Shown here: piece by piece, positions 1 through 64,000 of the stretch | Layout of the letters: each line of letters begins with the position of its first letter | How positions within the stretch are numbered: the first letter of the stretch is position 1 | Source: Flexivirga endophytica | Lineage (GTDB): Bacteria; Actinomycetota; Actinomycetes; Actinomycetales; Dermatophilaceae | Assembly: GCF_014640635.1 (NCBI RefSeq) | Contig: NZ_BMHI01000001.1 | Span: 310,001 to 374,000 of the forward strand | Direction of reading: 5' to 3' | DNA length: 64,000 nt | Translations under genes and position numbers: made by a program | Notes under the pieces: generated by a model | Database searches by the model: none | Told to the model about the DNA's origin: nothing | Seen by the model: only the letters and a program-made list of their open reading frames with translations

Positions 1-97
1 CGAGTCGAACTCGACCGGCCCGTCGTTGTCCGTCGGGGTGTGTGCCAGGCAAGGCCAACGCACCGTGACGACAAGCCGACGCCCGCGCAGCGACGAC

Positions 98-150
98 CAG
101 ATCAGGCGGTGGCACGAGCGAACTCGTGAGCTGTGCCACCACCCGATCTG
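98..150 (-). terminator. Hairpin downstream of pepN
   Basis: The arms GGTGGCAC (108-115) and GTGCCACC (133-140) are flanked by CAGATC and GATCTG, giving an interrupted stem-loop 22 bases beyond the pepN stop codon. There is no T-tract, as is common in high-GC bacteria. It is a plausible terminator for the minus-strand pepN transcript. Bases 1-97 show no gene that can be called with confidence. Confidence 0.5.
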
Positions 151-171
151 CGAGGAGCGGAGAGCAAAGAC

Positions 172-2778
<2,607 letters not shown>

Positions 2779-2843
2779 TACGAAAGCTCCGTCATCAAGG
2801 ATGGGGAAGTTGATCAGGACAAGAAACAGGAGGCGTGAACTGA

Positions 2844-2881
2844 GTTGTGCTGCTGGGCGGCTTGCTGCCCAGCAGCACAAC
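2844..2881. terminator. Perfect 15-bp inverted repeat between pepN and the exchanger gene
   Basis: GTTGTGCTGCTGGGC (2844-2858) pairs perfectly with 2867-2881 across an 8-base loop. It lies about 100 bases after the minus-strand exchanger gene and 66 bases before the pepN start. It is best read as a terminator for the exchanger transcript. A regulatory role in the pepN leader is possible. Confidence 0.55.
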
Positions 2882-2980
2882 GCAGGATATGCCTCATGGG
2901 ATGTGCGTCATCCTCGCACGACGGTCGGCGCGCCGACGCTCGAAGTGGTTCTGCTGCTGGTGCCGCGGCAGGCCCGAAGG

Positions 2981-4075
2981 TCAGTCCATCTCCACCGGGA
3001 CGGTCCCGAACACCTGCAGGCTGCCGATCCAATAGACGACGTAGAGGGCCATCAGCACGACACCGTGCCAGCGCTGCAGCCGACCTGTCGAGATGAAGGC
3101 GGCAGCGAGCCAGGTGAACACCGCCAGTGCCGGGAGATGCCACTTCAACACGTCAGTCCCGACCACGAGGCTGCCTGCCAGCGCGATCACGCCCAGCTTG
3201 CCGGTCGCCGCGAAGATCACACTGCCGACGATGTTGGCGACCCCGACCTCCGGGGCACCCTTCCGGATGGGCTCGACGGTCAAGAAGATGTCTTCGATCG
3301 TGAGCACCGCGGTGGCGATCGTGGCGCCGAAGACGGTCTCCTCGAGATCGAACTGCTCCAGGATGCCCTCGGTGCCGATCCCGAGCAGGGAGGCCCCAGC
3401 GATCAGCCCGACGAGAGCCAGGAGCGCCAGCCCGAGGCCGGGCCAGCCACCGATCACGCTCGCGAAGGGCAGTTTCTCGGAGAGGTCGCCGTTCGAGCCC
3501 GCTCCATCTCGTCGCGCGGTGTCGGCAACGGCGTTGCCCCCGGTACGCTCCGCGACCATCGTTCCGCCTGCGCCGGCGGCGCCTGCTTCCTGCAGAACGA
3601 AGGCCTCGTGCAACTCGGCGTCCCGGAAGACCGGACGGTCCGCCCGGGACTCCTGGACCACGACGTAGGCCAGAAATACCGCATACGCCGCGATCAACAG
3701 CACGCCATGAACCACGCTGAGCGGGGCGGCCAGCGAGAACCCGAGCATCACCAAGGGCGTGAGGGCGAAGCAGAAGAGGTAGTTGCGGGGAATGCTGACC
3801 TTGCACGGTGTGAGGATCGCCGCCAGTGCGAGCACCAGCCCGATCATGGAGAGCGCGGTGCCGAACACCACGCCCACCGCGACGCCGTCGAGATCCTCCA
3901 TGTTGAGGGCAACGCCGAAGATCACGTCGTCGAACTCGATGCCCGTGAAGACGACGGCGAGCAGGAACAGCGACACGCGCAGCCCCCGTGCGACCCCGAC
4001 CAGGTAGCCGATCAACTTCTCGGCGCTGTAGACCAGCAGTACCGCACCCGCCAGGAAGATCAGGATCGATGTCAT
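2981..4075 (-). CDS. Sodium/calcium exchanger family membrane protein
   Basis: This integral membrane protein of 364 residues has two homologous halves, each with about five hydrophobic segments, separated by a hydrophilic loop at roughly residues 145-205. Each half carries an acidic repeat motif, GIEFDD in the first and TIEDIF in the second. These occupy the place of the ion-binding alpha-repeats in the CaCA superfamily (YrbG-like). It probably exchanges a cation such as Ca2+ against Na+ or H+; the substrate cannot be told from sequence. The start is the ATG at 4075 (MTSILIFLAGAVLLVYSAEK). It stands alone. Bases 4076-4334, upstream of it and of the divergent reductase gene, hold no gene and presumably both promoters. 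Confidence 0.8.
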   Translation of the reverse strand: MTSILIFLAGAVLLVYSAEKLIGYLVGVARGLRVSLFLLAVVFTGIEFDDVIFGVALNMEDLDGVAVGVVFGTALSMIGLVLALAAILTPCKVSIPRNYLFCFALTPLVMLGFSLAAPLSVVHGVLLIAAYAVFLAYVVVQESRADRPVFRDAELHEAFVLQEAGAAGAGGTMVAERTGGNAVADTARRDGAGSNGDLSEKLPFASVIGGWPGLGLALLALVGLIAGASLLGIGTEGILEQFDLEETVFGATIATAVLTIEDIFLTVEPIRKGAPEVGVANIVGSVIFAATGKLGVIALAGSLVVGTDVLKWHLPALAVFTWLAAAFISTGRLQRWHGVVLMALYVVYWIGSLQVFGTVPVEMD

Positions 4076-4334
4076 GGTGGTCCGCCCTCAGCTCAGCTCG
4101 GTCTCGTCCCGATTCGCCAGGTGACGGCGGCGAGACAGTAACTCGTCGGAACCTATCCGGGGCGCAGTCGGGCGTACAGGGGTCGCCGCGGGCTCGTGTT
4201 CCGGTGCCGTTCGCGTGCCTCGACGCACCGCTCGTCGCACATCTGCATCGCAGTCGCCGAGGCGACGGCTGTCGTCCACAGCCCGAACGTCGCTCCGGAT
4301 GAGCGCACTCGGTGGTGGGTGGCAGGATTGGACC

Positions 4335-4982
4335 GTGACGAAAGACGATGCGCAGCAGCGCCAGCCCGCAGAGATGTTCTTCGACCCGTTGTGCCCTTGG
4401 GCGTGGATGACGTCGCGATGGCTGATGGAGGTTGAGAAGGTCCGCCCGATCGAGGTCACGTGGAGCGTGATGAGCCTCTCGGTCCTCAATGAGGGCAAGG
4501 ACGACCTGCCCGAGAGCTACCGCGAACTGCTCGACCGCGGCTGGGGCCCGGTCCGGGTCGTCATCGCCGCGGCGCGTGAGCACGGCGACGAATACAAGAA
4601 GAAGCTGTATGACGCCATCGGCACCCGCCTGCACCCTGGTGAGATGGGCGGCACGGACGAGGGCCAGCGCAAGGCGGTCGTCGAGTCCTTGGAAGAGGTA
4701 GGACTGCCGGCCGAGTTGATCGACTTCTACGACAACGTCCCTGGCGACGAGATCGACAAGGAGCTGCGGGCGTCCCACGAACGCGGCATCAGCCTGGTCG
4801 GCGAGGACGTCGGCACCCCGGTCGTGTCGTTCGGCGACATCGCGTTCTTCGGCCCGGTGGTGACGCCGGCCCCCAAGGGCGAGGCTGCCGGCAAATTGTG
4901 GGACGGCTGCCTGCTCGTTGCGGGCACCCCGGGTTTCTACGAGATCAAGCGCACCCGTACCGCGGGTCCGGACTTCAGCTGA
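4335..4982 (+). CDS. Rv2466c-like DsbA-family (mycothiol-linked) reductase
   Basis: This 215-residue thioredoxin-fold protein matches the Mycobacterium tuberculosis Rv2466c family along its length, including FDPLCPWAW, WGPVRV, GEDVGTP, FFGPV, GKLWD and IKRTRT. Rv2466c is a mycothiol-dependent nitroreductase/oxidoreductase with a CPWC site. Here the motif is C20-P-W-A23, so the nucleophilic Cys remains but the resolving Cys is Ala, which implies a monothiol mechanism using mycothiol. I recall CPWA versions in other actinobacteria, so this may be a subfamily trait. The start is GTG at 4335 (VTKDDAQQRQPAE); upstream in-frame starts give only Arg/Ser-rich non-homologous sequence. rpiB follows 12 bases downstream, so they are likely co-transcribed. 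Confidence 0.88.
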   Translation: MTKDDAQQRQPAEMFFDPLCPWAWMTSRWLMEVEKVRPIEVTWSVMSLSVLNEGKDDLPESYRELLDRGWGPVRVVIAAAREHGDEYKKKLYDAIGTRLHPGEMGGTDEGQRKAVVESLEEVGLPAELIDFYDNVPGDEIDKELRASHERGISLVGEDVGTPVVSFGDIAFFGPVVTPAPKGEAAGKLWDGCLLVAGTPGFYEIKRTRTAGPDFS

Positions 4983-4994
4983 GGAGCAGCAACG

Positions 4995-5462
4995 ATGCGA
5001 GTGCACATCGGTGGCGACCACGCGGCATACGAACTGCAGCGGGCGCTGGTGGGTTGGCTGACCGAGGAGGGCCACGACGTGGTCGACCATGGGGCCAAGG
5101 AGTATGACGAGCTCGACGACTATCCGGTCTTCGTGCTGCGCGCGGCCGAGGGCGTCGCGGCCGACGCGGGCTCGCTGGGCGTCGTGCTCGGCGGCTCCGG
5201 CAATGGCGAGCAGATGGCCGCCAACAAGGTCGAGGGCATCCGCGCCGCGCTGTGCTACAACGCGGAGCTGGCGCAGCTCGCGCGACAGCACAACAACGCG
5301 CAGGTCATCTCCATCGGCGGCCGGTTCAACACCGTCGATGAGGCCAAGGAAATGGTGCGGGTGTTCCTGGAGACGCCGTTCTCCGGAGCGGACCGTCACC
5401 AGCGCCGGATCGACATGGTCGAGGACTACGAGAAGGCCGGTCAGCTGCCCCCTGAGCGGTGA
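4995..5462 (+). CDS. rpiB: Ribose-5-phosphate isomerase B
   Basis: RpiB interconverts ribose-5-phosphate and ribulose-5-phosphate in the non-oxidative pentose phosphate pathway. The N-terminus has the GGDHAAYELQ phosphate-binding start, then VLGGSGNGEQMAANK and the RHQRRIDMVEDYE C-terminal segment typical of the RpiB/LacAB family. The length of 155 residues is normal. The ATG at 4995 is preceded by GAGGAG, which overlaps the stop region of the reductase gene and suggests one transcript. ALCYN corresponds to the region that carries the catalytic Cys in many RpiB enzymes. Confidence 0.95.
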   Translation: MRVHIGGDHAAYELQRALVGWLTEEGHDVVDHGAKEYDELDDYPVFVLRAAEGVAADAGSLGVVLGGSGNGEQMAANKVEGIRAALCYNAELAQLARQHNNAQVISIGGRFNTVDEAKEMVRVFLETPFSGADRHQRRIDMVEDYEKAGQLPPER

Positions 5463-5555
5463 CCGCGAACCTTATCCCATGGATTTGGTTTGGGATGGGT
5501 AAGAAGTCGGTAAATTCTATCGATCTCGGTGCCAGTCGGGCGTCAGGATCACCGC

Positions 5556-6644
5556 ATGGCCATCGATCTCTCGCTTGCTCCGCGACGGCTCGCCCGTCCG
5601 TCTGCGGCGACCGTTCGACCCGGATCTGATGCCGCGACCGGCGCACTCGTGTGCCTCGTCATGCTCGTGGGGCTCGCCACGGTTGCCTGGCCGAGCGATG
5701 TCACCTTCGCGTTGTTCATCCCGCTCGCGGTCGCCGCGCGCATGGTGCTGTCGAGTCGTCGCACCGCGTTGGTGTTCGGCGCGGTCGGGGCCGTCTACCT
5801 GATCAGCGCGATCGACAGTGGCCGGCCGGAGTCTTTCGCGCTCGGGTTGGTCCTGGCCGCCACGATGGGCGTCGTATCGGTCGTCGACCGGCGCCATACA
5901 CGTGCCGGGGTGACCACCGCCGTCGGTGGCTCGATGCTGATGGACCTGCGTGAGCGCCTGCGGGTGCAGGGGCAGCTGCCGATCCTGCCGAAGGGCTGGA
6001 ACGTCGAGGCCAGCGTGCAGCCGGCCTACGGCGACTCGTTCTCGGGGGACTTCGTGGTCGGCAACAGTCCGACGCGTGATCGCTTCGACCTGGCGCTGGT
6101 GGACGTCTCGGGCAAGGGGTGGACCGCCGGCACCCGGTCGCTGCTCCTGGGCGGCGCCTTCGCCGGCCTGCTCGGCGCGATGGAGCCCGACAGGTTCCTG
6201 CCCGCCGCCAACGACTACCTGATGCGGCAGGGCTGGTCCGAAGGCTTCGCGACCGCGGTGCATGCCTCGGTCGATCTGACCAGCGGCAACTACAGCCTCG
6301 GCTCCGCCGGGCATCCGCCGGCCATGCACTTCCATGCAGGCTCCGGTCGCTTCGCACCGATCGATGGTGCGTCCGGTGTCGCGCTCGGGATCCTGGACCG
6401 GCAGTCGGCCGACGACTTCGTGCGTGTGACGGGTCGCCTCGAGCGCGGCGACGCCCTGTTGCTCTTCACCGACGGTGTCATCGAGCAGCCGGGTATGGAC
6501 ATGATGCAGGGCGTTGACCGGATGCTCGGTCACGCCGACCGCGCGCTCGCCGTCGGCGCTCGGGGTGCGGCGACCCGGATCTGCACCATGGGCAGTGGGG
6601 GACTGGCCGACGACCGCGCGGTCGTGGTGATCTGGCGCGAGTGA
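5556..6644 (+). CDS. Membrane-associated PP2C-type (SpoIIE) phosphatase
   Basis: The 362-residue product begins with hydrophobic segments (about residues 30-115, likely three to four membrane spans) followed by a SpoIIE/PP2C domain. Recognisable elements are QPAYGDSFSGDF, LALVDVSGKGW, SLGSAGHPPAMH, LLLFTDGVIE and DDRAVVVIW. They contain the Asp/Gly residues that hold two metal ions in PPM phosphatases. Such proteins dephosphorylate anti-anti-sigma factors in partner-switching stress pathways, but no RsbV/RsbW gene is present in the window. The ATG at 5556 with AGGA upstream is preferred over the GTG at 5529. A strong hairpin follows. Confidence 0.85.
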   Translation: MAIDLSLAPRRLARPSAATVRPGSDAATGALVCLVMLVGLATVAWPSDVTFALFIPLAVAARMVLSSRRTALVFGAVGAVYLISAIDSGRPESFALGLVLAATMGVVSVVDRRHTRAGVTTAVGGSMLMDLRERLRVQGQLPILPKGWNVEASVQPAYGDSFSGDFVVGNSPTRDRFDLALVDVSGKGWTAGTRSLLLGGAFAGLLGAMEPDRFLPAANDYLMRQGWSEGFATAVHASVDLTSGNYSLGSAGHPPAMHFHAGSGRFAPIDGASGVALGILDRQSADDFVRVTGRLERGDALLLFTDGVIEQPGMDMMQGVDRMLGHADRALAVGARGAATRICTMGSGGLADDRAVVVIWRE

Positions 6645-6676
6645 TCGCGCTGCTCGACTCCCCGTCAGGACAACGT

Positions 6677-6709
6677 TGAAGGGCCCGGGTGTGAAACCCG
6701 GGCCCTTCA
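6677..6709. terminator. Bidirectional terminator, 14-bp stem
   Basis: TGAAGGGCCCGGGT (6677-6690) pairs perfectly with 6696-6709 across a 5-base loop. It separates the convergent phosphatase gene (stop 6644) and the small antitoxin-like gene (stop 6727), so it can serve both. Confidence 0.8.
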
Positions 6710-6726
6710 GTGTTGCTTGCGGTGGA

Positions 6727-6906
6727 TCAGAGGTCGCCGAGCTTGTCCTTGGCGGCGTCCTGGCCACTGTCGATCTTGTCGGAGTACTTGCCACCGGTCT
6801 TGTCGTCGATGGCGTCCCCGGCCTGGTCGACGCCGTCCTCGATCTTGTCCTGGTTGTCCCCGGCGAGGTCGGAAATCTTGTCCTTGGCGCTGTCGAAAAG
6901 ACCCAT
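6727..6906 (-). CDS. Small antitoxin-like protein (MT0933/Rv0909 family)
   Basis: This 59-residue, highly charged protein starts MGLFDSAKDKISDLAGDNQD and continues with Lys/Asp/Gly-rich helices (DAIDDKTGGKYSDKID). It resembles the MT0933-like antitoxin family (PF14013), whose mycobacterial member Rv0909 is paired with a toxin. No toxin gene lies next to it here, so it may act outside a classical pair. The ATG at 6906 has a near-consensus AAGGAGAT ribosome site seven to eight bases upstream, which supports it as a well-translated small gene. A CsbD-like stress protein is the main alternative. Confidence 0.75.
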   Translation of the reverse strand: MGLFDSAKDKISDLAGDNQDKIEDGVDQAGDAIDDKTGGKYSDKIDSGQDAAKDKLGDL

Positions 6907-7205
6907 TGGATATCTCCTTCGAATTACCGCCGGCCGATCGCCGACGTCCTGACCCTTGCACCCTCGCACATTTTCCCGGCGAGAGTCGATACCCGCAACG
7001 ACGATTTCTACTGATTGGTAAGTAGCGCTCGCGGGCCAGTGAATCAACGGCGACGGGGCCGGAAACGAAGGACCACACCGAGACGACGGCGAAGAGACGC
7101 TGCCGATCGGGCCGAGTCGGTAACGAAGAACAATGGCGCAGCGACGATGCCGGCGGCGCGAGCCTGCGAGCGCCGGGGGAGGAGGAGCGCAGCCCAAGGA
7201 AACAG
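6907..7205. other. Non-coding stretch, no gene recognised
   Basis: About 300 bases between the antitoxin-like gene and the palindrome at tRNA-Gly carry only open frames rich in Arg/Ser without homology or ribosome sites. The part next to 6906 must hold the promoter of the small minus-strand gene. Confidence 0.5.
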
Positions 7206-7271
7206 CCGCTCGACAGAAGAAGGAGGTCCCAGGCGCGATCGCGCCTGGGACCTCCTTCTTCTGTCGAGCGG
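7206..7271. repeat. 66-bp perfect palindrome without spacer at the tRNA-Gly 3' end
   Basis: Bases 7206-7238 are the exact reverse complement of 7239-7271, centred on GCGATCGC at 7238/7239. The right end runs five bases into the tRNA-Gly gene (3' end of the tRNA at 7267). Transcribed from the minus strand it folds into a 30-plus bp hairpin directly after the tRNA. A terminator or processing signal is likely, but the arm length is far above what termination needs. Confidence 0.9.
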
Positions 7272-7337
7272 GCGACGAGAATCGAACTCGCGTAATCAGT
7301 TTGGAAGACTGAGGCTCTACCATTGAGCTACGCCCGC
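7267..7337 (-). tRNA. tRNA-Gly (anticodon TCC)
   Basis: Read on the minus strand, the acceptor GCGGGCG (7337-7331) pairs with CGCCCGC (7274-7268). The D-arm has GCTC/GAGC with AATGGTA. The anticodon arm is TCAGT-CTTCCAA-ACTGA with anticodon TCC, and the T-arm has TTCGATT. The length is 71 bases with a T discriminator, and CCA is not encoded. The 3' end overlaps the 66-bp palindrome. Confidence 0.96.
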
Positions 7338-7436
7338 GTGGTTGAAACGACCGCCGATGTGCGGTCGCGCTAACCGAGGCGTTAGCCTACTGCCCGCCCG
7401 CAAGTGCGCCAAACCGGCTCCGCGTGCGGCGTATGA

Positions 7437-7510
7437 CGGGGTATGGCGCAGCTTGGTAGCGCGTCCGCTTTGGGAGCGGAAGGCCGCCGGTTCGAATCCG
7501 GCTACCCCGA
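7437..7510 (+). tRNA. tRNA-Pro (anticodon TGG)
   Basis: The cloverleaf is complete: acceptor CGGGGTA/TACCCCG, D-arm GCGC/GCGC, anticodon arm TCCGC-TTTGGGA-GCGGA (anticodon TGG), and T-arm CCGG-TTCGAAT-CCGG. The length is 74 bases with discriminator A; CCA is not encoded. It lies about 95 bases before trigger factor. Confidence 0.96.
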
Positions 7511-7604
7511 CAGCTAGCATTACCTGTTAGTGCGGCGCGTGTCGTCGTAGTAGATCGGGCTTCGTGCGCCGGAGCCGAACCACCACCAATTTGGAGTCCC
7601 TGCA

Positions 7605-8984
7605 GTGAAGAGTGCCGTCGAGAAGTTGGGTCCGACCCGCGTCAAGCTTTCCGTGGAGGTCCCTTACGAGGAGCTGAAGCCGAGCGTCGACGAGGCGTAC
7701 AAGGCCATCGGCTCCCAGATCCAGGTGCCAGGCTTCCGCAAGGGCAAGGTGCCGGCTCGGATCATCGACCAGCGCATCGGCCGCCCCGCAGTGCTGCAGG
7801 AGGCCATCAACGAGGCACTGCCGACGTTCTACAGCCAGGCCCTGGTCGAGAACGAGCTGCGCCCGATGGGCCAGCCGGAGGTCGAGGTCACCGAGGTGCC
7901 AGTCGACGACGAGCAGCCGCTGAAGTTCGACGCGGAGCTGGACACCGCGCCGGAGTTCGACCTGCCCGACTTCTCGCAGATCACCGTCGAGGTCGACCCG
8001 TTCGAGGTCGCCGACGAGGACGTCGACAAGGAGTTCGACGCGCTGCGTGAGCGCTTCGGCACGCTGGCCGGCGTCGACCGCGCGGCTGCCGACGGTGACT
8101 CGGTAACCATCGACCTGAAGGCGACGATCGACGACGAGGACATCGACGACGTCTCCGGCATCAACTACGTGATCGGTTCGGGCAACATGCTCGAGGGAAT
8201 GGACGAGGCGCTCGCGGGCCTGTCCGCCGGCGACACCAAGACGTTCAAGGCACCGCTCGCCGGTGGCGAGCACCAGGGCCGGGACGCCGACATCACCGTG
8301 ACGGTGCAGGCCGTCAAGGAGCGCCAGCTGCCCGAGCTCGACGACGACTTCGCGCAGATGGCTTCCGAGCACGACACGCTCGACGAGATGCGCGCCGAGG
8401 TCACCGAGCAGGTCACCCGCACCAAGCGTTTCGAGCAGGGTGTGCAGGCGCGCGACAAGGCGCTGGACCACCTGCTGGAGACCCTCGACCTGCCAATGCC
8501 GGAGAAGGTCATCGAGAGCGAGGTGCACCAGCACCTGGAGAACGAAGACCGCCTCGAGGACGACGAGCACCGCGCCGAGGTCGACGAGTCGACCCGCAAG
8601 TCGCTCAAGACCCAGCTGATCCTGGACAAGCTCGTCGAGCGTGACGACGTGCAGGTGTCGCAGGAAGAGCTGATCGAGTACATCGTCATGTCGGCCTCGC
8701 AGTACGGCATGGACCCCAACCAGTTCGCACAGACGCTCGACCAGCAGGGTCAGGTGCCGGCGATCATGGGCGAGGTCGCCCGCCGCAAGGCGCTGGCATC
8801 GATCCTGGACGAGATCAAGGTCGTCGACACCGACGGCAACGACGTCGACCTGAGCGAGCTGGACGACGACGAGGACGAGGACACCGAGGGCGCGACCGCC
8901 GAGGCGGCCGACGAGTCCGACGAGTCCGCGGACGACAGCTCGCAGGAGCCGTCGGACGAGAAGAAGGACGACGCTACCGTCTGA
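7605..8984 (+). CDS. tig: Trigger factor, ribosome-associated chaperone and prolyl isomerase
   Basis: Trigger factor binds the ribosomal exit tunnel and shields nascent chains. The N-terminal domain contains the ribosome-docking loop GFRKGKVP near residue 45. The FKBP-like isomerase domain follows at about 155-240, and then a long helical C-terminal domain. Residues after about 415 form a strongly acidic Asp/Glu/Ser tail ending EKKDDATV, common in actinobacterial homologues. Length is 459. The start is GTG at 7605 ([15 protein letters not shown]), after GGAGT. It precedes clpP1-clpP2-clpX, the usual quality-control neighbourhood, with a hairpin in between. Confidence 0.97.
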
Positions 8985-9014
8985 GGCGTCACCCGCCATA
9001 CCTCCGCTGTATGA

Positions 9015-9053
9015 CGAAACCCCTTCCGCACCGCAGGCGTGGGAGGGGTTTCG
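9015..9053 (+). terminator. Terminator hairpin after tig
   Basis: CGAAACCCCTTCC (9015-9027) pairs with GGGAGGGGTTTCG (9041-9053) with one wobble. It is about 30 bases past the tig stop and before the clpP1 promoter region. Confidence 0.75.
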
Positions 9054-9198
9054 CACGTCCGCAGCCGGCCACAATTCCGCCGTGGGCGAACATGGCCCGA
9101 ACCGGGGAGTTAGTTCGGTGGTGCGGGCGTTAAGGTCCAGTGAGATCACACATCAACGAAATGATGGAGACGCGGTGAGCAACGCACAGGAGGTGTCC

Positions 9199-9786
9199 AT
9201 GGCCACCGAAGGACAAGTTGGCTTGGACGATCAGATCTACAACCGGCTGCTCAAGGAACGAATCATCTTCCTCGGCTCCGACGTCCGCGACGACAACGCC
9301 AACGCGATCTGCGCCCAGTTGTTGCTGCTCGCGGCGGAGGACCCGGAGAAGGACATCTGGCTCTACATCAACAGCCCCGGAGGTTCGATCTCTGCGGGTA
9401 TGGCGATCTTCGACACCATGAACTGGATCCCCAACGACGTCGCCACCGTCGCGATGGGTATGGCGGCCAGCATGGGCCAGTTCCTGCTGTCGGCCGGCAC
9501 ACAGGGCAAGCGTTACGCGACGCCGCACGCGCGGGTGATGATGCACCAGCCGTCCGGTGGCATCGGCGGCACCGCCTCGGACATCAAGATCCAGGCCGAG
9601 CAGCTGGTCTTCATCAAGAAGCAGATGGCCGAGCTGATCGCCGAGCACACCGGTCAGACGGTGGAGCAGATCGAGAAGGACTCCGACCGCGACCGCTGGT
9701 TCTCGGCGGAGGAGGCCAAGGACTACGGCTTCGTCGACCACGTCTTCGAGCGGTCCACCGACGCACCGGGTCGGAGTAACTCATGA
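9199..9786 (+). CDS. clpP1: ATP-dependent Clp protease proteolytic subunit 1
   Basis: This is a serine peptidase subunit of the Clp barrel. The catalytic triad is visible as Ser91 in GMAASMGQF, His116 in MMHQPSGG and Asp165 in SDRDRWF. The chosen start, ATG at 9199 ([11 protein letters not shown]), follows a very strong AGGAGGT ribosome site and gives 195 residues, the normal size; upstream in-frame starts lengthen it without homology. It overlaps clpP2 by four bases (ATGA), so the two subunits are translationally coupled, in keeping with the mixed ClpP1P2 complex known in actinobacteria. Confidence 0.97.
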
Positions 9787-10451
9787 TCAACAGCTTTGGA
9801 GCACAGATGAATTCGCCGTATGCCGGGGTGAGTGTCCCGCAACCGAGCAGCCGTTACATCCTGCCGCAGTTCGAGGAGCGCACGTCCTACGGCATGAAGC
9901 GCTCGGACCCCTACAACAAGCTGTTCGAGGACCGCATCATCTTCCTCGGCGTGCAGGTCGACGACGCATCCGCCGACGACATCATCGCCCAGCTGATCGT
10001 GTTGGAGAGTCAGGACCCGGACCGGGACATCCTGATGTACATCAACTCTCCCGGTGGCTCGTTCACCGCGTTGACCGCGATCTACGACACGATGCAATAC
10101 ATCCAGCCGGACGTGCAGACGTTCGTCATCGGTCAGGCGGCTTCGGCCGCCGCGGTGCTGCTGGGTGCGGGCTCACCGGGCAAACGGTTCGCGCTGCCCA
10201 ACGCGCGCATCCTGATCCACCAGCCCTCGATGGAGGGCGCCGGCGGCACCGCATCGGACCTGGAGATCACCGCCAACGAGGTCTTCCGGATGCGTGAGTG
10301 GCTGGAAGCGACCTGGGCCAAGCACACCGGTCGCACGCCGGAGCAGGTCAAGCAGGACATCGAGCGCGACAAGATCCTGACCGCCGAAGAGGCCAAGGAG
10401 TACGGCCTCATCGACCAGGTGCTGAGCAGCCGCAAGGCCTCGGCGCAGTAG
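9783..10451 (+). CDS. clpP2: ATP-dependent Clp protease proteolytic subunit 2
   Basis: This is the second ClpP paralogue, 222 residues. Ser121 lies in [10 protein letters not shown], His146 in LIHQPSMEG, and the Asp in the [13 protein letters not shown] segment. It has about 45 extra N-terminal residues relative to ClpP1, probably processed, as in other actinobacterial ClpP2 proteins. The start ATG at 9783 overlaps the clpP1 stop. In studied actinobacteria the active protease is a ring of ClpP1 stacked on a ring of ClpP2, with ClpX or ClpC docking on ClpP2. clpX follows about 330 bases later after a terminator and a repeat element. Confidence 0.97.
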
Positions 10452-10464
10452 TTCGCAACGTTTC

Positions 10465-10486
10465 GCACGGCACGCTGGTGTCGTGC
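10465..10486 (+). terminator. Short hairpin after clpP2
   Basis: GCACGGCAC (10465-10473) pairs with GTGTCGTGC (10478-10486), with one wobble and a 4-base loop, 13 bases after the clpP2 stop. It directly abuts the nested palindrome that follows, so the two together may form the terminator. Confidence 0.6.
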
Positions 10487-10555
10487 CGAATGACGGCTTC
10501 TTCGGCGAGCGACGGTCTGCAAGGGGCCGTCGCTCGGCGAGGGAGCCGTCATTCG
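10487..10555. repeat. Nested palindrome, family A copy 1
   Basis: The outer arms CGAATGACGGCT (10487-10498) and AGCCGTCATTCG (10544-10555) enclose inner arms CGAGCGACGG and CCGTCGCTCG. Outer and inner arms share a GARYGACGG core, so the layout is A1-A2-A2'-A1'. The same family recurs at 19046-19111. It lies between clpP2 and clpX. The remaining 225 bases before clpX presumably contain its promoter; three CATACGMNG-type strings occur at 10735-10767. Confidence 0.8.
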
Positions 10556-10780
10556 CGTTCGCGCCGGCGCCGTGCGGTGGCCGGAGGCCGCGCCAAGCAT
10601 TCCGCCCTGAGCGGACAGGCGTGACTTGATGTGCGACACCGGGTTTCAATGGAACCTGCATCGGTCGGCGCACGGTAGCGTCGGCCGGACACAGATCACG
10701 ACGGATCGTCATCCGCGCCCGGATGACAGCACGACATACGCAGCACCACATACGCAGCACGGCATACGACTGGAGGGCAC

Positions 10781-12070
<1,290 letters not shown>

Positions 12071-12090
12071 CACGGAGCCGACTCAGCTCC

Positions 12091-12133
12091 GGAGACGCCC
12101 GGCACCGATCACCGATCGGTGCCGGGCGTCTCC
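12091..12133. terminator. Terminator after clpX, 19-bp perfect stem
   Basis: GGAGACGCCCGGCACCGAT (12091-12109) pairs perfectly with 12115-12133 across a 5-base loop and is followed by TTGT. Its right half also encodes the last residues of the convergent minus-strand membrane protein, so both transcripts end here. Confidence 0.85.
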
Positions 12134-12666
12134 TTGTCCTCGCCGCCGGTCAGGCGGATCATGACCAGGATCGCGACGATGAGCGCGAGGAGGGCGGCCG
12201 TGGCGCCATACGGCATGATCTCGTTGTTCGTCGGCTCGATGAGCAGCGTGAGGCCGGCGACGAGCGTCGTCGCGAGGCCGACCAGGATGGTGCGGGGCAC
12301 CCAGACGGCGAGTATGGCGCGAGGGATAGGTGCCTGATCCGGTCCACTGGCGACCAGCGCGACCGCCACGTGCGCGACCAGCAGCAGCCACGCCGCGGGG
12401 ATCACCCACCACGACCCGGCGTCCATCCCGCTGGTGAGCCATTGCAGGATCATCGCGGCAAGCAGCAACAGTCCCGAGAAGCTGTCGCTGTTGCCGAGGA
12501 GGACCACTCCGGCGACCAACGTCGCAGCGAGGCCGTACCACGACATGGTGCCGGCGACGTCGGTGATGACGAGCAGCACGAGCGCGGCGAGCAGCGCGGC
12601 AGCCAGGGCGTTGACGCGGTCCCGGTGCAGCTGGACGATGCGCTCCATGCGGGGGAGGAAGTTCAC
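12109..12666 (-). CDS. Small multi-span membrane protein of the MoxR/DUF58 operon
   Basis: This 185-residue protein has about five to six hydrophobic segments from residue 20 to 172 (LLAALVLLVITDVAG, LLLLAAMILQWL, WWVIPAAWLLLVAHVAVALV, TILVGLATTLVAGLTLLI, LLALIVAILVMIRL). It ends in a short charged tail. I recognise no family. The start ATG at 12666 overlaps the DUF58 stop by four bases (ATGA), so it is translationally coupled and the last gene of the minus-strand operon that starts at 16220. A scaffold or accessory role beside the MoxR system is an inference from position only. Confidence 0.75.
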   Translation of the reverse strand: MNFLPRMERIVQLHRDRVNALAAALLAALVLLVITDVAGTMSWYGLAATLVAGVVLLGNSDSFSGLLLLAAMILQWLTSGMDAGSWWVIPAAWLLLVAHVAVALVASGPDQAPIPRAILAVWVPRTILVGLATTLVAGLTLLIEPTNNEIMPYGATAALLALIVAILVMIRLTGGEDKETPGTDR

Positions 12667-13967
12667 CGCCGCACCACCCGTGGTTGCGGACGGGCGGACA
12701 GACGTGACAGTGCGGGATCAAGGCTTCCCGGGCCACGCCACGCGGTGACCGGCACGCCGAGCCGCTGGATGGCGCGGATCTCGCGGTCCCGCTCCAGCAG
12801 CCGCAGCCGAGTGGCGATCGCCATCCCGGCGTCATCGGTCGGCACCTCGCCGGGGAAGCAGTCGATGACCAGCACGGTCATACCGCGCTGGGCCAGCTTC
12901 GCGGCCAGCGCGAGCGGCATCGGGCTGAGTAGAGGACTGACCAGCAGCAGCACACCGCCGGGACGGATGCGCGTGCGGATGGACGCCGTGCGGAAACCGG
13001 TGCCTACGCCGCGCTCGATGCCGGCGAGGCAGTCGACGACCCGTCGGCTGTGCAGTGTGCCCATGCCCATGGGTAGGCGCACGGGTTGCATCCCGCCGAC
13101 CACTTCGAGGCCGACCCGGTCACCACGGCCGAGGAAGTGCGTCGCCACGCCCGCGGATGCGCGCACCCCGAGGTCCAGCGAGCTCGCGTGCTCGGTCTCG
13201 GCATCGGCGGCGGTGAAGTCGGCGGACGCGTCGAGCACCACGAGCACCTCGGTGTCCTGCTCGGCGAACGAGGTCCGCACGTGCAGGGTGCCGGTGCGGG
13301 CCGAGACCGGCCAGTGGATCCGGCGCAGCCGGTCGCCGGTCTGGAACTGTCGGATGTCCGCGAATTCGGTGCCCTCGGCCTTGGTGTTGCTGCGGTTGAC
13401 GCCGATCAGGCCCTGGGGGTGGGGCAACGCGCGCTTGCTGTCGAAGGTCGCCGTGTCCGGCCGGGTGGTGACCCGGACCGCGGGTACCCGTACCGTCCCG
13501 TAGCGGAAGCCGCCCCACGACCCGAACACCGCGACACGCGTGCCGAGGATCTCCCGGGTACCCCACCGTTTCGGTCGCCACCGCAGGGTGCTGGTGACGT
13601 GACCGCTGTCGAGCATGCCGGCGACCGCTCCGGACTCCGGGGTCATGGTGAGCATGCGTCGGTCACCGACATACGCCGCGAACTGCTCGGCGTCGGCGCA
13701 GTCGATGCGCAGCGTCCAGGCCTCCGTGCTGCCTTCCAGCGGCGAGGTCGCCGACACCGTGCCACTGATCGACGGTATGGCGCGAGGGCGCGTCGCCAGG
13801 GTCCACACCGTCACGATGAGCAGGGGTGTGCCGAGCACGAGCAGGTCCGACCGGCCGAATACGACGGCGGCACCGAGCAGGACCGCGCCCAGCGTGGCAG
13901 CACGCAGGAACACCGGGGTGATGTGCCACCCAGGATCGGTCTGCGGGCGAACCGTGCGCGATGCCAT
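12663..13967 (-). CDS. DUF58 domain-containing protein
   Basis: The 434-residue protein has two hydrophobic segments near the N-terminus (about 20-60), then a beta-rich region, then the DUF58 signature GTEFADIRQFQTGD followed by RRIHWPVSARTGTLHVR at roughly 215-250. VVLDASADF resembles a MIDAS/vWA-type strand. DUF58 proteins are nearly always encoded with MoxR ATPases, which are thought to remodel vWA/DUF58 partners at the envelope. Here it follows the moxR gene by eight bases, in agreement. The start is ATG at 13967. Confidence 0.88.
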   Translation of the reverse strand: MASRTVRPQTDPGWHITPVFLRAATLGAVLLGAAVVFGRSDLLVLGTPLLIVTVWTLATRPRAIPSISGTVSATSPLEGSTEAWTLRIDCADAEQFAAYVGDRRMLTMTPESGAVAGMLDSGHVTSTLRWRPKRWGTREILGTRVAVFGSWGGFRYGTVRVPAVRVTTRPDTATFDSKRALPHPQGLIGVNRSNTKAEGTEFADIRQFQTGDRLRRIHWPVSARTGTLHVRTSFAEQDTEVLVVLDASADFTAADAETEHASSLDLGVRASAGVATHFLGRGDRVGLEVVGGMQPVRLPMGMGTLHSRRVVDCLAGIERGVGTGFRTASIRTRIRPGGVLLLVSPLLSPMPLALAAKLAQRGMTVLVIDCFPGEVPTDDAGMAIATRLRLLERDREIRAIQRLGVPVTAWRGPGSLDPALSRLSARPQPRVVRR

Positions 13968-13975
13968 CGCAGCGA

Positions 13976-14956
13976 TCAGTCCTTCGCCGTCACCGGCGCC
14001 GGCACCGTGCCGAGTAGTCCGCGCACGACGGAGGAGGCGGTCACCCCGCTCATCCAGAGCTCCGGTTTGATGGTGACGCGGTGCGAAAGCACCGCCAGGG
14101 CAACAGTTTTGACGTCCTCGGGGGTGACGAAGTCGCGGCCACGGACCACCGCGAGCGCGCGGCCGACCAGCAGGAGCGCGAGCGAGCCACGGGGGGAGGC
14201 ACCGATGAGCACCTGGGCGTGTTCGCGGGTCGCGGCTGCCAGGCGCACGCAGTAGTCGACGACCGAGTCCTCGACCTGGAGCTGCTCGATCGCAGCCTGC
14301 ATCCCGAGTAACCCGGCCGCGTCGGTGACCGGGTCGAGGGAGATGTCCTCCTGCTGGCGCTGCATGCGCCGCTGCAGCACGTCGATCTCCTCCTCCTCGG
14401 TGGGGTAGCCGAAGCTGACCCGGGAGAGGAAGCGATCCAGTTGTGCCTCGGGGAGTGGGTAGGTGCCTTCGTACTCAACGGGATTGGCGGTCGCGATGAC
14501 GTGGAAGGGATGGGGCAGGTGGAAGGTCTGTCCTTCGACGGTGATCTGCCGCTCCTGCATCGCCTCCAGCAGCGCGGCCTGGGTCTTGGGCGGTGTCCGG
14601 TTGATCTCGTCGGCCAGCAGCAGGCCGGTGAAGAGCGGTCCCTTGCGGAAGTCGAAGGTCGCATTCCGCTGGTCGAAGATGAAGGATCCGGTCAGGTCGG
14701 CGGGCAGCAGGTCCGGGGTGAACTGCGCCCGTGCGAAGTCCAGCCCGAGGGTCTGCGCGAGCGACCGGGCCGCCAGCGTCTTGCCGAGGCCTGGGTTGTC
14801 CTCCAGCAGCACGTGACCACCGGCGAGGACGGTCGCCAGCACGAGCTCGAGCGCGCGGCGCTTGCCGACGACGGCGAGCTCGATGCTGTCCAGGATCTGC
14901 TCAGCACGCGCGGTGGTCTCGGCGATGGTCGGTATGGCGGTGGTTTGCTCGGTCAC
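13976..14956 (-). CDS. MoxR-type AAA+ ATPase
   Basis: This is a 326-residue AAA ATPase of the MoxR class. Walker A NPGLGKT lies at residues 54-60, Walker B LLLADEINRTPPKTQ near 115-125, the sensor segment ATANPVEYEGTYPLPEAQLDRF near 158-178, and a GASPRGSLALL lid motif near 255. MoxR proteins act as chaperone-like remodelers for neighbouring DUF58/vWA proteins. The ATG at 14956 overlaps the upstream gene by four bases, and the gene leads directly into DUF58. Confidence 0.92.
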   Translation of the reverse strand: MTEQTTAIPTIAETTARAEQILDSIELAVVGKRRALELVLATVLAGGHVLLEDNPGLGKTLAARSLAQTLGLDFARAQFTPDLLPADLTGSFIFDQRNATFDFRKGPLFTGLLLADEINRTPPKTQAALLEAMQERQITVEGQTFHLPHPFHVIATANPVEYEGTYPLPEAQLDRFLSRVSFGYPTEEEEIDVLQRRMQRQQEDISLDPVTDAAGLLGMQAAIEQLQVEDSVVDYCVRLAAATREHAQVLIGASPRGSLALLLVGRALAVVRGRDFVTPEDVKTVALAVLSHRVTIKPELWMSGVTASSVVRGLLGTVPAPVTAKD

Positions 14957-15495
14957 AGTGCCTCGATGCGGTTGATGATGTCGGTCACGGTCTGGCGGCC
15001 CACCGGCGGAGCTGGTTGGGCGGCGAGGAACTCGGCCAGCACGGGGTCGGTGCCGGCGAGCAGCTCGGCGTCGCCCGGGACATGCGCCGCGCCGCTCTCC
15101 GCGGCGCGCATCCGTAGTCGGTCCAGCGAGACGTCACGCAGGATGCCCTGGAGTCCCGCGGCGCTCGCGTTGGGTGCGCCGTTGTCCTTGCTGACGGCGG
15201 CGTCGTCGATCAGCCGTCGCAAGTAGCTGATGCGGGAGTCCGGGCTGGTGCGCATCCGTCGCCCGATCGGGTCGCCCTCCCACTCGGTGGGATCCCACTC
15301 GACCCGGCGGTCGCCCGCCCACCAGCAGATCGCGAAGAAGGCGCCGACCGCGGCCAACAGGCCGAGTGGGTCGGGACGCAACTGCAGCCACGAGGTGAAG
15401 ATCCACAGCCCGAGCCAGCAGGCCACGAAGATCGCGACCCGACGCACCCATTGACGTCGGCGCCCCGCCCCGGGGTCGTCGTGCGGTGACGTCAT
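14953..15495 (-). CDS. Membrane protein of the MoxR operon, unknown function
   Basis: This 180-residue protein has two close hydrophobic segments (AIFVACWLGLWIFTSWL near 21-37, LGLLAAVGAFFAICWWAG near 44-61) and a charged C-terminal part of about 120 residues rich in Arg, Asp and Glu. I do not recognise a named domain. The start ATG at 15495 overlaps the DUF4129 gene stop by four bases, and its own stop overlaps moxR by four bases. It is therefore embedded in a tightly coupled operon, the slot often held by a conserved accessory protein in actinobacterial MoxR loci. Confidence 0.75.
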   Translation of the reverse strand: MTSPHDDPGAGRRRQWVRRVAIFVACWLGLWIFTSWLQLRPDPLGLLAAVGAFFAICWWAGDRRVEWDPTEWEGDPIGRRMRTSPDSRISYLRRLIDDAAVSKDNGAPNASAAGLQGILRDVSLDRLRMRAAESGAAHVPGDAELLAGTDPVLAEFLAAQPAPPVGRQTVTDIINRIEAL

Positions 15496-16220
15496 ACCCG
15501 CTCCTGGGTGGTGGGCAGGGAGCGCTGCAGGGTGTGCAGCGCCTTGAGTGCGGCCGCACGGTCGGTCTCGGACACCGGGTGCTGGGAGTAGCGAGCCTCC
15601 CGGTAGAGCGCGCCGAGCGTGCGCAGGGAAGGACGGTCGATGTCCAGCGCGTCCAGCACCCGGATGGTCAGCTCGGCCGAGGTCTCGCTGGGGCGCCGTC
15701 GGACACCGGCGGCCGCGACCGACTGCTCGAGATCGACCCAACAGGCGATGATCGCGTTCGACGGCGTGCCCTCGTGCAACCGCTGCCGCTGCCGGTGCGT
15801 CGCTTCGGTGACGGCATCGAGCACGGCGTCGTCGACGTCGGGCAGCGGACCCGCGTGCTGGACGTGACGCCGGTGCCGCCACCGGCGGATCAGGGAGACG
15901 ACGACGGCGGCCAGCACCCACAGCAGGCCCAGTAGAAGGAGGCCCAACATGACGTCGGTCAGAACTGTGCCGAGGGCACTCGAGCCGTGCTGGCGGGACG
16001 GTCGAGTCTGGTAGCTCCTGGTGCCGCCTGGAGGAGTCGGCGGTGTGTAGGTGCCGTACCGGATGTGGATGTTCGGATCGCGCTCCGGGGCGTGCAGGAT
16101 CGGTGTGTTCCGCGCCGTGGTGATGACGATCAACACGATGAGGGACAGGGCCGTGCCTGCTGCGACGAGCAGCAGGCGACGGTCCCGTCCCTTCGGCGGT
16201 TGGTCCTCCCCAGAACTCAC
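15492..16220 (-). CDS. DUF4129-type membrane protein
   Basis: The protein has an N-terminal membrane segment (LLLVAAGTALSLIVLIVIT), a periplasmic Pro/Thr-rich stretch, a second segment (VMLGLLLLGLLWVLAAVVVSL), and a cytoplasmic C-terminal region. The C-terminal region includes CWVDLEQSVAAAGVRRRPSETSAEL, typical of DUF4129, often found with transglutaminase-like proteins. No transglutaminase gene is present here. The GTG at 16220 gives 242 residues; a TTG at 16265 would add 15. It is the first gene of the minus-strand operon running to 12109. Confidence 0.8.
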   Translation of the reverse strand: MSSGEDQPPKGRDRRLLLVAAGTALSLIVLIVITTARNTPILHAPERDPNIHIRYGTYTPPTPPGGTRSYQTRPSRQHGSSALGTVLTDVMLGLLLLGLLWVLAAVVVSLIRRWRHRRHVQHAGPLPDVDDAVLDAVTEATHRQRQRLHEGTPSNAIIACWVDLEQSVAAAGVRRRPSETSAELTIRVLDALDIDRPSLRTLGALYREARYSQHPVSETDRAAALKALHTLQRSLPTTQERV

Positions 16221-16331
16221 CGCTCCAACGTAGGACTCGATCGTCCGACGCGTGGTCGAACGCAACCCTTTCGTTACGAGTAGTCCTCGGCCGGCGTCAG
16301 TTCCTCGCGGCGCGGTCCGCCCGGGGGACCG

Positions 16332-18974
16332 TCACTTCTTGCGGGGCGGCGGCGGGACCAGTTGCACGTCTCGGACCTCGAGTGCGTCGGCGGCGTCATA
16401 CTTCAGCGAGCCGGTCAGCTTGCCCGCCGCGCGCAGGTCGGCCTCGGACGCCCGCACCAGCGCCTGCAGGTCCGCCGGGGCGGCCAGCGTCAGTGCGGTC
16501 ACCTCGGCGCGCATGCCGAGCTTGGCGTCGGACTTGGCCTTGCGGATGCCGGCCAGTGCCTCGCCGACCACGTGCAGCGCTGTCGGGTCGCCGGTGGAGG
16601 GGCCGCACTCCTCGGGTGTCGGCCAGCTCGCGCGGTGGACCGACTCGGAGTGCCACCAGGACCAGACTTCCTCGGTCGAGTAGGGCAGGAACGGCGCGAA
16701 GAGACGCAGCTGCACGTCGAGCGCGATCCGTAGTGCCGCACGGGCGCTAGCGGCGGCGGCGTCGCCCTGGCTGCCGTAGGCGCGGTCCTTGATCAGCTCG
16801 ATGTAGTCGTCGCAGAACGTCCAGAAGAACGCTTCGGTCAGCTCCAGGCTGCGGGTGTAGTCCCACGACTCGAAGTGCTTGGTCGCCTGCTCCACCAGCG
16901 TGTGCAACCCGGACAGCAGTGCCAGGTCGAGCGACTCAGTGACCGCGGCAGCGAGGTCGCCCTCTACCTCGCCCATGCCGAGGGCGAACTTGCTGGCGTT
17001 GAGCAGTTTCATCGCGAGGCGACGGCCGACCTTCATCTGACTCTCGTCGTATGCCGCGTCCATGCCCAGGCGTCCCGACGCGGCCCAGTAACGCACGGCG
17101 TCGGCGCTGTGCTGGGTCAGCACGTCCTCCGGCGTGACCGCGTTGCCCTTGGACTTGGACATCTTCTTGCGGTCCGGGTCGAGGATCCAGCCGTTGATCG
17201 CGGTGTCGGTCCACGGCACCGAGTCGTGCTCGAAGTGGCTGCGCACCACGGTCGCGAAGAGCCAGGTGCGGATGATGTCGTGGCCCTGCGGGCGCATGTC
17301 CATCGGGAAGATCTTGGCGAAGAGCTCTGCGTCGTTGCGCTCGCCGGCGTTGCTTGCCACCGGCCAGCCGGACACGATCTGCGGGGACAGCGAGGACGTC
17401 GCCCAGGTGTCCATGATGTCCGGGTCGCCGGCGAATCCGCCTGGCACGCCGCGTTGTTCGGCGGTGTAACCCGGCGGCACATCGGTCGCGGGGTCGATCG
17501 GCAGGGTGTCCGCCGCGGCCGGGATCGGGTGCTCGTGGTCGATCTCGCCGTCGGCATCGAGGGGATACCAGACCGGGAACGGCACACCGAAGAACCGCTG
17601 CCGGCTGATCAGCCAGTCACCGTTGAGACCTTCGACCCAGTTGGCGTAGCGGCTGCGCATGAAGGCCGGGTGGAAGTCGATCTGCTCGCCGCGCGCGATG
17701 AGCGCCTTGCGCAGGTCCGCGTCCCGGCCTCCGTTGGTGAGGTACCACTGGCGGCTGGTGACGATCTCCAGCGGCTTGTCGCCCTTCTCGAAGAAGTTGG
17801 CCTTGCGCTGGGTCTTCTGCGGCTCGCCGTCCAGGTCTCCGGACTCGCGCAGTGCGTCGACGATCGCGATCCGGGCCGAGTGGACCGTCTTGGTGGCCAT
17901 GCTCTCGGCATACAACTGCTCGCCGGGACCGCCGGCAACCCAGGCCGGTGTCTCGCCCTGCAGGCGGCCGTTGCGGGTGATGATCGAGCGCATCGGCAGT
18001 TGCAGCTCGCGCCACCAGGTCACGTCGGTCAGATCACCGAAGGTGCAGCACATCGCGATGCCTGCCCCCTTGTCCGGCTCGGCCAGGCGGTGGGCGAGCA
18101 CCGGGATCTCGACGCCGAAGAGCGGTGAGATCACGGTGGATCCGAAGAGCGCCTGGTAGCGCTCGTCGTCGGGGTGGGCGATCAGCGCCACACATGCCGG
18201 GATCAGCTCGGGGCGGGTGGTCTCGATGTAGACCTTCTCGTCGCCGCGGTGGAACGCCACGCGGTGGAACGCACCCGGGTAGTCACGCGCCTCCAGCTCG
18301 GCCTGCGCCACCGCTGACTGGAACGTCACGTCCCACAGGCCCGGTGCCTCGGCCTGGTAGACCTCGCCGCGCTCCAGGTTGTGCAGGAAGGCCTGCTGCG
18401 CCACAGCGCGGGACCGGTCGTCGATCGTGCGGTAGGTCTGTGACCAGTCCACCGACGCGCCCAGCCGGCGGAAGAGCGACTCGAAGGCCACCTCGTCCTC
18501 GGCGGTCAGCTCCTCACACAGCGGGATGAAGTTGGCGCGGCTGATCGGCACCTGGTCGGCGGCCTTGACCGACTTGCCCTCGGCGCCGCGCAACGGCGGC
18601 GTGAAGTCGGGGTCGTATGCCGCGGAGTGATCGCCGCGCACGCCGTAGTAGTTCTGCACACGCCGCTCGGTCGGCAGCCCGTTGTCGTCCCAGCCCAGCG
18701 GGTAGAAGACCTCTTTACCCTGCATCCGCTGGTAGCGGGCAACCACATCGGTGTGCGTATAACCGAAGACGTGGCCCACGTGCAGACTGCCGCTCGCGGT
18801 CGGCGGCGGCGTGTCGATCGAGAACACCTGGTCGCGGGGGAGCGACAGTGCGCGCTCGCGGTCGAACTTGTAGGTGTCTTGCTCGCGCCATACAGCCGCC
18901 CACTTGTCCTCCAAGCCGTCCACGGTCGGCTTGTCGGGGATCTGGGGGGCGTTCCTGCCGGCGGCGTCAGTCAT
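16332..18974 (-). CDS. valS: Valine--tRNA ligase
   Basis: ValRS charges tRNA-Val in the cytosol and proofreads Thr. The class I HIGH motif appears as HVGH at residues 65-68 (PPPTASGSLHVGH) and the KMSKS loop near 603 (KKMSKSKGN). The CP1 editing domain, the anticodon domain and a short C-terminus ending PPPPRKK are present. At 880 residues it lacks the long C-terminal coiled coil of E. coli ValRS. Its spacing and sequences (GWDDNGLPTERRVQNYYGVR) fit the other bacterial/archaeal-type ValRS group. ATG at 18974 is chosen; ATG at 18983 with GGATGGG upstream is an alternative. Confidence 0.96.
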   Translation of the reverse strand: MTDAAGRNAPQIPDKPTVDGLEDKWAAVWREQDTYKFDRERALSLPRDQVFSIDTPPPTASGSLHVGHVFGYTHTDVVARYQRMQGKEVFYPLGWDDNGLPTERRVQNYYGVRGDHSAAYDPDFTPPLRGAEGKSVKAADQVPISRANFIPLCEELTAEDEVAFESLFRRLGASVDWSQTYRTIDDRSRAVAQQAFLHNLERGEVYQAEAPGLWDVTFQSAVAQAELEARDYPGAFHRVAFHRGDEKVYIETTRPELIPACVALIAHPDDERYQALFGSTVISPLFGVEIPVLAHRLAEPDKGAGIAMCCTFGDLTDVTWWRELQLPMRSIITRNGRLQGETPAWVAGGPGEQLYAESMATKTVHSARIAIVDALRESGDLDGEPQKTQRKANFFEKGDKPLEIVTSRQWYLTNGGRDADLRKALIARGEQIDFHPAFMRSRYANWVEGLNGDWLISRQRFFGVPFPVWYPLDADGEIDHEHPIPAAADTLPIDPATDVPPGYTAEQRGVPGGFAGDPDIMDTWATSSLSPQIVSGWPVASNAGERNDAELFAKIFPMDMRPQGHDIIRTWLFATVVRSHFEHDSVPWTDTAINGWILDPDRKKMSKSKGNAVTPEDVLTQHSADAVRYWAASGRLGMDAAYDESQMKVGRRLAMKLLNASKFALGMGEVEGDLAAAVTESLDLALLSGLHTLVEQATKHFESWDYTRSLELTEAFFWTFCDDYIELIKDRAYGSQGDAAAASARAALRIALDVQLRLFAPFLPYSTEEVWSWWHSESVHRASWPTPEECGPSTGDPTALHVVGEALAGIRKAKSDAKLGMRAEVTALTLAAPADLQALVRASEADLRAAGKLTGSLKYDAADALEVRDVQLVPPPPRKK

Positions 18975-19045
18975 GCCGCACATGATCCCATCCACGCGCG
19001 CGGAGTGACCAATCGGTTTCGCGTATGGCGCCGCTCTCTTCTGCC

Positions 19046-19111
19046 GAGTGACGGCTTCTTCGCCGAGTGACGGCGTGATCCGACCGTCAGTCGGCGAGGA
19101 AGCCGTCACTC
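19046..19111. repeat. Nested palindrome, family A copy 2
   Basis: GAGTGACGGCTTC at 19046 pairs with its complement ending at 19111. The inner CCGAGTGACGG copy pairs with CCGTCAGTCGG, giving roughly 28 paired bases with two mismatches. A1 and A2 share CCGAGTGACGGC. It overlaps the last codons and stop of the WS/DGAT gene (stop at 19106) and lies about 70 bases before the valS start. Related to 10487-10555. Confidence 0.82.
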
Positions 19112-20548
19112 ACCGGTGAAGGAGAGCGTCTCGTCCAGACCCTCCTGCAGGCAACGGCGCAGCTGCGGCAGGTCCTTCACGGCCCGCCCGTCGACGTTGA
19201 CCGCGATGCACGCCGTGTCGACGCAACTGAGCAGGGACGCCGAGATCGCCACTCCGGGCAGGGGACCGAACGCGAAGATGCCGGTAACTTCTGCACCCGC
19301 CATGTATGACGTCCGGGTCGGCCCGGCATTGACGGCTATGGACGCGTCGGCCACCGCCCCGGACCGCTGCAGCGCGACGAGCAACTGCGAGGGCAGGACG
19401 CCGGTCACCGGCGCGGCCGCACGCAACGCGTCCAACGCCTCCTCGGTGTGCAGGGACAACACCTCGCCACGCACCGCAGCGATTCGGTCGGCGGCGTCGG
19501 CGATGCCGATCGGCGCCGCGATCATCGCGCCGGCGAAGCGGTTGCCGCTGCTCGGGTCCTCTGCGCGGTTCAGCGAGACACGGACGCTCATCGACAGGTC
19601 CTCGAGCTCGACGCCGTGCTCCTGGTGATAACGCCGCAGCCCGGCCAGCACCGCCGCGATGAACACGTCCTGCAGCGATCCGCCGACGGCGCGCGCCGAT
19701 GCGGTCAGACCGTCGAGCGGCGTCGTCAAGGTGAGGAACTGCCAGTCGGTGCCCTCCCGGTCGGTGAGCAGCGGCGACGGCAGGGCCGGAGCCCCAGCGG
19801 TCAGGCGACGCACCGACGCGGCATACCGCATGCCCTCCGACACGGCGCCCAGCGGATCACGGATGGCGGCGAACCCGCGGCCCGCAGCGGTCAGCGCGCG
19901 GCGCGGTGCACCGACCAGGCTGCCGAAGCCACCGATCGCGCTCAGCCGGATCGGGTCGGTCGGTGCCGGTTGAGGTGCTGCGCTCGGCGCGGTCGGCTTG
20001 TCCGGGGTGTGCTCGCGGGTGCGCGACAACAGCATTGACAACAGCTGCACGGTGCCGGGCGTGTCGGCGAACGTGTGATGGATCCGCAGCACGCACGCCG
20101 CGCTCCCGTGGGTCATCCCGGTGAACAGCGTGGCGTCCCACAGCGGTCGGTGGCGGTCGATCGGCGCCAGCGCGATCGCCTCGGCTGCTTGTATGACGTC
20201 CTCGGTCCGGCCGTCGCCGCCGAGGTCGCGGCGATGGACGTGACGGTCGATGTCGAAGTCGTCGTCGTCGACCCAGACCGGGGCGGTCGTCGGCACAGCT
20301 GGCTCCATCACCCGTTGACGCAACCGGCGGACCAGCTTCGTGCCCCACTCGTAGGCGGCGTGGAAACGCTCCCAGTCCGGCTCCTCGTCGAGCAGGATCA
20401 CCACACAGTTGGTCGCGGACAAGGTCGGGTGCCGCTCGGATCGCCAGAGGATGGTTTCCACCGGATCCAAGGTCGGGCGGTGTGACCAGGCGGCCGCAGC
20501 GGCCCAGCGTTCGCGGTCCGTCCGGTCGTCGATGTGCCCGCTCGCCAT
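19106..20548 (-). CDS. WS/DGAT family O-acyltransferase
   Basis: This 480-residue protein belongs to the wax ester synthase/diacylglycerol acyltransferase family, which makes triacylglycerol or wax esters from acyl-CoA. The active-site motif HHxxxD is present as H157-H-T-F-A-D162, but the usual following Gly is Thr. Other family blocks are NRFAGAMIAAP and a C-terminal FGPLPGVAISASLLS-type segment. It is last in the plsB2-plsC-WS/DGAT operon, sharing TGATG with plsC, the same order as Mycobacterium Rv2482c-Rv2483c-Rv2484c. The acyl acceptor cannot be told from sequence. Confidence 0.9.
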   Translation of the reverse strand: MASGHIDDRTDRERWAAAAAWSHRPTLDPVETILWRSERHPTLSATNCVVILLDEEPDWERFHAAYEWGTKLVRRLRQRVMEPAVPTTAPVWVDDDDFDIDRHVHRRDLGGDGRTEDVIQAAEAIALAPIDRHRPLWDATLFTGMTHGSAACVLRIHHTFADTPGTVQLLSMLLSRTREHTPDKPTAPSAAPQPAPTDPIRLSAIGGFGSLVGAPRRALTAAGRGFAAIRDPLGAVSEGMRYAASVRRLTAGAPALPSPLLTDREGTDWQFLTLTTPLDGLTASARAVGGSLQDVFIAAVLAGLRRYHQEHGVELEDLSMSVRVSLNRAEDPSSGNRFAGAMIAAPIGIADAADRIAAVRGEVLSLHTEEALDALRAAAPVTGVLPSQLLVALQRSGAVADASIAVNAGPTRTSYMAGAEVTGIFAFGPLPGVAISASLLSCVDTACIAVNVDGRAVKDLPQLRRCLQEGLDETLSFTGE

Positions 20549-22005
20549 CAGTCCTCCTGCCTCGGCCAGTTGGCAAGGGTCTGCTCGAATGCCTTGTGGA
20601 GCTTGGTGATTCGTCTGTCCATCGTCTTCACCGTCCAGTCGGTCTCCGGTGGCAGCACCGCGACGTCGACGCGTCCCGGCTTGAGCACGAAGGAGTGTTT
20701 GCCGAGCAGTTCACCGGTGTTGCGCAGCACGATCGGCACGATCGGCACGCCCGCCTGAACGGCCAGGTGGAAGGCGCCCTTCTTGAAGCGGCCGAGCGCG
20801 CCCGTGGCGGATCGGGTCCCCTCCGGGAAGATCATCAGCGAGGTCCCGGAGCGGATCCGTTCGACCACCGGCTCCAGTGCCGCGCGGGCCTCCGCCGAGT
20901 TGGACCGATCGATGTAGACCGGGTCGAGCAGCAGGCTGCCGGCGAGCGCGCGGGGGTCGAGCCGAGCTTCCTTCTTGGCGACCACGGTGAAGTCTCGCTT
21001 GAGCAATGCACCCACGACGACCGGGTCCAGCGAGCTCTGGTGGTTGGCGACGAAGACCGCCGGGCGGTGCGACCAGAGCCGCTCCTCGTCGAGCACGTCG
21101 AGTGAAACACCGGCCATGGCCAGCGGCAGGCCGGTGATGAGCCCGGTCGTGGCGTTGAGCCCGCGCTGGCGGTCCCCGCTGAGCAGCCCGATCGTCATAC
21201 CGGTCGACGCGGCGGCGTTGAGCCCGCCGAGTGCGGCCGCCGTGCGGGCGATCGAGGTGAGCGATCCCTTGGCCGGGTCGCGCAGGTTCAGGATCGGCCA
21301 GCCGAGACGTTCCGCGGCCGCCCGCAGCCCACGGTGCGGGTTGAGGGCGACCGGGGAGCCGACCGACGACAGGAACGCGACGTCCTCGTAGCCGTTGCCG
21401 TAGGCGTAGGACCGGGTCAGCTCCAGTCCGTGCTCCTTGGCGAAGGCGCGCACTGCTGCGGCCTTGTGCCGACCCCACAGCATCGGTCCTTCGGTCTCCC
21501 CGGTGAACACGCCGTTCTCGACGGCAAGCCGAGTGCAGACGAGGTTCTCGATGCCGAGTTCCGTTGCGATCGGAGCGATCTGGTACAGCGTGGCGGCCGA
21601 GGCGACCGCCACCGTGTGGCCGGCCGCGAGGTGCGCTCGCACGAGTGCACGGGACTCGGCACGGATCGTTCCGGCGATCTTGCGCAGGAACAGGCGTTCG
21701 CCGGCTGCGACGTAAGCCTCCTCCGACTGGCCACGCAAAGACGCGAAGAACCGTTGCGAGATCTTCGTCGGATCGCCACCGAGCACCTCACCGTCGACGA
21801 CGTCGACGATGCTGCGCAGCAGGTCGATCGGCGTGATCTCGCGCTTGCGCAGCTGATCGCCGAAGAACGTGGTGCCGGTGTAACCGGCGACCAGGGTGCC
21901 GTCCAGGTCGAAGAACGCTCCGACCTGCGGACCCTGGGGGCCGGCCTCGATCCGCTCGATCGCCGTCCGGACCGGCTGGGACAGAGCGCTCTTCGGAGTG
22001 GTCAT
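20548..22005 (-). CDS. plsC: HAD hydrolase/1-acylglycerol-3-phosphate acyltransferase fusion
   Basis: This is a two-domain protein of 485 residues. Residues 1-230 form a HAD-IB phosphatase (nucleophile motif DLDGTLV at 33-39, GNGYEDVAFL at 203-212). Residues 290-485 form a PlsC acyltransferase with NHQSSLD (321-327) and FPEGTRS (393-399). The architecture matches Rv2483c. The acyltransferase acylates lysophosphatidate to phosphatidate; the HAD half could dephosphorylate phosphatidate or a related phosphomonoester, which would provide diacylglycerol for the next enzyme (inference). The start ATG at 22005 overlaps the plsB2 stop by four bases. Confidence 0.93.
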   Translation of the reverse strand: MTTPKSALSQPVRTAIERIEAGPQGPQVGAFFDLDGTLVAGYTGTTFFGDQLRKREITPIDLLRSIVDVVDGEVLGGDPTKISQRFFASLRGQSEEAYVAAGERLFLRKIAGTIRAESRALVRAHLAAGHTVAVASAATLYQIAPIATELGIENLVCTRLAVENGVFTGETEGPMLWGRHKAAAVRAFAKEHGLELTRSYAYGNGYEDVAFLSSVGSPVALNPHRGLRAAAERLGWPILNLRDPAKGSLTSIARTAAALGGLNAAASTGMTIGLLSGDRQRGLNATTGLITGLPLAMAGVSLDVLDEERLWSHRPAVFVANHQSSLDPVVVGALLKRDFTVVAKKEARLDPRALAGSLLLDPVYIDRSNSAEARAALEPVVERIRSGTSLMIFPEGTRSATGALGRFKKGAFHLAVQAGVPIVPIVLRNTGELLGKHSFVLKPGRVDVAVLPPETDWTVKTMDRRITKLHKAFEQTLANWPRQED

Positions 22006-23882
22006 CGACGCAACTCGCTCCGGTCGGCGAATGCCGGCGGAGTGGCGCCGACGCGTCGCCCGGCGAGCTCGCCGATCAGGGCGACCCGGCGTACCGAGTC
22101 GGCGATCTCGGCGGCGAACGTCTCACGTCGGGCAGCCACGTCGTCTCCCGCTTCCAGTAGGTGGCGGTGACGCGCGAGCGCCAGCGCGGTCTTGTAGAGC
22201 TCGAGCGACACCGACTCCGCCGAGGCGATCCGTCGCTGCAGCGCCCACTGTTGGCCGACCGCGAGAGTCTCCTGGAGCAGGTCGTCCTCGTCGACGGCGG
22301 CGTCGCCCTGGGCGGCGAGTCGGTCAGCCAGCACGAGATAGGCGTCGAGGAACGGCCGCAACACCAGATGCGCGACATGTGGCCTGGCCGAAGCCAGCAG
22401 ACGCGCGGCGGCGTCCGGGTCGATCCGGTCGATCTCCTCGCCGGCGGTGATGCGCAGCTCGGCGCGCAGGTCCTGCTCGAACTGGTCGCGGCCGGGGAAG
22501 AAGAACTCGAACTTCAGCAGGTCACGCAGCCGCTTGGCCTCCTCCCAGCCGACCTGCAGCTGACCGCCCTCGGGGAGCTTGGTCTCCGGATCGAGCTCGG
22601 AGACGGTCAGCATCGCCAGCTCCAGAATGGCGCGGTCCACCAGGATGTGGATGACGGTGTTGCGATAGAACGCGGCGACCAGGTGCTGGTCGGGGCTAAT
22701 CCGCCATACGGGCTCGGTGCCTCGGTCGTAGCCGGTGAGCACGCCGCCCATCACGAGGTCCTGCAAGGCCCGCCGCACGGTTGAGCGGTCCCGCAGGTTG
22801 GCCGCACCGGCCACCGGCCACTTCCGTGCCTCGATGTATGACGCGAGCGGATGCACGGTCTCCAGCACTTCGTCGAGGTTGAGCGCCCGATCCTCCCCGA
22901 GCAGCGCGAGGCACACGATCGCGGTGACAGTGACCGGAGTGGCCCGGTTGAGCCGGTGGCTGATGTCGAGCGCGATCCGCTCGATCGCCTGCGAGGTCGT
23001 CAGGCCGTCCGCGTGCAGCGCTTCGAGACGTTTGCGCAACGGGAACGGTTCACCGATCGTCAAGTAGGCCCGGCCCATGCGGGCGCGTTGCACGGCAGCG
23101 AACCGCACCACGAAGCCGAGGCTCTCGGGCTTCTTGCGACCACCGGTCGCCTCTGCCGTCATACCGGCCACCTCGTGCAACTGGTCGTAGACGATCGACA
23201 CCGGCACGACCTGCGCATCGATCTGGTCGGCACCCTCGACCGCGTTGACGATGTATTTGAGGATGCCGTGCACCGGTGGTCGCAGCTTGCCGGTGCGGGT
23301 CCGGCCACCCTCGATGGACCACGCCAGGTTGCGATGGTTCTTGACCAGCTGGCGGACGTAGGACTTCAGCGTCAGCCGGTAGATCGGCAGGTTGCCGGTG
23401 GAACGGCGGATGAAGACCATGCCGCTGCGGGCGACGATCTGACCCAGGACCGGCAGGTCGAGGTTCGCGCCGCCGAAGGTGAAGGTGGGGCTGAAGCGTC
23501 GGGCACGCAACACGTTGGGCACGGCCACACCGTCGAGATAGGAACGGTGGCTGAACGCGAGCGCGAGACTGTTGGTGCGGTCCAGCTTCTTCAGCTTCGC
23601 GATCTGTTCCTCGTCGACCAGCACGTCATACGCACGCAGGAACCAGTCGCCGGCACGGCTCCAGTTCTTGGTCGTGAATGCCCCGTGGCTTGCTGCCATC
23701 TCCCGTAGGTACTCGGCGGCCTCGGCGCGGACCTGGTCCACCGGCCGCCCCTCCTGCGCCGCGGCCCGGCTGAGCCGATCGGCGAACCACGGGTCGTGCA
23801 GGAGCTCGTCCGCCTCCTGCGGCGGTGCGGGCATGGGCAGCGCGCGATCGAGAGCGTCGCGTGCTCGCCAACCAAGACTCAT
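22002..23882 (-). CDS. plsB: Glycerol-3-phosphate 1-O-acyltransferase
   Basis: PlsB acylates sn-glycerol-3-phosphate, the first committed step of phospholipid synthesis. The 626-residue product has the acyltransferase HxxxxD box as H112-RSYLD117 in SHRSYLDGVAVP, followed by GMVFIRRST, SIEGGRTRTGKL and VPVSIVYDQL, the conserved GPAT blocks, then a long helical C-terminal region. It corresponds to mycobacterial PlsB2 (Rv2482c). The start ATG at 23882 (MSLGWRARDALD) has AAGGAGG eight bases upstream; a longer frame to 23942 is not needed. It is the first gene of the lipid operon. Confidence 0.93.
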   Translation of the reverse strand: MSLGWRARDALDRALPMPAPPQEADELLHDPWFADRLSRAAAQEGRPVDQVRAEAAEYLREMAASHGAFTTKNWSRAGDWFLRAYDVLVDEEQIAKLKKLDRTNSLALAFSHRSYLDGVAVPNVLRARRFSPTFTFGGANLDLPVLGQIVARSGMVFIRRSTGNLPIYRLTLKSYVRQLVKNHRNLAWSIEGGRTRTGKLRPPVHGILKYIVNAVEGADQIDAQVVPVSIVYDQLHEVAGMTAEATGGRKKPESLGFVVRFAAVQRARMGRAYLTIGEPFPLRKRLEALHADGLTTSQAIERIALDISHRLNRATPVTVTAIVCLALLGEDRALNLDEVLETVHPLASYIEARKWPVAGAANLRDRSTVRRALQDLVMGGVLTGYDRGTEPVWRISPDQHLVAAFYRNTVIHILVDRAILELAMLTVSELDPETKLPEGGQLQVGWEEAKRLRDLLKFEFFFPGRDQFEQDLRAELRITAGEEIDRIDPDAAARLLASARPHVAHLVLRPFLDAYLVLADRLAAQGDAAVDEDDLLQETLAVGQQWALQRRIASAESVSLELYKTALALARHRHLLEAGDDVAARRETFAAEIADSVRRVALIGELAGRRVGATPPAFADRSELRR

Positions 23883-23994
23883 TTCAGTGGCCTCCTTTGC
23901 GGGGTCGACCGAACCTTCGCACACTTCCACGCCGGTGCGCATGGGTCACGGCGCGGCGCCACTCGCGAGATATTACCGAGAAGTACCCGGGCGG

Positions 23995-24577
23995 TCAGTG
24001 GTCCGCGATGGCGTAGATGTCCGGTCGCAGCCTGGAGTACATCAGCAGGTCGACGCGGCGGCCGCCGATCTCCTCGTGGGCGCGCAAGAGTCCTTCGAGC
24101 GCGAACCCGGCGGATTCCGCGGTGCGGATCGACGCGGTGTTCCACGGTTCGATCCGTGCTTCGAGGCCGGCACAGCCCGCTGATCGACCACGCGAAGCCG
24201 GCCAACGCCTTCAGAGCATCGGCGGCGACTCCACGACCCCGGGCGCTCGGCGCGACCGAATAGCCGACGCCGGCCCGGCCGTGCTGCAACTCGCGGACCC
24301 ACAGGCCGGCACCGCCGAGAGCCGCGTCGGTGTCGCGGTCGGCGACACAGAACGAGAAGCCGGCGCCCTCCTCGAGTCGACCGCGCTGACGGTCGATGTA
24401 GGCGCGGGCCTCGTCGTTGTCGGCGTCGGCGGGCAGCGTGCCGATGGTCGGCACGTAGGGATCGGTCGCCAGGTCGCGCACCATCGCCACGTCACGGTCC
24501 TCGAACGCACGTAACCGGACAGCGCCATACACCAGCGCCTGGGTCGGCCACCGCAGGTCGTCCTGGGACTTCGTCAT
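23995..24577 (-). pseudogene. GNAT acetyltransferase with a frameshift
   Basis: The first 136 or so codons from ATG 24577 encode a RimJ-type GNAT fold, with the acetyl-CoA loop region ARGRGVAADALKALAGFAW. Near 24168 the reading frame jumps: an extra C in CGGCCTCGAAG shifts it. In the next frame the family C-terminus continues as LEARIEPWNTASIRTAESAG, then GFALEGLLRAHEEIG and LLMYSRLRPDIYAIADH, stopping at 23995. The span is 583 bases, 3n+1, as expected for a single insertion. Either the gene is recently inactivated or the base is an assembly error. Without correction a chimeric frame runs into the plsB2 start. Confidence 0.85.
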
Positions 24578-24750
24578 ACCCCGAACCTATGGCGGTCGCC
24601 GCGTCCACGCATTGAGATTCCGTGCGCCGCCGCGGGTCGCGGTCGACCGGGCGTGAGGCACGGCACGTCAGGGCAATACCGCATGTTCGGCATGCCGGGC
24701 GCTAACGTCGGGGTGGAATGTCCGACCACCGGAACACTGTGGAGTGAGTA

Positions 24751-25338
24751 ATGCCAGAGGTCAGCGCGGTGCAGCCGTTCATCGACACCTTCCCGCCCGA
24801 TGCCGGTGTGCGCGTCCCCGACGCCGACTTCATCACGTATGGCGAGGGTCAACTACCGTCCGCGCTGATCGGTCTGTGGCGTGCCCACGGTCTCGGTTGG
24901 TATGGCGGCGGGCGTGTCGCACTCGTCGACCCCGGCACCTGGATGCCGGTGCTGCAGACGTGGTTCGGCTCGAGTGTGACCAGCACGCCGTTCGCGGTGA
25001 CGAGCTTCGGGCACATCTATCACTACGACCGGGTCGGCGGCCGCGACCGGATCCAGTGCCTCGACCCGCACTTCCAGCACAACGCCGTCGTCGCCGAGGA
25101 CGGCGCCGACTTCTTCACCGGGCATCTCACCGGCTCGACCTCGCACCTGTCCGACCTGCGCGAGCTGCACAAGGCGGCCCGGGAGGCGCAGGGCGAGCTC
25201 GGGCAGGACGAGATCTACTACTTCGAGCCGATCCTCGCGCTGGGTGGGCAGGTCAACCTGGACAACCTGCAGAAGGGCAACGGGCCGGAGCACGTGAGCG
25301 ACATACACCGGCAGATCGCGGCACGCCAGCCACACTGA
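24751..25338 (+). CDS. GAD-like/DUF1851 domain protein (Tdi1 immunity-like)
   Basis: This 195-residue protein starts with a GAD-like domain (FPPDAGVRVPDADFITYG, LPSALIGLWRAHGLGWYGGG) and ends with a DUF1851-type region (YYFEPILALGGQVNLDNLQK, VSDIHRQIA). The same pair of domains occurs in Tdi1-type immunity proteins of type VI secretion systems, and in widespread SMI1/KNR4-like protective proteins. No toxin or secretion gene is nearby, so it may be an orphan immunity gene. The ATG at 24751 follows GGAGTGAG. The 173 bases upstream separate it from the divergent GNAT gene. Confidence 0.78.
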   Translation: MPEVSAVQPFIDTFPPDAGVRVPDADFITYGEGQLPSALIGLWRAHGLGWYGGGRVALVDPGTWMPVLQTWFGSSVTSTPFAVTSFGHIYHYDRVGGRDRIQCLDPHFQHNAVVAEDGADFFTGHLTGSTSHLSDLRELHKAAREAQGELGQDEIYYFEPILALGGQVNLDNLQKGNGPEHVSDIHRQIAARQPH

Positions 25339-25364
25339 GGCCTGACGACACCTGCCGTTGACAC

Positions 25365-25445
25365 TAAGGGCGAGTAACCGACGACTGTCGTCGGTTACTC
25401 GCCCTTACTGGCTGGTAACGGCGAGTAACCGACGACAGTAGCGAG
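25365..25445. repeat. Palindromic element, family B copy 1
   Basis: A 21-base arm (25365-25385, containing GGGCGAGTAACCGACGAC) is followed after one base by its exact complement (25387-25407). A third copy of the core, GCGAGTAACCGACGAC, follows at 25421-25436 and is extended by AGTAGCGAG. It lies between convergent genes ending at 25338 and 25464, so it can terminate both. The extension CGACAGTAGC is shared with 45036-45141. Confidence 0.82.
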
Positions 25446-25463
25446 GATGAGCTCGGGCCGCCG

Positions 25464-27311
25464 TCACGACGTGTGGTGGACCTCCTGCAACCCGTAGACG
25501 TGCGTCGGGATGCCTTCGTAGCGCGCCTTCAGTTGCAACGCGAGATAGAGCGAGTAGTGCCGTGACTGGTGCAGGTTGCCGCCGTGGAACCACAGCGCCT
25601 CTTGCTGGGTCGGCTTCCACATGTTCCGTTGCTCGCCCTCCCACGGACCGGGGTCCTTGGTGGTGTCGGAGCCGAGGCCCCAGACCTTGCCGACCTTGTC
25701 CGCGGTCTCCTGGTCGATGATGTCGGCGACCCAGCCGTTCATCGAGCCGTAGCCGGTGGCGTAGACGACCAGGTCCGCGGGCAGTTCGGTGCCGTCCTCC
25801 AGGACCACGGAGTTCTTCGTCAGGTGGTCGACATTGCCGTGTGCGAGCTTGACCTTGCCGTCACACACCAGCTCGGCAGCGCCCACGTCGATGTAGTAGC
25901 CCGAGCCACGCCGCAGGTACTTCATGAACAGGCCCGACCCGTCGTCGCCCCAATCGTGTTGGAAGCCAACCTTTTCCAGCCGGTCGTAGAAGTCCTTGTC
26001 ACGCTCGGCCATCTGCTGGTAGAGCGGGATCTGGAACTCGTGCATGATCCGGTAGGGAAGCGAGGCGAAGATCATGTCCGCCTTGTCGGTGGTCACACCG
26101 GACGCGACCGCGCGCTCGGAGTAGAGGTCACCGAGGCCGATGTCCATCAGCGACGCGGACTTCACGATGTGGGTCGACGACCGCTGCACCATCGTGACGT
26201 CGGCGTCGTGCTCCCACAGCGCACCGCAGATGTCGTGCGCGGAGTTGTTGGAGCCGATGACGACGACCTTCTTGCCGGTGTAGGCCTCCGGGCCGGGGTG
26301 CTGGCTGGAGTGCTGCTGCTCGCCCTCGAAGACGTCCATGCCCGGGAAGCTCGGCAGGTTGGGCTTGCCCGACATACCCGTGGCGAACACCAACTGTTTC
26401 GGCTCCAGGACGATCTCTTCGCCGTCCCTGTCGACCACCACGCGCCAGGTCTTGCTGTCCTCGTCGTATGTCGCCGACGTGACCGACGAGCGTGACCAGT
26501 AGGGCACGTCCATGACCCGCGTGTACATCTCCAGCCAGTCGCCGATCTTGTCCTTGGGCGCGAATACCGGCCAATTCGAAGGGAATTGGAGATATGGCAG
26601 ATGGTCGTACCAGACGGGGTCGTGCAGGCAGAGGCTCTTGTAGCGGCCGCGCCATTGGTCCCCGGGCCGGTCGTGTTTGTCGAGCACGACGTGGGGGACC
26701 TTCAGCTGGCGCAGGCGAGCTCCGAGGGCGATGCCGCCCTGGCCGCCGCCGATGACGACGACATACGGCTGCGCGGTCCGGCCGAGTGCGGACTCCTCGT
26801 CCTGCTTCTTCTCCAGCCACGACTTACGGCCGCGAGCGAGCTCGTGCTCGACTCCCTTCGGCCGGCGGTCGCCCTGGTCCTCCTCGTGGCCCTTCAGCTC
26901 ACGCAGGCTGGTCAGCAGGGTCCAGCCGCGGGGGGCTCCGTCCTCGTCCTTCAGCCGCAGGTGGCCCTTGGCCCGGCCGACCGCGGTCTCGAAGGTAATC
27001 CAGCACTCGATGACGCCGCCTGCCTCGGTGGCCTCCTCGCTGAGTTGCCAGTCGCTCGGGTCGGTCGTGTCGAGGGTGTGCTGCAGCAGGTCGCGTATGC
27101 CGTCCCGGCCCTCCACAGTGCGGATGTTCCAGGTGAACGACACCAGGTCGCGCCAGAAACTCTCGGTGCCGAAGAGGCCGACGGCGGCCTCCACGTCCCG
27201 TGCTCGCAGTGCTGCGTCGAAATCGGCGAGCCAGGCCTGCGCCCGCTGCTGCGGAGTGGCTGTCGTGGCCGTGTCCGGTGCCACGGTCCGGGAGTCCAAC
27301 GTGTCGGTCAT
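25464..27311 (-). CDS. NTF2-like domain/flavin monooxygenase fusion
   Basis: The 615-residue protein combines an N-terminal SnoaL/NTF2-like domain (about 15-125) with a class B flavoprotein monooxygenase. FAD binding is indicated by VVVIGGGQGGIALG near 180-195, the second Rossmann fold by VVVIGSNNSAHDI near 345, and a late ATGYGS near 535. The FPGMDVFEGEQQHSSQH segment resembles the YUCCA/FMO-type fingerprint. It should use NAD(P)H and O2 to oxygenate a small molecule; the substrate is unknown. The start ATG at 27311 follows AAGGACC. It is transcribed divergently from a GAF regulator 113 bases away, its likely regulator. Confidence 0.88.
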   Translation of the reverse strand: MTDTLDSRTVAPDTATTATPQQRAQAWLADFDAALRARDVEAAVGLFGTESFWRDLVSFTWNIRTVEGRDGIRDLLQHTLDTTDPSDWQLSEEATEAGGVIECWITFETAVGRAKGHLRLKDEDGAPRGWTLLTSLRELKGHEEDQGDRRPKGVEHELARGRKSWLEKKQDEESALGRTAQPYVVVIGGGQGGIALGARLRQLKVPHVVLDKHDRPGDQWRGRYKSLCLHDPVWYDHLPYLQFPSNWPVFAPKDKIGDWLEMYTRVMDVPYWSRSSVTSATYDEDSKTWRVVVDRDGEEIVLEPKQLVFATGMSGKPNLPSFPGMDVFEGEQQHSSQHPGPEAYTGKKVVVIGSNNSAHDICGALWEHDADVTMVQRSSTHIVKSASLMDIGLGDLYSERAVASGVTTDKADMIFASLPYRIMHEFQIPLYQQMAERDKDFYDRLEKVGFQHDWGDDGSGLFMKYLRRGSGYYIDVGAAELVCDGKVKLAHGNVDHLTKNSVVLEDGTELPADLVVYATGYGSMNGWVADIIDQETADKVGKVWGLGSDTTKDPGPWEGEQRNMWKPTQQEALWFHGGNLHQSRHYSLYLALQLKARYEGIPTHVYGLQEVHHTS

Positions 27312-27424
27312 CGCAGGTCCTTTCCATTGACTGTGACCTACAGCACACTCCGCGGCTACGCTGGGTGGAAGCGTTGCAGCACGTTGCAACGCCGTTCGCG
27401 GCGTCGCCTAAGGAGTTGCCCGTT

Positions 27425-28609
27425 GTGACCGACTACAACGCGATCTCTCCCGGGACCGACCTGGCCCGCTACGCGCGAGAGCTGATGCGGATGCACGACA
27501 CCGTCATCGGCGGCGGCCGGGCAGCCATCCAGCCACGGCCGGTCGTGTCCCGCTCCTGGCGGCGTGTGCTCGGGCTGGGCCTCGTGCCCGACCGGTCGGG
27601 CGCTCGCGACCCCCTCGGCGTGGAGCGGCTCGAGCAGTTGCGCTCGGAGTCGCCGCTGCGGCTGGTGATCGACGACCTGGCCCGGGTGATCTCGAGCGTG
27701 GCGGACGCATCCCACTTCCTGATGGTCGTCACGAACGGCGACGGCATCATCCTGTGGCGCCGGGGCGACACGCGCGTGCGGCGGCGCGCCGACGAGCTGG
27801 GCTTCAGCGAGGGCGCTCGGTGGACCGAGTCGGAGGTCGGCACCAACGCGATCGGCACCGCGCTGCAGGAAGGAAGTCCCGTCCAGCTCTTCTCGGGGGA
27901 GCATTTCGAGCAGGCTCAACACCCCTGGTACTGCACGGCGTTCCCCATCCACGACCCGCGCAGCGGCGGATTGCTGGGCATCGTGGACATCAGCGGCCCA
28001 GCGCTCACGCTGCACCCGGCGATCAGCGCGCTGGTCGAGACCGCTGTGCTGCTCGCCGAGTCCCTGCTCCGACGTCACCATGAGGCGGCCCTCGAACGGC
28101 TGCGCCTCGTCGCCGAGCCGATCGTGTCAGCGGCCGGAAGTCCCGCGCTGGTCGTCGACGACGCCGGCTGGGTCGCGCACAGCGCCGGCGTCGCGGTCCG
28201 CGACCGCATCGCGGTGCCCGAGCTGGACCGGCCGATCGCCGTCCCCGGCCTCGGATTGTGTATGCCGGAACGCCTCGACCTCGGCTGGTTGGTGCGGCCG
28301 GCCGCGACCGACCGGAGGATCACTGCACACCTGCAGCTCGGCCGGAAGCCGGTCATCGAGATCCACGCCGATGCGCAGCCGTGGCGGACAGCGCTGTCGC
28401 AGCGGCACGCGCAGATCCTGCAGCAGCTGGCGGGCGTGGGCCGCGAGGGGCTCACGCCATACGACCTGAGCGTGGCGCTGTTCGGCGACGGCGATCACAC
28501 GGTCGCCGCACGCGCCGAGGTATCGCGGCTCCGGCGCACGCTCGGCGCGATTGTTGACGGCAGCCCCTACCGGATCGCCGACGGTGTCGAGCTGACAGTG
28601 GCGCACTGA
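27425..28609 (+). CDS. GAF-domain transcriptional regulator
   Basis: This 394-residue protein has the N-terminus of AcoR/DhaR-type activators (SRSWRRVLGLGL), then a GAF sensor domain with WTESEVGTNAIGTAL and WYCTAFPIHDP. The sigma-54 AAA domain of AcoR is missing. Instead the C-terminus (about 315-394) looks like a winged-helix/SARP-like DNA-binding domain with AEVSRLRRTLGAI. Such actinobacterial regulators often sit beside oxidoreductases. The GTG at 27425 has AAGGAG nine to ten bases upstream. It is divergent from the flavin monooxygenase, suggesting control of that gene by its substrate. Confidence 0.82.
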   Translation: MTDYNAISPGTDLARYARELMRMHDTVIGGGRAAIQPRPVVSRSWRRVLGLGLVPDRSGARDPLGVERLEQLRSESPLRLVIDDLARVISSVADASHFLMVVTNGDGIILWRRGDTRVRRRADELGFSEGARWTESEVGTNAIGTALQEGSPVQLFSGEHFEQAQHPWYCTAFPIHDPRSGGLLGIVDISGPALTLHPAISALVETAVLLAESLLRRHHEAALERLRLVAEPIVSAAGSPALVVDDAGWVAHSAGVAVRDRIAVPELDRPIAVPGLGLCMPERLDLGWLVRPAATDRRITAHLQLGRKPVIEIHADAQPWRTALSQRHAQILQQLAGVGREGLTPYDLSVALFGDGDHTVAARAEVSRLRRTLGAIVDGSPYRIADGVELTVAH

Positions 28610-28625
28610 CCTCGACAAGGTTGCC

Positions 28626-28731
28626 CCCTTCGCCGAGGGGACAGGCGTTGTAATGAGAGGACAGGCGATTTGGCGGACTTTGCCCGAAATCGCCTGTCCT
28701 CTCGACAATTGGGCGTCCTCTCGGCGAAGGG
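28626..28731. repeat. Nested palindrome, family C copy 1
   Basis: The outer arm CCCTTCGCCGAGGGGAC (28626-28642) pairs with 28715-28731 with one mismatch. The inner arm GAGAGGACAGGCGATTT (28655-28671) pairs perfectly with 28687-28703. Outer and inner arms share the core GAGRGGACAGGCG. It fills the space between the convergent regulator gene (stop 28609) and LLM gene (stop 28732). Related copies are at 47506 and 58719. Confidence 0.85.
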
Positions 28732-29760
28732 CTACGAGCGGGCGTCCTGCTGCACGTTGACCAGCGGCATCACGTGATCGGCGTATGCCGCCAGCGTGTG
28801 CTCCTTGTCGTCATGCTGCAGGTAGACCGCGAACTGGTCGACACCCAGGTCCCGCAGCTCCTCGATCCGCTTGACGTGCTCCTCGGGCGGGCCGATGACG
28901 CAGAACCGGTCGACGATCTCGTCCGGCACGAACTGGGTATGGGTGTTGCCCGCCCGCCCGTGCTGGTTGTAGTCGTAGCCCTTCCTCTCGGCGATGTAAT
29001 CGGTCAACGCCGCTGGTACTCCTGAGGATTCGCCATACCTGCTGACGATGTCCGCGACGTGGTTGCCGACCATGCCGCCGAACCAGCGGCACTGATCGCG
29101 CGCGTGCTCCGCCGACTCCGCGCTGCCGTCCGTGACGTATGCCGGTGCGGCGACGCAGATCGTGATGTCGTCCGGGTCGCGACCGGCCTCGGATGCGGCG
29201 GCCCGCACGGCCTCGACCATCCAGGCGGTGATCTGCGGGTCGGCCAGTTGCAGGATGTAGCCGTCGGCCACCTCTCCGGTCAGTTTCAGCGCTTTCGGGC
29301 CGTAGGCGGCGACCCAGACCTCGAGCTGCGACGCGGTCGCCCACGGCAGCCGGAGGGTCGACCCCGCATACGGGACGGCGTCCCCGGACGCCATGCCCCG
29401 GATCACGCCGACCGCATCACGCAGCGCGGCTAGGGTGCTGGGCCGGCCGCCCTCCACTCGCACGGCCGAGTCGCCACGGCCGATGCCGCACACCGTGCGG
29501 TTGCCGTACATCTCGTTGAGCGTCGCGAACAGCGACGCCGTGACGGTCCAGTCGCGGGTGGTCGGGTTGGTGACCATCGGCCCGACCGTGACCCGACGGG
29601 TGCGGTCCAGGATCTGTCCGTAGATCGGGTAGGGGTCCTGCCACAGGATGTGACTGTCGAACGTCCACACGTGACTGAACCCGAGCCGGTCGGCCTGCAC
29701 TGCCAGATCGACCACCCGCGCCGACGGGGGAGTGGTCTGCAGGACGACGCCGAAGTCCAT
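28732..29760 (-). CDS. LLM-class F420-dependent oxidoreductase (TIGR03842-like)
   Basis: This 342-residue luciferase-like TIM-barrel flavin/F420 enzyme begins MDFGVVLQTTPPSARVVDLA. It has the family blocks FSHVWTFDSHILWQDPYPIY, VTNPTTRDWTVTASLFATL and CGIGRGDSAVR. This close subgroup is repeatedly encoded beside hydantoinase genes and nucleobase permeases, as here. The reaction is not established; redox chemistry on a pyrimidine or hydantoin ring is a reasonable guess. The start ATG at 29760 overlaps the dihydropyrimidinase stop (TGATG), so translation is coupled. It ends the minus-strand operon at a family C palindrome. Confidence 0.88.
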   Translation of the reverse strand: MDFGVVLQTTPPSARVVDLAVQADRLGFSHVWTFDSHILWQDPYPIYGQILDRTRRVTVGPMVTNPTTRDWTVTASLFATLNEMYGNRTVCGIGRGDSAVRVEGGRPSTLAALRDAVGVIRGMASGDAVPYAGSTLRLPWATASQLEVWVAAYGPKALKLTGEVADGYILQLADPQITAWMVEAVRAAASEAGRDPDDITICVAAPAYVTDGSAESAEHARDQCRWFGGMVGNHVADIVSRYGESSGVPAALTDYIAERKGYDYNQHGRAGNTHTQFVPDEIVDRFCVIGPPEEHVKRIEELRDLGVDQFAVYLQHDDKEHTLAAYADHVMPLVNVQQDARS

Positions 29761-31160
29761 CAGACGAGGTACTGCGACAGGGAGCGCTTGATGAACTGAC
29801 CGCGGCCTGGCGACCCGCTGAATTCGCCTGCGTCCAGGACGATTTCGCCGCGCGAGAGCACCGTCTCGACCTTGCCGGTGAACTCCCAGCCCTCGTAGAC
29901 CGAGTAGTCGACATTCATGTGGTGGGTCTGCGCCGACACGGTCTGCTTGGCCTCCGGGTCGTAGAGCACGATGTCCGCGTCCGAGCCCGGGGCGATGACG
30001 CCCTTCTTGGGATACATGCCGAACATCCGCGCCGGCGTCGCCGCCGAGATCTCCACCCAGCGGGCCAGACTGATCTCGCCCTTGGTGACACCCATGTGCA
30101 GCAGGTCCATGCGGTGCTCGACGCCCGGCAGACCGTTGGGTATGGCGCGGAAGTCGTCCTTGCCCAACTGTTTGTCGGGGACGAAACAGAACGGGCAGTG
30201 ATCGGTCGCGACGACCGACAGGTCGTTGGTGCGCAGCCCGCGCCAGAGCTTCGCCTGCTCCTCCTGGGGCCGTAGCGCCGGGGTGCAGACGTATTTGGCA
30301 CCCTCGAAATCCGGTCGTGCCAGGTCGGATTCGTCCAGGAAGAGGTACTGCGGGCAGGTCTCGCCGAACACGTTGCGACCGGCATCCCGAGCCTCCGTCA
30401 CGACGTCGACCGCGGCGCCGCTCGACAGGTGCACGAAGTAGAGCGGGGCACCGGTGACATCGGCCATCTGGGTGGCCCGGTTGACCGCTTCCGCCTCCAG
30501 CGCGATCGGCCGGGTGAGCCCGTGCCACTTGGGCTCGGTGTGTCCTGCGGCGATCGCCCGGCTGACGATCTGGTCGATCGCGGTGCCGTTCTCGGCGTGC
30601 ATCATGATCGTCGCGCCGTTGTCGCTGGCGCGGTACATCGCCTGGATGATCTGGTCGTCGGTCGACAGGAACACGCCCGGGTAGGCCATGAACAGCTTGA
30701 AGCTGGTGACGCCCTGGTCGACCAGCACGTCCATCTCCTTCAGCGAGGAGTCGTTGACGTCGGCGAGGATGGCGTGGAACCCGTAGTCGATGCAGGCGCT
30801 GCCCTCCGCCTTGGCGTGCCAGGTGTCCACCGCTTCCTGCAGCGAACCGCCCTTCTTCTGCACCGGGAAGTCGACGATCGTGGTCGTGCCGCCCCAGGCC
30901 GCCGCCCGGGTGCCGGTCTCGAAGTCGTCGACGCTGAACGTGCCGCCGAACGGCATGTTCATGTGGGTGTGCACGTCGATGCCGCCGGGCAGGACGTATT
31001 TGCCCGAGGCGTCGATCGTGCGGTCGGCCTCGATGCCCAGGATGTTCGCAGTGCCGGGTGCCAGCACGGCCGAGACGGTCTCGCCGTCGATCAGTACGTC
31101 GGCGGACGCGGCTCCCTGGGGTGAGACGACCTTGCCGCCGGTGATGAGTGTTGTCGTCAT
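29760..31160 (-). CDS. hydA: Dihydropyrimidinase/D-hydantoinase
   Basis: This amidohydrolase opens the ring of 5,6-dihydropyrimidines or hydantoins. Metal ligands His64 and His66 are in DVHTHMN, the carbamylated Lys155 in SFKLFMAYPG, further His residues in MMHAEN and FVHLSS, and the Asp in VVATDHCPF. The length of 466 residues is typical. The ATG at 31160 overlaps the permease stop by four bases. The setting with an NCS1 permease, PucR and beta-ureidopropionase supports pyrimidine or hydantoin use. Whether the true substrate is dihydrouracil or a 5-substituted hydantoin cannot be decided. Confidence 0.93.
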   Translation of the reverse strand: MTTTLITGGKVVSPQGAASADVLIDGETVSAVLAPGTANILGIEADRTIDASGKYVLPGGIDVHTHMNMPFGGTFSVDDFETGTRAAAWGGTTTIVDFPVQKKGGSLQEAVDTWHAKAEGSACIDYGFHAILADVNDSSLKEMDVLVDQGVTSFKLFMAYPGVFLSTDDQIIQAMYRASDNGATIMMHAENGTAIDQIVSRAIAAGHTEPKWHGLTRPIALEAEAVNRATQMADVTGAPLYFVHLSSGAAVDVVTEARDAGRNVFGETCPQYLFLDESDLARPDFEGAKYVCTPALRPQEEQAKLWRGLRTNDLSVVATDHCPFCFVPDKQLGKDDFRAIPNGLPGVEHRMDLLHMGVTKGEISLARWVEISAATPARMFGMYPKKGVIAPGSDADIVLYDPEAKQTVSAQTHHMNVDYSVYEGWEFTGKVETVLSRGEIVLDAGEFSGSPGRGQFIKRSLSQYLV

Positions 31161-32752
31161 ACTGTGACTCCTTCGTCCTCCTCGGCCACGTTGGCGGCCG
31201 AATCGTCATACGAGACAGGTGCTTTCAACAGTTTCATCAGCACTGTGTGCAGAAGGGCGCCCGCGACGAGACCGATGATCCAACCGTAGTCCGCCAGGGG
31301 CTTCAGGAAGGGAATGATTCCGTCGACGGGGAAGGGCCCGGTCTTGACGCCCTTGGCGTTGATCCCCGAGTGGGAGCCACCACCGGCGAGGATCGCGGCG
31401 ACGGCGAAGGACACGACGGCGATCCAGTTCCAGCCGCCGCGGTACCAGTAGAGCCCGCCGTCCCGCTTGTAGAGGTCCCGGATCACCAGCGTCCTGCGCC
31501 GCACGAACCAGTAGTCGGCCAACAGGATCCCTGCCACCGGCCCGAGGATCGCGCCGACGAAGTTCAGCCAGGTGAAGATGTAGATGTCCGGGTTGGACAC
31601 CAGCTCCCACGGCATGATCAGCACCGAGAGCACACAGGTGATGAGTGCGCCGCGGCGGAAGTTGACGTGCTTGGGGGCGGCGTTGGCGAAGTCGTATGAC
31701 GGACTCACCAGGTTGGCGGCGATGTTGACCGCCAACGTCGCGACCATCACGGTCGCCAGCGCGAGCAGTGTGCCGACCCAGTTGTCGATGCGCGCCGCCA
31801 GCTGGATGGGGTCCCAGATGACCTCGCCGTACACCTTCTCCGACGCGGACGTGACGAAAACCGACAGCAGCGCGAAGAACGTCATGGTGGTGGGCAGTCC
31901 GTAGGTCTGGCCGAGCATCTGCTTCTTCTGCGAGCCGCCGAACCGGGTGAAGTCGGAGATGTTCAGCGACAGCGTCGCCCAGAAGCCGATCATCCCCATC
32001 AGGGACGGCCCGAACACCTTCCAGAAATCCTTCCCGTGCAACGTGCCCGGCTGGGAGAGGATGTCGCCGACGCCGCCCGCCTTGATCCACATGTAGATCA
32101 GCAGGGCGACCGCGGCCACGAGGACGACGGGGGCGGCCCAGTTCTCGAAGTGCTTCAGCGTGTCGATGCCGCGGACGATGATCGCGATCTCGATCAGCCA
32201 GAAGACGAAGAAGCTCAACCACTGGGTCCACGGGAAGTCGCCGATGTGCCCGGCGTCCGCCCAGCCGTCGCCGAACATCTTGCCGGCCAGCAGGAAGATC
32301 CCCTCACCGCCGATCCACGTCTGCACACCGAACCAGCAGGTGGCGGCGAGCGCGCGGATGAGTGCGGGCAGGTTCGCGCCGAACACCCCGAACGAGGACC
32401 GGGCCAGCACGGGGAACGGTATGCCGTACTTCGTCCCGCCGTGGCCGTTCAGCAGGATCGGGATGAGCACGATGACGTTCGCCAACAGGATGATGAAAAC
32501 GGCCTGTTGCCAAGACATTCCGGCCGCGACGAGCCCTGATGCCAGGAGCCAGGAGGGGATGTTGTGGCTCATCCCGACCCAGAGGGCGGTGTAGTTGTAG
32601 GTGTGCCACGTGCGTTGGGAGACCGGCACCGGGACCAGGTCCTCGTTGGCCAGACCCGGGTCCGTGAGAGCCCCGCTGTCGGTGAGTTCGACCCGTCCGT
32701 CGGGATACTCGAGCTGACCGTCGCGGGCGGCGGATGCGGAATCTGTGGTCAT
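31157..32752 (-). CDS. NCS1 family nucleobase/hydantoin cation symporter
   Basis: This 531-residue membrane transporter has about twelve spans and belongs to the nucleobase:cation symporter-1 family (uracil, allantoin, hydantoin). Family blocks are WHTYNYTALWVGMSHNIPSW, NGHGGTKYGIPFPVLARSSF, TCWFGVQTWIGG, ISDFTRF and GPVAGILLADYWFVRRR. It would import the substrate of the downstream hydantoinase. The start ATG at 32752 (MTTDSASAARDG) follows GAGGAG. It opens the minus-strand catabolic operon and is divergent from pucR. Confidence 0.92.
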   Translation of the reverse strand: MTTDSASAARDGQLEYPDGRVELTDSGALTDPGLANEDLVPVPVSQRTWHTYNYTALWVGMSHNIPSWLLASGLVAAGMSWQQAVFIILLANVIVLIPILLNGHGGTKYGIPFPVLARSSFGVFGANLPALIRALAATCWFGVQTWIGGEGIFLLAGKMFGDGWADAGHIGDFPWTQWLSFFVFWLIEIAIIVRGIDTLKHFENWAAPVVLVAAVALLIYMWIKAGGVGDILSQPGTLHGKDFWKVFGPSLMGMIGFWATLSLNISDFTRFGGSQKKQMLGQTYGLPTTMTFFALLSVFVTSASEKVYGEVIWDPIQLAARIDNWVGTLLALATVMVATLAVNIAANLVSPSYDFANAAPKHVNFRRGALITCVLSVLIMPWELVSNPDIYIFTWLNFVGAILGPVAGILLADYWFVRRRTLVIRDLYKRDGGLYWYRGGWNWIAVVSFAVAAILAGGGSHSGINAKGVKTGPFPVDGIIPFLKPLADYGWIIGLVAGALLHTVLMKLLKAPVSYDDSAANVAEEDEGVTV

Positions 32753-32907
32753 GCGCGGCTCCTCAAGGCGGACGAGAATGCCGGTCACAGTATCGGCGCG
32801 CACAGGGCCTGGACTCGTTCACTGTGTCACGCATCACAGCTGCCGCGTTGCGTGTTGTATCGGCGTCTTTCGGCTGCATGCGAGCGACGGATCAGGGAGA
32901 GTAATGG

Positions 32908-32923
32908 GGAGAACCGGCTCTCC
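32908..32923. promoter_or_regulatory. Inverted repeat in the pucR/permease intergenic region
   Basis: GGAGA-ACCGGC-TCTCC is a nearly perfect 16-base palindrome 45 bases before the pucR start and about 155 bases before the permease start. It is a candidate operator for PucR or another regulator of the divergent promoters, judged by symmetry and position only. The rest of 32753-32967 shows nothing else I can name. Confidence 0.35.
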
Positions 32924-32967
32924 GGACGCAGCGCGACCATGACCAGTTCCGTCAGAGAGGCGGTCCG

Positions 32968-34536
32968 ATGCAGTTGATGACCCTGGCCGAGGTGATCGAG
33001 CTCGCGGCCAGCCGTGAGGGCCAGCCGGAGGTGCTGCACGGTCACGAGCACCTCTCGGATCCGGTCCGCTGGTGTCACGTGGGCGAGGTGCCGGACATCG
33101 GCACGATGCTCACCGGCGGCGAAGTGGTGCTGACGACCGGTGTGATGTTGGCCGAGGAACGCGATCAGATCGAGTATGTCGAGAAGATCGCCGAGGCCGG
33201 CGCGACCGCGGTCTTCCTCGGCATCGGTCGTGCCTTCGACGATGTCCCACGCGCCATGCTGAAGGCCTGCCGCTCGGCGGATCTGCCGTTGATCGTCATG
33301 TGGCGTCCGGTCGCGTTCGTGACGATCACCGAGCAGGTGCAGACCACCATCCTGGCTCGCACGACGAGTCGCTCCACCATCTCCGAGAACGTGCGGGACA
33401 CGTTGCACCGGTTGACGATTCAACGTGCTCCGATGCAATCGCTGGTCGACGAGCTGGCCGGACTTGCCGGGTGCCCGGTGGTCGTGGAGAACACCGCCCG
33501 TCAGGTGCAGCTGGCCGCCGGCGAGGCGGGCCTGCGCGAGGTGCTGCGGGACTGGACCCGCTTGTCGCAGTACGTGTCTCGCTTCGCTGGGGACGACGAC
33601 GTGCACATCACGCCCGACGGGATCGTCGCGGCGCCCCTGACGCAGGAAGGACGACCGTGGGGCACGTTGATCCTGTTCGCCCACGGTGAGCCCGCCGAAC
33701 GCTCGGAGGTCGTGGCCCGCCGCGGAGTCGAAGCGCTCAACCTGCACAAGCTCGTCGCGCCCAGCGGTGGCGACTGGCAGCGCGAGGCACAGGAGGTGCT
33801 GCTGACCGATCTACTCGGCGGGCACGGCGGCGCCGACCTGTTGGAGCTGCGAGCCCGGGCATCGGGGTTCCGGGTGCGGCACTGCCGGTTGACACCGCTG
33901 GTGATCCGGTTGGGCAGGAACGAGCGCGAATGCGCGATGTTGCTGGAACAGGTCCGGTCCGTCGCGGGCCGTTGCGGCGTCGGCGCCCTGCTCGGCCCGG
34001 TCGAGCACGGCACCGTGCGGATGCTCGTCTCGAGCAGTCAGTCCGACGACCCGATCCGCAGGGTCGACGAATTCGCCGAGCAGCTCGCCGTCGAGTCCGA
34101 CTGCCGGATCGAACTGGCCGCGGCCGGACCCGTCGTCGACGGGCTGAGCGGGCTCGGGCGCTCGTTCGCCCGGGCCCGGCAGACCCTACGGGCGGCCGCG
34201 CGCCTCGACTGGCGGGACAGCGTCGTGGTCCGGCTCGCCGATCTGCGGTTGCCCGGCCTGGTCGAGGCGCTCGCGGCCAGTCACGACGTGCAGGACTTCG
34301 TTGACCGGGAACTCGGGCCGCTGCTGGACAGCCCGGACCTCGTCGACCTGTTGGAGACCTTCATCGCCAACGGTCTGAACAAGTCGTCGACCGCGCAGGC
34401 GCACCACCTGTCCCGGCCGGCGGTCTATCGCCGGCTGGAGCAGATCACCGAGCGGCTCGGCATCGACCTGGACGACGTACGTGCGGTTGCGGGCCTGCAC
34501 GTGGCACTGCTCGCGCTACGCGCCCGTGGCCAGTGA
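32968..34536 (+). CDS. pucR: PucR family transcriptional regulator
   Basis: The 522-residue regulator has an N-terminal PucR domain (MTLAEVIELA, WCHVGEVPDIGTMLTGGEVV, LTTGVML) and a C-terminal helix-turn-helix of the PucR/CdaR type (NGLNKSSTAQAHHLSRPAVY, RRLEQITERLGIDLDD). PucR in Bacillus controls purine degradation, and actinobacterial relatives control uracil, hydantoin and polyamine use. It is divergently placed from the permease-hydantoinase operon, which it probably activates in response to the substrate. The start is ATG at 32968, preceded by an AGAGAGGCGGTC stretch. Confidence 0.92.
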   Translation: MQLMTLAEVIELAASREGQPEVLHGHEHLSDPVRWCHVGEVPDIGTMLTGGEVVLTTGVMLAEERDQIEYVEKIAEAGATAVFLGIGRAFDDVPRAMLKACRSADLPLIVMWRPVAFVTITEQVQTTILARTTSRSTISENVRDTLHRLTIQRAPMQSLVDELAGLAGCPVVVENTARQVQLAAGEAGLREVLRDWTRLSQYVSRFAGDDDVHITPDGIVAAPLTQEGRPWGTLILFAHGEPAERSEVVARRGVEALNLHKLVAPSGGDWQREAQEVLLTDLLGGHGGADLLELRARASGFRVRHCRLTPLVIRLGRNERECAMLLEQVRSVAGRCGVGALLGPVEHGTVRMLVSSSQSDDPIRRVDEFAEQLAVESDCRIELAAAGPVVDGLSGLGRSFARARQTLRAAARLDWRDSVVVRLADLRLPGLVEALAASHDVQDFVDRELGPLLDSPDLVDLLETFIANGLNKSSTAQAHHLSRPAVYRRLEQITERLGIDLDDVRAVAGLHVALLALRARGQ

Positions 34537-34566
34537 CCCCTATAGCGGGTCGAATAGCCCCACCAA

Positions 34567-34611
34567 GGTGGTCGAGTAGGGCGAGCCGCTAGGCGAGTCC
34601 GTATCGAGACC
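34567..34611. repeat. Dispersed GGTGGTCGAGTA..ATCGAGACC-type repeat
   Basis: GGTGGTCGAGTAGGGCGAGC followed by ...GTCCGTATCGAGACC matches the form of short repeats scattered in many actinobacterial genomes (read in reverse, GGTCTCGATACG...CTACTCGACCACC). It sits between the convergent pucR and beta-ureidopropionase genes. Only one copy is seen in this window. The flanking CCCCACCAAGGTGG forms a small palindrome. Confidence 0.5.
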
Positions 34612-34623
34612 CCGCCATACAAC

Positions 34624-35466
34624 TCAGCGCTCGGTGATCGAGGTGTAGGTGTCGGGGCGACGGTCGCGGTAGAACGCCCAGGTGGCGCGCTGCTCGCGGA
34701 TCGCGTCGAAGTCCAGGTCGCGCACGACGAGCTCCTCGACCTGGTCGGAGGCGACGTCGCCGACGAACGCGCCGCGCGGGTCGGCGAAGTATGACGTGCC
34801 GTAGAAGTCGTCGTCGCCCAGCGGCTCGATGCCGACCCGGTTGAGCGCGCCGACGTAGTACATGTTCGCCGCCGCAGCAGCCGTCTGCTCCAGCTTCCAC
34901 AGGTGATTGGACAACCCACGAGAAGTGGCCGAGGGGTTGAAGACGATCTCGGCGCCGGCCAGGCCGAGCCCGCGCCAGCCCTCGGGGAAGTGCCGGTCGT
35001 AGCAGATGTAGACACCAACTTTGCCGATCGCCGTCTCGAAGATCGGCCAGCCGTCATTCGCGCCCGGGCGGAAGTAGAACTTCTCCCAGAACCCGTGCAG
35101 CTGCGGGATGTGCGTCTTGCGGTACTTGCCGAGGTAGGTGCCGTCGGCGTCGATGACGGCGGCGGCATTGAAGAGCACGCCGGGCTGCACTTCCTCGTAG
35201 ATCGGCAGGATCATCACCTGGCCGGTCTCTTTGGCGATCGAGCTGAAGCGCTGCACGATCGGGCCGTCCGGGATCGCCTCGGCATACTCGTACCAGGCCT
35301 TGTCCTGGACCTGCGCGAAGAACGGTCCCATGAACAGCTCCTGGAAACACAGCACCTCGCTGCCCTGCCGGGCCGCCTCGTGCGCGATCTCCTCGTGGGC
35401 GTCGAGCATCTTGTCCTTGTCCCCGCGCCAGTGGGTCTGGAACAGAGCGGCTTTGACGGTGGTCAT
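34624..35466 (-). CDS. Carbon-nitrogen hydrolase, probable beta-ureidopropionase
   Basis: This 280-residue nitrilase-superfamily amidase carries the Glu-Lys-Cys triad: Glu43 in FQELFMGPFF, Lys117 in KYRKTHIP and Cys155 in YICYDRHFPEGW. Sequence blocks such as QLHGFWEKFYFRPG and GTSYFADPRG fit N-carbamoyl-beta-alanine/N-carbamoyl amino acid hydrolases. With the dihydropyrimidinase and permease it would finish reductive pyrimidine or hydantoin breakdown, releasing CO2, NH3 and an amino acid. The start ATG at 35466 follows GGGAGGCC. It is convergent with pucR and has its own promoter region. Confidence 0.9.
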   Translation of the reverse strand: MTTVKAALFQTHWRGDKDKMLDAHEEIAHEAARQGSEVLCFQELFMGPFFAQVQDKAWYEYAEAIPDGPIVQRFSSIAKETGQVMILPIYEEVQPGVLFNAAAVIDADGTYLGKYRKTHIPQLHGFWEKFYFRPGANDGWPIFETAIGKVGVYICYDRHFPEGWRGLGLAGAEIVFNPSATSRGLSNHLWKLEQTAAAAANMYYVGALNRVGIEPLGDDDFYGTSYFADPRGAFVGDVASDQVEELVVRDLDFDAIREQRATWAFYRDRRPDTYTSITER

Positions 35467-35588
35467 GGGTGGCCTCCCTCGGTCGGCTTCGTCGGTGATG
35501 AGGTGGACGCTAATCGTGCGAGTGAGTCCCAGAGCCGCCCAAGCTGTCACGAGAATGTGCGGCGGTGTTACACGGTGTCGATGACCGA

Positions 35589-36098
35589 TCAACGGGTCAA
35601 CAGCTGGAGAATGCGGGTTCCGGTCGTCGATCGAACGGTCACGGTGCCGCTCGACCGCAGCACTACCTCGACTGCGACGGTCGTTTCGCTGTGCCGAAAC
35701 TGGCGGGTCGGGCGCACACCTCCCGTGGTGGAGACCTTCTGGTCGATGGCGTGGCATGGCGGTGCGGTGATCACCACCAGCTGTTCGCCTTTGGCGAAGC
35801 GTGCCCGTTTCGCCGTCAGGCGAGTGATCACCGGCCACTTTTCGCCGGCGGAGATCTGCACGCCGCAGACCATGAGCGGTCCTCGTGACGCACTTACGAC
35901 CGGTGTCGACACCAGTGCATCACTGGACCGACTGGTCGGATCCGTTGCTGAGCCACCGGTGCCCGTCGTCGTACACCCGGATGCGACGAGACAGACGAAA
36001 ACGACGGCGGCAGCACACCGTGCTGCCGATGCCCCACGGGGTGTGGGAATCGGGTGTCCTATTCTACGAATAGGCCTTCCATGTTGTGGTGAAGGCAT
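35589..36098 (-). CDS. Putative lipoprotein, unknown function
   Basis: The predicted protein has an Arg-rich N-terminus, a hydrophobic stretch (CAAAVVFVCLVASG) and a lipobox VASGC followed by a Thr/Ser/Gly linker. This suggests a membrane-anchored lipoprotein with a small extracellular beta-rich domain of about 100 residues. No family is recognised. The start is uncertain: ATG at 36098 overlaps the end of the upstream peptidase gene by 35 bases and has no ideal ribosome site. The close spacing suggests co-expression with the secreted peptidase. Confidence 0.6.
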   Translation of the reverse strand: MPSPQHGRPIRRIGHPIPTPRGASAARCAAAVVFVCLVASGCTTTGTGGSATDPTSRSSDALVSTPVVSASRGPLMVCGVQISAGEKWPVITRLTAKRARFAKGEQLVVITAPPCHAIDQKVSTTGGVRPTRQFRHSETTVAVEVVLRSSGTVTVRSTTGTRILQLLTR

Positions 36099-36984
36099 CT
36101 CCGCTAATCGTGCCAGGGACCGAAAGATCGTCTCCCGAACTCCCAACCATCGTTTCCGGCGAACCTGAGATGTTGTATTCGCGACTGCCCTGCGGCGACT
36201 CGTCGTATCCGCCGTTGAACATTTTCACTGATTTGAAGTCGGCGAGACGCGGTAGTGATGTTCCGATGGTCGGCCGCTCGACAATCCATTCCGCCGAGTT
36301 GCCCGGGGCGGTCGAAGACTGCGACCCGGTGACGCATGTTGCCTTTGTGTAGTCGCACAGGCCGAACTCTGCACCAGTTGTCGTGCTCCAAAAGACGTCG
36401 GTCGCGACATCGTCGCCGATCTTGGGCACGAGATTCGTGACTTCCTGCTCCGACTCGCCCGGGACAATCTCGAACCAGAAGTAGTCGGTTTGGGTGCCAC
36501 CGGCAGACACATCCTGCTCGGTGCCATCGTGAATTAGCTTGCCAGTGGACGTCGTGCCACCGATACCCGGCCAGATTGCTGAATACGCGGCGTGTCCACC
36601 GCCTGAAACGGTGGGGACATGCCATTCGGCGTCTGCATAGTTTGGTGCACTGGTCGTCTTGATGTAGCCAGACCAGTTGCTCGAGGCCGCTAACGTGAGA
36701 GGGGTGGTGTGATCAACTCGTGCCTTGCAACTCATCGTCGGCAACCAGTGGACGTGGTGTGCGGCGGCACGAGCGAAGAAGGCCGATCTCGCTGGCGCAC
36801 CGACGTCTTGCGCGGTTAGTTCTCTCCCGCTGCTTGGCGAGACAACGGTAAGGTCTGACCCGCATCGGCTGTGTGTTCGGTGAAGCGGAGTAGCCGAGGC
36901 AGCTGCGTTGGAAGGTGTCCCGCCGGTGGCCAGGAAGCCCGATACGACTAGGACAGTGAAACCGGATGCTTTCACTCTCATCAT
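36064..36984 (-). CDS. Secreted G1 (peptidase A4-like) glutamic endopeptidase
   Basis: The protein has a signal peptide (FTVLVVSGFLATG, cut near PSNAAA) and a beta-sandwich domain of about 210 residues resembling the eqolisin/G1 family. Family features are SNWSGYIK, AEWHVPTV, AIWPGIGG, HDGTEQD (candidate catalytic Gln) and NSAEWIVERP (candidate catalytic Glu). G1 peptidases act at acidic pH, mostly in fungi and some bacteria. GC content looks lower here (35 of 60 bases at 36421-36480, 33 of 60 at 36181-36240) than in the housekeeping genes, consistent with transfer. Start ATG 36984; GTG 36990 or ATG 36981 are alternatives. Confidence 0.82.
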   Translation of the reverse strand: MMRVKASGFTVLVVSGFLATGGTPSNAAASATPLHRTHSRCGSDLTVVSPSSGRELTAQDVGAPARSAFFARAAAHHVHWLPTMSCKARVDHTTPLTLAASSNWSGYIKTTSAPNYADAEWHVPTVSGGGHAAYSAIWPGIGGTTSTGKLIHDGTEQDVSAGGTQTDYFWFEIVPGESEQEVTNLVPKIGDDVATDVFWSTTTGAEFGLCDYTKATCVTGSQSSTAPGNSAEWIVERPTIGTSLPRLADFKSVKMFNGGYDESPQGSREYNISGSPETMVGSSGDDLSVPGTISGDAFTTTWKAYS

Positions 36985-37346
36985 GGGCACTCGCGCCCCG
37001 TTCTCACCCGAAGCCAGAATCCTGGTGTTGTTTCGGCTTACTCCCTAACCCTGTGTGTAGCCTGACCCCCCATCGTCCGACCTGACCCGCAGCTTGGGAG
37101 AATCGGCTGGCGAGGTGGTAGCCCGCGGAACGTCAGGTGAGAGGCGTGTTGCTCCCGCCGTCAGCGTGCTGGTCGAAGCGTGCGCAGGCGTCCGACCAGC
37201 CGTAGCCGAACGGTGGTGCGGTATGCACCGTTGTTCGGACGGACTGCTGCCCTCCTGCAGTGCTGGCTGGCGTGACGCTCGTGGTCGCGGTGAAGATCGG
37301 TCACCGCGGATCGACCTACGTCGATCTCGGCCGGATGCTCACGCAC
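36985..37346. other. Non-coding stretch, no gene recognised
   Basis: About 360 bases between the G1 peptidase start and the vapC stop. A 90-codon frame on the plus strand (37094-37366) lacks homology and a ribosome site and reads into vapC in antisense. The promoter of the peptidase gene should lie near 36990-37060. Confidence 0.45.
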
Positions 37347-37766
37347 TCATCCTGTCCAGACACTGACCCAGCGCTGGTCCGAGGGCATGAGCGACGCGCG
37401 GAGTGACGCGTCGAATGTTACGAGTGCCGTGTTTTTCGACGCAGCAAGGTTGACGAGTTGAAGATCGGTGACCTGCCTGCGGCCCATGAGTACGCGGGTG
37501 TCGATGACGGGATCGGCGAGCGAGCATGAGTCGGGAAGGTACTCCCATCCCGGCACCTGGCGTATGGCGCTCAACTGCCCCAGCGCCTCGCTGCCGCTGA
37601 CCCTTCGTCCGACGACCTGCTCGGTCAGCAGTAACCGAACCAAACCCGACTCCGTGACCGGACACGTGCTCCACTCATCGAGCTCGGCAAATCGCTCATG
37701 CGCTACCGCATGATGGATGTGCTGGTCCCAGGTCAGCGCGAGCAGCACATTGACGTCAAGAAGCAT
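37347..37766 (-). CDS. vapC: PIN-domain toxin VapC
   Basis: This 139-residue PIN nuclease has the four acidic metal ligands: Asp4 in MLLDVN, Glu39 in VTESG, Asp101 in TDLQLVNLA and Asp119 in TFDAS. VapC toxins cleave tRNA or rRNA when released from VapB. It overlaps the vapB end by 11 bases, the usual antitoxin-first arrangement. It lies in the lower-GC patch with the secreted peptidase, between that patch and the ileS leader. Confidence 0.92.
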   Translation of the reverse strand: MLLDVNVLLALTWDQHIHHAVAHERFAELDEWSTCPVTESGLVRLLLTEQVVGRRVSGSEALGQLSAIRQVPGWEYLPDSCSLADPVIDTRVLMGRRQVTDLQLVNLAASKNTALVTFDASLRASLMPSDQRWVSVWTG

Positions 37767-38001
37767 GGTCGGGCTCGGGCTCGTCGTCGCGGTGCAAGAC
37801 CACTGCCTCGTCCGTCACCGGATGCCCGGGCACTCCCGTCATCACCGGGAAGCCCGATGCGCGCGACCGCCGCGAACGGGGTGCCGTGATGCCGGCGAGA
37901 GCGAGCTCGGAGACGGCCTTGCCGAGTGAGATGTGGTCTGCGTTCGCCTTGGCCCGAGCTGCACTGAGCACTGCGGGGTCCAGATCGAGGGTGGTGCGCA
38001 T
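37756..38001 (-). CDS. vapB: Ribbon-helix-helix antitoxin VapB
   Basis: The 81-residue antitoxin begins with a ribbon-helix-helix DNA-binding segment ([20 protein letters not shown]), then [12 protein letters not shown]. The Arg/Pro-rich tail ending [10 protein letters not shown] probably wraps VapC. Such antitoxins autorepress the operon with their toxin. The ATG at 38001 lies just upstream of the divergent ileS T-box leader. ATCATAACATCAG at 38008 may belong to its promoter. Confidence 0.88.
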
Positions 38002-38099
38002 GGCAGCATCATAACATCAGTGCACCAAATGCTGCCCGGTCCAACGGAAGGTGGCCTCCGTCCCTATCGAGTTGGAGGCCGGCGTGGCGGGCGAATACA

Positions 38100-38310
38100 C
38101 TTGGCTGCAGCAGCGTTCGAGCCGTCATCAGCGGCGAGCTTCCGGAAGAACAGCGCGGTCACGCGCCCACTAGAACCGGACGGGACGAGCCCGTCACAGC
38201 TCATGCAAGAGCGGTCGTATGACGAACCCCTTCGCCATACGACAAGCGAGGTGGTACCGCGGAGCGGCCCGGCAGAAGCGGGCAGCGTCGTCCTCGAGCA
38301 GGACGAGACG
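38100..38310 (+). promoter_or_regulatory. T-box riboswitch of ileS (translational type)
   Basis: The conserved T-box GAGGTGGTACCGCGG is at 38248-38262, where it would bind the CCA end of uncharged tRNA-Ile. It is preceded by an 8-bp stem III, GTCGTATG (38214-38221) with CATACGAC (38236-38243), and by GACGGG/CCCGTC (stem II region near 38179-38194). ATC at 38127-38129 upstream of GCGGCGAGC is a candidate specifier codon. Downstream CGTCCT/AGGACG (38289-38305) could sequester the ribosome site. Actinobacterial ileS T-boxes regulate translation rather than termination, and no T-tract is seen here. Limits are approximate. Confidence 0.85.
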
Positions 38311-38331
38311 ACCGTGAGAGAGACGCACCGC

Positions 38332-41300
38332 ATGACCTATCCGAAGGTCGACCTGACCGCATCGCAGACCGGCGACGTCAATGCCGTCGCATCCTCCGCG
38401 GACTTCCCGGCGATCGAGCAGGCCGTACGCAAGTATTGGGACGCCGATGACACCTTCCGTGCGTCCGTTGAGCAGCGCGATGCGGGCAAGGACGGCACCA
38501 ACGAGTTCGTCTTCTACGACGGCCCGCCCTTCGCCAACGGTCTCCCGCACTACGGCCACCTGCTGACCGGCTACGTCAAGGACCTCATCCCGCGCTACCA
38601 GACGATGCGCGGCAAGCGCGTCGAGCGCCGCTTCGGCTGGGACACCCACGGGCTGCCTGCCGAGCTCGAGGCGATGAAGCAGCTCGGGCTGAAGACCAAG
38701 GACGAGATCCTCGAGATGGGCGTCGACAAGTTCAACGACGCCGCACGGGCCTCGGTGCTGCGCTACACCGGCGAGTGGCGTGAGTATGTCGAGCGGATGG
38801 GCCGCTGGGTCGACTTCGACAACGACTACAAGACGCTGAACCCCGACTTCATGGAGTCGGTCATCTGGGCCTTCAAGCAGCTCTTCGACAAGGGGCTGAT
38901 CTACGAGGGCTTCCGCGTGTTGCCCTACTGCTGGAACGACGAGACGCCGCTGTCCAACCACGAGCTGCGGATGGACGACGACGTCTACCAGATGCGGCAG
39001 GACCCGGCGGTGACCGTCGGATTCCGTTGCACCAGCAGCACATTGGATGTTCTGAAGGATACGCTCTTCCTGGTGTGGACCACCACGCCGTGGACCCTGC
39101 CGGCCAACCTCGCGGTCATGGTCGGGCCGGACATCGACTACGTCGTGGTCGAGACCGATGTGCCGACCGGCACCACCCAGCGATACGTGATCGCGCACGC
39201 GCGGCTGGCGGCATACGCCAAGGAACTCTTCGGCGATGCCAAGGCCGACCCGGAGCCGTATGTCGTCGCGCGCCTCTCCGGCAACGACCTGCTCGAGTCG
39301 GTCTACGCGCCGCCGTTCGGTTACTACGAAGGCCACGAGAAGGCCTTCCGCGTCGTACCCGCCGACTTCGTCACGACCACCGACGGCACCGGATTGGTCC
39401 ACACCGCAGGCGCTTTCGGTGAGGACGACATGGTCGTCACCGACCGCGAGGGCATCGTGCCGGTCATGCCGGTCGGCCCCGACGGCCGTTTCACCTACCC
39501 GGTCTCCGAGTACGAAGGCATGCTGGTCTTCGACGCGAACCCGCACATCATCGACGACCTGAAGGCAGCGACGAATGCCTTGCGGGACGGCCGTATCGAA
39601 GGACTCGGGGCCCCCGCGAAGTATTCGGAGGCTGCGGGCCCCGACGAAGTATCGGAGGAGCGTAGCGGGGGAGAACTTCGTCGGGTGCAGGGAAGCGGGG
39701 GAGAAACTTCGTGGGGTGAGGTCACCGGGGGCACCGTGCTGCTGCGTCGCGAGACCTACGAGCACTCCTACCCGCACTGCTGGCGGTGCCGAAACCCGTT
39801 GATCTACAAGGCAGTCAGCTCCTGGTTCGTCAGCGTCACGTCGTTCAAGGACCGGATGCTGGCACACAACCAGGAGATCAATTGGGTGCCCGGCAACGTC
39901 AAGGACGGGCAGTTCGGCACGTGGCTGGCCAACGCCCGCGACTGGTCGATCACCCGCAACCGCTTCTGGGGCAGCCCGGTGCCGGTGTGGAAGTCCGACA
40001 ACCCGGAGTTCCCGCGAGTCGACGTCTACGGGTCGTTCGAGGAGCTCGAGCGCGACTTCGGAGTCAAGGTCGACGACCTGCACCGGCCAGGCATCGATCA
40101 GTTGACCCGCCCGAATCCCGATGATCCAAGCGGGAATTCGACGATGCGCCGCGTCGAGGACGTCCTCGACGTATGGTTCGACTCCGGGTCGATGCCCTAC
40201 GGCCAGGTGCACTACCCCTTCGAGAACGCCGACTGGTTCGAGCACCACTTCCCGGCCGACTTCATCGTCGAATACATCGGCCAGACTCGCGGCTGGTTCT
40301 ACATGCTGCACATCCTGTCGACCGCGCTCTTCGACAAGCCGGCCTTCAAGAACGTCATCTGCCACGGCATCGTGCTCGGCAGCGACGGGCAGAAGATGTC
40401 CAAGTCCCTCTCCAACTACCCCGACGTCTCAGAGGTCTTCAACCGCGACGGCGCGGACGCCATGCGTTGGTTCCTGATGAGCAGCCCGATCCTGCGCGGC
40501 GGCAACCTCATCGTCACCGAGCAGGGCATCCGCGACGGTGTGCGGCAGGTGCTGCTGCCGTTGTGGAGCAGCTGGTACTTCTTCAGCCTCTACGCGAATG
40601 CTGCTGGGACCGAGGGACATTGGTCGACCGAGTCCACGAACGTCATGGACCGCTACGTGCTGGCCAAGACCCGCGAGTTGGTCGAGACCGTCCGCATGGA
40701 CCTCGACGAGTTCAACGTCGCCGGCGCGTGCGACGCGGTGCAGAGCTTCCTCGACGTGCTCACCAACTGGTACATCCGCCGCTCCCGCGAGCGCTTTTGG
40801 GGAACGAACGGCGCCGACGGGGACGCACAGGCTGCCTTCGACACCCTCTACACCGTGCTGGAGACCGTATGCCGGGTAGCTGCTCCGCTGCTGCCGTTCG
40901 TCACCGAGCAGGTATGGCGCGGGCTGACCGGTGGTCGCTCGGTGCACCTGACCGACTGGCCGGACTCCACCGATCTGCCCGCCGATGAGCAGCTCGTCAC
41001 GGCGATGGACCGTGCCCGCGCGGTCTGCTCCACGACGCTCTCGGTCCGCAAGGCCCAGCAGTTGCGCGTGCGGCTGCCGCTGGCGACGCTGACCGTGGTG
41101 GTCAAGGACGCGGCAGCACTGGCCGACTTCAGCGCTCTCATCGCCGATGAGGTCAACGTCCGAGAGGTGCGCCTCGTCGACCTGGCCGAGGCCAGCGAGT
41201 CCGACTTCGGCATCGAGCAGAAGCTGACCGTGAATGCCCGCGCAGCCGGCCCTCGACTGGGCAAGGACGTGCAACGCGCGATCAAGGGCAGCAAGTCCGG

Positions 41301-41766
41301 GGACTGGTCGGTGGCCGAGGACGGCACCGTCACCAGTGGCGGATTAGCCCTGCAGGAGAGCGAATTCAGCCTCGAGTCGGTCGTGACCGACCAGGCCCAG
41401 GCGCACCAGGTCGCCGCGATGCTGCCCGGTGGTGGCTTCGTGGTGCTCGACACCGACGTCACCGACGAGTTGCGCATCGAAGGCCTGGCCCGCGACATCA
41501 TCCGTGCGGTCCAGCAGGCCCGCCGTGATGCCGGCCTGGAGGTCAGCGACCGGATCAGCCTGGGCGTCACCGGAGACGACGACGCCTGGCAGGCCACGGT
41601 CACCCACCAGCAGCTGATCATGCGTGAGACGCTGGCGGTGCAGTTCGGCTCCGCCGGCGCGGGTCACGAGCTGCCCGGTGCCGTCGACGCGGATCTCGGC
41701 GGCGGCAAGCACGTGTCGATCGCGGTCAAGCGTGTCGAGTCGGCGACAGAGGGGACGGCGCGATGA
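38332..41766 (+). CDS. ileS: Isoleucine--tRNA ligase with an inserted repeat peptide
   Basis: IleRS charges tRNA-Ile and edits Val. The HIGH motif is HYGH at 73-76 ([12 protein letters not shown]), the KMSKS loop is near 687-691 ([10 protein letters not shown]), and the [13 protein letters not shown] editing-domain block is near residue 250. Length is 1144 from ATG 38332 ([11 protein letters not shown]); GTG 38314 is an alternative start. Residues 425-462 are encoded by a family D palindromic element and have no counterpart in other IleRS. They sit between DGRIEG and [19 protein letters not shown], at the end of the CP1 editing region. The gene is under T-box control and is followed by a GNAT gene. 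Confidence 0.96.
39604..39717 (+). repeat. Family D nested palindrome inserted in frame within ileS
   Basis: This 114-base element (38 codons) begins CTCGGGGCCCCCGCGAAGTA and ends AGAAACTTCGTGGGGT. The outer arms CCCCGCGAAGT (39612-39622) and ACTTCGTGGGG (39706-39716) pair, as do the inner arms CCCGACGAAGT (39640-39650) and ACTTCGTCGGG (39675-39685). The same element, about 90% identical by eye, lies between genes at 60661-60776. It introduces no stop codon in the ileS frame and encodes Gly/Ser/Glu-rich peptide ([19 protein letters not shown] at its end). Confidence 0.9.
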
Positions 41767-41779
41767 AGAGGACCGCACG

Positions 41780-42313
41780 ATGAAGATTGCCAGCGGTGTG
41801 CTGCTGCGTGCGGCGACCGGGGACGACCTGCAGGGTGTCATCGAGGTGGGCCAGCAGACCTGGCCGGCCACCTACGGTCCCATCGCGGGCAAGGACTACG
41901 TCGCGATGGGCTTGGCCAAGTGGTGGACCGCAGATGCGACGATCCCCGCCATCCGAGCCGGACGGGTGACGGTCGCCGAATACGACGGCGAGATCGTCGG
42001 TATGACGTCCGTCGGGCCGCTGGACGGTCACCTCGCGTTGTGGAAGCTCTACGTGCTGCCCGAGTTCCACAGCGCCGGCATCGGCGGCATGCTGATGCGC
42101 GCCGCCATCGCCAAGGCCAAGGCCGACGAGTATGACGAGATCGTGTTGTCCTACCTGGACGGCAACGACAACGCGCGCTCGTTCTACGAGCACTACGGCT
42201 TCACCGAGACCGGACGCGAGAGCACCGGCGGCGGTGTGCCCGACTCGATATGGATCCACCTGCCACTCGGCGGGGACCCGGAGGACGCAACCTTGGATGG
42301 TGCACATGGCTAG
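41780..42313 (+). CDS. GNAT family N-acetyltransferase
   Basis: This 177-residue GNAT protein has the typical order ITxTWxxxY-like start (VIEVGQQTWPATYGPIA), LWKLYVLPEFHSAGIGGMLM (acetyl-CoA binding R/Q-x-x-G-x-G/A variant HSAGIGG) and NARSFYEHYGFTETGRE. The substrate is unknown; relatives acetylate small amines or protein N-termini. The ATG at 41780 lies 13 bases after ileS, with GAGGACC upstream, and the end overlaps folC by eight bases, so it belongs to an ileS-folC transcript. Confidence 0.85.
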   Translation: MKIASGVLLRAATGDDLQGVIEVGQQTWPATYGPIAGKDYVAMGLAKWWTADATIPAIRAGRVTVAEYDGEIVGMTSVGPLDGHLALWKLYVLPEFHSAGIGGMLMRAAIAKAKADEYDEIVLSYLDGNDNARSFYEHYGFTETGRESTGGGVPDSIWIHLPLGGDPEDATLDGAHG

Positions 42314-43697
42314 TGGTCGACCCGATGCCGCGCAACGCGAGGCCGCACGTAACCTCGAGATCCGCAAGCGGCTGCGCGAGGTCGAGGACGCGATCCTCGC
42401 CCGCACCCCGGAGTCCAGTCCGGAGCCGTCGCTCGAGCGGGTGCGCCGTATCATGGAGCTGCTGGGTGACCCGCAGCGGTCGTTCCCGGTGGTGCACCTG
42501 ACCGGCACCAACGGCAAGACGACCACCACACGGGCGATCGAGCGCATCCTGCGGGAGACGGGCCTCGCCACCGGCCGGTTCACCTCGCCGCACCTGCACA
42601 ACGTGCGTGAGCGGATCGCCTTGAACGGCAGGCAGATCGACCCGGAACGCTTCATCGCGACATACGACGACGTGCTGCCCTACGTCGAGCTGATCGACAA
42701 CGAGGCACGCGCGGCGGGGGAGCCGACGACGACCTACTTCGAGATCCTGGTCGTGATGGCCTACGCCGCGTTCGCGGACGCTCCCGTCGACGTCGCGATC
42801 GTCGAGGTCGGCCTGGGCGGCGAGTGGGACGCCACCAACGTCGCCGACGGTGACGTCGCGGTCATCACGCCGGTGTCGCTGGACCACACGCGGCTGCTCG
42901 GCTCGACCGTCGAGGAGATCACCCTGGAGAAGCGCGGCATCATCAAGCCCGGCGCGATCACCGTCGTCGGTGACCAGGACCCGGCGGTCGACGAGCTGAT
43001 CGCCGAGCGGGTGGCCGAGGTCGGTGGCGCGGCCAAGCGCGAGGGCGTCGACTTCGAGGTGCTCGAACGCGATCAGGCCGTCGGCGGCCAACAGTTGACC
43101 GTCCAGGGTCTGGCCGCGGTCTACCGCGACCTCTACCTACCGCTCTTCGGTGATCACCAGGCACACAACGTTGCGACCGCGATCGCCGCGGCCGAGGCGT
43201 TCCTCGGCGGGGGAGAGCAAGCCCTCGACATCGACGTGCTGCGCACCGCGCTGGCCGATCTGGACTCGCCGGGCCGGCTGGAGATCGTGCGGCGCTCGCC
43301 GACCGTGCTGGTCGACGCGGCGCACAACGCATCCGGCGTGCGCGCCCTGCGCGACGCGTTGAGCGACTCGTTCACCTTCGTCCGACTGGTCGGAGTGCTG
43401 GCGATCTTCGCCGACAAGAACGCCGACGACATGCTGTCCACGCTCGAGCCGGTGCTGGATCACGTTGTCATCACTCGCAATTCGTCACATCGCAGCATGC
43501 GAGCCGAGGAGCTCGGTGCCATTGCGGTCGAGATCTTCGGCGAGGACCGTGTCGACGTCGTGCCGGGCATGGCCGACGCCATTGACCGCGCCGCCGAGCT
43601 CGCCGACGAGGGCGGTGTCGCCGGCGGCGTGCTCGCGACCGGGTCGATCACGACGGCCGCGGACGTGCGTGCGCTGCTCGGCGTGACCGAGGCATAA
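42306..43697 (+). CDS. folC: Folylpolyglutamate synthase/dihydrofolate synthase
   Basis: FolC adds glutamate to dihydropteroate and tetrahydrofolates. The Mur-ligase-type P-loop GTNGKTT is at 67-73, with TSPHLHNVRERI, VGLGGEWDATN and SLDHTRLLG further along, and the C-terminal VDAAHNASG. Length is 463. The ATG at 42306 (MASGRPDAAQ) overlaps the GNAT gene; ATG 42297 would add three residues. Placement after ileS and before DUF4233 and ndk is the conserved actinobacterial valS/ileS-folC-ndk neighbourhood. Confidence 0.95.
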   Translation: MASGRPDAAQREAARNLEIRKRLREVEDAILARTPESSPEPSLERVRRIMELLGDPQRSFPVVHLTGTNGKTTTTRAIERILRETGLATGRFTSPHLHNVRERIALNGRQIDPERFIATYDDVLPYVELIDNEARAAGEPTTTYFEILVVMAYAAFADAPVDVAIVEVGLGGEWDATNVADGDVAVITPVSLDHTRLLGSTVEEITLEKRGIIKPGAITVVGDQDPAVDELIAERVAEVGGAAKREGVDFEVLERDQAVGGQQLTVQGLAAVYRDLYLPLFGDHQAHNVATAIAAAEAFLGGGEQALDIDVLRTALADLDSPGRLEIVRRSPTVLVDAAHNASGVRALRDALSDSFTFVRLVGVLAIFADKNADDMLSTLEPVLDHVVITRNSSHRSMRAEELGAIAVEIFGEDRVDVVPGMADAIDRAAELADEGGVAGGVLATGSITTAADVRALLGVTEA

Positions 43698-43699
43698 GC

Positions 43700-44089
43700 A
43701 TGATCGGCAACCTCCTGGTCCATGGGGTCGGTGACCGTATGACGCGCCGGTTCGCCGGCCTCGTGGTCGGTTCGCAGACCGTGGTGGTCTTCCTCGGCGC
43801 GCTCGTCGCCTGGGCGATCGCCAAGGCGCAACACGACACGGCCCACACGTCATACCTCGTGATCGGGCTGGTGCTCGCCGTCCTGTGCATCGTCGCGGCC
43901 GGGACACTGCGGCGTCCCTGGGGTGTCACCCTCGGCTGGGTCGTCCAATGTGCGACGCTGCTGGCCGGCTTCGTGCTGCCGATGATGTTCGTCGTCGGCG
44001 TGATGTTCATCGCCCTGTGGGTCACCGCCCTCGTCCAGGGCCGCAAGATGGACGACCTGACCGCCCACCACGAGGAGACTTCCGGATGA
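43700..44089 (+). CDS. DUF4233 membrane protein
   Basis: The 129-residue protein has four hydrophobic segments ([67 protein letters not shown]). It matches the small DUF4233 family found just after folC in actinobacteria. Its function is unknown. The ATG at 43700 begins two bases after the folC stop; ATG 43739 ([11 protein letters not shown]) is a possible shorter start. Its stop overlaps the uppP start by four bases. Confidence 0.85.
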
Positions 44090-45015
44090 CCTGGATCGAA
44101 GCGATCGTGTTGGGGATCGTGCAAGGACTCACCGAGTTCCTGCCGATCTCCTCCTCGGCGCACCAACTCATCGTCGGCCGCCTCTTCTGGGACAACGACG
44201 GTGGCGGGTCCGCCTTCACCGCCGTCAACCAGCTCGGCACCGAGACCGCGGTCATCGTCTACTTCTGGCGCGACATCGTGCGGATCATCAAGCAGTGGGC
44301 GCTCTCGGTCACGGGCAAGGTGCCGCGCACCGACCCTGACGCCCGGATGGGCTGGCTGGTCATCGTCGGCACCATCCCGATCGGCATCCTCGGCCTGGTC
44401 CTCAAGGACTTCATCGAGGGCGACCTGCGCAATCTGTGGGTCACCGCGAGCATGCTGCTGATCTTCGCGATCGTCATCGCCGTGGCCGACAGCACGGTCG
44501 ACGCGAGGACCCATTCCTCCTCCGAGCGACAGGTGCCCGTGCCTGCCGGCACCGCCTCCGGGGACACGGTCGACGGCACGGGCCTGGCTGCCGACGGCGA
44601 AGAAGTGGAGCACGGCAAGACGCTCGACGACCTCACCGTTAAGGACGGCATCCGATTCGGGCTGTGGCAGGCGCTGGCGCTCATCCCTGGCGTATCCCGC
44701 TCCGGCGGAACGATTTCCGGTGGTCTGTTGATGGGTTACACCCGCAGTGCCGCGGCGCGTTACTCCTTCCTGCTCGCCATACCGGCCGTGGTGATCTCCG
44801 GCCTGTTCGAGCTGAAGGACCTGCACGGCAGCGACGGTGACGGCTGGGGCCAGATCGCGGTGGCGACGCTGCTGGCGTTCGTCGTCGGGTATGCCGTGGT
44901 CGCGTGGTTCATGCGCTACATCTCGCACCACAACTTCCGGCCGTTCGTCTACTACCGGATCGCGCTGGCGGTCTTCCTCTTCGGACTGCTCGTCCTGGGC
45001 AAGGTCGCGGCGTAG
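44086..45015 (+). CDS. uppP: Undecaprenyl-diphosphatase
   Basis: UppP (BacA) recycles the undecaprenyl carrier lipid for cell-wall synthesis by removing a phosphate. The active-site blocks [10 protein letters not shown] (17-26) and PGVSRSGGT (201-209) are intact among eight or so membrane spans. At 309 residues it is about 30-40 longer than the common form. The excess is a hydrophilic Ser/Thr/Asp-rich loop at about 136-182. The ATG at 44086 overlaps DUF4233. The pairing with DUF4233 and ndk is positional. Confidence 0.94.
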
Positions 45016-45035
45016 CGATTTGGTTCGCTCCAGCC

Positions 45036-45141
45036 GGTTTCTCGCTACTGTCGTTACTTTCTCGCATAAACCGCTCTGTACGGCGAGAAAGTAACGACAG
45101 TAGCCAGTTGTTCGTGGCGCCTTTGGCCCGTGCGAGAAACC
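45036..45141. repeat. Nested palindrome, family B copy 2
   Basis: A 22-bp perfect inner stem is formed by 45044-45065 (contains GTCGTTACTTTCTCGC) and 45083-45104 (GCGAGAAAGTAACGAC...), with a 17-base loop. The outer GGTTTCTCGC (45036-45045) is matched by GCGAGAAACC (45132-45141). The core GCGAGAAA occurs in both arms. It lies between uppP and ndk and is related to 25365-25445 by CGACAGTAGC. Confidence 0.8.
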
Positions 45142-45183
45142 CCACGAGTGACGCCATACCGGCCGTCCGATTGAATGTGAGCC

Positions 45184-45600
45184 ATGGAACGCACCCTCGT
45201 CATCGTCAAACCCGACGGATTCGCCCGTGGCCTCACCGGTGAAGTCCTGCGCCGCATCGAGGCCAAGGGCTACACCCTGGACACTCTGCAGATCATGACC
45301 GCGGACCGCGACCGGCTCGCGCAGCACTACGCCGAGCACGAGGGCAAGCCGTTCTACCAGCCGCTGGTCGACTTCATGGCCAGTGGACCCGCGACGTTCG
45401 CGATCGTCAGCGGGCACCGAGTGATCGAGGGCTTCCGCGCGATCGCCGGCGCCACCGACCCGACCGCCGCCGCACCGGGCAGCATCCGTGGCGACCTCGG
45501 TCGCGACTGGGGCCTTGCGGTGCAGCAGAACATCGTGCACGGCTCGGACTCCCCGGAGTCGGCCGAGCGCGAGATCGGCATCTGGTTCGCCCAACGCTGA
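45184..45600 (+). CDS. ndk: Nucleoside diphosphate kinase
   Basis: Ndk transfers phosphate between nucleoside tri- and diphosphates through a phosphohistidine. The catalytic His119 is in NIVHGSDSPESA, with the family start MERTLVIVKPDGFARGL and IRGDLG. Length is 138, normal. The stop codon region CCCAACGCTGAGACTCG is repeated downstream: the 72-bp tandem array begins immediately after it, and its units end in nearly the same string. Confidence 0.97.
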   Translation: MERTLVIVKPDGFARGLTGEVLRRIEAKGYTLDTLQIMTADRDRLAQHYAEHEGKPFYQPLVDFMASGPATFAIVSGHRVIEGFRAIAGATDPTAAAPGSIRGDLGRDWGLAVQQNIVHGSDSPESAEREIGIWFAQR

Positions 45601-45888
45601 GACTCGTTCCTCGTCTCGGCGTTGTGCTCACCTGTGCTTGACGTGCCGTCCTTCGGCCGGGCCCAACCCTGAGACTCGTTCCTCGTCTCGGCGTTGTGCT
45701 CACCTGTGCTTGACGTGCCGTCCTTCGGCCGGGCCCAACCCTGAGACTCGTTCCTCGTCTCGGTGTTGTGCTCACCTGTGCTTGACGTGCCGTCCTTCGG
45801 CCGGGCCCAACGCTGAGACTCGTTCCTCGTCTCGGTGTTGTGCTCACCTGTGCTTGACGTGCCGTCCTTCGGCCGGGCCCAACCCTGA
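45601..45888. repeat. Four 72-bp tandem repeats
   Basis: Units at 45601-45672, 45673-45744, 45745-45816 and 45817-45888 start GACTCGTTCCTCGTCTCGG and end CGGGCCCAACSCTGA. Differences are few (GGCGTTG or GGTGTTG, ACCCTGA or ACGCTGA). 72 is a multiple of three, so both strands stay open and give repeated peptides, but no ribosome site or homology supports translation. The array lies exactly between the ndk stop codon and a Doc-like gene fragment. It has no spacers and is not a CRISPR array. Confidence 0.93.
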
Positions 45889-46057
45889 GACTCGGCTTGC
45901 CCTCGTGTCGGTGCGGTTGTTCTACGCGCTCAACGACTATCGATTCGTGGCGAGCGATGATGAGAAATTCGACCTCATCGTCGACATCGCCACCGATGCC
46001 TTGGCGGGAGTCGCTGAGATCGCTGCGCGTCTGGAGCGGTACGCCGGCCCGGCCTGA
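45889..46057 (+). pseudogene. Doc/Fic toxin C-terminal remnant
   Basis: The frame ending at 46057 reads RLALVSVRLFYALNDYRF, then SDDEKFDLIVDIATDAL and EIAARLERYAG. It looks like the C-terminal helices of death-on-curing (Doc) toxins, which usually read RLAL...FL.LNG....D.E....V. The catalytic HPFxxGNKR part and the antitoxin are missing. The fragment joins the tandem repeats in frame. It is best explained as a decayed toxin gene whose 5' part was lost or replaced by the array. Confidence 0.65.
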
Positions 46058-46074
46058 GTTCACGGTAAGCTCCG

Positions 46075-46185
46075 CACTGGACGCGATCCCTGCAGGGGAA
46101 GCCGGTGCGAATCCGGCGCTGACCCGCAACCGTGTGCCGACCTGGCGTCATACGCCGGCGGCGAGCCGGAGCACCTGTGCGTCCA
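46075..46185 (+). promoter_or_regulatory. Cobalamin riboswitch
   Basis: The conserved AdoCbl/B12 core is plain: GGGGAAGCCGGTGCGAATCC (46095-46114) followed by GGCGCTGACCCGCAACCGT (46115-46133), then the B12 box GAGCCGGAGCACC (46163-46175). The 90 bases to the start codon contain GC-rich inverted segments (GTCGCGGCCCCGCGAG, CGCGGGCCGCGCG) able to form an expression platform near the ribosome site. It controls the secreted protein at 46264. B12 binding would be expected to turn that gene off. Confidence 0.92.
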
Positions 46186-46263
46186 CGGGCGATCTCGTCG
46201 CGGCCCCGCGAGAACGCCCCGATTCACCTCCGCGGGCCGCGCGATCTCGTGGAAGGCATCTCA

Positions 46264-47496
46264 ATGACCACCTCTCTTCGCACCCGTGCGGGTATCACGG
46301 GCGCACTCGCCCTGACTTGCGCCGGCCTCACCAGCCTCGCCGTCGCGGCACCGGCGACCGCCGCCACGCCGGACGGCGCCACCGGCGCACACTTCCTGGC
46401 GTCCGAGCTCGCGGCCGGTGGCGACCACCTCTCGGTCAGCTCCGGGGGCAGCAGCTTCCCCGACTACGGACTGACGATCGACGCGGTCCTCGGCCTCGAC
46501 GCCGCCAAGAACGGCCAGTCCGCGGCGACGCGCGCGGCGTCATACATCACCAAGAACGCGGCGGCCTACCGGACCGGTGGCGACACGAAGGAGCTGTATG
46601 CCGGTGCGACTGCCAAGTTGCTGGTCTTCGCGCAGGCCCAGGGGCTGCCCGGCGACACCTACCTCAACGATCTGAAGACCCTGGAGCAGAGCACCGGCCA
46701 GTTCAAGGACAAGTCGGCATATGGCGACTACTCCAACACCATCGGCCAGTCACTGGCGATCATCGGCCTGACGCGCGCCGGCAAGCCGGATGCCAAGGCT
46801 GTCGACTTCCTGGCCAAGCAGCAGTGCAACGACGGCGGCTTCCGGATGACGTTCGACGGCTCGTGCACCGGTGACACCGACGCGACTTCTCTCGCGGTGC
46901 AGGCATTGAGCGCCGCAGGTGGCCACGACGCGGCGATCGGCAAGGCCGTCAACTTCATCGCCGGCAACCAGCAGGGGAGCGGCGGAGTCGTCGAGCCGGC
47001 CGCCCAGGCCGCCCCCAACACCAACAGCACGGGACTCGCTGCGGTCGCCTTCACGCTGGCCGGCAAGACGTCGGAAGCGGCGAAGGCCAAGTCCTTCGTC
47101 AGTGGCCTGCAGTTCGGGTGCAGCGCGCCAGCAGCACTGCGTGGCGGCTACGCGTTCGACCAGAAGTCGTTCGACGCGCAATCGGCCAAGGGCAGCAAGG
47201 CGACCGCTGGTGACAAGGAGTTGCGCGCCAGCACACAGGCGATGCTCGCCGTGAACCCGCAGCCCTACCTCGAGGTCAGCGCCGGTGGCGCGGCCACGGC
47301 TCCGGCACTGTCCTGCGCGACCACCGCGCCGAGCTCGACCGCGACCGCCACGTCGACGACCACCGGCCCGCCGATCATCACCGACGGGCCCGCCGCCGGT
47401 GGCAATCACGGCGTGCTGCTCGCAGGTGCCGCGGCCCTCGGTGGAGCCGCGCTCGCCGGTGCGGGCCTGCGTCGCCGACTGCGCTCCGAGGACTGA
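46264..47496 (+). CDS. B12-riboswitch-controlled secreted alpha/alpha-repeat protein
   Basis: This 410-residue exported protein has a signal peptide ([20 protein letters not shown], cleavage near residue 34). A helical repeat domain of the prenyltransferase/squalene-cyclase-like alpha/alpha fold follows (repeats such as [47 protein letters not shown]; the QQCNDGGFR segment is typical). A Ser/Thr linker and a C-terminal hydrophobic anchor with RRRLRSED come last. The same fold forms the B12-binding domain of animal intrinsic factor and transcobalamin. With the cobalamin riboswitch upstream, a surface B12- or corrinoid-binding protein is the best inference. Start ATG 46264 after GGAAGG. Confidence 0.85.
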
Positions 47497-47505
47497 GCCA
47501 CTCGC

Positions 47506-47599
47506 GCCGACAGGACAGGAAAACACTGAGAGGACAGGTAATTCCGGCCGATTACGACCGGATTGCCTGTCCTCTCGGTGCGTTTGCTATCCGCTCGGT
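47506..47599. repeat. Nested palindrome, family C copy 2
   Basis: The inner arm GAGAGGACAGGTAATTCCGG (47528-47547) pairs with CCGGATTGCCTGTCCTCTC (47558-47576) with a one-base bulge. The outer arms GCCGACAGGACAGG and TGCTATCCGCTCGG pair more weakly. The core GASAGGACAGG occurs in outer and inner arms. It lies between convergent genes ending at 47496 and 47640. Related to 28626 and 58719. Confidence 0.8.
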
Positions 47600-47639
47600 A
47601 AGCAGTTCGCGACCGTCGTGGGGAAGGGGCCCCGGCGCG

Positions 47640-48152
47640 CTATTTCATCTCGTCGTCGAGCCCGGCGATGGCCAGCTCGAGCAACTGCGCGAGCTTGTCG
47701 CGCTGGCCGGCCGGCACGTGGGACAGCACGTCGGACTCGACCATGTCGGAGTGCCGGATCACCTGGCGGAACATCTCCCAGCCGTCGCGGGTCAGGTGCA
47801 CCAGGATGCGGGTGCGGTTCTCCTGGTCGGGCTCGCGCTCGATCAGTCCACGCTCGGCCATCCGGTCCAGGCGGTGCGTCATCGACGACGGCGCGACCGC
47901 AGCGGTGTCGGCGAGCTGGGACGGTGTGGAGATGTGGTCGTCGGCCTCGGCGGCGAGATGCCGGATCACCGCCCATTCGCCCGCGGTGAGGTCGAGGTCG
48001 GAGAGGTTCTGGGTGTACCACTGCGACAACCGGCGATGCAGGCCGTGCACCGCCGTGATGACGCGCTGCACCTGCTCGTTACCGCCCGCCTCGACATACG
48101 CGGCGACTTCGGTCTCGTAGCGGCTTCGCTCGCTCTTGGCAGTCCGGTTCAT
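47640..48152 (-). CDS. MarR family transcriptional regulator
   Basis: The 170-residue protein has the MarR winged-helix core: [38 protein letters not shown] (recognition helix) and the wing [11 protein letters not shown], flanked by dimerisation helices. MarR proteins sense small ligands and usually repress nearby genes. No obvious target is adjacent: it is convergent with the B12 gene and divergent from rpsO. The start is ATG 48152. Confidence 0.9.
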
Positions 48153-48341
48153 CAGGCTCCATTAGAGCGTATGACGACCGCTGCGCGGTGCACGCCCTCG
48201 CGCGGGCCGCTTCGATTAGGGGCGCGCGCTCTCGTGCTGATAACCTTGCATCGCCGTGAAACCGGCCGCGGACCAAGAGCGCCCTGGTGGAAATGCCCAG
48301 GAGCACCGCGCAACCAAGAGACGAACGGAGATCGCCCACTC

Positions 48342-48611
48342 ATGCCTCTGGACACCGCCACCAAGGCGCAGATCATGACCGACTACGCGACCAAAGAGGG
48401 CGACACCGGTTCGCCCGAGGTCCAGATCGCGATGCTCACGCAGCGCATCACCGACCTGACCGAGCACTCGCGTCAGCACCCGCACGACCACCACAGCCGG
48501 CGCGGTCTGCTGCTCCTGGTCGGCAAGCGCAAGCGCATGCTGCGTTACCTCGAGGACGTTGACATCGAGCGCTACCGTGCGCTGATCAAGCGCCTCGGTC
48601 TGCGACGCTGA
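48342..48611 (+). CDS. rpsO: 30S ribosomal protein S15
   Basis: S15 binds 16S rRNA and helps assemble the small-subunit platform. The 89-residue protein has the usual [16 protein letters not shown] start, [35 protein letters not shown] and the KRLGLRR end. The ATG at 48342 follows CGGAG. It is separated from pnp by a hairpin, the conserved rpsO-pnp order. Confidence 0.98.
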
Positions 48612-48644
48612 ACAGGGTCGCTTGACCACCAAGACTTATGCCGA

Positions 48645-48675
48645 CAAGGCGGTTACCCATCCGGTAGCCGCCTTG
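48645..48675 (+). terminator. rpsO-pnp intergenic hairpin
   Basis: CAAGGCGG (48645-48652) pairs with CCGCCTTG (48668-48675), continued by TACC/GGTA inside, and is followed by TTGTCG. It can attenuate read-through into pnp and may be the RNase site that regulates pnp in other bacteria. Confidence 0.75.
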
Positions 48676-48804
48676 TTGTCGTAGGCGGGTGCTGCCCACC
48701 GGCCCGACAAGGATGCGGCCGACTCGCGGCATACACCCGTAATGAAGGAGAGCACCACGCACAACGACGATGCGTGGTCAGAAGCAAGAGAACAGGAGGA
48801 CCCA

Positions 48805-51231
48805 ATGGAGGGTCCAGAAATCACTTTCGCCGAAGCCGTTATCGACAACGGCAAGTTCGGCACGCGCACGGTCCGTTTCGAGACCGGACGGTTGGCCAAG
48901 CAGGCAGCCGGCGCGGTCGTCGCCTATCTGGACGACGAGACGACGCTGCTGTCGACCACGGCCGCAGGCAAGCACCCCAAGGACCATTTCGACTTCTTCC
49001 CGCTGACGGTCGACGTGGAGGAGCGGATGTATGCCGCGGGCAAGATCCCGGGCAGCTTCTTCCGTCGTGAGGGTCGCCCCTCGACCGACGCGATCCTCAC
49101 CTGCCGGCTGATCGACCGTCCGCTGCGTCCCGCCTTCGTCAAGGGCCTGCGCAACGAGGTCCAGGTCGTCATCACCGTCCTCGCGCAGAACCCCGACCAC
49201 CAGTACGACGTGCTGGCGATCAACGCCGCTTCGGCGTCGACGCAGATCTCGGGTCTGCCCTTCTCCGGTCCGATCGGTGCCACCCGCGTGTCGCTGATCG
49301 ACGGCCAGTGGGTCGCGTTCCCGACCTACTCCGACCAGGAGAACTCGGTCTTCGACATGGTCGTCGCCGGCCGCGTGGTCGAAGATGACGTCGCGATCAT
49401 GATGGTCGAGGCGGAGTCCAACGAGGCGACCTGGGGCCTTGTCAAGGACCAGGGGAAGCAGGCGCCGACCGAGGAGATCGTCGCGCAGGGCCTGGAGGCC
49501 GCCAAGTCCTTCATCCGTGTGTTGTGCGAGGCGCAGGACAAGGTTGCCGAGAAGGCCGCCAAGCCGGTCCAGGAGTTCCCGCTCTTCCTCGACTACGAGG
49601 ACGACGCGCTGAACGCCGTCGAGGCCGCTTCGACCGAGAAGCTGCGCGGCCTGCTGTCCATCGCGGACAAGCAGGACCGTGAGTCGCAGCTGGACGCCTA
49701 CAAGGAGGAGCTCAAGACTGAGCTCGCCGGCGAGGGCAAGGAGTTCGAGGGCCGCGACAAGGAGATTTCCGCGGCGTACCGCTCGGTGCAGAAGCAGCTC
49801 GTCCGCGAGCGCATCCTGCGCGAGAAGGTCCGCATCGACGGTCGTGGGCTCGCGGACATCCGTGCGCTGTCGGCCGAGGTCGAGGTGCTCCCGAGGGTGC
49901 ACGGTTCGGCACTCTTCGAGCGCGGCGAGACCCAGATCATGGGCGTCACCACGCTGAACATGCTGCGCATGGAGCAGCAGCTGGACACGTTGTCGCCGGT
50001 GTCGCGCAAGCGCTACATGCACAACTACAACTTCCCGCCCTACTCCACAGGTGAGACCGGCCGCGTCGGTTCGCCGAAGCGTCGCGAGATCGGCCACGGA
50101 GCGCTCGCCGAGCGTGCGCTGATGCCGGTCCTGCCGACGCGTGAGGAGTTCCCCTACGCGATCCGTCAGGTGTCGGAAGCGTTGAGCTCCAACGGTTCCA
50201 CCTCGATGGGTTCGGTCTGCGCGTCCACGTTGGCGCTGCTCAACGCCGGTGTGCCGCTGCGCGCGCCGGTCGCCGGCATCGCGATGGGTCTGGTGTCGGC
50301 CGAGGTCGACGGTAAGACCGAGTTCGCGGCGATGACCGACATCCTGGGAGCCGAGGACGCCTTCGGTGACATGGACTTCAAGGTCGCAGGCACCCGTGAG
50401 TTCGTCACGGCCATCCAGCTGGACACCAAGCTCGCCGGCATCCCCGCCGACGTGCTGGCCGGTGCGCTGACCCAGGCCCGCGACGCGCGCCTGCACATCC
50501 TGGACGTGATGCACGAGGCGATCGACGCTCCCGATGAGATGTCACCCTTCGCCCCGCGTGTCATCGCGGTGAAGATCCCGGTCGACAAGATCGGTGAGGT
50601 CATCGGCCCGAAGGGCAAGATGATCAACCAGATCCAGGAGGACACCGGCGCCGACCTGTCCATCGAGGACGACGGCACCGTCTACATCGGTGCCACCGAC
50701 GGTCCGTCCGCCGAGGCCGCGCGCGCCGCGGTCAACGCGATCGCCAACCCGCAGATGCCCGAGGTGGGCGAGCGCTTCCTGGGCACCGTCGTGAAGACGA
50801 CGACCTTCGGCGCGTTCGTGTCGCTGCTTCCGGGCAAGGACGGCCTGCTGCACATCTCCGAGGTGCGCAAGCTGGTCGGCGGCAAGCGGATCGATGCCGT
50901 CGAGGACGTGCTGAAGATCGGCCAGAAGGTCCAGGTCGAGCTCAAGGAGGTCGACCCGCGCGGCAAGCTGTCGCTGGCTGTCGTCCAGGCGAACGACGAG
51001 TCCGCTTCCGAGGCCGCGTCCGACGAGGACGTCGCCGACGACGCACCGGCTGCTGCTCCGGCTGACCTTGAGTCGGACGCTGACGCCACAGCACCGGTGG
51101 ACGCCGAGGGTGGCGACGAGAAGTCGGACCGCGAGCCCCGCAAGCGCAACCGCCGTCGCGGCGGTCGCGGTCGTGGCAAGGACGGCGCCGAGGGGTCGAA
51201 CGACTCCGAGTCGGTCGCCGTGGAGGACTGA
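48805..51231 (+). CDS. pnp: Polyribonucleotide nucleotidyltransferase (PNPase)
   Basis: PNPase degrades RNA phosphorolytically from the 3' end and can add tails. Two RNase PH domains are visible (first with RRPLRPAF-like IDRPLRPAF, second with [14 protein letters not shown] and [18 protein letters not shown]), then a KH domain ([15 protein letters not shown]) and an S1 domain ([20 protein letters not shown]). After residue 735 there is an acidic Ala/Asp/Glu tail with a basic Arg/Gly patch ([14 protein letters not shown]), likely RNA-binding. Length is 808. The ATG at 48805 ([12 protein letters not shown]) follows AGGAGGACCC; the ATG 48742 frame is an extension without homology. Confidence 0.97.
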
Positions 51232-51251
51232 TCCTCCGGTAGGCAATCGCT

Positions 51252-51290
51252 GAACGGCCCGGTCGCACCTCGTGTGCGGCCGGGCCGTTC
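51252..51290 (+). terminator. Terminator after pnp, 17-bp stem
   Basis: GAACGGCCCGGTCGCAC (51252-51268) pairs with 51274-51290, with one G-T pair and a 5-base loop, 20 bases after the pnp stop. Confidence 0.85.
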
Positions 51291-51392
51291 CGCGTCTGCT
51301 GCGGTTCCGTCAGACATGTCGCGCGGTATGACGCGCGTTGTGTACGACGCAGCGGATCGGTCGGCACTGGTCACTCGCATAGGCTTCGCCGT

Positions 51393-52346
51393 ATGACGAT
51401 CCCGTTGCTGCTGACCTGCCCGGTGGGGTTGGAGGATCTCGTGCGCGGTGACCTGCGGGATCGGGACGATGTGCGATCCGAGCTGCTGGAGCCGGGAGCC
51501 ATCCGGTGCGAGTCAGGTGTCGAACGTGAGCAGTTGCCCGCGATGGTCGAACGGGTGGGCGTGCCGCTGGCCGACGTCGCATCCGTGATCAGCGCAGCCG
51601 CGCTCATCGGTCTCGAGACACCGGCGTTCCGGGTGCAGGCGAAAGACCCGAGCTTGCGGTCGGAATGGATCGCGCGCGTCGAGGCACTCGGATGGGTCAA
51701 CGCGCCCGGCGAGTGGATGCTCAACATCGACGTCGAGGCCGGGAGGATCGACCTCGGACCATGGCACTGGTCACGACGCATCGGCCATCTGCAGCGGCTG
51801 CCCGCGACGACGCCGGGTCCGGTCGCTGCCGGACTGTTGCGCCTGGCGAAACTGCGTGTCGGAGACCAGTTGCTCGACCCGTGCGCCGGTGTCGGCACAG
51901 TGCCGATCGTGGACGCGCTGCTGCGTGGGGGACCGGCATACAGCATCGAGCAGGATCCGCAAGCGACCCGGCTCGCCATCGAGAATGCAGCGAATCTGTC
52001 AGTGCAGCAGTCGGTTTCAGTCCTCGAAGCGGACGCGACCGACCTTCCGCTCGGTGACGGCAGTGTCGATCGGGTGGTCAGTGACCTGCCCTTCGGCAAG
52101 CGCATCGGCAGCAACGAGCTCAACAAGACGCTCTACCCGGCGATCCTTCGCGAGGTCGAGCGCGTGCTCACCGCCGACGGACGTTGTGTGCTGTTGTCCG
52201 ACGACAAACGCGTTTTCACCGAATCCGTCGCGCACGCACGGGGTTTGAAGGTGTCGGGGGAGCGGGTGATCCGCTACAACGGGGTCACACCCACGGCATA
52301 CATCGTGCGGCGGAGTCGCCGTCCGAAGAAGAAGGGCCGTGCATGA
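51393..52346 (+). CDS. TRM11/THUMP-type SAM-dependent RNA methyltransferase
   Basis: The 317-residue protein has an N-terminal region that resembles the THUMP-associated part of tRNA guanine-N2 methyltransferases, then a Rossmann methyltransferase. The Rossmann part has LLDPCAGVGTVPIV (SAM motif I, about 168-181) and DLPFGKRIGSNE (motif IV, replacing the NPPY of adenine enzymes, about 230). It ends in a Lys/Arg tail RRPKKKGRA. TrmN/Trm14-like tRNA or rRNA guanine methylation is the likely role. The ATG at 51393 is close to the pnp terminator. It overlaps the kinase-like gene by four bases. Confidence 0.82.
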   Translation: MTIPLLLTCPVGLEDLVRGDLRDRDDVRSELLEPGAIRCESGVEREQLPAMVERVGVPLADVASVISAAALIGLETPAFRVQAKDPSLRSEWIARVEALGWVNAPGEWMLNIDVEAGRIDLGPWHWSRRIGHLQRLPATTPGPVAAGLLRLAKLRVGDQLLDPCAGVGTVPIVDALLRGGPAYSIEQDPQATRLAIENAANLSVQQSVSVLEADATDLPLGDGSVDRVVSDLPFGKRIGSNELNKTLYPAILREVERVLTADGRCVLLSDDKRVFTESVAHARGLKVSGERVIRYNGVTPTAYIVRRSRRPKKKGRA

Positions 52347-53281
52347 GTCGGCACCAGCATGCGCAGGGTGTCCGGCTCGGCTTCGCCGAGGCGCCGGACC
52401 GCGTTCGCACATGGGCTGGTCGGCAGATCGGCGGCGAGCTGATCGCGGTGACCGACTGCGTCGGCGGTATGTCGCCCGGGCCGGCCGCGCGGATCGGATC
52501 GTCAGCGGGCGCAACGGCGTTCGTCAAAACATGCGGCCCTGAACTCAATCCGATCACGCCGGAGTTGCTACGGGACGAAGCACGGATCCTCGCGGTGCTT
52601 CCTGCACACCCGAACCTGCCTCGGCTACTCGATGTGTATGACGACGGCGATTGGGTCGCGTTGCTTATCGAGGACCTGCCCGGCGGGGTGCCCGACGTGC
52701 CGTGGTCGGCAGACGACCTGCGTCGTGCGAGTGACGTCCTGTCAGCGGTGCGCCCGGTTCTCGGCCGTGTCGCGTCGAACTGGGTGCCGTTGGCCATCGA
52801 GAGCCCGATCTTCGCCGACGGCTGGAAGTTGCTGGCGGATCGACTTGATCAGGTCGATCCTTGGTGGGCGAAGCATCACGACGAGCTCGCGTCACATGCA
52901 GAGCGTGCTGTCGCTTTGATCGACGGAGATGCGTTGCTGCACTGGGACGTTCGGGCCGACAACCTGATCTTCGGCACCGACCGTGACGTGCTCGTCGACT
53001 GGGGTCAGGTACGACGCGGCGCGGAGTGGATGGATCCAGCCCTGCTGGCGATGGACTGTGCGATGAGCGGCAGCACCGTGTCCGCGGCGGCCGACTTCTT
53101 CGCCGAGGAACCTGTCTTGGCCGACCGTGACCCGTCCGATCTGACCTCCCTGATGGCGGCCGCCGCAATGACCTTCGCCGCGCGGGCGATGGACGAGCCA
53201 CCGCCCGGTCTGCCCACCATTCAGGCGACTCGTGCCCGTTGGGCCGAGAATCTCCGCCGCGAACTGGACAAAGTCCTCTGA
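52343..53281 (+). CDS. Aminoglycoside phosphotransferase-like kinase
   Basis: This 312-residue protein of the APH/choline-kinase fold carries a catalytic loop HWDVRADNLIF near residue 200 (HxDxxxxN) and the metal-binding DWGQVRRG about 15 residues later. ALLIEDLPGG marks the hinge. Such actinobacterial proteins phosphorylate small molecules; antibiotic resistance cannot be assumed. The ATG at 52343 overlaps the RNA methyltransferase stop (ATGA), so the two are co-translated. The stop codon lies inside a palindromic element. Confidence 0.82.
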   Translation: MSRHQHAQGVRLGFAEAPDRVRTWAGRQIGGELIAVTDCVGGMSPGPAARIGSSAGATAFVKTCGPELNPITPELLRDEARILAVLPAHPNLPRLLDVYDDGDWVALLIEDLPGGVPDVPWSADDLRRASDVLSAVRPVLGRVASNWVPLAIESPIFADGWKLLADRLDQVDPWWAKHHDELASHAERAVALIDGDALLHWDVRADNLIFGTDRDVLVDWGQVRRGAEWMDPALLAMDCAMSGSTVSAAADFFAEEPVLADRDPSDLTSLMAAAAMTFAARAMDEPPPGLPTIQATRARWAENLRRELDKVL

Positions 53282-53366
53282 TTGAACGGCACACCAATGC
53301 ATTGACCGGCACCGCAAAGCGGGCACATTTGCTGTGCCGCTCGTTACGTTGGTGTGCCGCTCAATC
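53280..53366. repeat. Nested palindrome with an ATTGAMCGGCAC core
   Basis: The outer arm GATTGAACGGCACACCAA (53280-53297) pairs with TTGGTGTGCCGCTCAATC (53349-53366) with one mismatch. Inside, a second copy of the core, ATTGACCGGCACCGCAAA (53301-53318), pairs less well with TTTGCTGTGCCGCTCGTT (53328-53345). The layout is A1-A2-A2'-A1'. It overlaps the kinase stop codon and precedes the next methyltransferase gene. No sister copy is seen in the window. Confidence 0.8.
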
Positions 53367-53449
53367 CAAGGGCGCCACGGCATTCGGGCGAAACTGTCGG
53401 GCGCTGCGAGACGTTTGGAGAACGGAGGGTCCGATGCCGAGGAGTTCGT

Positions 53450-54229
53450 ATGCCGCAACCGTCCGCCCGCCGGGCCGACACCTTTCTGCTTCCAGGAGTG
53501 GCCGAGGCCTATCGCGCCCGGCCGCCATACCCCCAGGAAGTGATCGACCGGCTCGTCGACCTGGCCAGCTGCGGTCGGGTCCTCGACCTGGGCGCTGGTG
53601 AGGGGTCGATCGCGCGTCGGCTTGTCGGTCGGGTTTCCTCGGTCGTGGCGGTTGAACGGTCGGCTCCGATGATCGAGGTCGGCCGCGCGCTACCTGGTGG
53701 GTCGGCCGTGGCCTGGCATTGCGAGCCAGCCGAAACGTTCACCGCCACAGGTCCGTTCGACCTTGCGGTGGTGGGCGAGGCGATGCACTGGTTCGACCTG
53801 CCGGCCGTCATCGGCAGACTGCGCGACGTTCTCCACCCGAGCGCTCCGCTCGCGTTGGTCGATCGATCGACCCGGCACGGCCGGATGCCCGAGATCATCG
53901 AGGTGATCCAGCGCTTCTCCACTGCGGAGAACTACGACCCGGCATACGACGTCTCCGACGACCTGACGGCGCGGGGACTGTGGACGCCACGCGGCCAACT
54001 CACCCCGGCGCGAGAGTTCCGGCAGAGTCCGGAGAACTACCTGACCTCCCTGCGGTCGACGTCCAGCCTGGCCCGGGCCGTCATGGCGCTCGAGGACAAC
54101 GTCGCCTTCGACGCGGAGGTGCTCGACGTCGTGCGTCCGATCACCGACGACAGGGGACTACTCACCCTCACGGTGACCGCCACGTTGACCTGGGGAGAGG
54201 TTTCTCATGATGCAGCTGAACGGCCTTGA
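53450..54229 (+). CDS. Class I SAM-dependent methyltransferase
   Basis: The 259-residue protein has the methyltransferase type 11 layout: a start like AEAYRARPPYPQEVIDRL, motif I VLDLGAGEGSIARRL near 43-57, VVAVERSAPMIEV, and FDLAVVGEAMHWFD (motif IV) near 105-118. Relatives act on small molecules or are unassigned. The ATG at 53450 follows GAGGAGTTCGT; upstream in-frame starts extend into the repeat element. Its last 25 bases overlap the 3' end of the convergent LanC-like gene. Confidence 0.88.
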   Translation: MPQPSARRADTFLLPGVAEAYRARPPYPQEVIDRLVDLASCGRVLDLGAGEGSIARRLVGRVSSVVAVERSAPMIEVGRALPGGSAVAWHCEPAETFTATGPFDLAVVGEAMHWFDLPAVIGRLRDVLHPSAPLALVDRSTRHGRMPEIIEVIQRFSTAENYDPAYDVSDDLTARGLWTPRGQLTPAREFRQSPENYLTSLRSTSSLARAVMALEDNVAFDAEVLDVVRPITDDRGLLTLTVTATLTWGEVSHDAAERP

Positions 54230-55419
54230 GGAGCAAGAGGTTTCGCGGTCGCTTGGCCCGGCCACTGTATGGCGTAGTCGGTGCCGCCCCCGCGGCGTAA
54301 CCGCACATACCGCAGCAGCTCACGCAGTATGCCGGCGTTGCCCATCGCCCAACCGGGCAGTGGCGCGAGGTCCGGTGGATCGGCGCGGTACTCGTAGTTG
54401 GACCATCGGGCGCCAGTGTCGTCGACGGTCGCCCGCGTGAGCAGGTCGGCAACGAGGGAGTCCGCGAAGCGGAAGTCGTCACCGCGTTCGACAATGCGAT
54501 CACACGCTGTCGCGAGCACACCCGCTGTCCCACAGCAGTGTCCGTTGTTGTCCCAGAAGCCGCGTCGCAGCCGTGCTGGAAGGCCGGATCCGACGACGGT
54601 GGTCCAGCAGCGATCCTGCAGGTCGGTCCATCGGGACTCACCGGTCAGGTGTCCGAGCAGCCGGAAAAGCTGCGCGTCGCCGGCCGGGCCGTTGCACCAG
54701 CCGTAGCTGTAGCGCTCGATGATGTCCGGTCGGTGTGGCGGATCGGATTGTGGGACAAGGAGATCCGCGGTGCTTGCCGTGTTGCGCGAGACGACGTCCT
54801 CGGCGGCCAGCACGGCGAGTTCGACGAGATCCGGCCGTCCCGACGCGCTTCCGATCGACGCCAGCGCGAACGCGATGCCAAGAGTGCCGTGCGCCATGTG
54901 GTGCGAGCGCGGTGGTGTCGGCCGGACCGCCCAGTTGACGCCATGGGGGGTGCGGTCCGCACTGTTGACATAGGGGAGCACCGCCTGCACCGCAAGCTCG
55001 TAGTCTCCGGCCTGCAGCGCACCCAGGCCGATCCCGGCGTTGCCCATCAGCAGCTCGAACATCGTGTTCCAGCGCTCTCCGTCGAAGGACGCACGGATCC
55101 GCGCCAACGCACGACCGGCTGTGCCGATACGGCCGAGCCGATGTAGGCAGAACGCCATACCGGCGAGCCCGAAGTAGAGGGACGCATCGTCGACCGAGTC
55201 GACTGCGACGGCCAGCTCGTCGAGACCACGTTCCACCGCCGCGTCATACCGATCGTCGCCGAAGTGGGTGCGAGCTTCGTGCAAGGCGAGCACGACACCC
55301 GAAACCCCTTGGTACAGCGACAGATCCGCGTGGTCACCGGGCACTGCGGTGAGAAGCCAGTCAGCCGCGGAACGCGCGAGCCGCTCGACATCCTTCACCG
55401 CCGGCTGTATCGCGCTCAC
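54205..55419 (-). CDS. LanC-like seven-repeat alpha-toroid protein
   Basis: The 404-residue protein has exactly seven Gly-rich repeats typical of lanthionine cyclase alpha-toroids: YQGVSGVV, YFGLAGMA, LMGNAGIG, AHGTLGIA, CNGPAGDA, CCGTAGVL and AMGNAGIL. Two zinc ligands are clear, Cys242 (GWCNGPAG) and Cys295 (GHCCGTAG). The third position, His in NisC-type CHG, is Cys296. No lanthipeptide precursor, dehydratase or protease is nearby. It is the last gene of an operon with a NarL-type response regulator and histidine kinase, overlapping the regulator by four bases. It may act in thiol or peptide chemistry other than lantibiotic synthesis. Confidence 0.87.
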   Translation of the reverse strand: MSAIQPAVKDVERLARSAADWLLTAVPGDHADLSLYQGVSGVVLALHEARTHFGDDRYDAAVERGLDELAVAVDSVDDASLYFGLAGMAFCLHRLGRIGTAGRALARIRASFDGERWNTMFELLMGNAGIGLGALQAGDYELAVQAVLPYVNSADRTPHGVNWAVRPTPPRSHHMAHGTLGIAFALASIGSASGRPDLVELAVLAAEDVVSRNTASTADLLVPQSDPPHRPDIIERYSYGWCNGPAGDAQLFRLLGHLTGESRWTDLQDRCWTTVVGSGLPARLRRGFWDNNGHCCGTAGVLATACDRIVERGDDFRFADSLVADLLTRATVDDTGARWSNYEYRADPPDLAPLPGWAMGNAGILRELLRYVRLRRGGGTDYAIQWPGQATAKPLAPQGRSAAS

Positions 55420-56078
55420 ACCAGGTCCAACTCGAGCGCGCGCAGCACCGCCCGGGTGCGGTCACGCACGCCCAGCTTGGCCAGCACCGTTGACACGTGG
55501 TTCTTGACGGTGCCGGGCGCGAGGTGCATGGCGGAGGCGATCTCCTTGTTGGAGAAACCGCCGACCAGCATGCGCAGCACCTCGCGCTCCCGGGTCGTGA
55601 GTTCGATGTGCACCGGCAGATCGACCGGCGCAACGGCTGTGTCCGCCGACCCGAGCCGGTCCAGCAGTCGCTGGGTCACCGAGGACGCCACCATCGATCC
55701 CCCGGCGGCGACGATCTCGACTGCCGCGACGAGGTCGTCCAGCGACACGTCCTTGAGCAGATAGCCGCGCGCCCCGGCCCGCAGCGCCTGCAACACCTGC
55801 TCGTCGTCCTGGAACGTCGTCAGCACCAGACACGGCGGCGGATCCTCGCGAAGGCCCAACTCGCGCAGCACCGCGATGCCGTCCAGCACCGGCATCCGCA
55901 GGTCCAGCAATATGACGTCAGGGCGCTCGATATCCAGTGCGTCCAACGCTTTCCGGCCGTCCGCCGCCGAACCGATCACGTCGATCCGTTCGCTCAACCG
56001 GAGCAGCCCGACGATGCCGTCGCGGACGATGGTCTGGTCGTCCACCACGAGCACCCGGATGCGATCGGCTGTCGTCAT
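55416..56078 (-). CDS. NarL/LuxR family response regulator
   Basis: The 220-residue regulator has a receiver domain with the acidic pocket in VVDDQ, phospho-acceptor Asp59 in VILLDLRMP and the Thr/Lys in LTTFQ and YLLKDVSLDD. A LuxR-type helix-turn-helix follows (LTTREREVLRMLVGG, KEIASAMHLAPGTVKNHV). It is paired with the kinase just upstream: the kinase stop and this ATG overlap (ATGA). The likely target is the LanC-like gene in the same operon or the nearby ABC-2 exporter genes. Confidence 0.94.
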   Translation of the reverse strand: MTTADRIRVLVVDDQTIVRDGIVGLLRLSERIDVIGSAADGRKALDALDIERPDVILLDLRMPVLDGIAVLRELGLREDPPPCLVLTTFQDDEQVLQALRAGARGYLLKDVSLDDLVAAVEIVAAGGSMVASSVTQRLLDRLGSADTAVAPVDLPVHIELTTREREVLRMLVGGFSNKEIASAMHLAPGTVKNHVSTVLAKLGVRDRTRAVLRALELDLV

Positions 56079-57241
56079 ACCTGCTCCTCGATCGCGCGTT
56101 CGCCGGACGCCGCATTGTCTCCCACCGGAGCCGACGCCTGCACGACGAATCCGCCACCGGGCACGCCGCGCCATACGACCGAACCGCCAAGTGCGGTGAA
56201 ACGCTCTCGCATGCCACGCAATCCGTTGCCCTCCACCGTGGTGTCGGCGCCTCGACCGTTGTCACGGACCACGACGGACAAGGCGCCGTCGGCCCGCTCC
56301 AAGGCAACCCATGCCTGGGTGGCCGCCCCGTGTCTGGCGGCGTTGGTGAGTGACTCCTGCACCAGCCGCACACACGCATGGCGCAGCGCGTCGGGCACGT
56401 GGTCCAGAACGGCGTCGTCGCTGACCTCCACCTGCATGCCCGGCCAGTTGTCGGCCAACGCCCTCGGCGAGGCTGCCCCGCTCGACCCGCCGTCGCGCAG
56501 CTCGCTCACGACGCTGCGCACCTGGGCCAGCAACTCCTTGCCGGTGCGTTGTGCGTTGTCCAGATAGGGCTGCGCCTGTTCCGCGGGCAGGTGCCGGGCG
56601 GTCTCGAGGGTGAGCGTGAGACCGGCGAGTTGGTGACCGACGACGTCGTGCAACTCCCGTGCGATGCGCAGCCGCTCCTCGGCGGCGCTCTGCTCGCGCA
56701 GTCGCGCCTGGGCTTCGCGCAGCGCCCGGTTGGCGCGCTCGGCCTCCAGGTTGGCGCGTTGGACGACCGCGGTCTGTTCGACGCCGATCAGCACGAACGC
56801 GTCGACGATGAGGGTGAGCACGGCATACCAGGTGCAGGCAAGGAGCGAGGCCTGCCCGTTGACCAGCGCCATCAGGGCCGTGCTGGCCGGCAGCAGCACC
56901 GCGATCGTCGCGATCGAGACGCGCAGCGGCACGAAATTGGCCCAGACGGCGGTCGCGACGGCCAGCAGCATGAGGCTGAAGCCGTATGTCGAGCCGAGCG
57001 CCGCGCCGACGTATGCCGCCACGACGAACGCACCGACCAGCAGATAGGTGCGGGGCGTCCGCCCGAAGGCGATGGGTGAGCCGGCCACCAGGACGAAGAT
57101 CACGACGACCAGCACGACGCACGTCCAGTAGACGACCCGGAACGGTGCGGCGAGCGCCGGCAGACCGCCCAGGAAGAGCGGCACCACCGCGAAGATCGCG
57201 ATGGCGATCATGCCATTGACGAACTGCAGTCGCTGGATCAT
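56075..57241 (-). CDS. Sensor histidine kinase (HisKA_3/NarX-DesK type)
   Basis: The kinase has four to six N-terminal membrane spans (residues 8-160) without a large extracellular domain, a short coiled coil, and the dimerisation/phosphoacceptor motif RELHDVVGHQLAGL (His near 198). An ATPase domain follows, with ESLTNAARHG (N box), RDNGRGAD and GNGLRGMRERF. Such intramembrane-sensing DesK-like kinases often respond to membrane or antibiotic stress and control ABC exporters. ATG 57241 (MIQRLQFVNGM) is preferred over GTG 57247. Confidence 0.93.
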   Translation of the reverse strand: MIQRLQFVNGMIAIAIFAVVPLFLGGLPALAAPFRVVYWTCVVLVVVIFVLVAGSPIAFGRTPRTYLLVGAFVVAAYVGAALGSTYGFSLMLLAVATAVWANFVPLRVSIATIAVLLPASTALMALVNGQASLLACTWYAVLTLIVDAFVLIGVEQTAVVQRANLEAERANRALREAQARLREQSAAEERLRIARELHDVVGHQLAGLTLTLETARHLPAEQAQPYLDNAQRTGKELLAQVRSVVSELRDGGSSGAASPRALADNWPGMQVEVSDDAVLDHVPDALRHACVRLVQESLTNAARHGAATQAWVALERADGALSVVVRDNGRGADTTVEGNGLRGMRERFTALGGSVVWRGVPGGGFVVQASAPVGDNAASGERAIEEQV

Positions 57242-57301
57242 GCGCACAGCTCGACCTTAGGGTGCGCCGGACCGCTGCAACCGTGCCGATGGTCACGATG
57301 A

Positions 57302-58705
<1,404 letters not shown>

Positions 58706-58718
58706 TCTCCTTCACGGC

Positions 58719-58829
58719 ACCCCTTCGCCGAGAGGACATCCGTTTGTCGAGAGGACAGGCGATCTGGGCCGAATTCGGCCCAGATCGCCTGTCCCCTCGG
58801 TCATCGCCTGTCCTTTCGGCGTATGGGGT
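58719..58829. repeat. Nested palindrome, family C copy 3
   Basis: The inner part 58748-58799 is a 52-base palindrome with one mismatched pair and no spacer, centred on GAATTC (left arm CGAGAGGACAGGCGATCTGG). The outer arms ACCCCTTCGCCGAGAGGACA (58719-58738) and 58809-58829 (TGTCCTTTCGGCG...GGGGT) pair with few mismatches. Outer and inner arms share CGAGAGGACA. It lies between gdhA and the ABC exporter. The remaining 80 bases should hold the exporter promoter. Confidence 0.86.
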
Positions 58830-58908
58830 AACCGTGCCGAAGGTCATGGGTCACGGTCATGCCTGCTGACACTGCCGACGACGGGCGCACCACAGCACGC
58901 TCGGTGCT

Positions 58909-59799
58909 ATGGAAGAAATCGCTCGATTCACCGACGTGACACGCACGTTCCGCGGCACGGTCGCTGTGGATTCCGTTGACCTGATCCTGCGACCCGGCGA
59001 GATCGTCGCGTTGCTCGGTCCGAACGGCGCCGGCAAGTCGACCTTGCTGGACATGCTGCTCGGCCTGCGCGATCCCTCCGCCGGCACGGTTCGTGCGTTC
59101 GGTATGCCGCCGACGGCGCGCCGCGCTCGAGCCCGGATGGGCGCGATGCTGCAGGACACTACTGGCCCGGTCGGCCTCACCGTCGCCGAGACCGTCCAGC
59201 TGACCCAGCACCTCTACCCACAGGCCACCCCGCTCGCTGAACTGCTCGCTCTGGTCGAGCTCAGCGACAAGGCCGGTCGGAGGGTGGGGGAGCTGTCCGG
59301 CGGTGAGCGACAACGACTTTCGCTGGCTCTCGCGCTGACCGGCTCACCGGATCTCCTCGTCCTCGACGAGCCGACGGCGGCTCTCGACGTGGCCGGGCGC
59401 CGCCGACTGTTGCGGACCATCCGCGACCTGGCAGCGCAGGATCGGGCGATCGTGCTGGCGACCCATGATCTGCGTGAGGCGCAGGAAGTGGCCGACCGAG
59501 TCGTGGTCCTGCACCACGGACGCAAGATCGCCGATGCGTCGACGCAGGAGATCGTTCGCCGCGTCGGTGTCAGCAGGATGCAGCTGACTACCGACGCCCC
59601 AGCCGCGTGGGTGGCGAACTTCCTTGGTGTCACGGAGGTTTCGTCCTCGTCGGACGGCCGGCTCGAGCTACTGACCGCTGATGCCGAAGGGTTGCTCGGT
59701 GCACTCTTCTCCGCAGGCCACCAGGTACGAGACCTCACCGTGGCGGACGCCGACCTCGAGTCGGCCTTCCTCACCCTCACTCAGGAGCCCGCAGCATGA
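58909..59799 (+). CDS. ABC exporter ATP-binding protein
   Basis: This 296-residue ABC ATPase has Walker A GPNGAGKST (37-45), the signature LSGGERQRLSLALAL, Walker B LLVLDEPTAALD and the switch His in ATHDLREAQ. A C-terminal accessory domain of about 80 residues is typical of drug- or peptide-exporting ABC-2 systems (CcmA/DrrA-like). It overlaps the permease gene by four bases. The start is ATG 58909 (MEEIARFTDVTRTF). The nearby DesK-like two-component system is a candidate regulator. Confidence 0.93.
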   Translation: MEEIARFTDVTRTFRGTVAVDSVDLILRPGEIVALLGPNGAGKSTLLDMLLGLRDPSAGTVRAFGMPPTARRARARMGAMLQDTTGPVGLTVAETVQLTQHLYPQATPLAELLALVELSDKAGRRVGELSGGERQRLSLALALTGSPDLLVLDEPTAALDVAGRRRLLRTIRDLAAQDRAIVLATHDLREAQEVADRVVVLHHGRKIADASTQEIVRRVGVSRMQLTTDAPAAWVANFLGVTEVSSSSDGRLELLTADAEGLLGALFSAGHQVRDLTVADADLESAFLTLTQEPAA

Positions 59800-60632
59800 G
59801 CATCTCCACGAAACCGGAGCCCACCATCGTCGAGCCCCGTATGCCGCTGGGCTTCTCCGCAGCCTTCGCGATCTTCCGCGCGGAGTGGCGCGGCGGCTGG
59901 CGCAGCGGTTGGTTCATCGCGCTCATCACGATGCCGATGGTGCTGTTCGTGCTCTTCGGCACGACCATCCGGGGTGACCTCGACGGCGGCGTCCCGGTCG
60001 CGGCGATGCTGATGGCGTCCTTCACCTGTTTCGGAGTGGTCAACCTGTCCATCTTCGCCGTCGGGGTCGCGGCGGCCGAGCAGCGCGGAATGGGTTGGAT
60101 CCGCAGGCTGCGTGCATCGGCTATGCCGTTGTGGTCCTTCTTCGGGGGCAAGGTGTTGCTCGGATGCGCAGCTGCCACAGCGGTGTTGGTCGGCAACTCG
60201 ATCATCGCGCGCATCGTCGGGGCCGGCGTGCCGATGACCCACCTGCTCAGGCTGTGGCTGGTCATCCTCCTCGGGACGTTGTGCCTCGCACCCTTCGGCT
60301 TCGCGCTCGCCTACTGGGTGCGACCGGGCGCCGCCGGGGTCATCGGCAACCTGGTCTTCCTGCCGTTGTCCTACACCTCCGGGTTCATGACACCGGTCGA
60401 TGCGTTGCCCGGTCCGGTCGCCGCGCTCTCGACCTACCTGCCCACCTCGCACTGGGGCAATCTCGCCTGGGGCGCCATCGCGACGCCGGCACAGGCGGCC
60501 GACTTCGGTGTCCGCGATCCAGGGCGGCCGCTGCTCGACCTCGCCGTGGTTCTCGCGTGGGCGATGGCCGCGTCGCTGGTGGCCGCGGCGGGCTGGCGCC
60601 GGGATCGCAGCCGGGACCGGATCCGCGGCTGA
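59796..60632 (+). CDS. ABC-2 type transporter permease
   Basis: The 278-residue permease has about six membrane spans and the ABC-2 family block YTSGFMTPVDALPGPVAALS near the fifth and sixth spans. It pairs with the ATPase encoded just upstream (ATGA overlap). The exported compound is unknown. A family D palindromic element begins 28 bases after its stop. Confidence 0.9.
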   Translation: MSISTKPEPTIVEPRMPLGFSAAFAIFRAEWRGGWRSGWFIALITMPMVLFVLFGTTIRGDLDGGVPVAAMLMASFTCFGVVNLSIFAVGVAAAEQRGMGWIRRLRASAMPLWSFFGGKVLLGCAAATAVLVGNSIIARIVGAGVPMTHLLRLWLVILLGTLCLAPFGFALAYWVRPGAAGVIGNLVFLPLSYTSGFMTPVDALPGPVAALSTYLPTSHWGNLAWGAIATPAQAADFGVRDPGRPLLDLAVVLAWAMAASLVAAAGWRRDRSRDRIRG

Positions 60633-60660
60633 GGCATGCCAGCGACATCCTGACGTGATG

Positions 60661-60776
60661 CTCGGGGTCCCCGCGAAGTATTCGGAGGAGCGGGCCCCGA
60701 CGAAGTATCGGGGGAGCGAAGCGGAGGAGAACTTCGGTGGGTGCAGGTGCGCAGCGGGGGAGAAACTTCGTGGGGT
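60661..60776. repeat. Family D nested palindrome, intergenic copy
   Basis: This 116-base element starts CTCGGGGTCCCCGCGAAGTA and ends AGAAACTTCGTGGGGT. It is nearly identical to the insertion in ileS at 39604-39717, with one single-base and one three-base length difference and about seven substitutions. The outer arms CCCCGCGAAGT/ACTTCGTGGGG pair, as do the inner CCCGACGAAGT/ACTTCGGTGGG (partly). It lies between the convergent permease gene and the MocR gene and touches the MocR stop codon at 60777. Confidence 0.9.
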
Positions 60777-62123
60777 TTAGCGGCCGATCGATCCGCCGAC
60801 ATGTGCCGCGACGGCCAGCGCGTTCGCGACGTGCTCGAGCTCGTCGGCCACCAGACCGGCCGTGACCCGGATGTGCGGAGCGGGTCGGGCCGGGTCGATC
60901 CCCAGTTGGAAGGGCGAGCCCGGCGCGGCGCCGATGCCACTGGCCGCCAGACTCTGCAGCGCCGAGACCTCGTTGAGGACCGGCACCCAGATGTTGATGC
61001 CGTCGTCGCCGCCGACGACCACGTCGTGTGACCGCAGTGCGTCGGCCAGCCGGCTGCGCCGTGAGGTGTATGCCGCCCGAGCAGCCCCGACCTCCTGCTG
61101 GCACGACGGGTCGGTGAGCAGTGCCAGCAGCAACCGCTGCAACAACCGGCTGGACCAGCCCTGACCCAGTTGCCGACGCTCCTCCAGCGCCCGGATCAGT
61201 CGCTCCGGACCGCCGACGGCGGCGAGCCGGAGGTCGGGGCCGTAGGCCTTGGAGAAGCTGCGGATGTGCAGCACGCGATCCGGCAGCAGGCTGCTCAGGC
61301 TGACCAGATCGGAGCCGGCGATGCCGTCCAACGAGTCGTCCTCGACGACCAGTACGGTCGTCGGGGCGATGACCGCGGCGAGCTCCTGAGCGCGCTGAGG
61401 GCCGAGCGACACCCCGGTCGGGTTCTGCCCGCGCGGCTGCAACACCACCAGTTCAGCTCCGCCGGCCAGTGCGGCCGCGAGGCTCTGCGGGACCAGCCCG
61501 TGCTCGTCGAGCGCCACTGGCACCGGATGCATGCCGCCGCTCTCCAGAAGGTCGAGGAACGGTGGAAATGCGGGGTTTTCGATGGCAACGCGGGTGCCGT
61601 AGCTGCCGAGCAGTTGCAGGATCGCGGCCATGGCATCGGTCGCACCGTCGACGATCGTCAGCCGTTCCGGCAAGCCCGGCCACGTGGTGCGTATGACGTC
61701 CGCCAGCTCCGGCACCACCGGGTCGTCCAGGTAACTGTGCGGCGAAGAACTGTCGCCGAGGGCGCGCAACGAATCGCCCCACGAGGGGAGCAGGTGCGGA
61801 TCCGGGACACCGGTCGACAGGTCGAGGGCGAAGTCGACGGGACGGCCGATCGCCCGACGGTAGCGGCCGCTCGAGAGCGGGCCGGACGGTTCGGCGATGA
61901 ACGAGCCGTGCCGTCCCTCGGTGCGGATCGTCCCGGCTCGCCGCAACGTCGCCCACGCCGAGCTGACGGTGGTCGGCGAGAGCTGCAGCCCCTCGGCGAC
62001 CGAACGGATCGGTGGTAGCCGCATGCCCGGGTCCAGTGATCCGGCCGCGACGGCTCGCGCCACGGCGTCCGCCAACCCGCGAGCAGTCGGTTCGGACAGT
62101 CGTTGCGCCAGCTCGTTGATCAC
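60777..62123 (-). CDS. MocR-type GntR regulator with aminotransferase-like domain
   Basis: The 448-residue protein joins an N-terminal GntR winged helix (LPPIRSVAEGLQLSPTTVSS, residues 36-55) to a fold-type I aminotransferase domain. That domain has the PLP Lys in SFSKAYGPDLRLA near 300 and VVLQPRGQNPTG near 225. MocR regulators bind PLP and control amino acid, GABA, taurine or vitamin B6 genes. It starts GTG 62123 and is divergent from mmsA by 60 bases, so it probably controls mmsA and the following aminotransferase. Confidence 0.93.
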   Translation of the reverse strand: MINELAQRLSEPTARGLADAVARAVAAGSLDPGMRLPPIRSVAEGLQLSPTTVSSAWATLRRAGTIRTEGRHGSFIAEPSGPLSSGRYRRAIGRPVDFALDLSTGVPDPHLLPSWGDSLRALGDSSSPHSYLDDPVVPELADVIRTTWPGLPERLTIVDGATDAMAAILQLLGSYGTRVAIENPAFPPFLDLLESGGMHPVPVALDEHGLVPQSLAAALAGGAELVVLQPRGQNPTGVSLGPQRAQELAAVIAPTTVLVVEDDSLDGIAGSDLVSLSSLLPDRVLHIRSFSKAYGPDLRLAAVGGPERLIRALEERRQLGQGWSSRLLQRLLLALLTDPSCQQEVGAARAAYTSRRSRLADALRSHDVVVGGDDGINIWVPVLNEVSALQSLAASGIGAAPGSPFQLGIDPARPAPHIRVTAGLVADELEHVANALAVAAHVGGSIGR

Positions 62124-62141
62124 TTATGTGACATTACATAA
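62124..62141. promoter_or_regulatory. TTATGT-N6-ACATAA operator-like palindrome
   Basis: A perfect 6-bp inverted repeat with a 6-base spacer lies directly before the MocR start and 42 bases before mmsA, in an AT-rich stretch. A direct repeat TGTCTGG at 62150 and 62160 follows. MocR proteins often bind direct plus inverted repeats between divergent genes, so this is the likely control region. Confidence 0.6.
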
Positions 62142-62183
62142 TCACTATTGTCTGGGCAATGTCTGGCACGTAATGTGCGACGC

Positions 62184-63674
62184 ATGGCACACGTACAGCA
62201 CTGGATCGAGGGCGGCCTCACGGCCGGGGCCTCGACCAAGACCGCACCCGTCTTCAACCCCGCCACGGGAGAGCAGACCGCTGAGCTGGCGCTCGCGACT
62301 CCCGCCGATGTCGATGCGGCCGTCGCTTCGGCGCGCGCAGCGGCCGACTCCTGGAGTCACACCTCTCTCGCCGCTCGGACCAAGGTGCTCTTCGCCTTCC
62401 GCGAACTGCTCGCCGCCCACACCGACGAGTTGGCGGCCCTCGTCACCTCCGAGCACGGCAAGGTTCTCTCCGACGCCGCCGGTGAGGTTGCCCGCGGCCT
62501 GGAAAACGTCGAATACGCCTGTGGTGTAGCGAATTTGATGAAGGGCGAATTCTCGGAGCAGGCGTCCACCGGCGTCGACGTCTACTCGATCCGCCAGCCG
62601 GTCGGCGTCATCGCCGGCATCACCCCCTTCAACTTCCCGCTGATGGTGCCGTTGTGGATGTGCTCCAACGCCATCGCCTGCGGCAACGCCTTCATCCTCA
62701 AGCCGAGCGAGAAGGACCCGTCGGTCTCGCTCCTGCTCGCCGACCTGTGGCGTCAGGCCGGCTTGCCGGACGGTGTCTTCACCGTGCTGCAGGGTGACAA
62801 GGTCGCGGTCGACGGTCTGCTGCAGCACCCCCAGGTCGATGCGATCAGCTTCGTCGGCTCGACGCCGATCGCGCAGTACATCTACGAGACCGGCACCAAG
62901 GCCGGCAAGCGCGTCCAGGCGCTTGGCGGCGCCAAGAACCACATGATGGTCCTGCCCGACGCGGACCTGGATGTCGCTGCGGATGCAGCGGTTTCAGCGG
63001 CATACGGCGCTGCGGGCGAGCGCTGTATGGCGATCTCGGTCATCGTCGCCGTCGGCGCCGTCGCCGATCCGTTGATCGACGCGATCAAGGAGCGGCTCCC
63101 CTCCCTGCAGATCGGTCCGGGTGACAAGGAGGGCTCAGAGATGGGCCCGCTGATCACCGCGGCACACCGCGACAAGGTGATCGACTACATCGACCGCGGT
63201 GAGAAGGAGGGCGCGAAGGTCGTCGTTGACGGCCGGACCGGCCGTAGCGAGGATGGCTTCTTCCTCGGTTGCACACTGCTGGACGACGTGAGTCCGGAGA
63301 ACGTCGCCTACACGGACGAGATCTTCGGCCCGGTGCTGGCGATCGTGCGGGTGGACACCTTCGACCAAGGCCTCGACCTGATCAACAGTCACAAATTCGC
63401 AAATGGCACAGCCATTTTCACCCGTGACGGCGGTGCGGTGCGCAGCTTCCAGCGCGATGTGCAGGTCGGCATGATCGGGGTCAACGTGCCGATCCCGGTG
63501 CCGGTCGGTTACTACTCCTTCGGCGGGTGGAAGGCCTCGCTCTTCGGCGACACCCACATGTACGGCCCGGAAGGGATCAACTTCTGCACCCGTCGCAAGG
63601 TCGTCACCAGCCGCTGGCCCGACCCGGGCAGCTCTAAGATCGACCTCGGCTTCCCGACCAACTCGGACCACTGA
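62184..63674 (+). CDS. mmsA: CoA-acylating methylmalonate/malonate-semialdehyde dehydrogenase
   Basis: MmsA oxidises methylmalonate or malonate semialdehyde to propionyl- or acetyl-CoA with NAD+ and CoA. The catalytic Cys near residue 281 is in AAGERCMAIS. The family blocks PFNFPLMVPLWM, ALGGAKNHMMVLPDAD, IFGPVLAIVRV and the FTRDGGAVRSFQ end are present. Length is 496 from ATG 62184 (MAHVQHWIEGG). The next gene encodes an aminotransferase, so together they can degrade beta-alanine or a similar omega-amino acid. Confidence 0.94.
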   Translation: MAHVQHWIEGGLTAGASTKTAPVFNPATGEQTAELALATPADVDAAVASARAAADSWSHTSLAARTKVLFAFRELLAAHTDELAALVTSEHGKVLSDAAGEVARGLENVEYACGVANLMKGEFSEQASTGVDVYSIRQPVGVIAGITPFNFPLMVPLWMCSNAIACGNAFILKPSEKDPSVSLLLADLWRQAGLPDGVFTVLQGDKVAVDGLLQHPQVDAISFVGSTPIAQYIYETGTKAGKRVQALGGAKNHMMVLPDADLDVAADAAVSAAYGAAGERCMAISVIVAVGAVADPLIDAIKERLPSLQIGPGDKEGSEMGPLITAAHRDKVIDYIDRGEKEGAKVVVDGRTGRSEDGFFLGCTLLDDVSPENVAYTDEIFGPVLAIVRVDTFDQGLDLINSHKFANGTAIFTRDGGAVRSFQRDVQVGMIGVNVPIPVPVGYYSFGGWKASLFGDTHMYGPEGINFCTRRKVVTSRWPDPGSSKIDLGFPTNSDH

Positions 63675-63675
63675 G

Positions 63676-64000
63676 ATGGCTGGCGACCTCGACACAGCAG
63701 CGGCCGATCAGGTCCGCGCGGACGACCGCGCGCATGTCTTCCACTCCTGGAGCGCGCAGGCTCACGTCGATGCGATCCCGATCGCCGGCGGATCCGGTTC
63801 GTACTTCTGGGATTATGAGGGCAAACGCTATCTGGACTTCTCCTCGCAGCTGGTCAACCTGAATATCGGGCACGGGCATCCCAAGGTCGTGCAGGCGATC
63901 CAGGAGCAGGCGGCCCGACTGGCCACGATCGCCCCCGCGCTGGGCAGCGACGTCCGCGGCGAGGCCGCGCGGATGATCGCCGAGCGCGCGCCCGGTGACC
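63676..64000 (+). CDS. Class III aminotransferase, N-terminal part (cut by window end)
   Basis: The frame from ATG 63676 (MAGDLDTAAADQVRADD) runs off the window after 108 codons. HVFHSWSAQAHVDAIPIAGG, YFWDYEGKRYLDFSSQL and IGHGHPKVVQAI are the start of class III PLP aminotransferases of the omega-amino acid:pyruvate type. It begins one base after the mmsA stop, so the two share a transcript. The product would make malonate semialdehyde or a related aldehyde for MmsA. Confidence 0.88.
   Translation, partial: MAGDLDTAAADQVRADDRAHVFHSWSAQAHVDAIPIAGGSGSYFWDYEGKRYLDFSSQLVNLNIGHGHPKVVQAIQEQAARLATIAPALGSDVRGEAARMIAERAPGD

Follow-up and report, generated by a model that had tools for sequence, protein, structure and literature searches.

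How a palindromic sequence comes to lie in frame within the gene of an aminoacyl-tRNA synthetase, and in what capacity it is kept there, is the question raised by the ileS gene of Flexivirga endophytica. We analysed a stretch of 64,000 nucleotides of this genome (the window), whose numbering is used below. The ileS gene lies on the plus strand at 38332–41766, starts with ATG and encodes an isoleucyl-tRNA synthetase (IleRS) of 1144 aa (Pfam tRNA-synt_1, E 2.9e-130). This is the sole full-length IleRS among the own-genome matches listed, the other synthetase hits being partial, at 27–35% identity. A first-pass annotation had reported a nested palindrome within ileS that holds no stop codon in the ileS frame and is nearly identical to an intergenic element of the window. 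The palindrome was found at that place, and the family consensus shifts its core to 39606–39718 on the plus strand (113 nt; about residues 425–462). The frame is open throughout 38332–41766. The intergenic partner, also nested and on the plus strand, lies at 60663–60777 and is 90% identical to the ileS copy; by eye, the TTA directly beside it would be the stop codon of a gene on the minus strand. The dinucleotides flanking the ileS core, CT (39604–39605) and AG (39719–39720), are complementary.

The 114-nt block in ileS goes beyond a plain nested palindrome, being made of two units, one within the loop of the other. All of its parts are on the plus strand. The 5′ half of the outer unit (CGGGGCCCCCGCGAAGTATTCGGAGG, 'TATTC' type) occupies 39606–39631, and its 3′ half, which ends in GGAGAAACTTCGTGGGGTG and is the partner type of the 'TATTC' 5′ half, occupies 39691–39718. 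The inner unit, of the 'TATC' type, fills the loop between them (39632–39690; core 39636–39687), is closed by CTGC/GCAG and forms its own hairpin in the predicted fold. A possible remnant of a second palindrome family adjoins the element at 39590–39603, where GCCGTATCGAAGGA resembles the arm GCCGTATCGAGACC by eye. The 114-mer had a predicted folding energy of −51.5 kcal/mol, where shuffled sequences averaged −43.5 (z −2.3; other strand, z −3.45), and a single consensus unit gave z −2.0 and −2.7 on the two strands. Neither window copy matched Rfam 15 at the gathering score.

The consensus of the basic unit is CGGGGTCCCCGCGAAGTATCGGAGGAGCGAAGCGGGGGAGAACTTCGTGGGGTG (54 nt). In a longer type of 56 nt, the 5′ arm contains TATTC and the 3′ arm GAGAAAC, and unit length ranges from 54 to 60 nt across the family. 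Among 54 aligned 54-nt copies, the main stem was paired in 98.1% of cells and both-sided changes occurred at 3 of 13 main-stem pairs; much of the covariation comes from two flanking pairs, and the covariation and pairing counts are inflated by the kinship of the copies. Distinct single copies were free of stop codons in all six frames in 79 of 95 cases, compared to 7% of shuffled consensus sequences and 19.6% of random 54-mers of the window, these copies being related and hence not independent.

The family is dispersed in high copy number. The 8-mer CGAAGTAT occurs five times in the window against 0.39 expected (0/100 shuffles reach 5), one of these sites (34785, locus L176) being outside any element. 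Its genome count is 180, against 11 for the reversed control. We rejected this 8-mer as a census of the family: 30 of 100 listed places are non-elements, and the genome count therefore overstates the family. With the 114-mer, at least 46 matches to E 1e-3 were obtained in the own genome, many of them partial (40 of 130 first-look candidates scored). A profile search of fetched stretches gave 74 own-genome clusters, comprising 52 single units, 9 with one half to either side, and 13 others. When 66 own-genome clusters were parsed into half-units, 32 read '()', 12 '(())', 1 '((()))' and 2 '(((())))', and 19 were partial, tandem or mixed; the loose half-unit pattern adds stray half-units to this parse. 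As L012 has four 5′ arms and three real 3′ arms, L014 is the sole complete four-deep copy. Where copies were read by eye, each inner arm had its partner in an inner arm and each outer arm in an outer one, and in the common nested classes nesting adds 60 or 57 nt (counted by hand).

We designate the own genome G000 and its four congeners G001–G004; L numbers denote loci. The expectation of a mobile or copyable hairpin was borne out by searches that found near-identical copies both genome-wide in G000 and in the sister species. Nine more nested composites of the ileS kind were aligned, five from G000, two from G001 and one each from G002 and G004, the closest relatives of the ileS composite being 94% and 93% identical. 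Judged from these alignments, the composite itself has spread.

Two other repeats were observed in the window. Another palindromic family, CCCTTCGCCGAGAGGACATCC... GTCGAGAGGACAGGCGAT, occurs at 28672–28731, 58721–58780 and 58774–58827; its arms are 83% and 81% complementary, and by eye it has no likeness to the ileS element. A tandem array with a period of 72 nt (3n), the adjacent reference windows of which are 97–99% identical, lies at 45517–45948, shortly before a borderline match to a cobalamin riboswitch (46096–46175).

The IleRS of relatives was compared at the insertion site. The element profile had no match inside ileS at any of 80 named loci, two weak hits (E 0.32) preceding the gene. 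The loop was read in all 80, and the longest (L096) carries extra residues of its own that are unrelated. Thus, the presence of the insert in distant relatives lacking the repeat, named in the first-pass annotation as the result that would speak against it, was not seen among these loci. Among the congeners, the loop at this site is short in G001 and G004, whereas G002 and G003 have other inserts there. The G003 loop contains palindromes of the second family, TGGTCGAGTAG ... TATCGAGACCA, and that of G002 a single, slightly changed one. The loop of G000 exceeds those of G001 and G004 by 141 nt, which is the element plus 27 nt, and some of these 27 nt may be left over from the second family. Matches to PDB homologues break at residues 415–467, after the CP1 editing domain. 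The IleRS of G001 has an independent first-family copy, antisense and in frame, that adds 22 residues near residue 825 and is absent from the eight other IleRS aligned. A 17-residue insertion, EATIRSSSSAQPESDND, was observed in the IleRS of G002 (L138) near G000 residue 758, and it too is absent from the eight other IleRS aligned.

The second family has many different loops, and some of its loop modules are common to the family of the ileS element (L370–L388). Its exact arms number 134 in G003, 22 in G002, 36 in G023 and 115 in G028, against 4, 13, 8 and 11 in the respective reversed controls.

Besides ileS, about a dozen further housekeeping genes in this species and its close relatives harbour the element in frame. 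In a set of 149 clusters from 11 genomes, in which the flanks were scored by codon usage, 12 were in frame inside genes; these 12 are partly selected, because the filter demanded a matching open frame. Nine of them are in G000, in the genes for IleRS, MurG, MurB, QueA, an Lhr helicase, LutB, a PASTA-domain protein kinase, a short ThrRS paralogue and an ATPase/kinase-like protein. The others are in MurB of G001, a HelD-like helicase of G002 and HrpA of G004. Two in-frame copies lie beyond the 12, one in the dnaX gene of G000, missed by the filter, and the other in the G001 IleRS, outside the set. The DnaX copy (L005) is nested and follows domain III. MurG, MurB, ThrRS and Lhr were named by PDB matches, and the kinase, LutB and DnaX by Pfam. 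The names QueA, HrpA, HelD and kinase-like protein are tentative and come from the sequences themselves.

Filled and empty sites were compared using the orthologues of eight genes in the five congeneric genomes. The MurG and MurB inserts are common to G000 and G001 and absent in G002–G004. Those of QueA, Lhr and ThrRS were found only in G000 (1 of 5 genomes), as was that of LutB (1 of 4, there being no G001 orthologue among the matches listed). The HelD insert is present only in G002 and the HrpA insert only in G004. Relative to tidy empty sites the inserted lengths were 60 nt in MurB, QueA and ThrRS, 54 nt in LutB and 63 nt in HrpA; at the MurG, Lhr and HelD sites, the linker varies among the species. 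The PDB homologues of MurG, MurB, the short ThrRS, IleRS and Lhr have a gap opposite the insert. The comparison of the ileS insert with RPEs, the palindromic elements of Rickettsia, was thus apt, as 13 further in-frame copies and empty sites in relatives were found. All five congeners have the short ThrRS-like protein (open frames of 436–489 aa), and the one of G000 (L198) carries the element. We do not claim that this ThrRS is essential, because a longer ThrRS-like match (39–40% identity) is present in each of the four congeners.

Across these host genes, each of the three forward frames of the element is used, and reverse frames are too; therefore, the peptide itself is not what is kept. As a check on the filter, the 64 clusters with same-strand coding sequence on both sides were sorted. 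Twelve of these are in frame in a gene, 46 come after a stop and 6 are read-through cases, in which the upstream frame ends 1–36 nt past the element and a broken gene could go unnoticed; none of the 64 is a clear mid-gene frame-breaker. At L174 the element lies between two coding regions, presumably maltokinase-like and GlgB-like, with one open frame running through it, and this locus may be a fusion or two genes.

Selection on the hairpin was tested for two shared inserts, those of MurB and MurG. Between G000 and G001, the MurB inserts are identical at 66 of 69 bases, compared to 397 of 507 in the flanks (p 0.0001). The MurG inserts are identical at 49 of 54, compared to 473 of 579, a difference short of significance (p 0.06). 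When third codon positions are taken alone, conservation is higher in the insert than in the flanks for both MurB (p 0.012) and MurG (p 0.0067). None of the remaining clusters among the 149 has the MurB loop variant, and this argues against conversion from other copies. The third-position conservation is a hint that the hairpin may be under selection within coding sequence and, together with the covarying pairs, suggests something more than passive tolerance.

Outside genes, the copies often have a common place and direction, which may reflect the choice of target or the survival of insertions that do no harm. The initial description did not contain this; it had caught the nested palindrome, but not the full two-unit build, the second-family palindromes in this loop of two congeners or the one-way placement beside stops. 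Relative to the non-genic elements, the neighbouring genes were antisense in 94 cases and sense in 14, the remaining 29 being unassigned. The copies inside genes were 9 sense and 3 antisense (Fisher p 1.2e-5 versus non-genic), and the later G001 IleRS copy is antisense. In the antisense direction, a coding frame ends within 60 nt upstream of the element in 82 of 136 non-genic clusters, compared to 15 in the control direction. A stop codon lies 0–4 nt before the element in 59 of these 136, compared to 3 in the opposite-strand control. An ATG both ≤8 nt before and ≤7 nt after the element, again in the antisense direction, was found in 35 of 149 clusters. The typical pattern is ATGA-element-ATGA at a stop/start junction, and it recurs in several low-copy genomes of other genera.

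Features of the target were sought in the flanks. Target-site duplications in the 12-nt flanks were in no general excess (n 59, p 0.18), and for direct repeats in the 40-nt flanks, 16 of 146 clusters had high scores where 8.2 were expected. The idea that the element inserts into large hairpins generally was rejected, since the inverted-repeat score of the 40-nt flanks was 5.45 compared to 5.50 after shuffling (146 clusters). Only the two bases beside each end are complementary, in 71% and 50% of the G000 copies (n 72) versus 30% and 26% when shuffled. The first flanking base was complementary in 56% of the copies in G001 (p 0.010), 62% in G002 (p 0.057), 67% in G003 (p 0.003), 73% in G004 (p 0.003) and 50% in G022 (p 0.41), with n 10–16 per genome. 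Insertion into hairpin loops was observed in the nested copies and, by eye, in a few palindromes of the second family (L005, L177 and L182). Microhomology between the empty site and the element ends was noted at HrpA, QueA and MurB (by eye, uncounted).

The 60-nt unit matches 62 of 186 genomes and 25 of 53 genera of the family. One gene junction, between an upstream PAPS-reductase-domain gene and a downstream translation-type GTPase (each typed in one locus), has the element in three genomes of two genera (L361–L363), which suggests long retention. We also looked for a mobiliser. A profile search for RAYT-type Y1_Tnp (PF01797), in which the E. coli positive control matched, found none in 35 genomes of the family (G000–G034); this domain was present in 2 of 56 genomes overall, both outside the family. 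The element was absent from the plasmids and phages searched, and viral contigs had no match to its exact 34-base pattern. Beside low-copy elements (20 regions, six neighbouring proteins typed by Pfam), neither a mobiliser nor a parent insertion sequence was found; these six proteins belong to ordinary metabolic or translation-type genes.

We consider it very probable that the insert in ileS is one copy of a mobile, non-autonomous palindrome and is read through as a tolerated linker. Comparison showed a dispersed family, filled and empty sites of the same genes among congeners, and nested composites at unrelated loci. Against this reading speak the mobiliser searches without a hit, the want of a general target-site duplication (despite the direct repeats in the longer flanks), and the third-position conservation and covarying pairs. 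Given a length of 54–60 nt and the usual six-frame lack of stops, an insertion of 3n length in a permissive loop would be read through as a linker of ∼18–22 residues, or 38 for the ileS composite. Many other surviving copies lie directly after stops and face one way, a position in which neither neighbouring gene should suffer, and the ATG near both ends of some copies looks as if the stop/start overlap had been duplicated. A unit can also occupy the loop of another, giving Russian-doll hairpins up to four deep, and the ileS copy probably arrived as a ready-made composite. Its 38 residues are presumably translated and would form a surface loop after the editing (CP1) domain, tolerated rather than useful to IleRS. 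An enzyme acting in trans would move the element, with no Y1/RAYT in the same genome as far as the profile sees.

A rather unlikely alternative is that the palindromes are kept mainly as nucleic-acid elements, either as mRNA hairpins between the genes of operons, in the manner of REPs, or as DNA hairpins that bind proteins, and that the in-gene copies are kept likewise. The prevailing antisense orientation of non-genic neighbours, the start of so many copies within 4 nt of a stop, the paired stem with its both-sided changes, the third-position conservation in MurB and MurG with the unique MurB variant, and the junction that keeps the element across two genera are all consistent with such a role. 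However, at 6 of the 8 genes tested the insert is present in one species only, so these copies are not indispensable. The in-gene copies also mostly have the opposite orientation to the non-genic ones, and a single mRNA role therefore does not suit the two sets together; the all-base test for MurG, too, was not significant. That the 38 residues function as protein, as a useful new IleRS surface for tRNA, a partner or regulation, is improbable. Three of the five species do have additional sequence at this loop, and the frame through the well-preserved composite is open, but the loop peptides differ wholly between the species, two of the five lack them, and other proteins contain the element in several frames and in both orientations.

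Mobile hairpin elements called 'byp' occur in some yeast mitochondria, and the insert might, like these, be skipped by ribosomes or removed from the mRNA and so remain untranslated. A hairpin within the mRNA, as predicted by the fold, and its tolerance of nesting would suit such skipping, but the frame would then be irrelevant, yet all five exact inserted lengths are 3n (a count biased by the filter) and the 64 clusters contain no clear mid-gene frame-breaker; we regard this possibility as marginally less probable still than a protein function. High-copy repeats can mislead assemblers, and the annotation had itself raised an artefact joining two loci. Both flanks, however, are the correct halves of ileS, the repeat is short, and the MurG and MurB insertions are shared by two separate assemblies, which makes an artefact hardly credible. 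Among these explanations, we thus favour the copy of a mobile palindrome read through as a linker.

A broader proposal can be put forward only tentatively: that these are RAYT-independent mobile hairpins of actinobacteria, in two families that differ in their arms but share some loop modules and target habits, with the hairpin selected within genes. If so, both families would enter hairpin loops, their own or each other's, as well as positions right behind stops, and the mover would probably be an enzyme so far unlinked to palindromic repeats. Nearly frame-neutral through their length and lack of stops, the hairpins would keep adding linkers to housekeeping enzymes, and the IleRS of the genus would have been hit at least twice, at two loops.

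Palindromes in protein genes are, by the titles of Ogata 2002 and Ogata 2005, reportedly a unique but recurrent feature of Rickettsia and said to occur in Wolbachia too. RPEs are described as palindromic, dispersed sequences of 105–150 bp, in frame in conserved protein genes (PMC2229807, PMC10969869). The ileS composite of 114 bp is likewise palindromic and dispersed, and lies in frame inside several unrelated conserved genes; the available parts of these two accounts, too, name no mobiliser. Unlike RPEs as described there, the element has a unit of 54–60 nt, is GC-rich and actinobacterial, is usually open in six frames and is built also by nesting, and its non-genic copies follow stops in one orientation.

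The REPs tagged with GTAG/CGTC are small stem-loops near the 3′ ends of upstream genes, and some lie inside repair genes, RNA helicases and tRNA synthetases (PMC3733652). Two Xanthomonas species have different REPs at about the same recB site (PMC3733652), which, as far as that account goes, parallels the two palindrome families in the IleRS loop. Like REPs, the element is a short imperfect palindrome of high copy number and mostly extragenic. GTAG REPs accompany RAYT transposases in most species (PMC3733652), whereas no RAYT was found here, and the element reads GTAT before the loop in its consensus, the end tetranucleotide GTAG/CGTC being absent. In the second family (TGGTCGAGTAG...) GTAG does occur, followed by a short hairpin. 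The element is further set apart from REPs, as far as the available text of that account goes, by its nesting of units with matched arms. MITEs are short and non-autonomous with an inverted-repeat structure, and in-frame fusions are known (PMC10969869); the element has these three properties. A possible contrast with MITEs as described is that no general target-site duplication was found in its 12-nt flanks, and no parent insertion sequence turned up beside its low-copy copies. BIMEs are mosaics of REPs, regularly spaced and alternating in orientation (PMC2817692). The element resembles them in forming composites of palindromic units, and differs from that outline as its units are in tandem or nested in the loops of others. 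By title, no earlier description of such an actinobacterial family was found in the literature searched, most subscription papers lying outside this search, and a search with the letters of the element listed matches on other subjects, also by title. We conclude that this is a distinct actinobacterial family of the same kind as RPEs and intragenic REPs. It has a sequence, a nesting and a placement of its own, and no REP transposase was detected.

Judged by their genomes, these bacteria resemble Rickettsia in having mobile linkers within their proteins, the linkers being presumably translated. Here the setting is a high-GC lineage with a genome of 4.7 Mb, in which the element is spread across a family and several congeners are filled or empty in the same essential genes. 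The filled and empty congeners therefore allow a direct test of the effect of the insert on enzymes, using MurG, MurB and IleRS with and without it. The nested copies record the order of insertion, and the system lets one study how palindromes move without RAYT.
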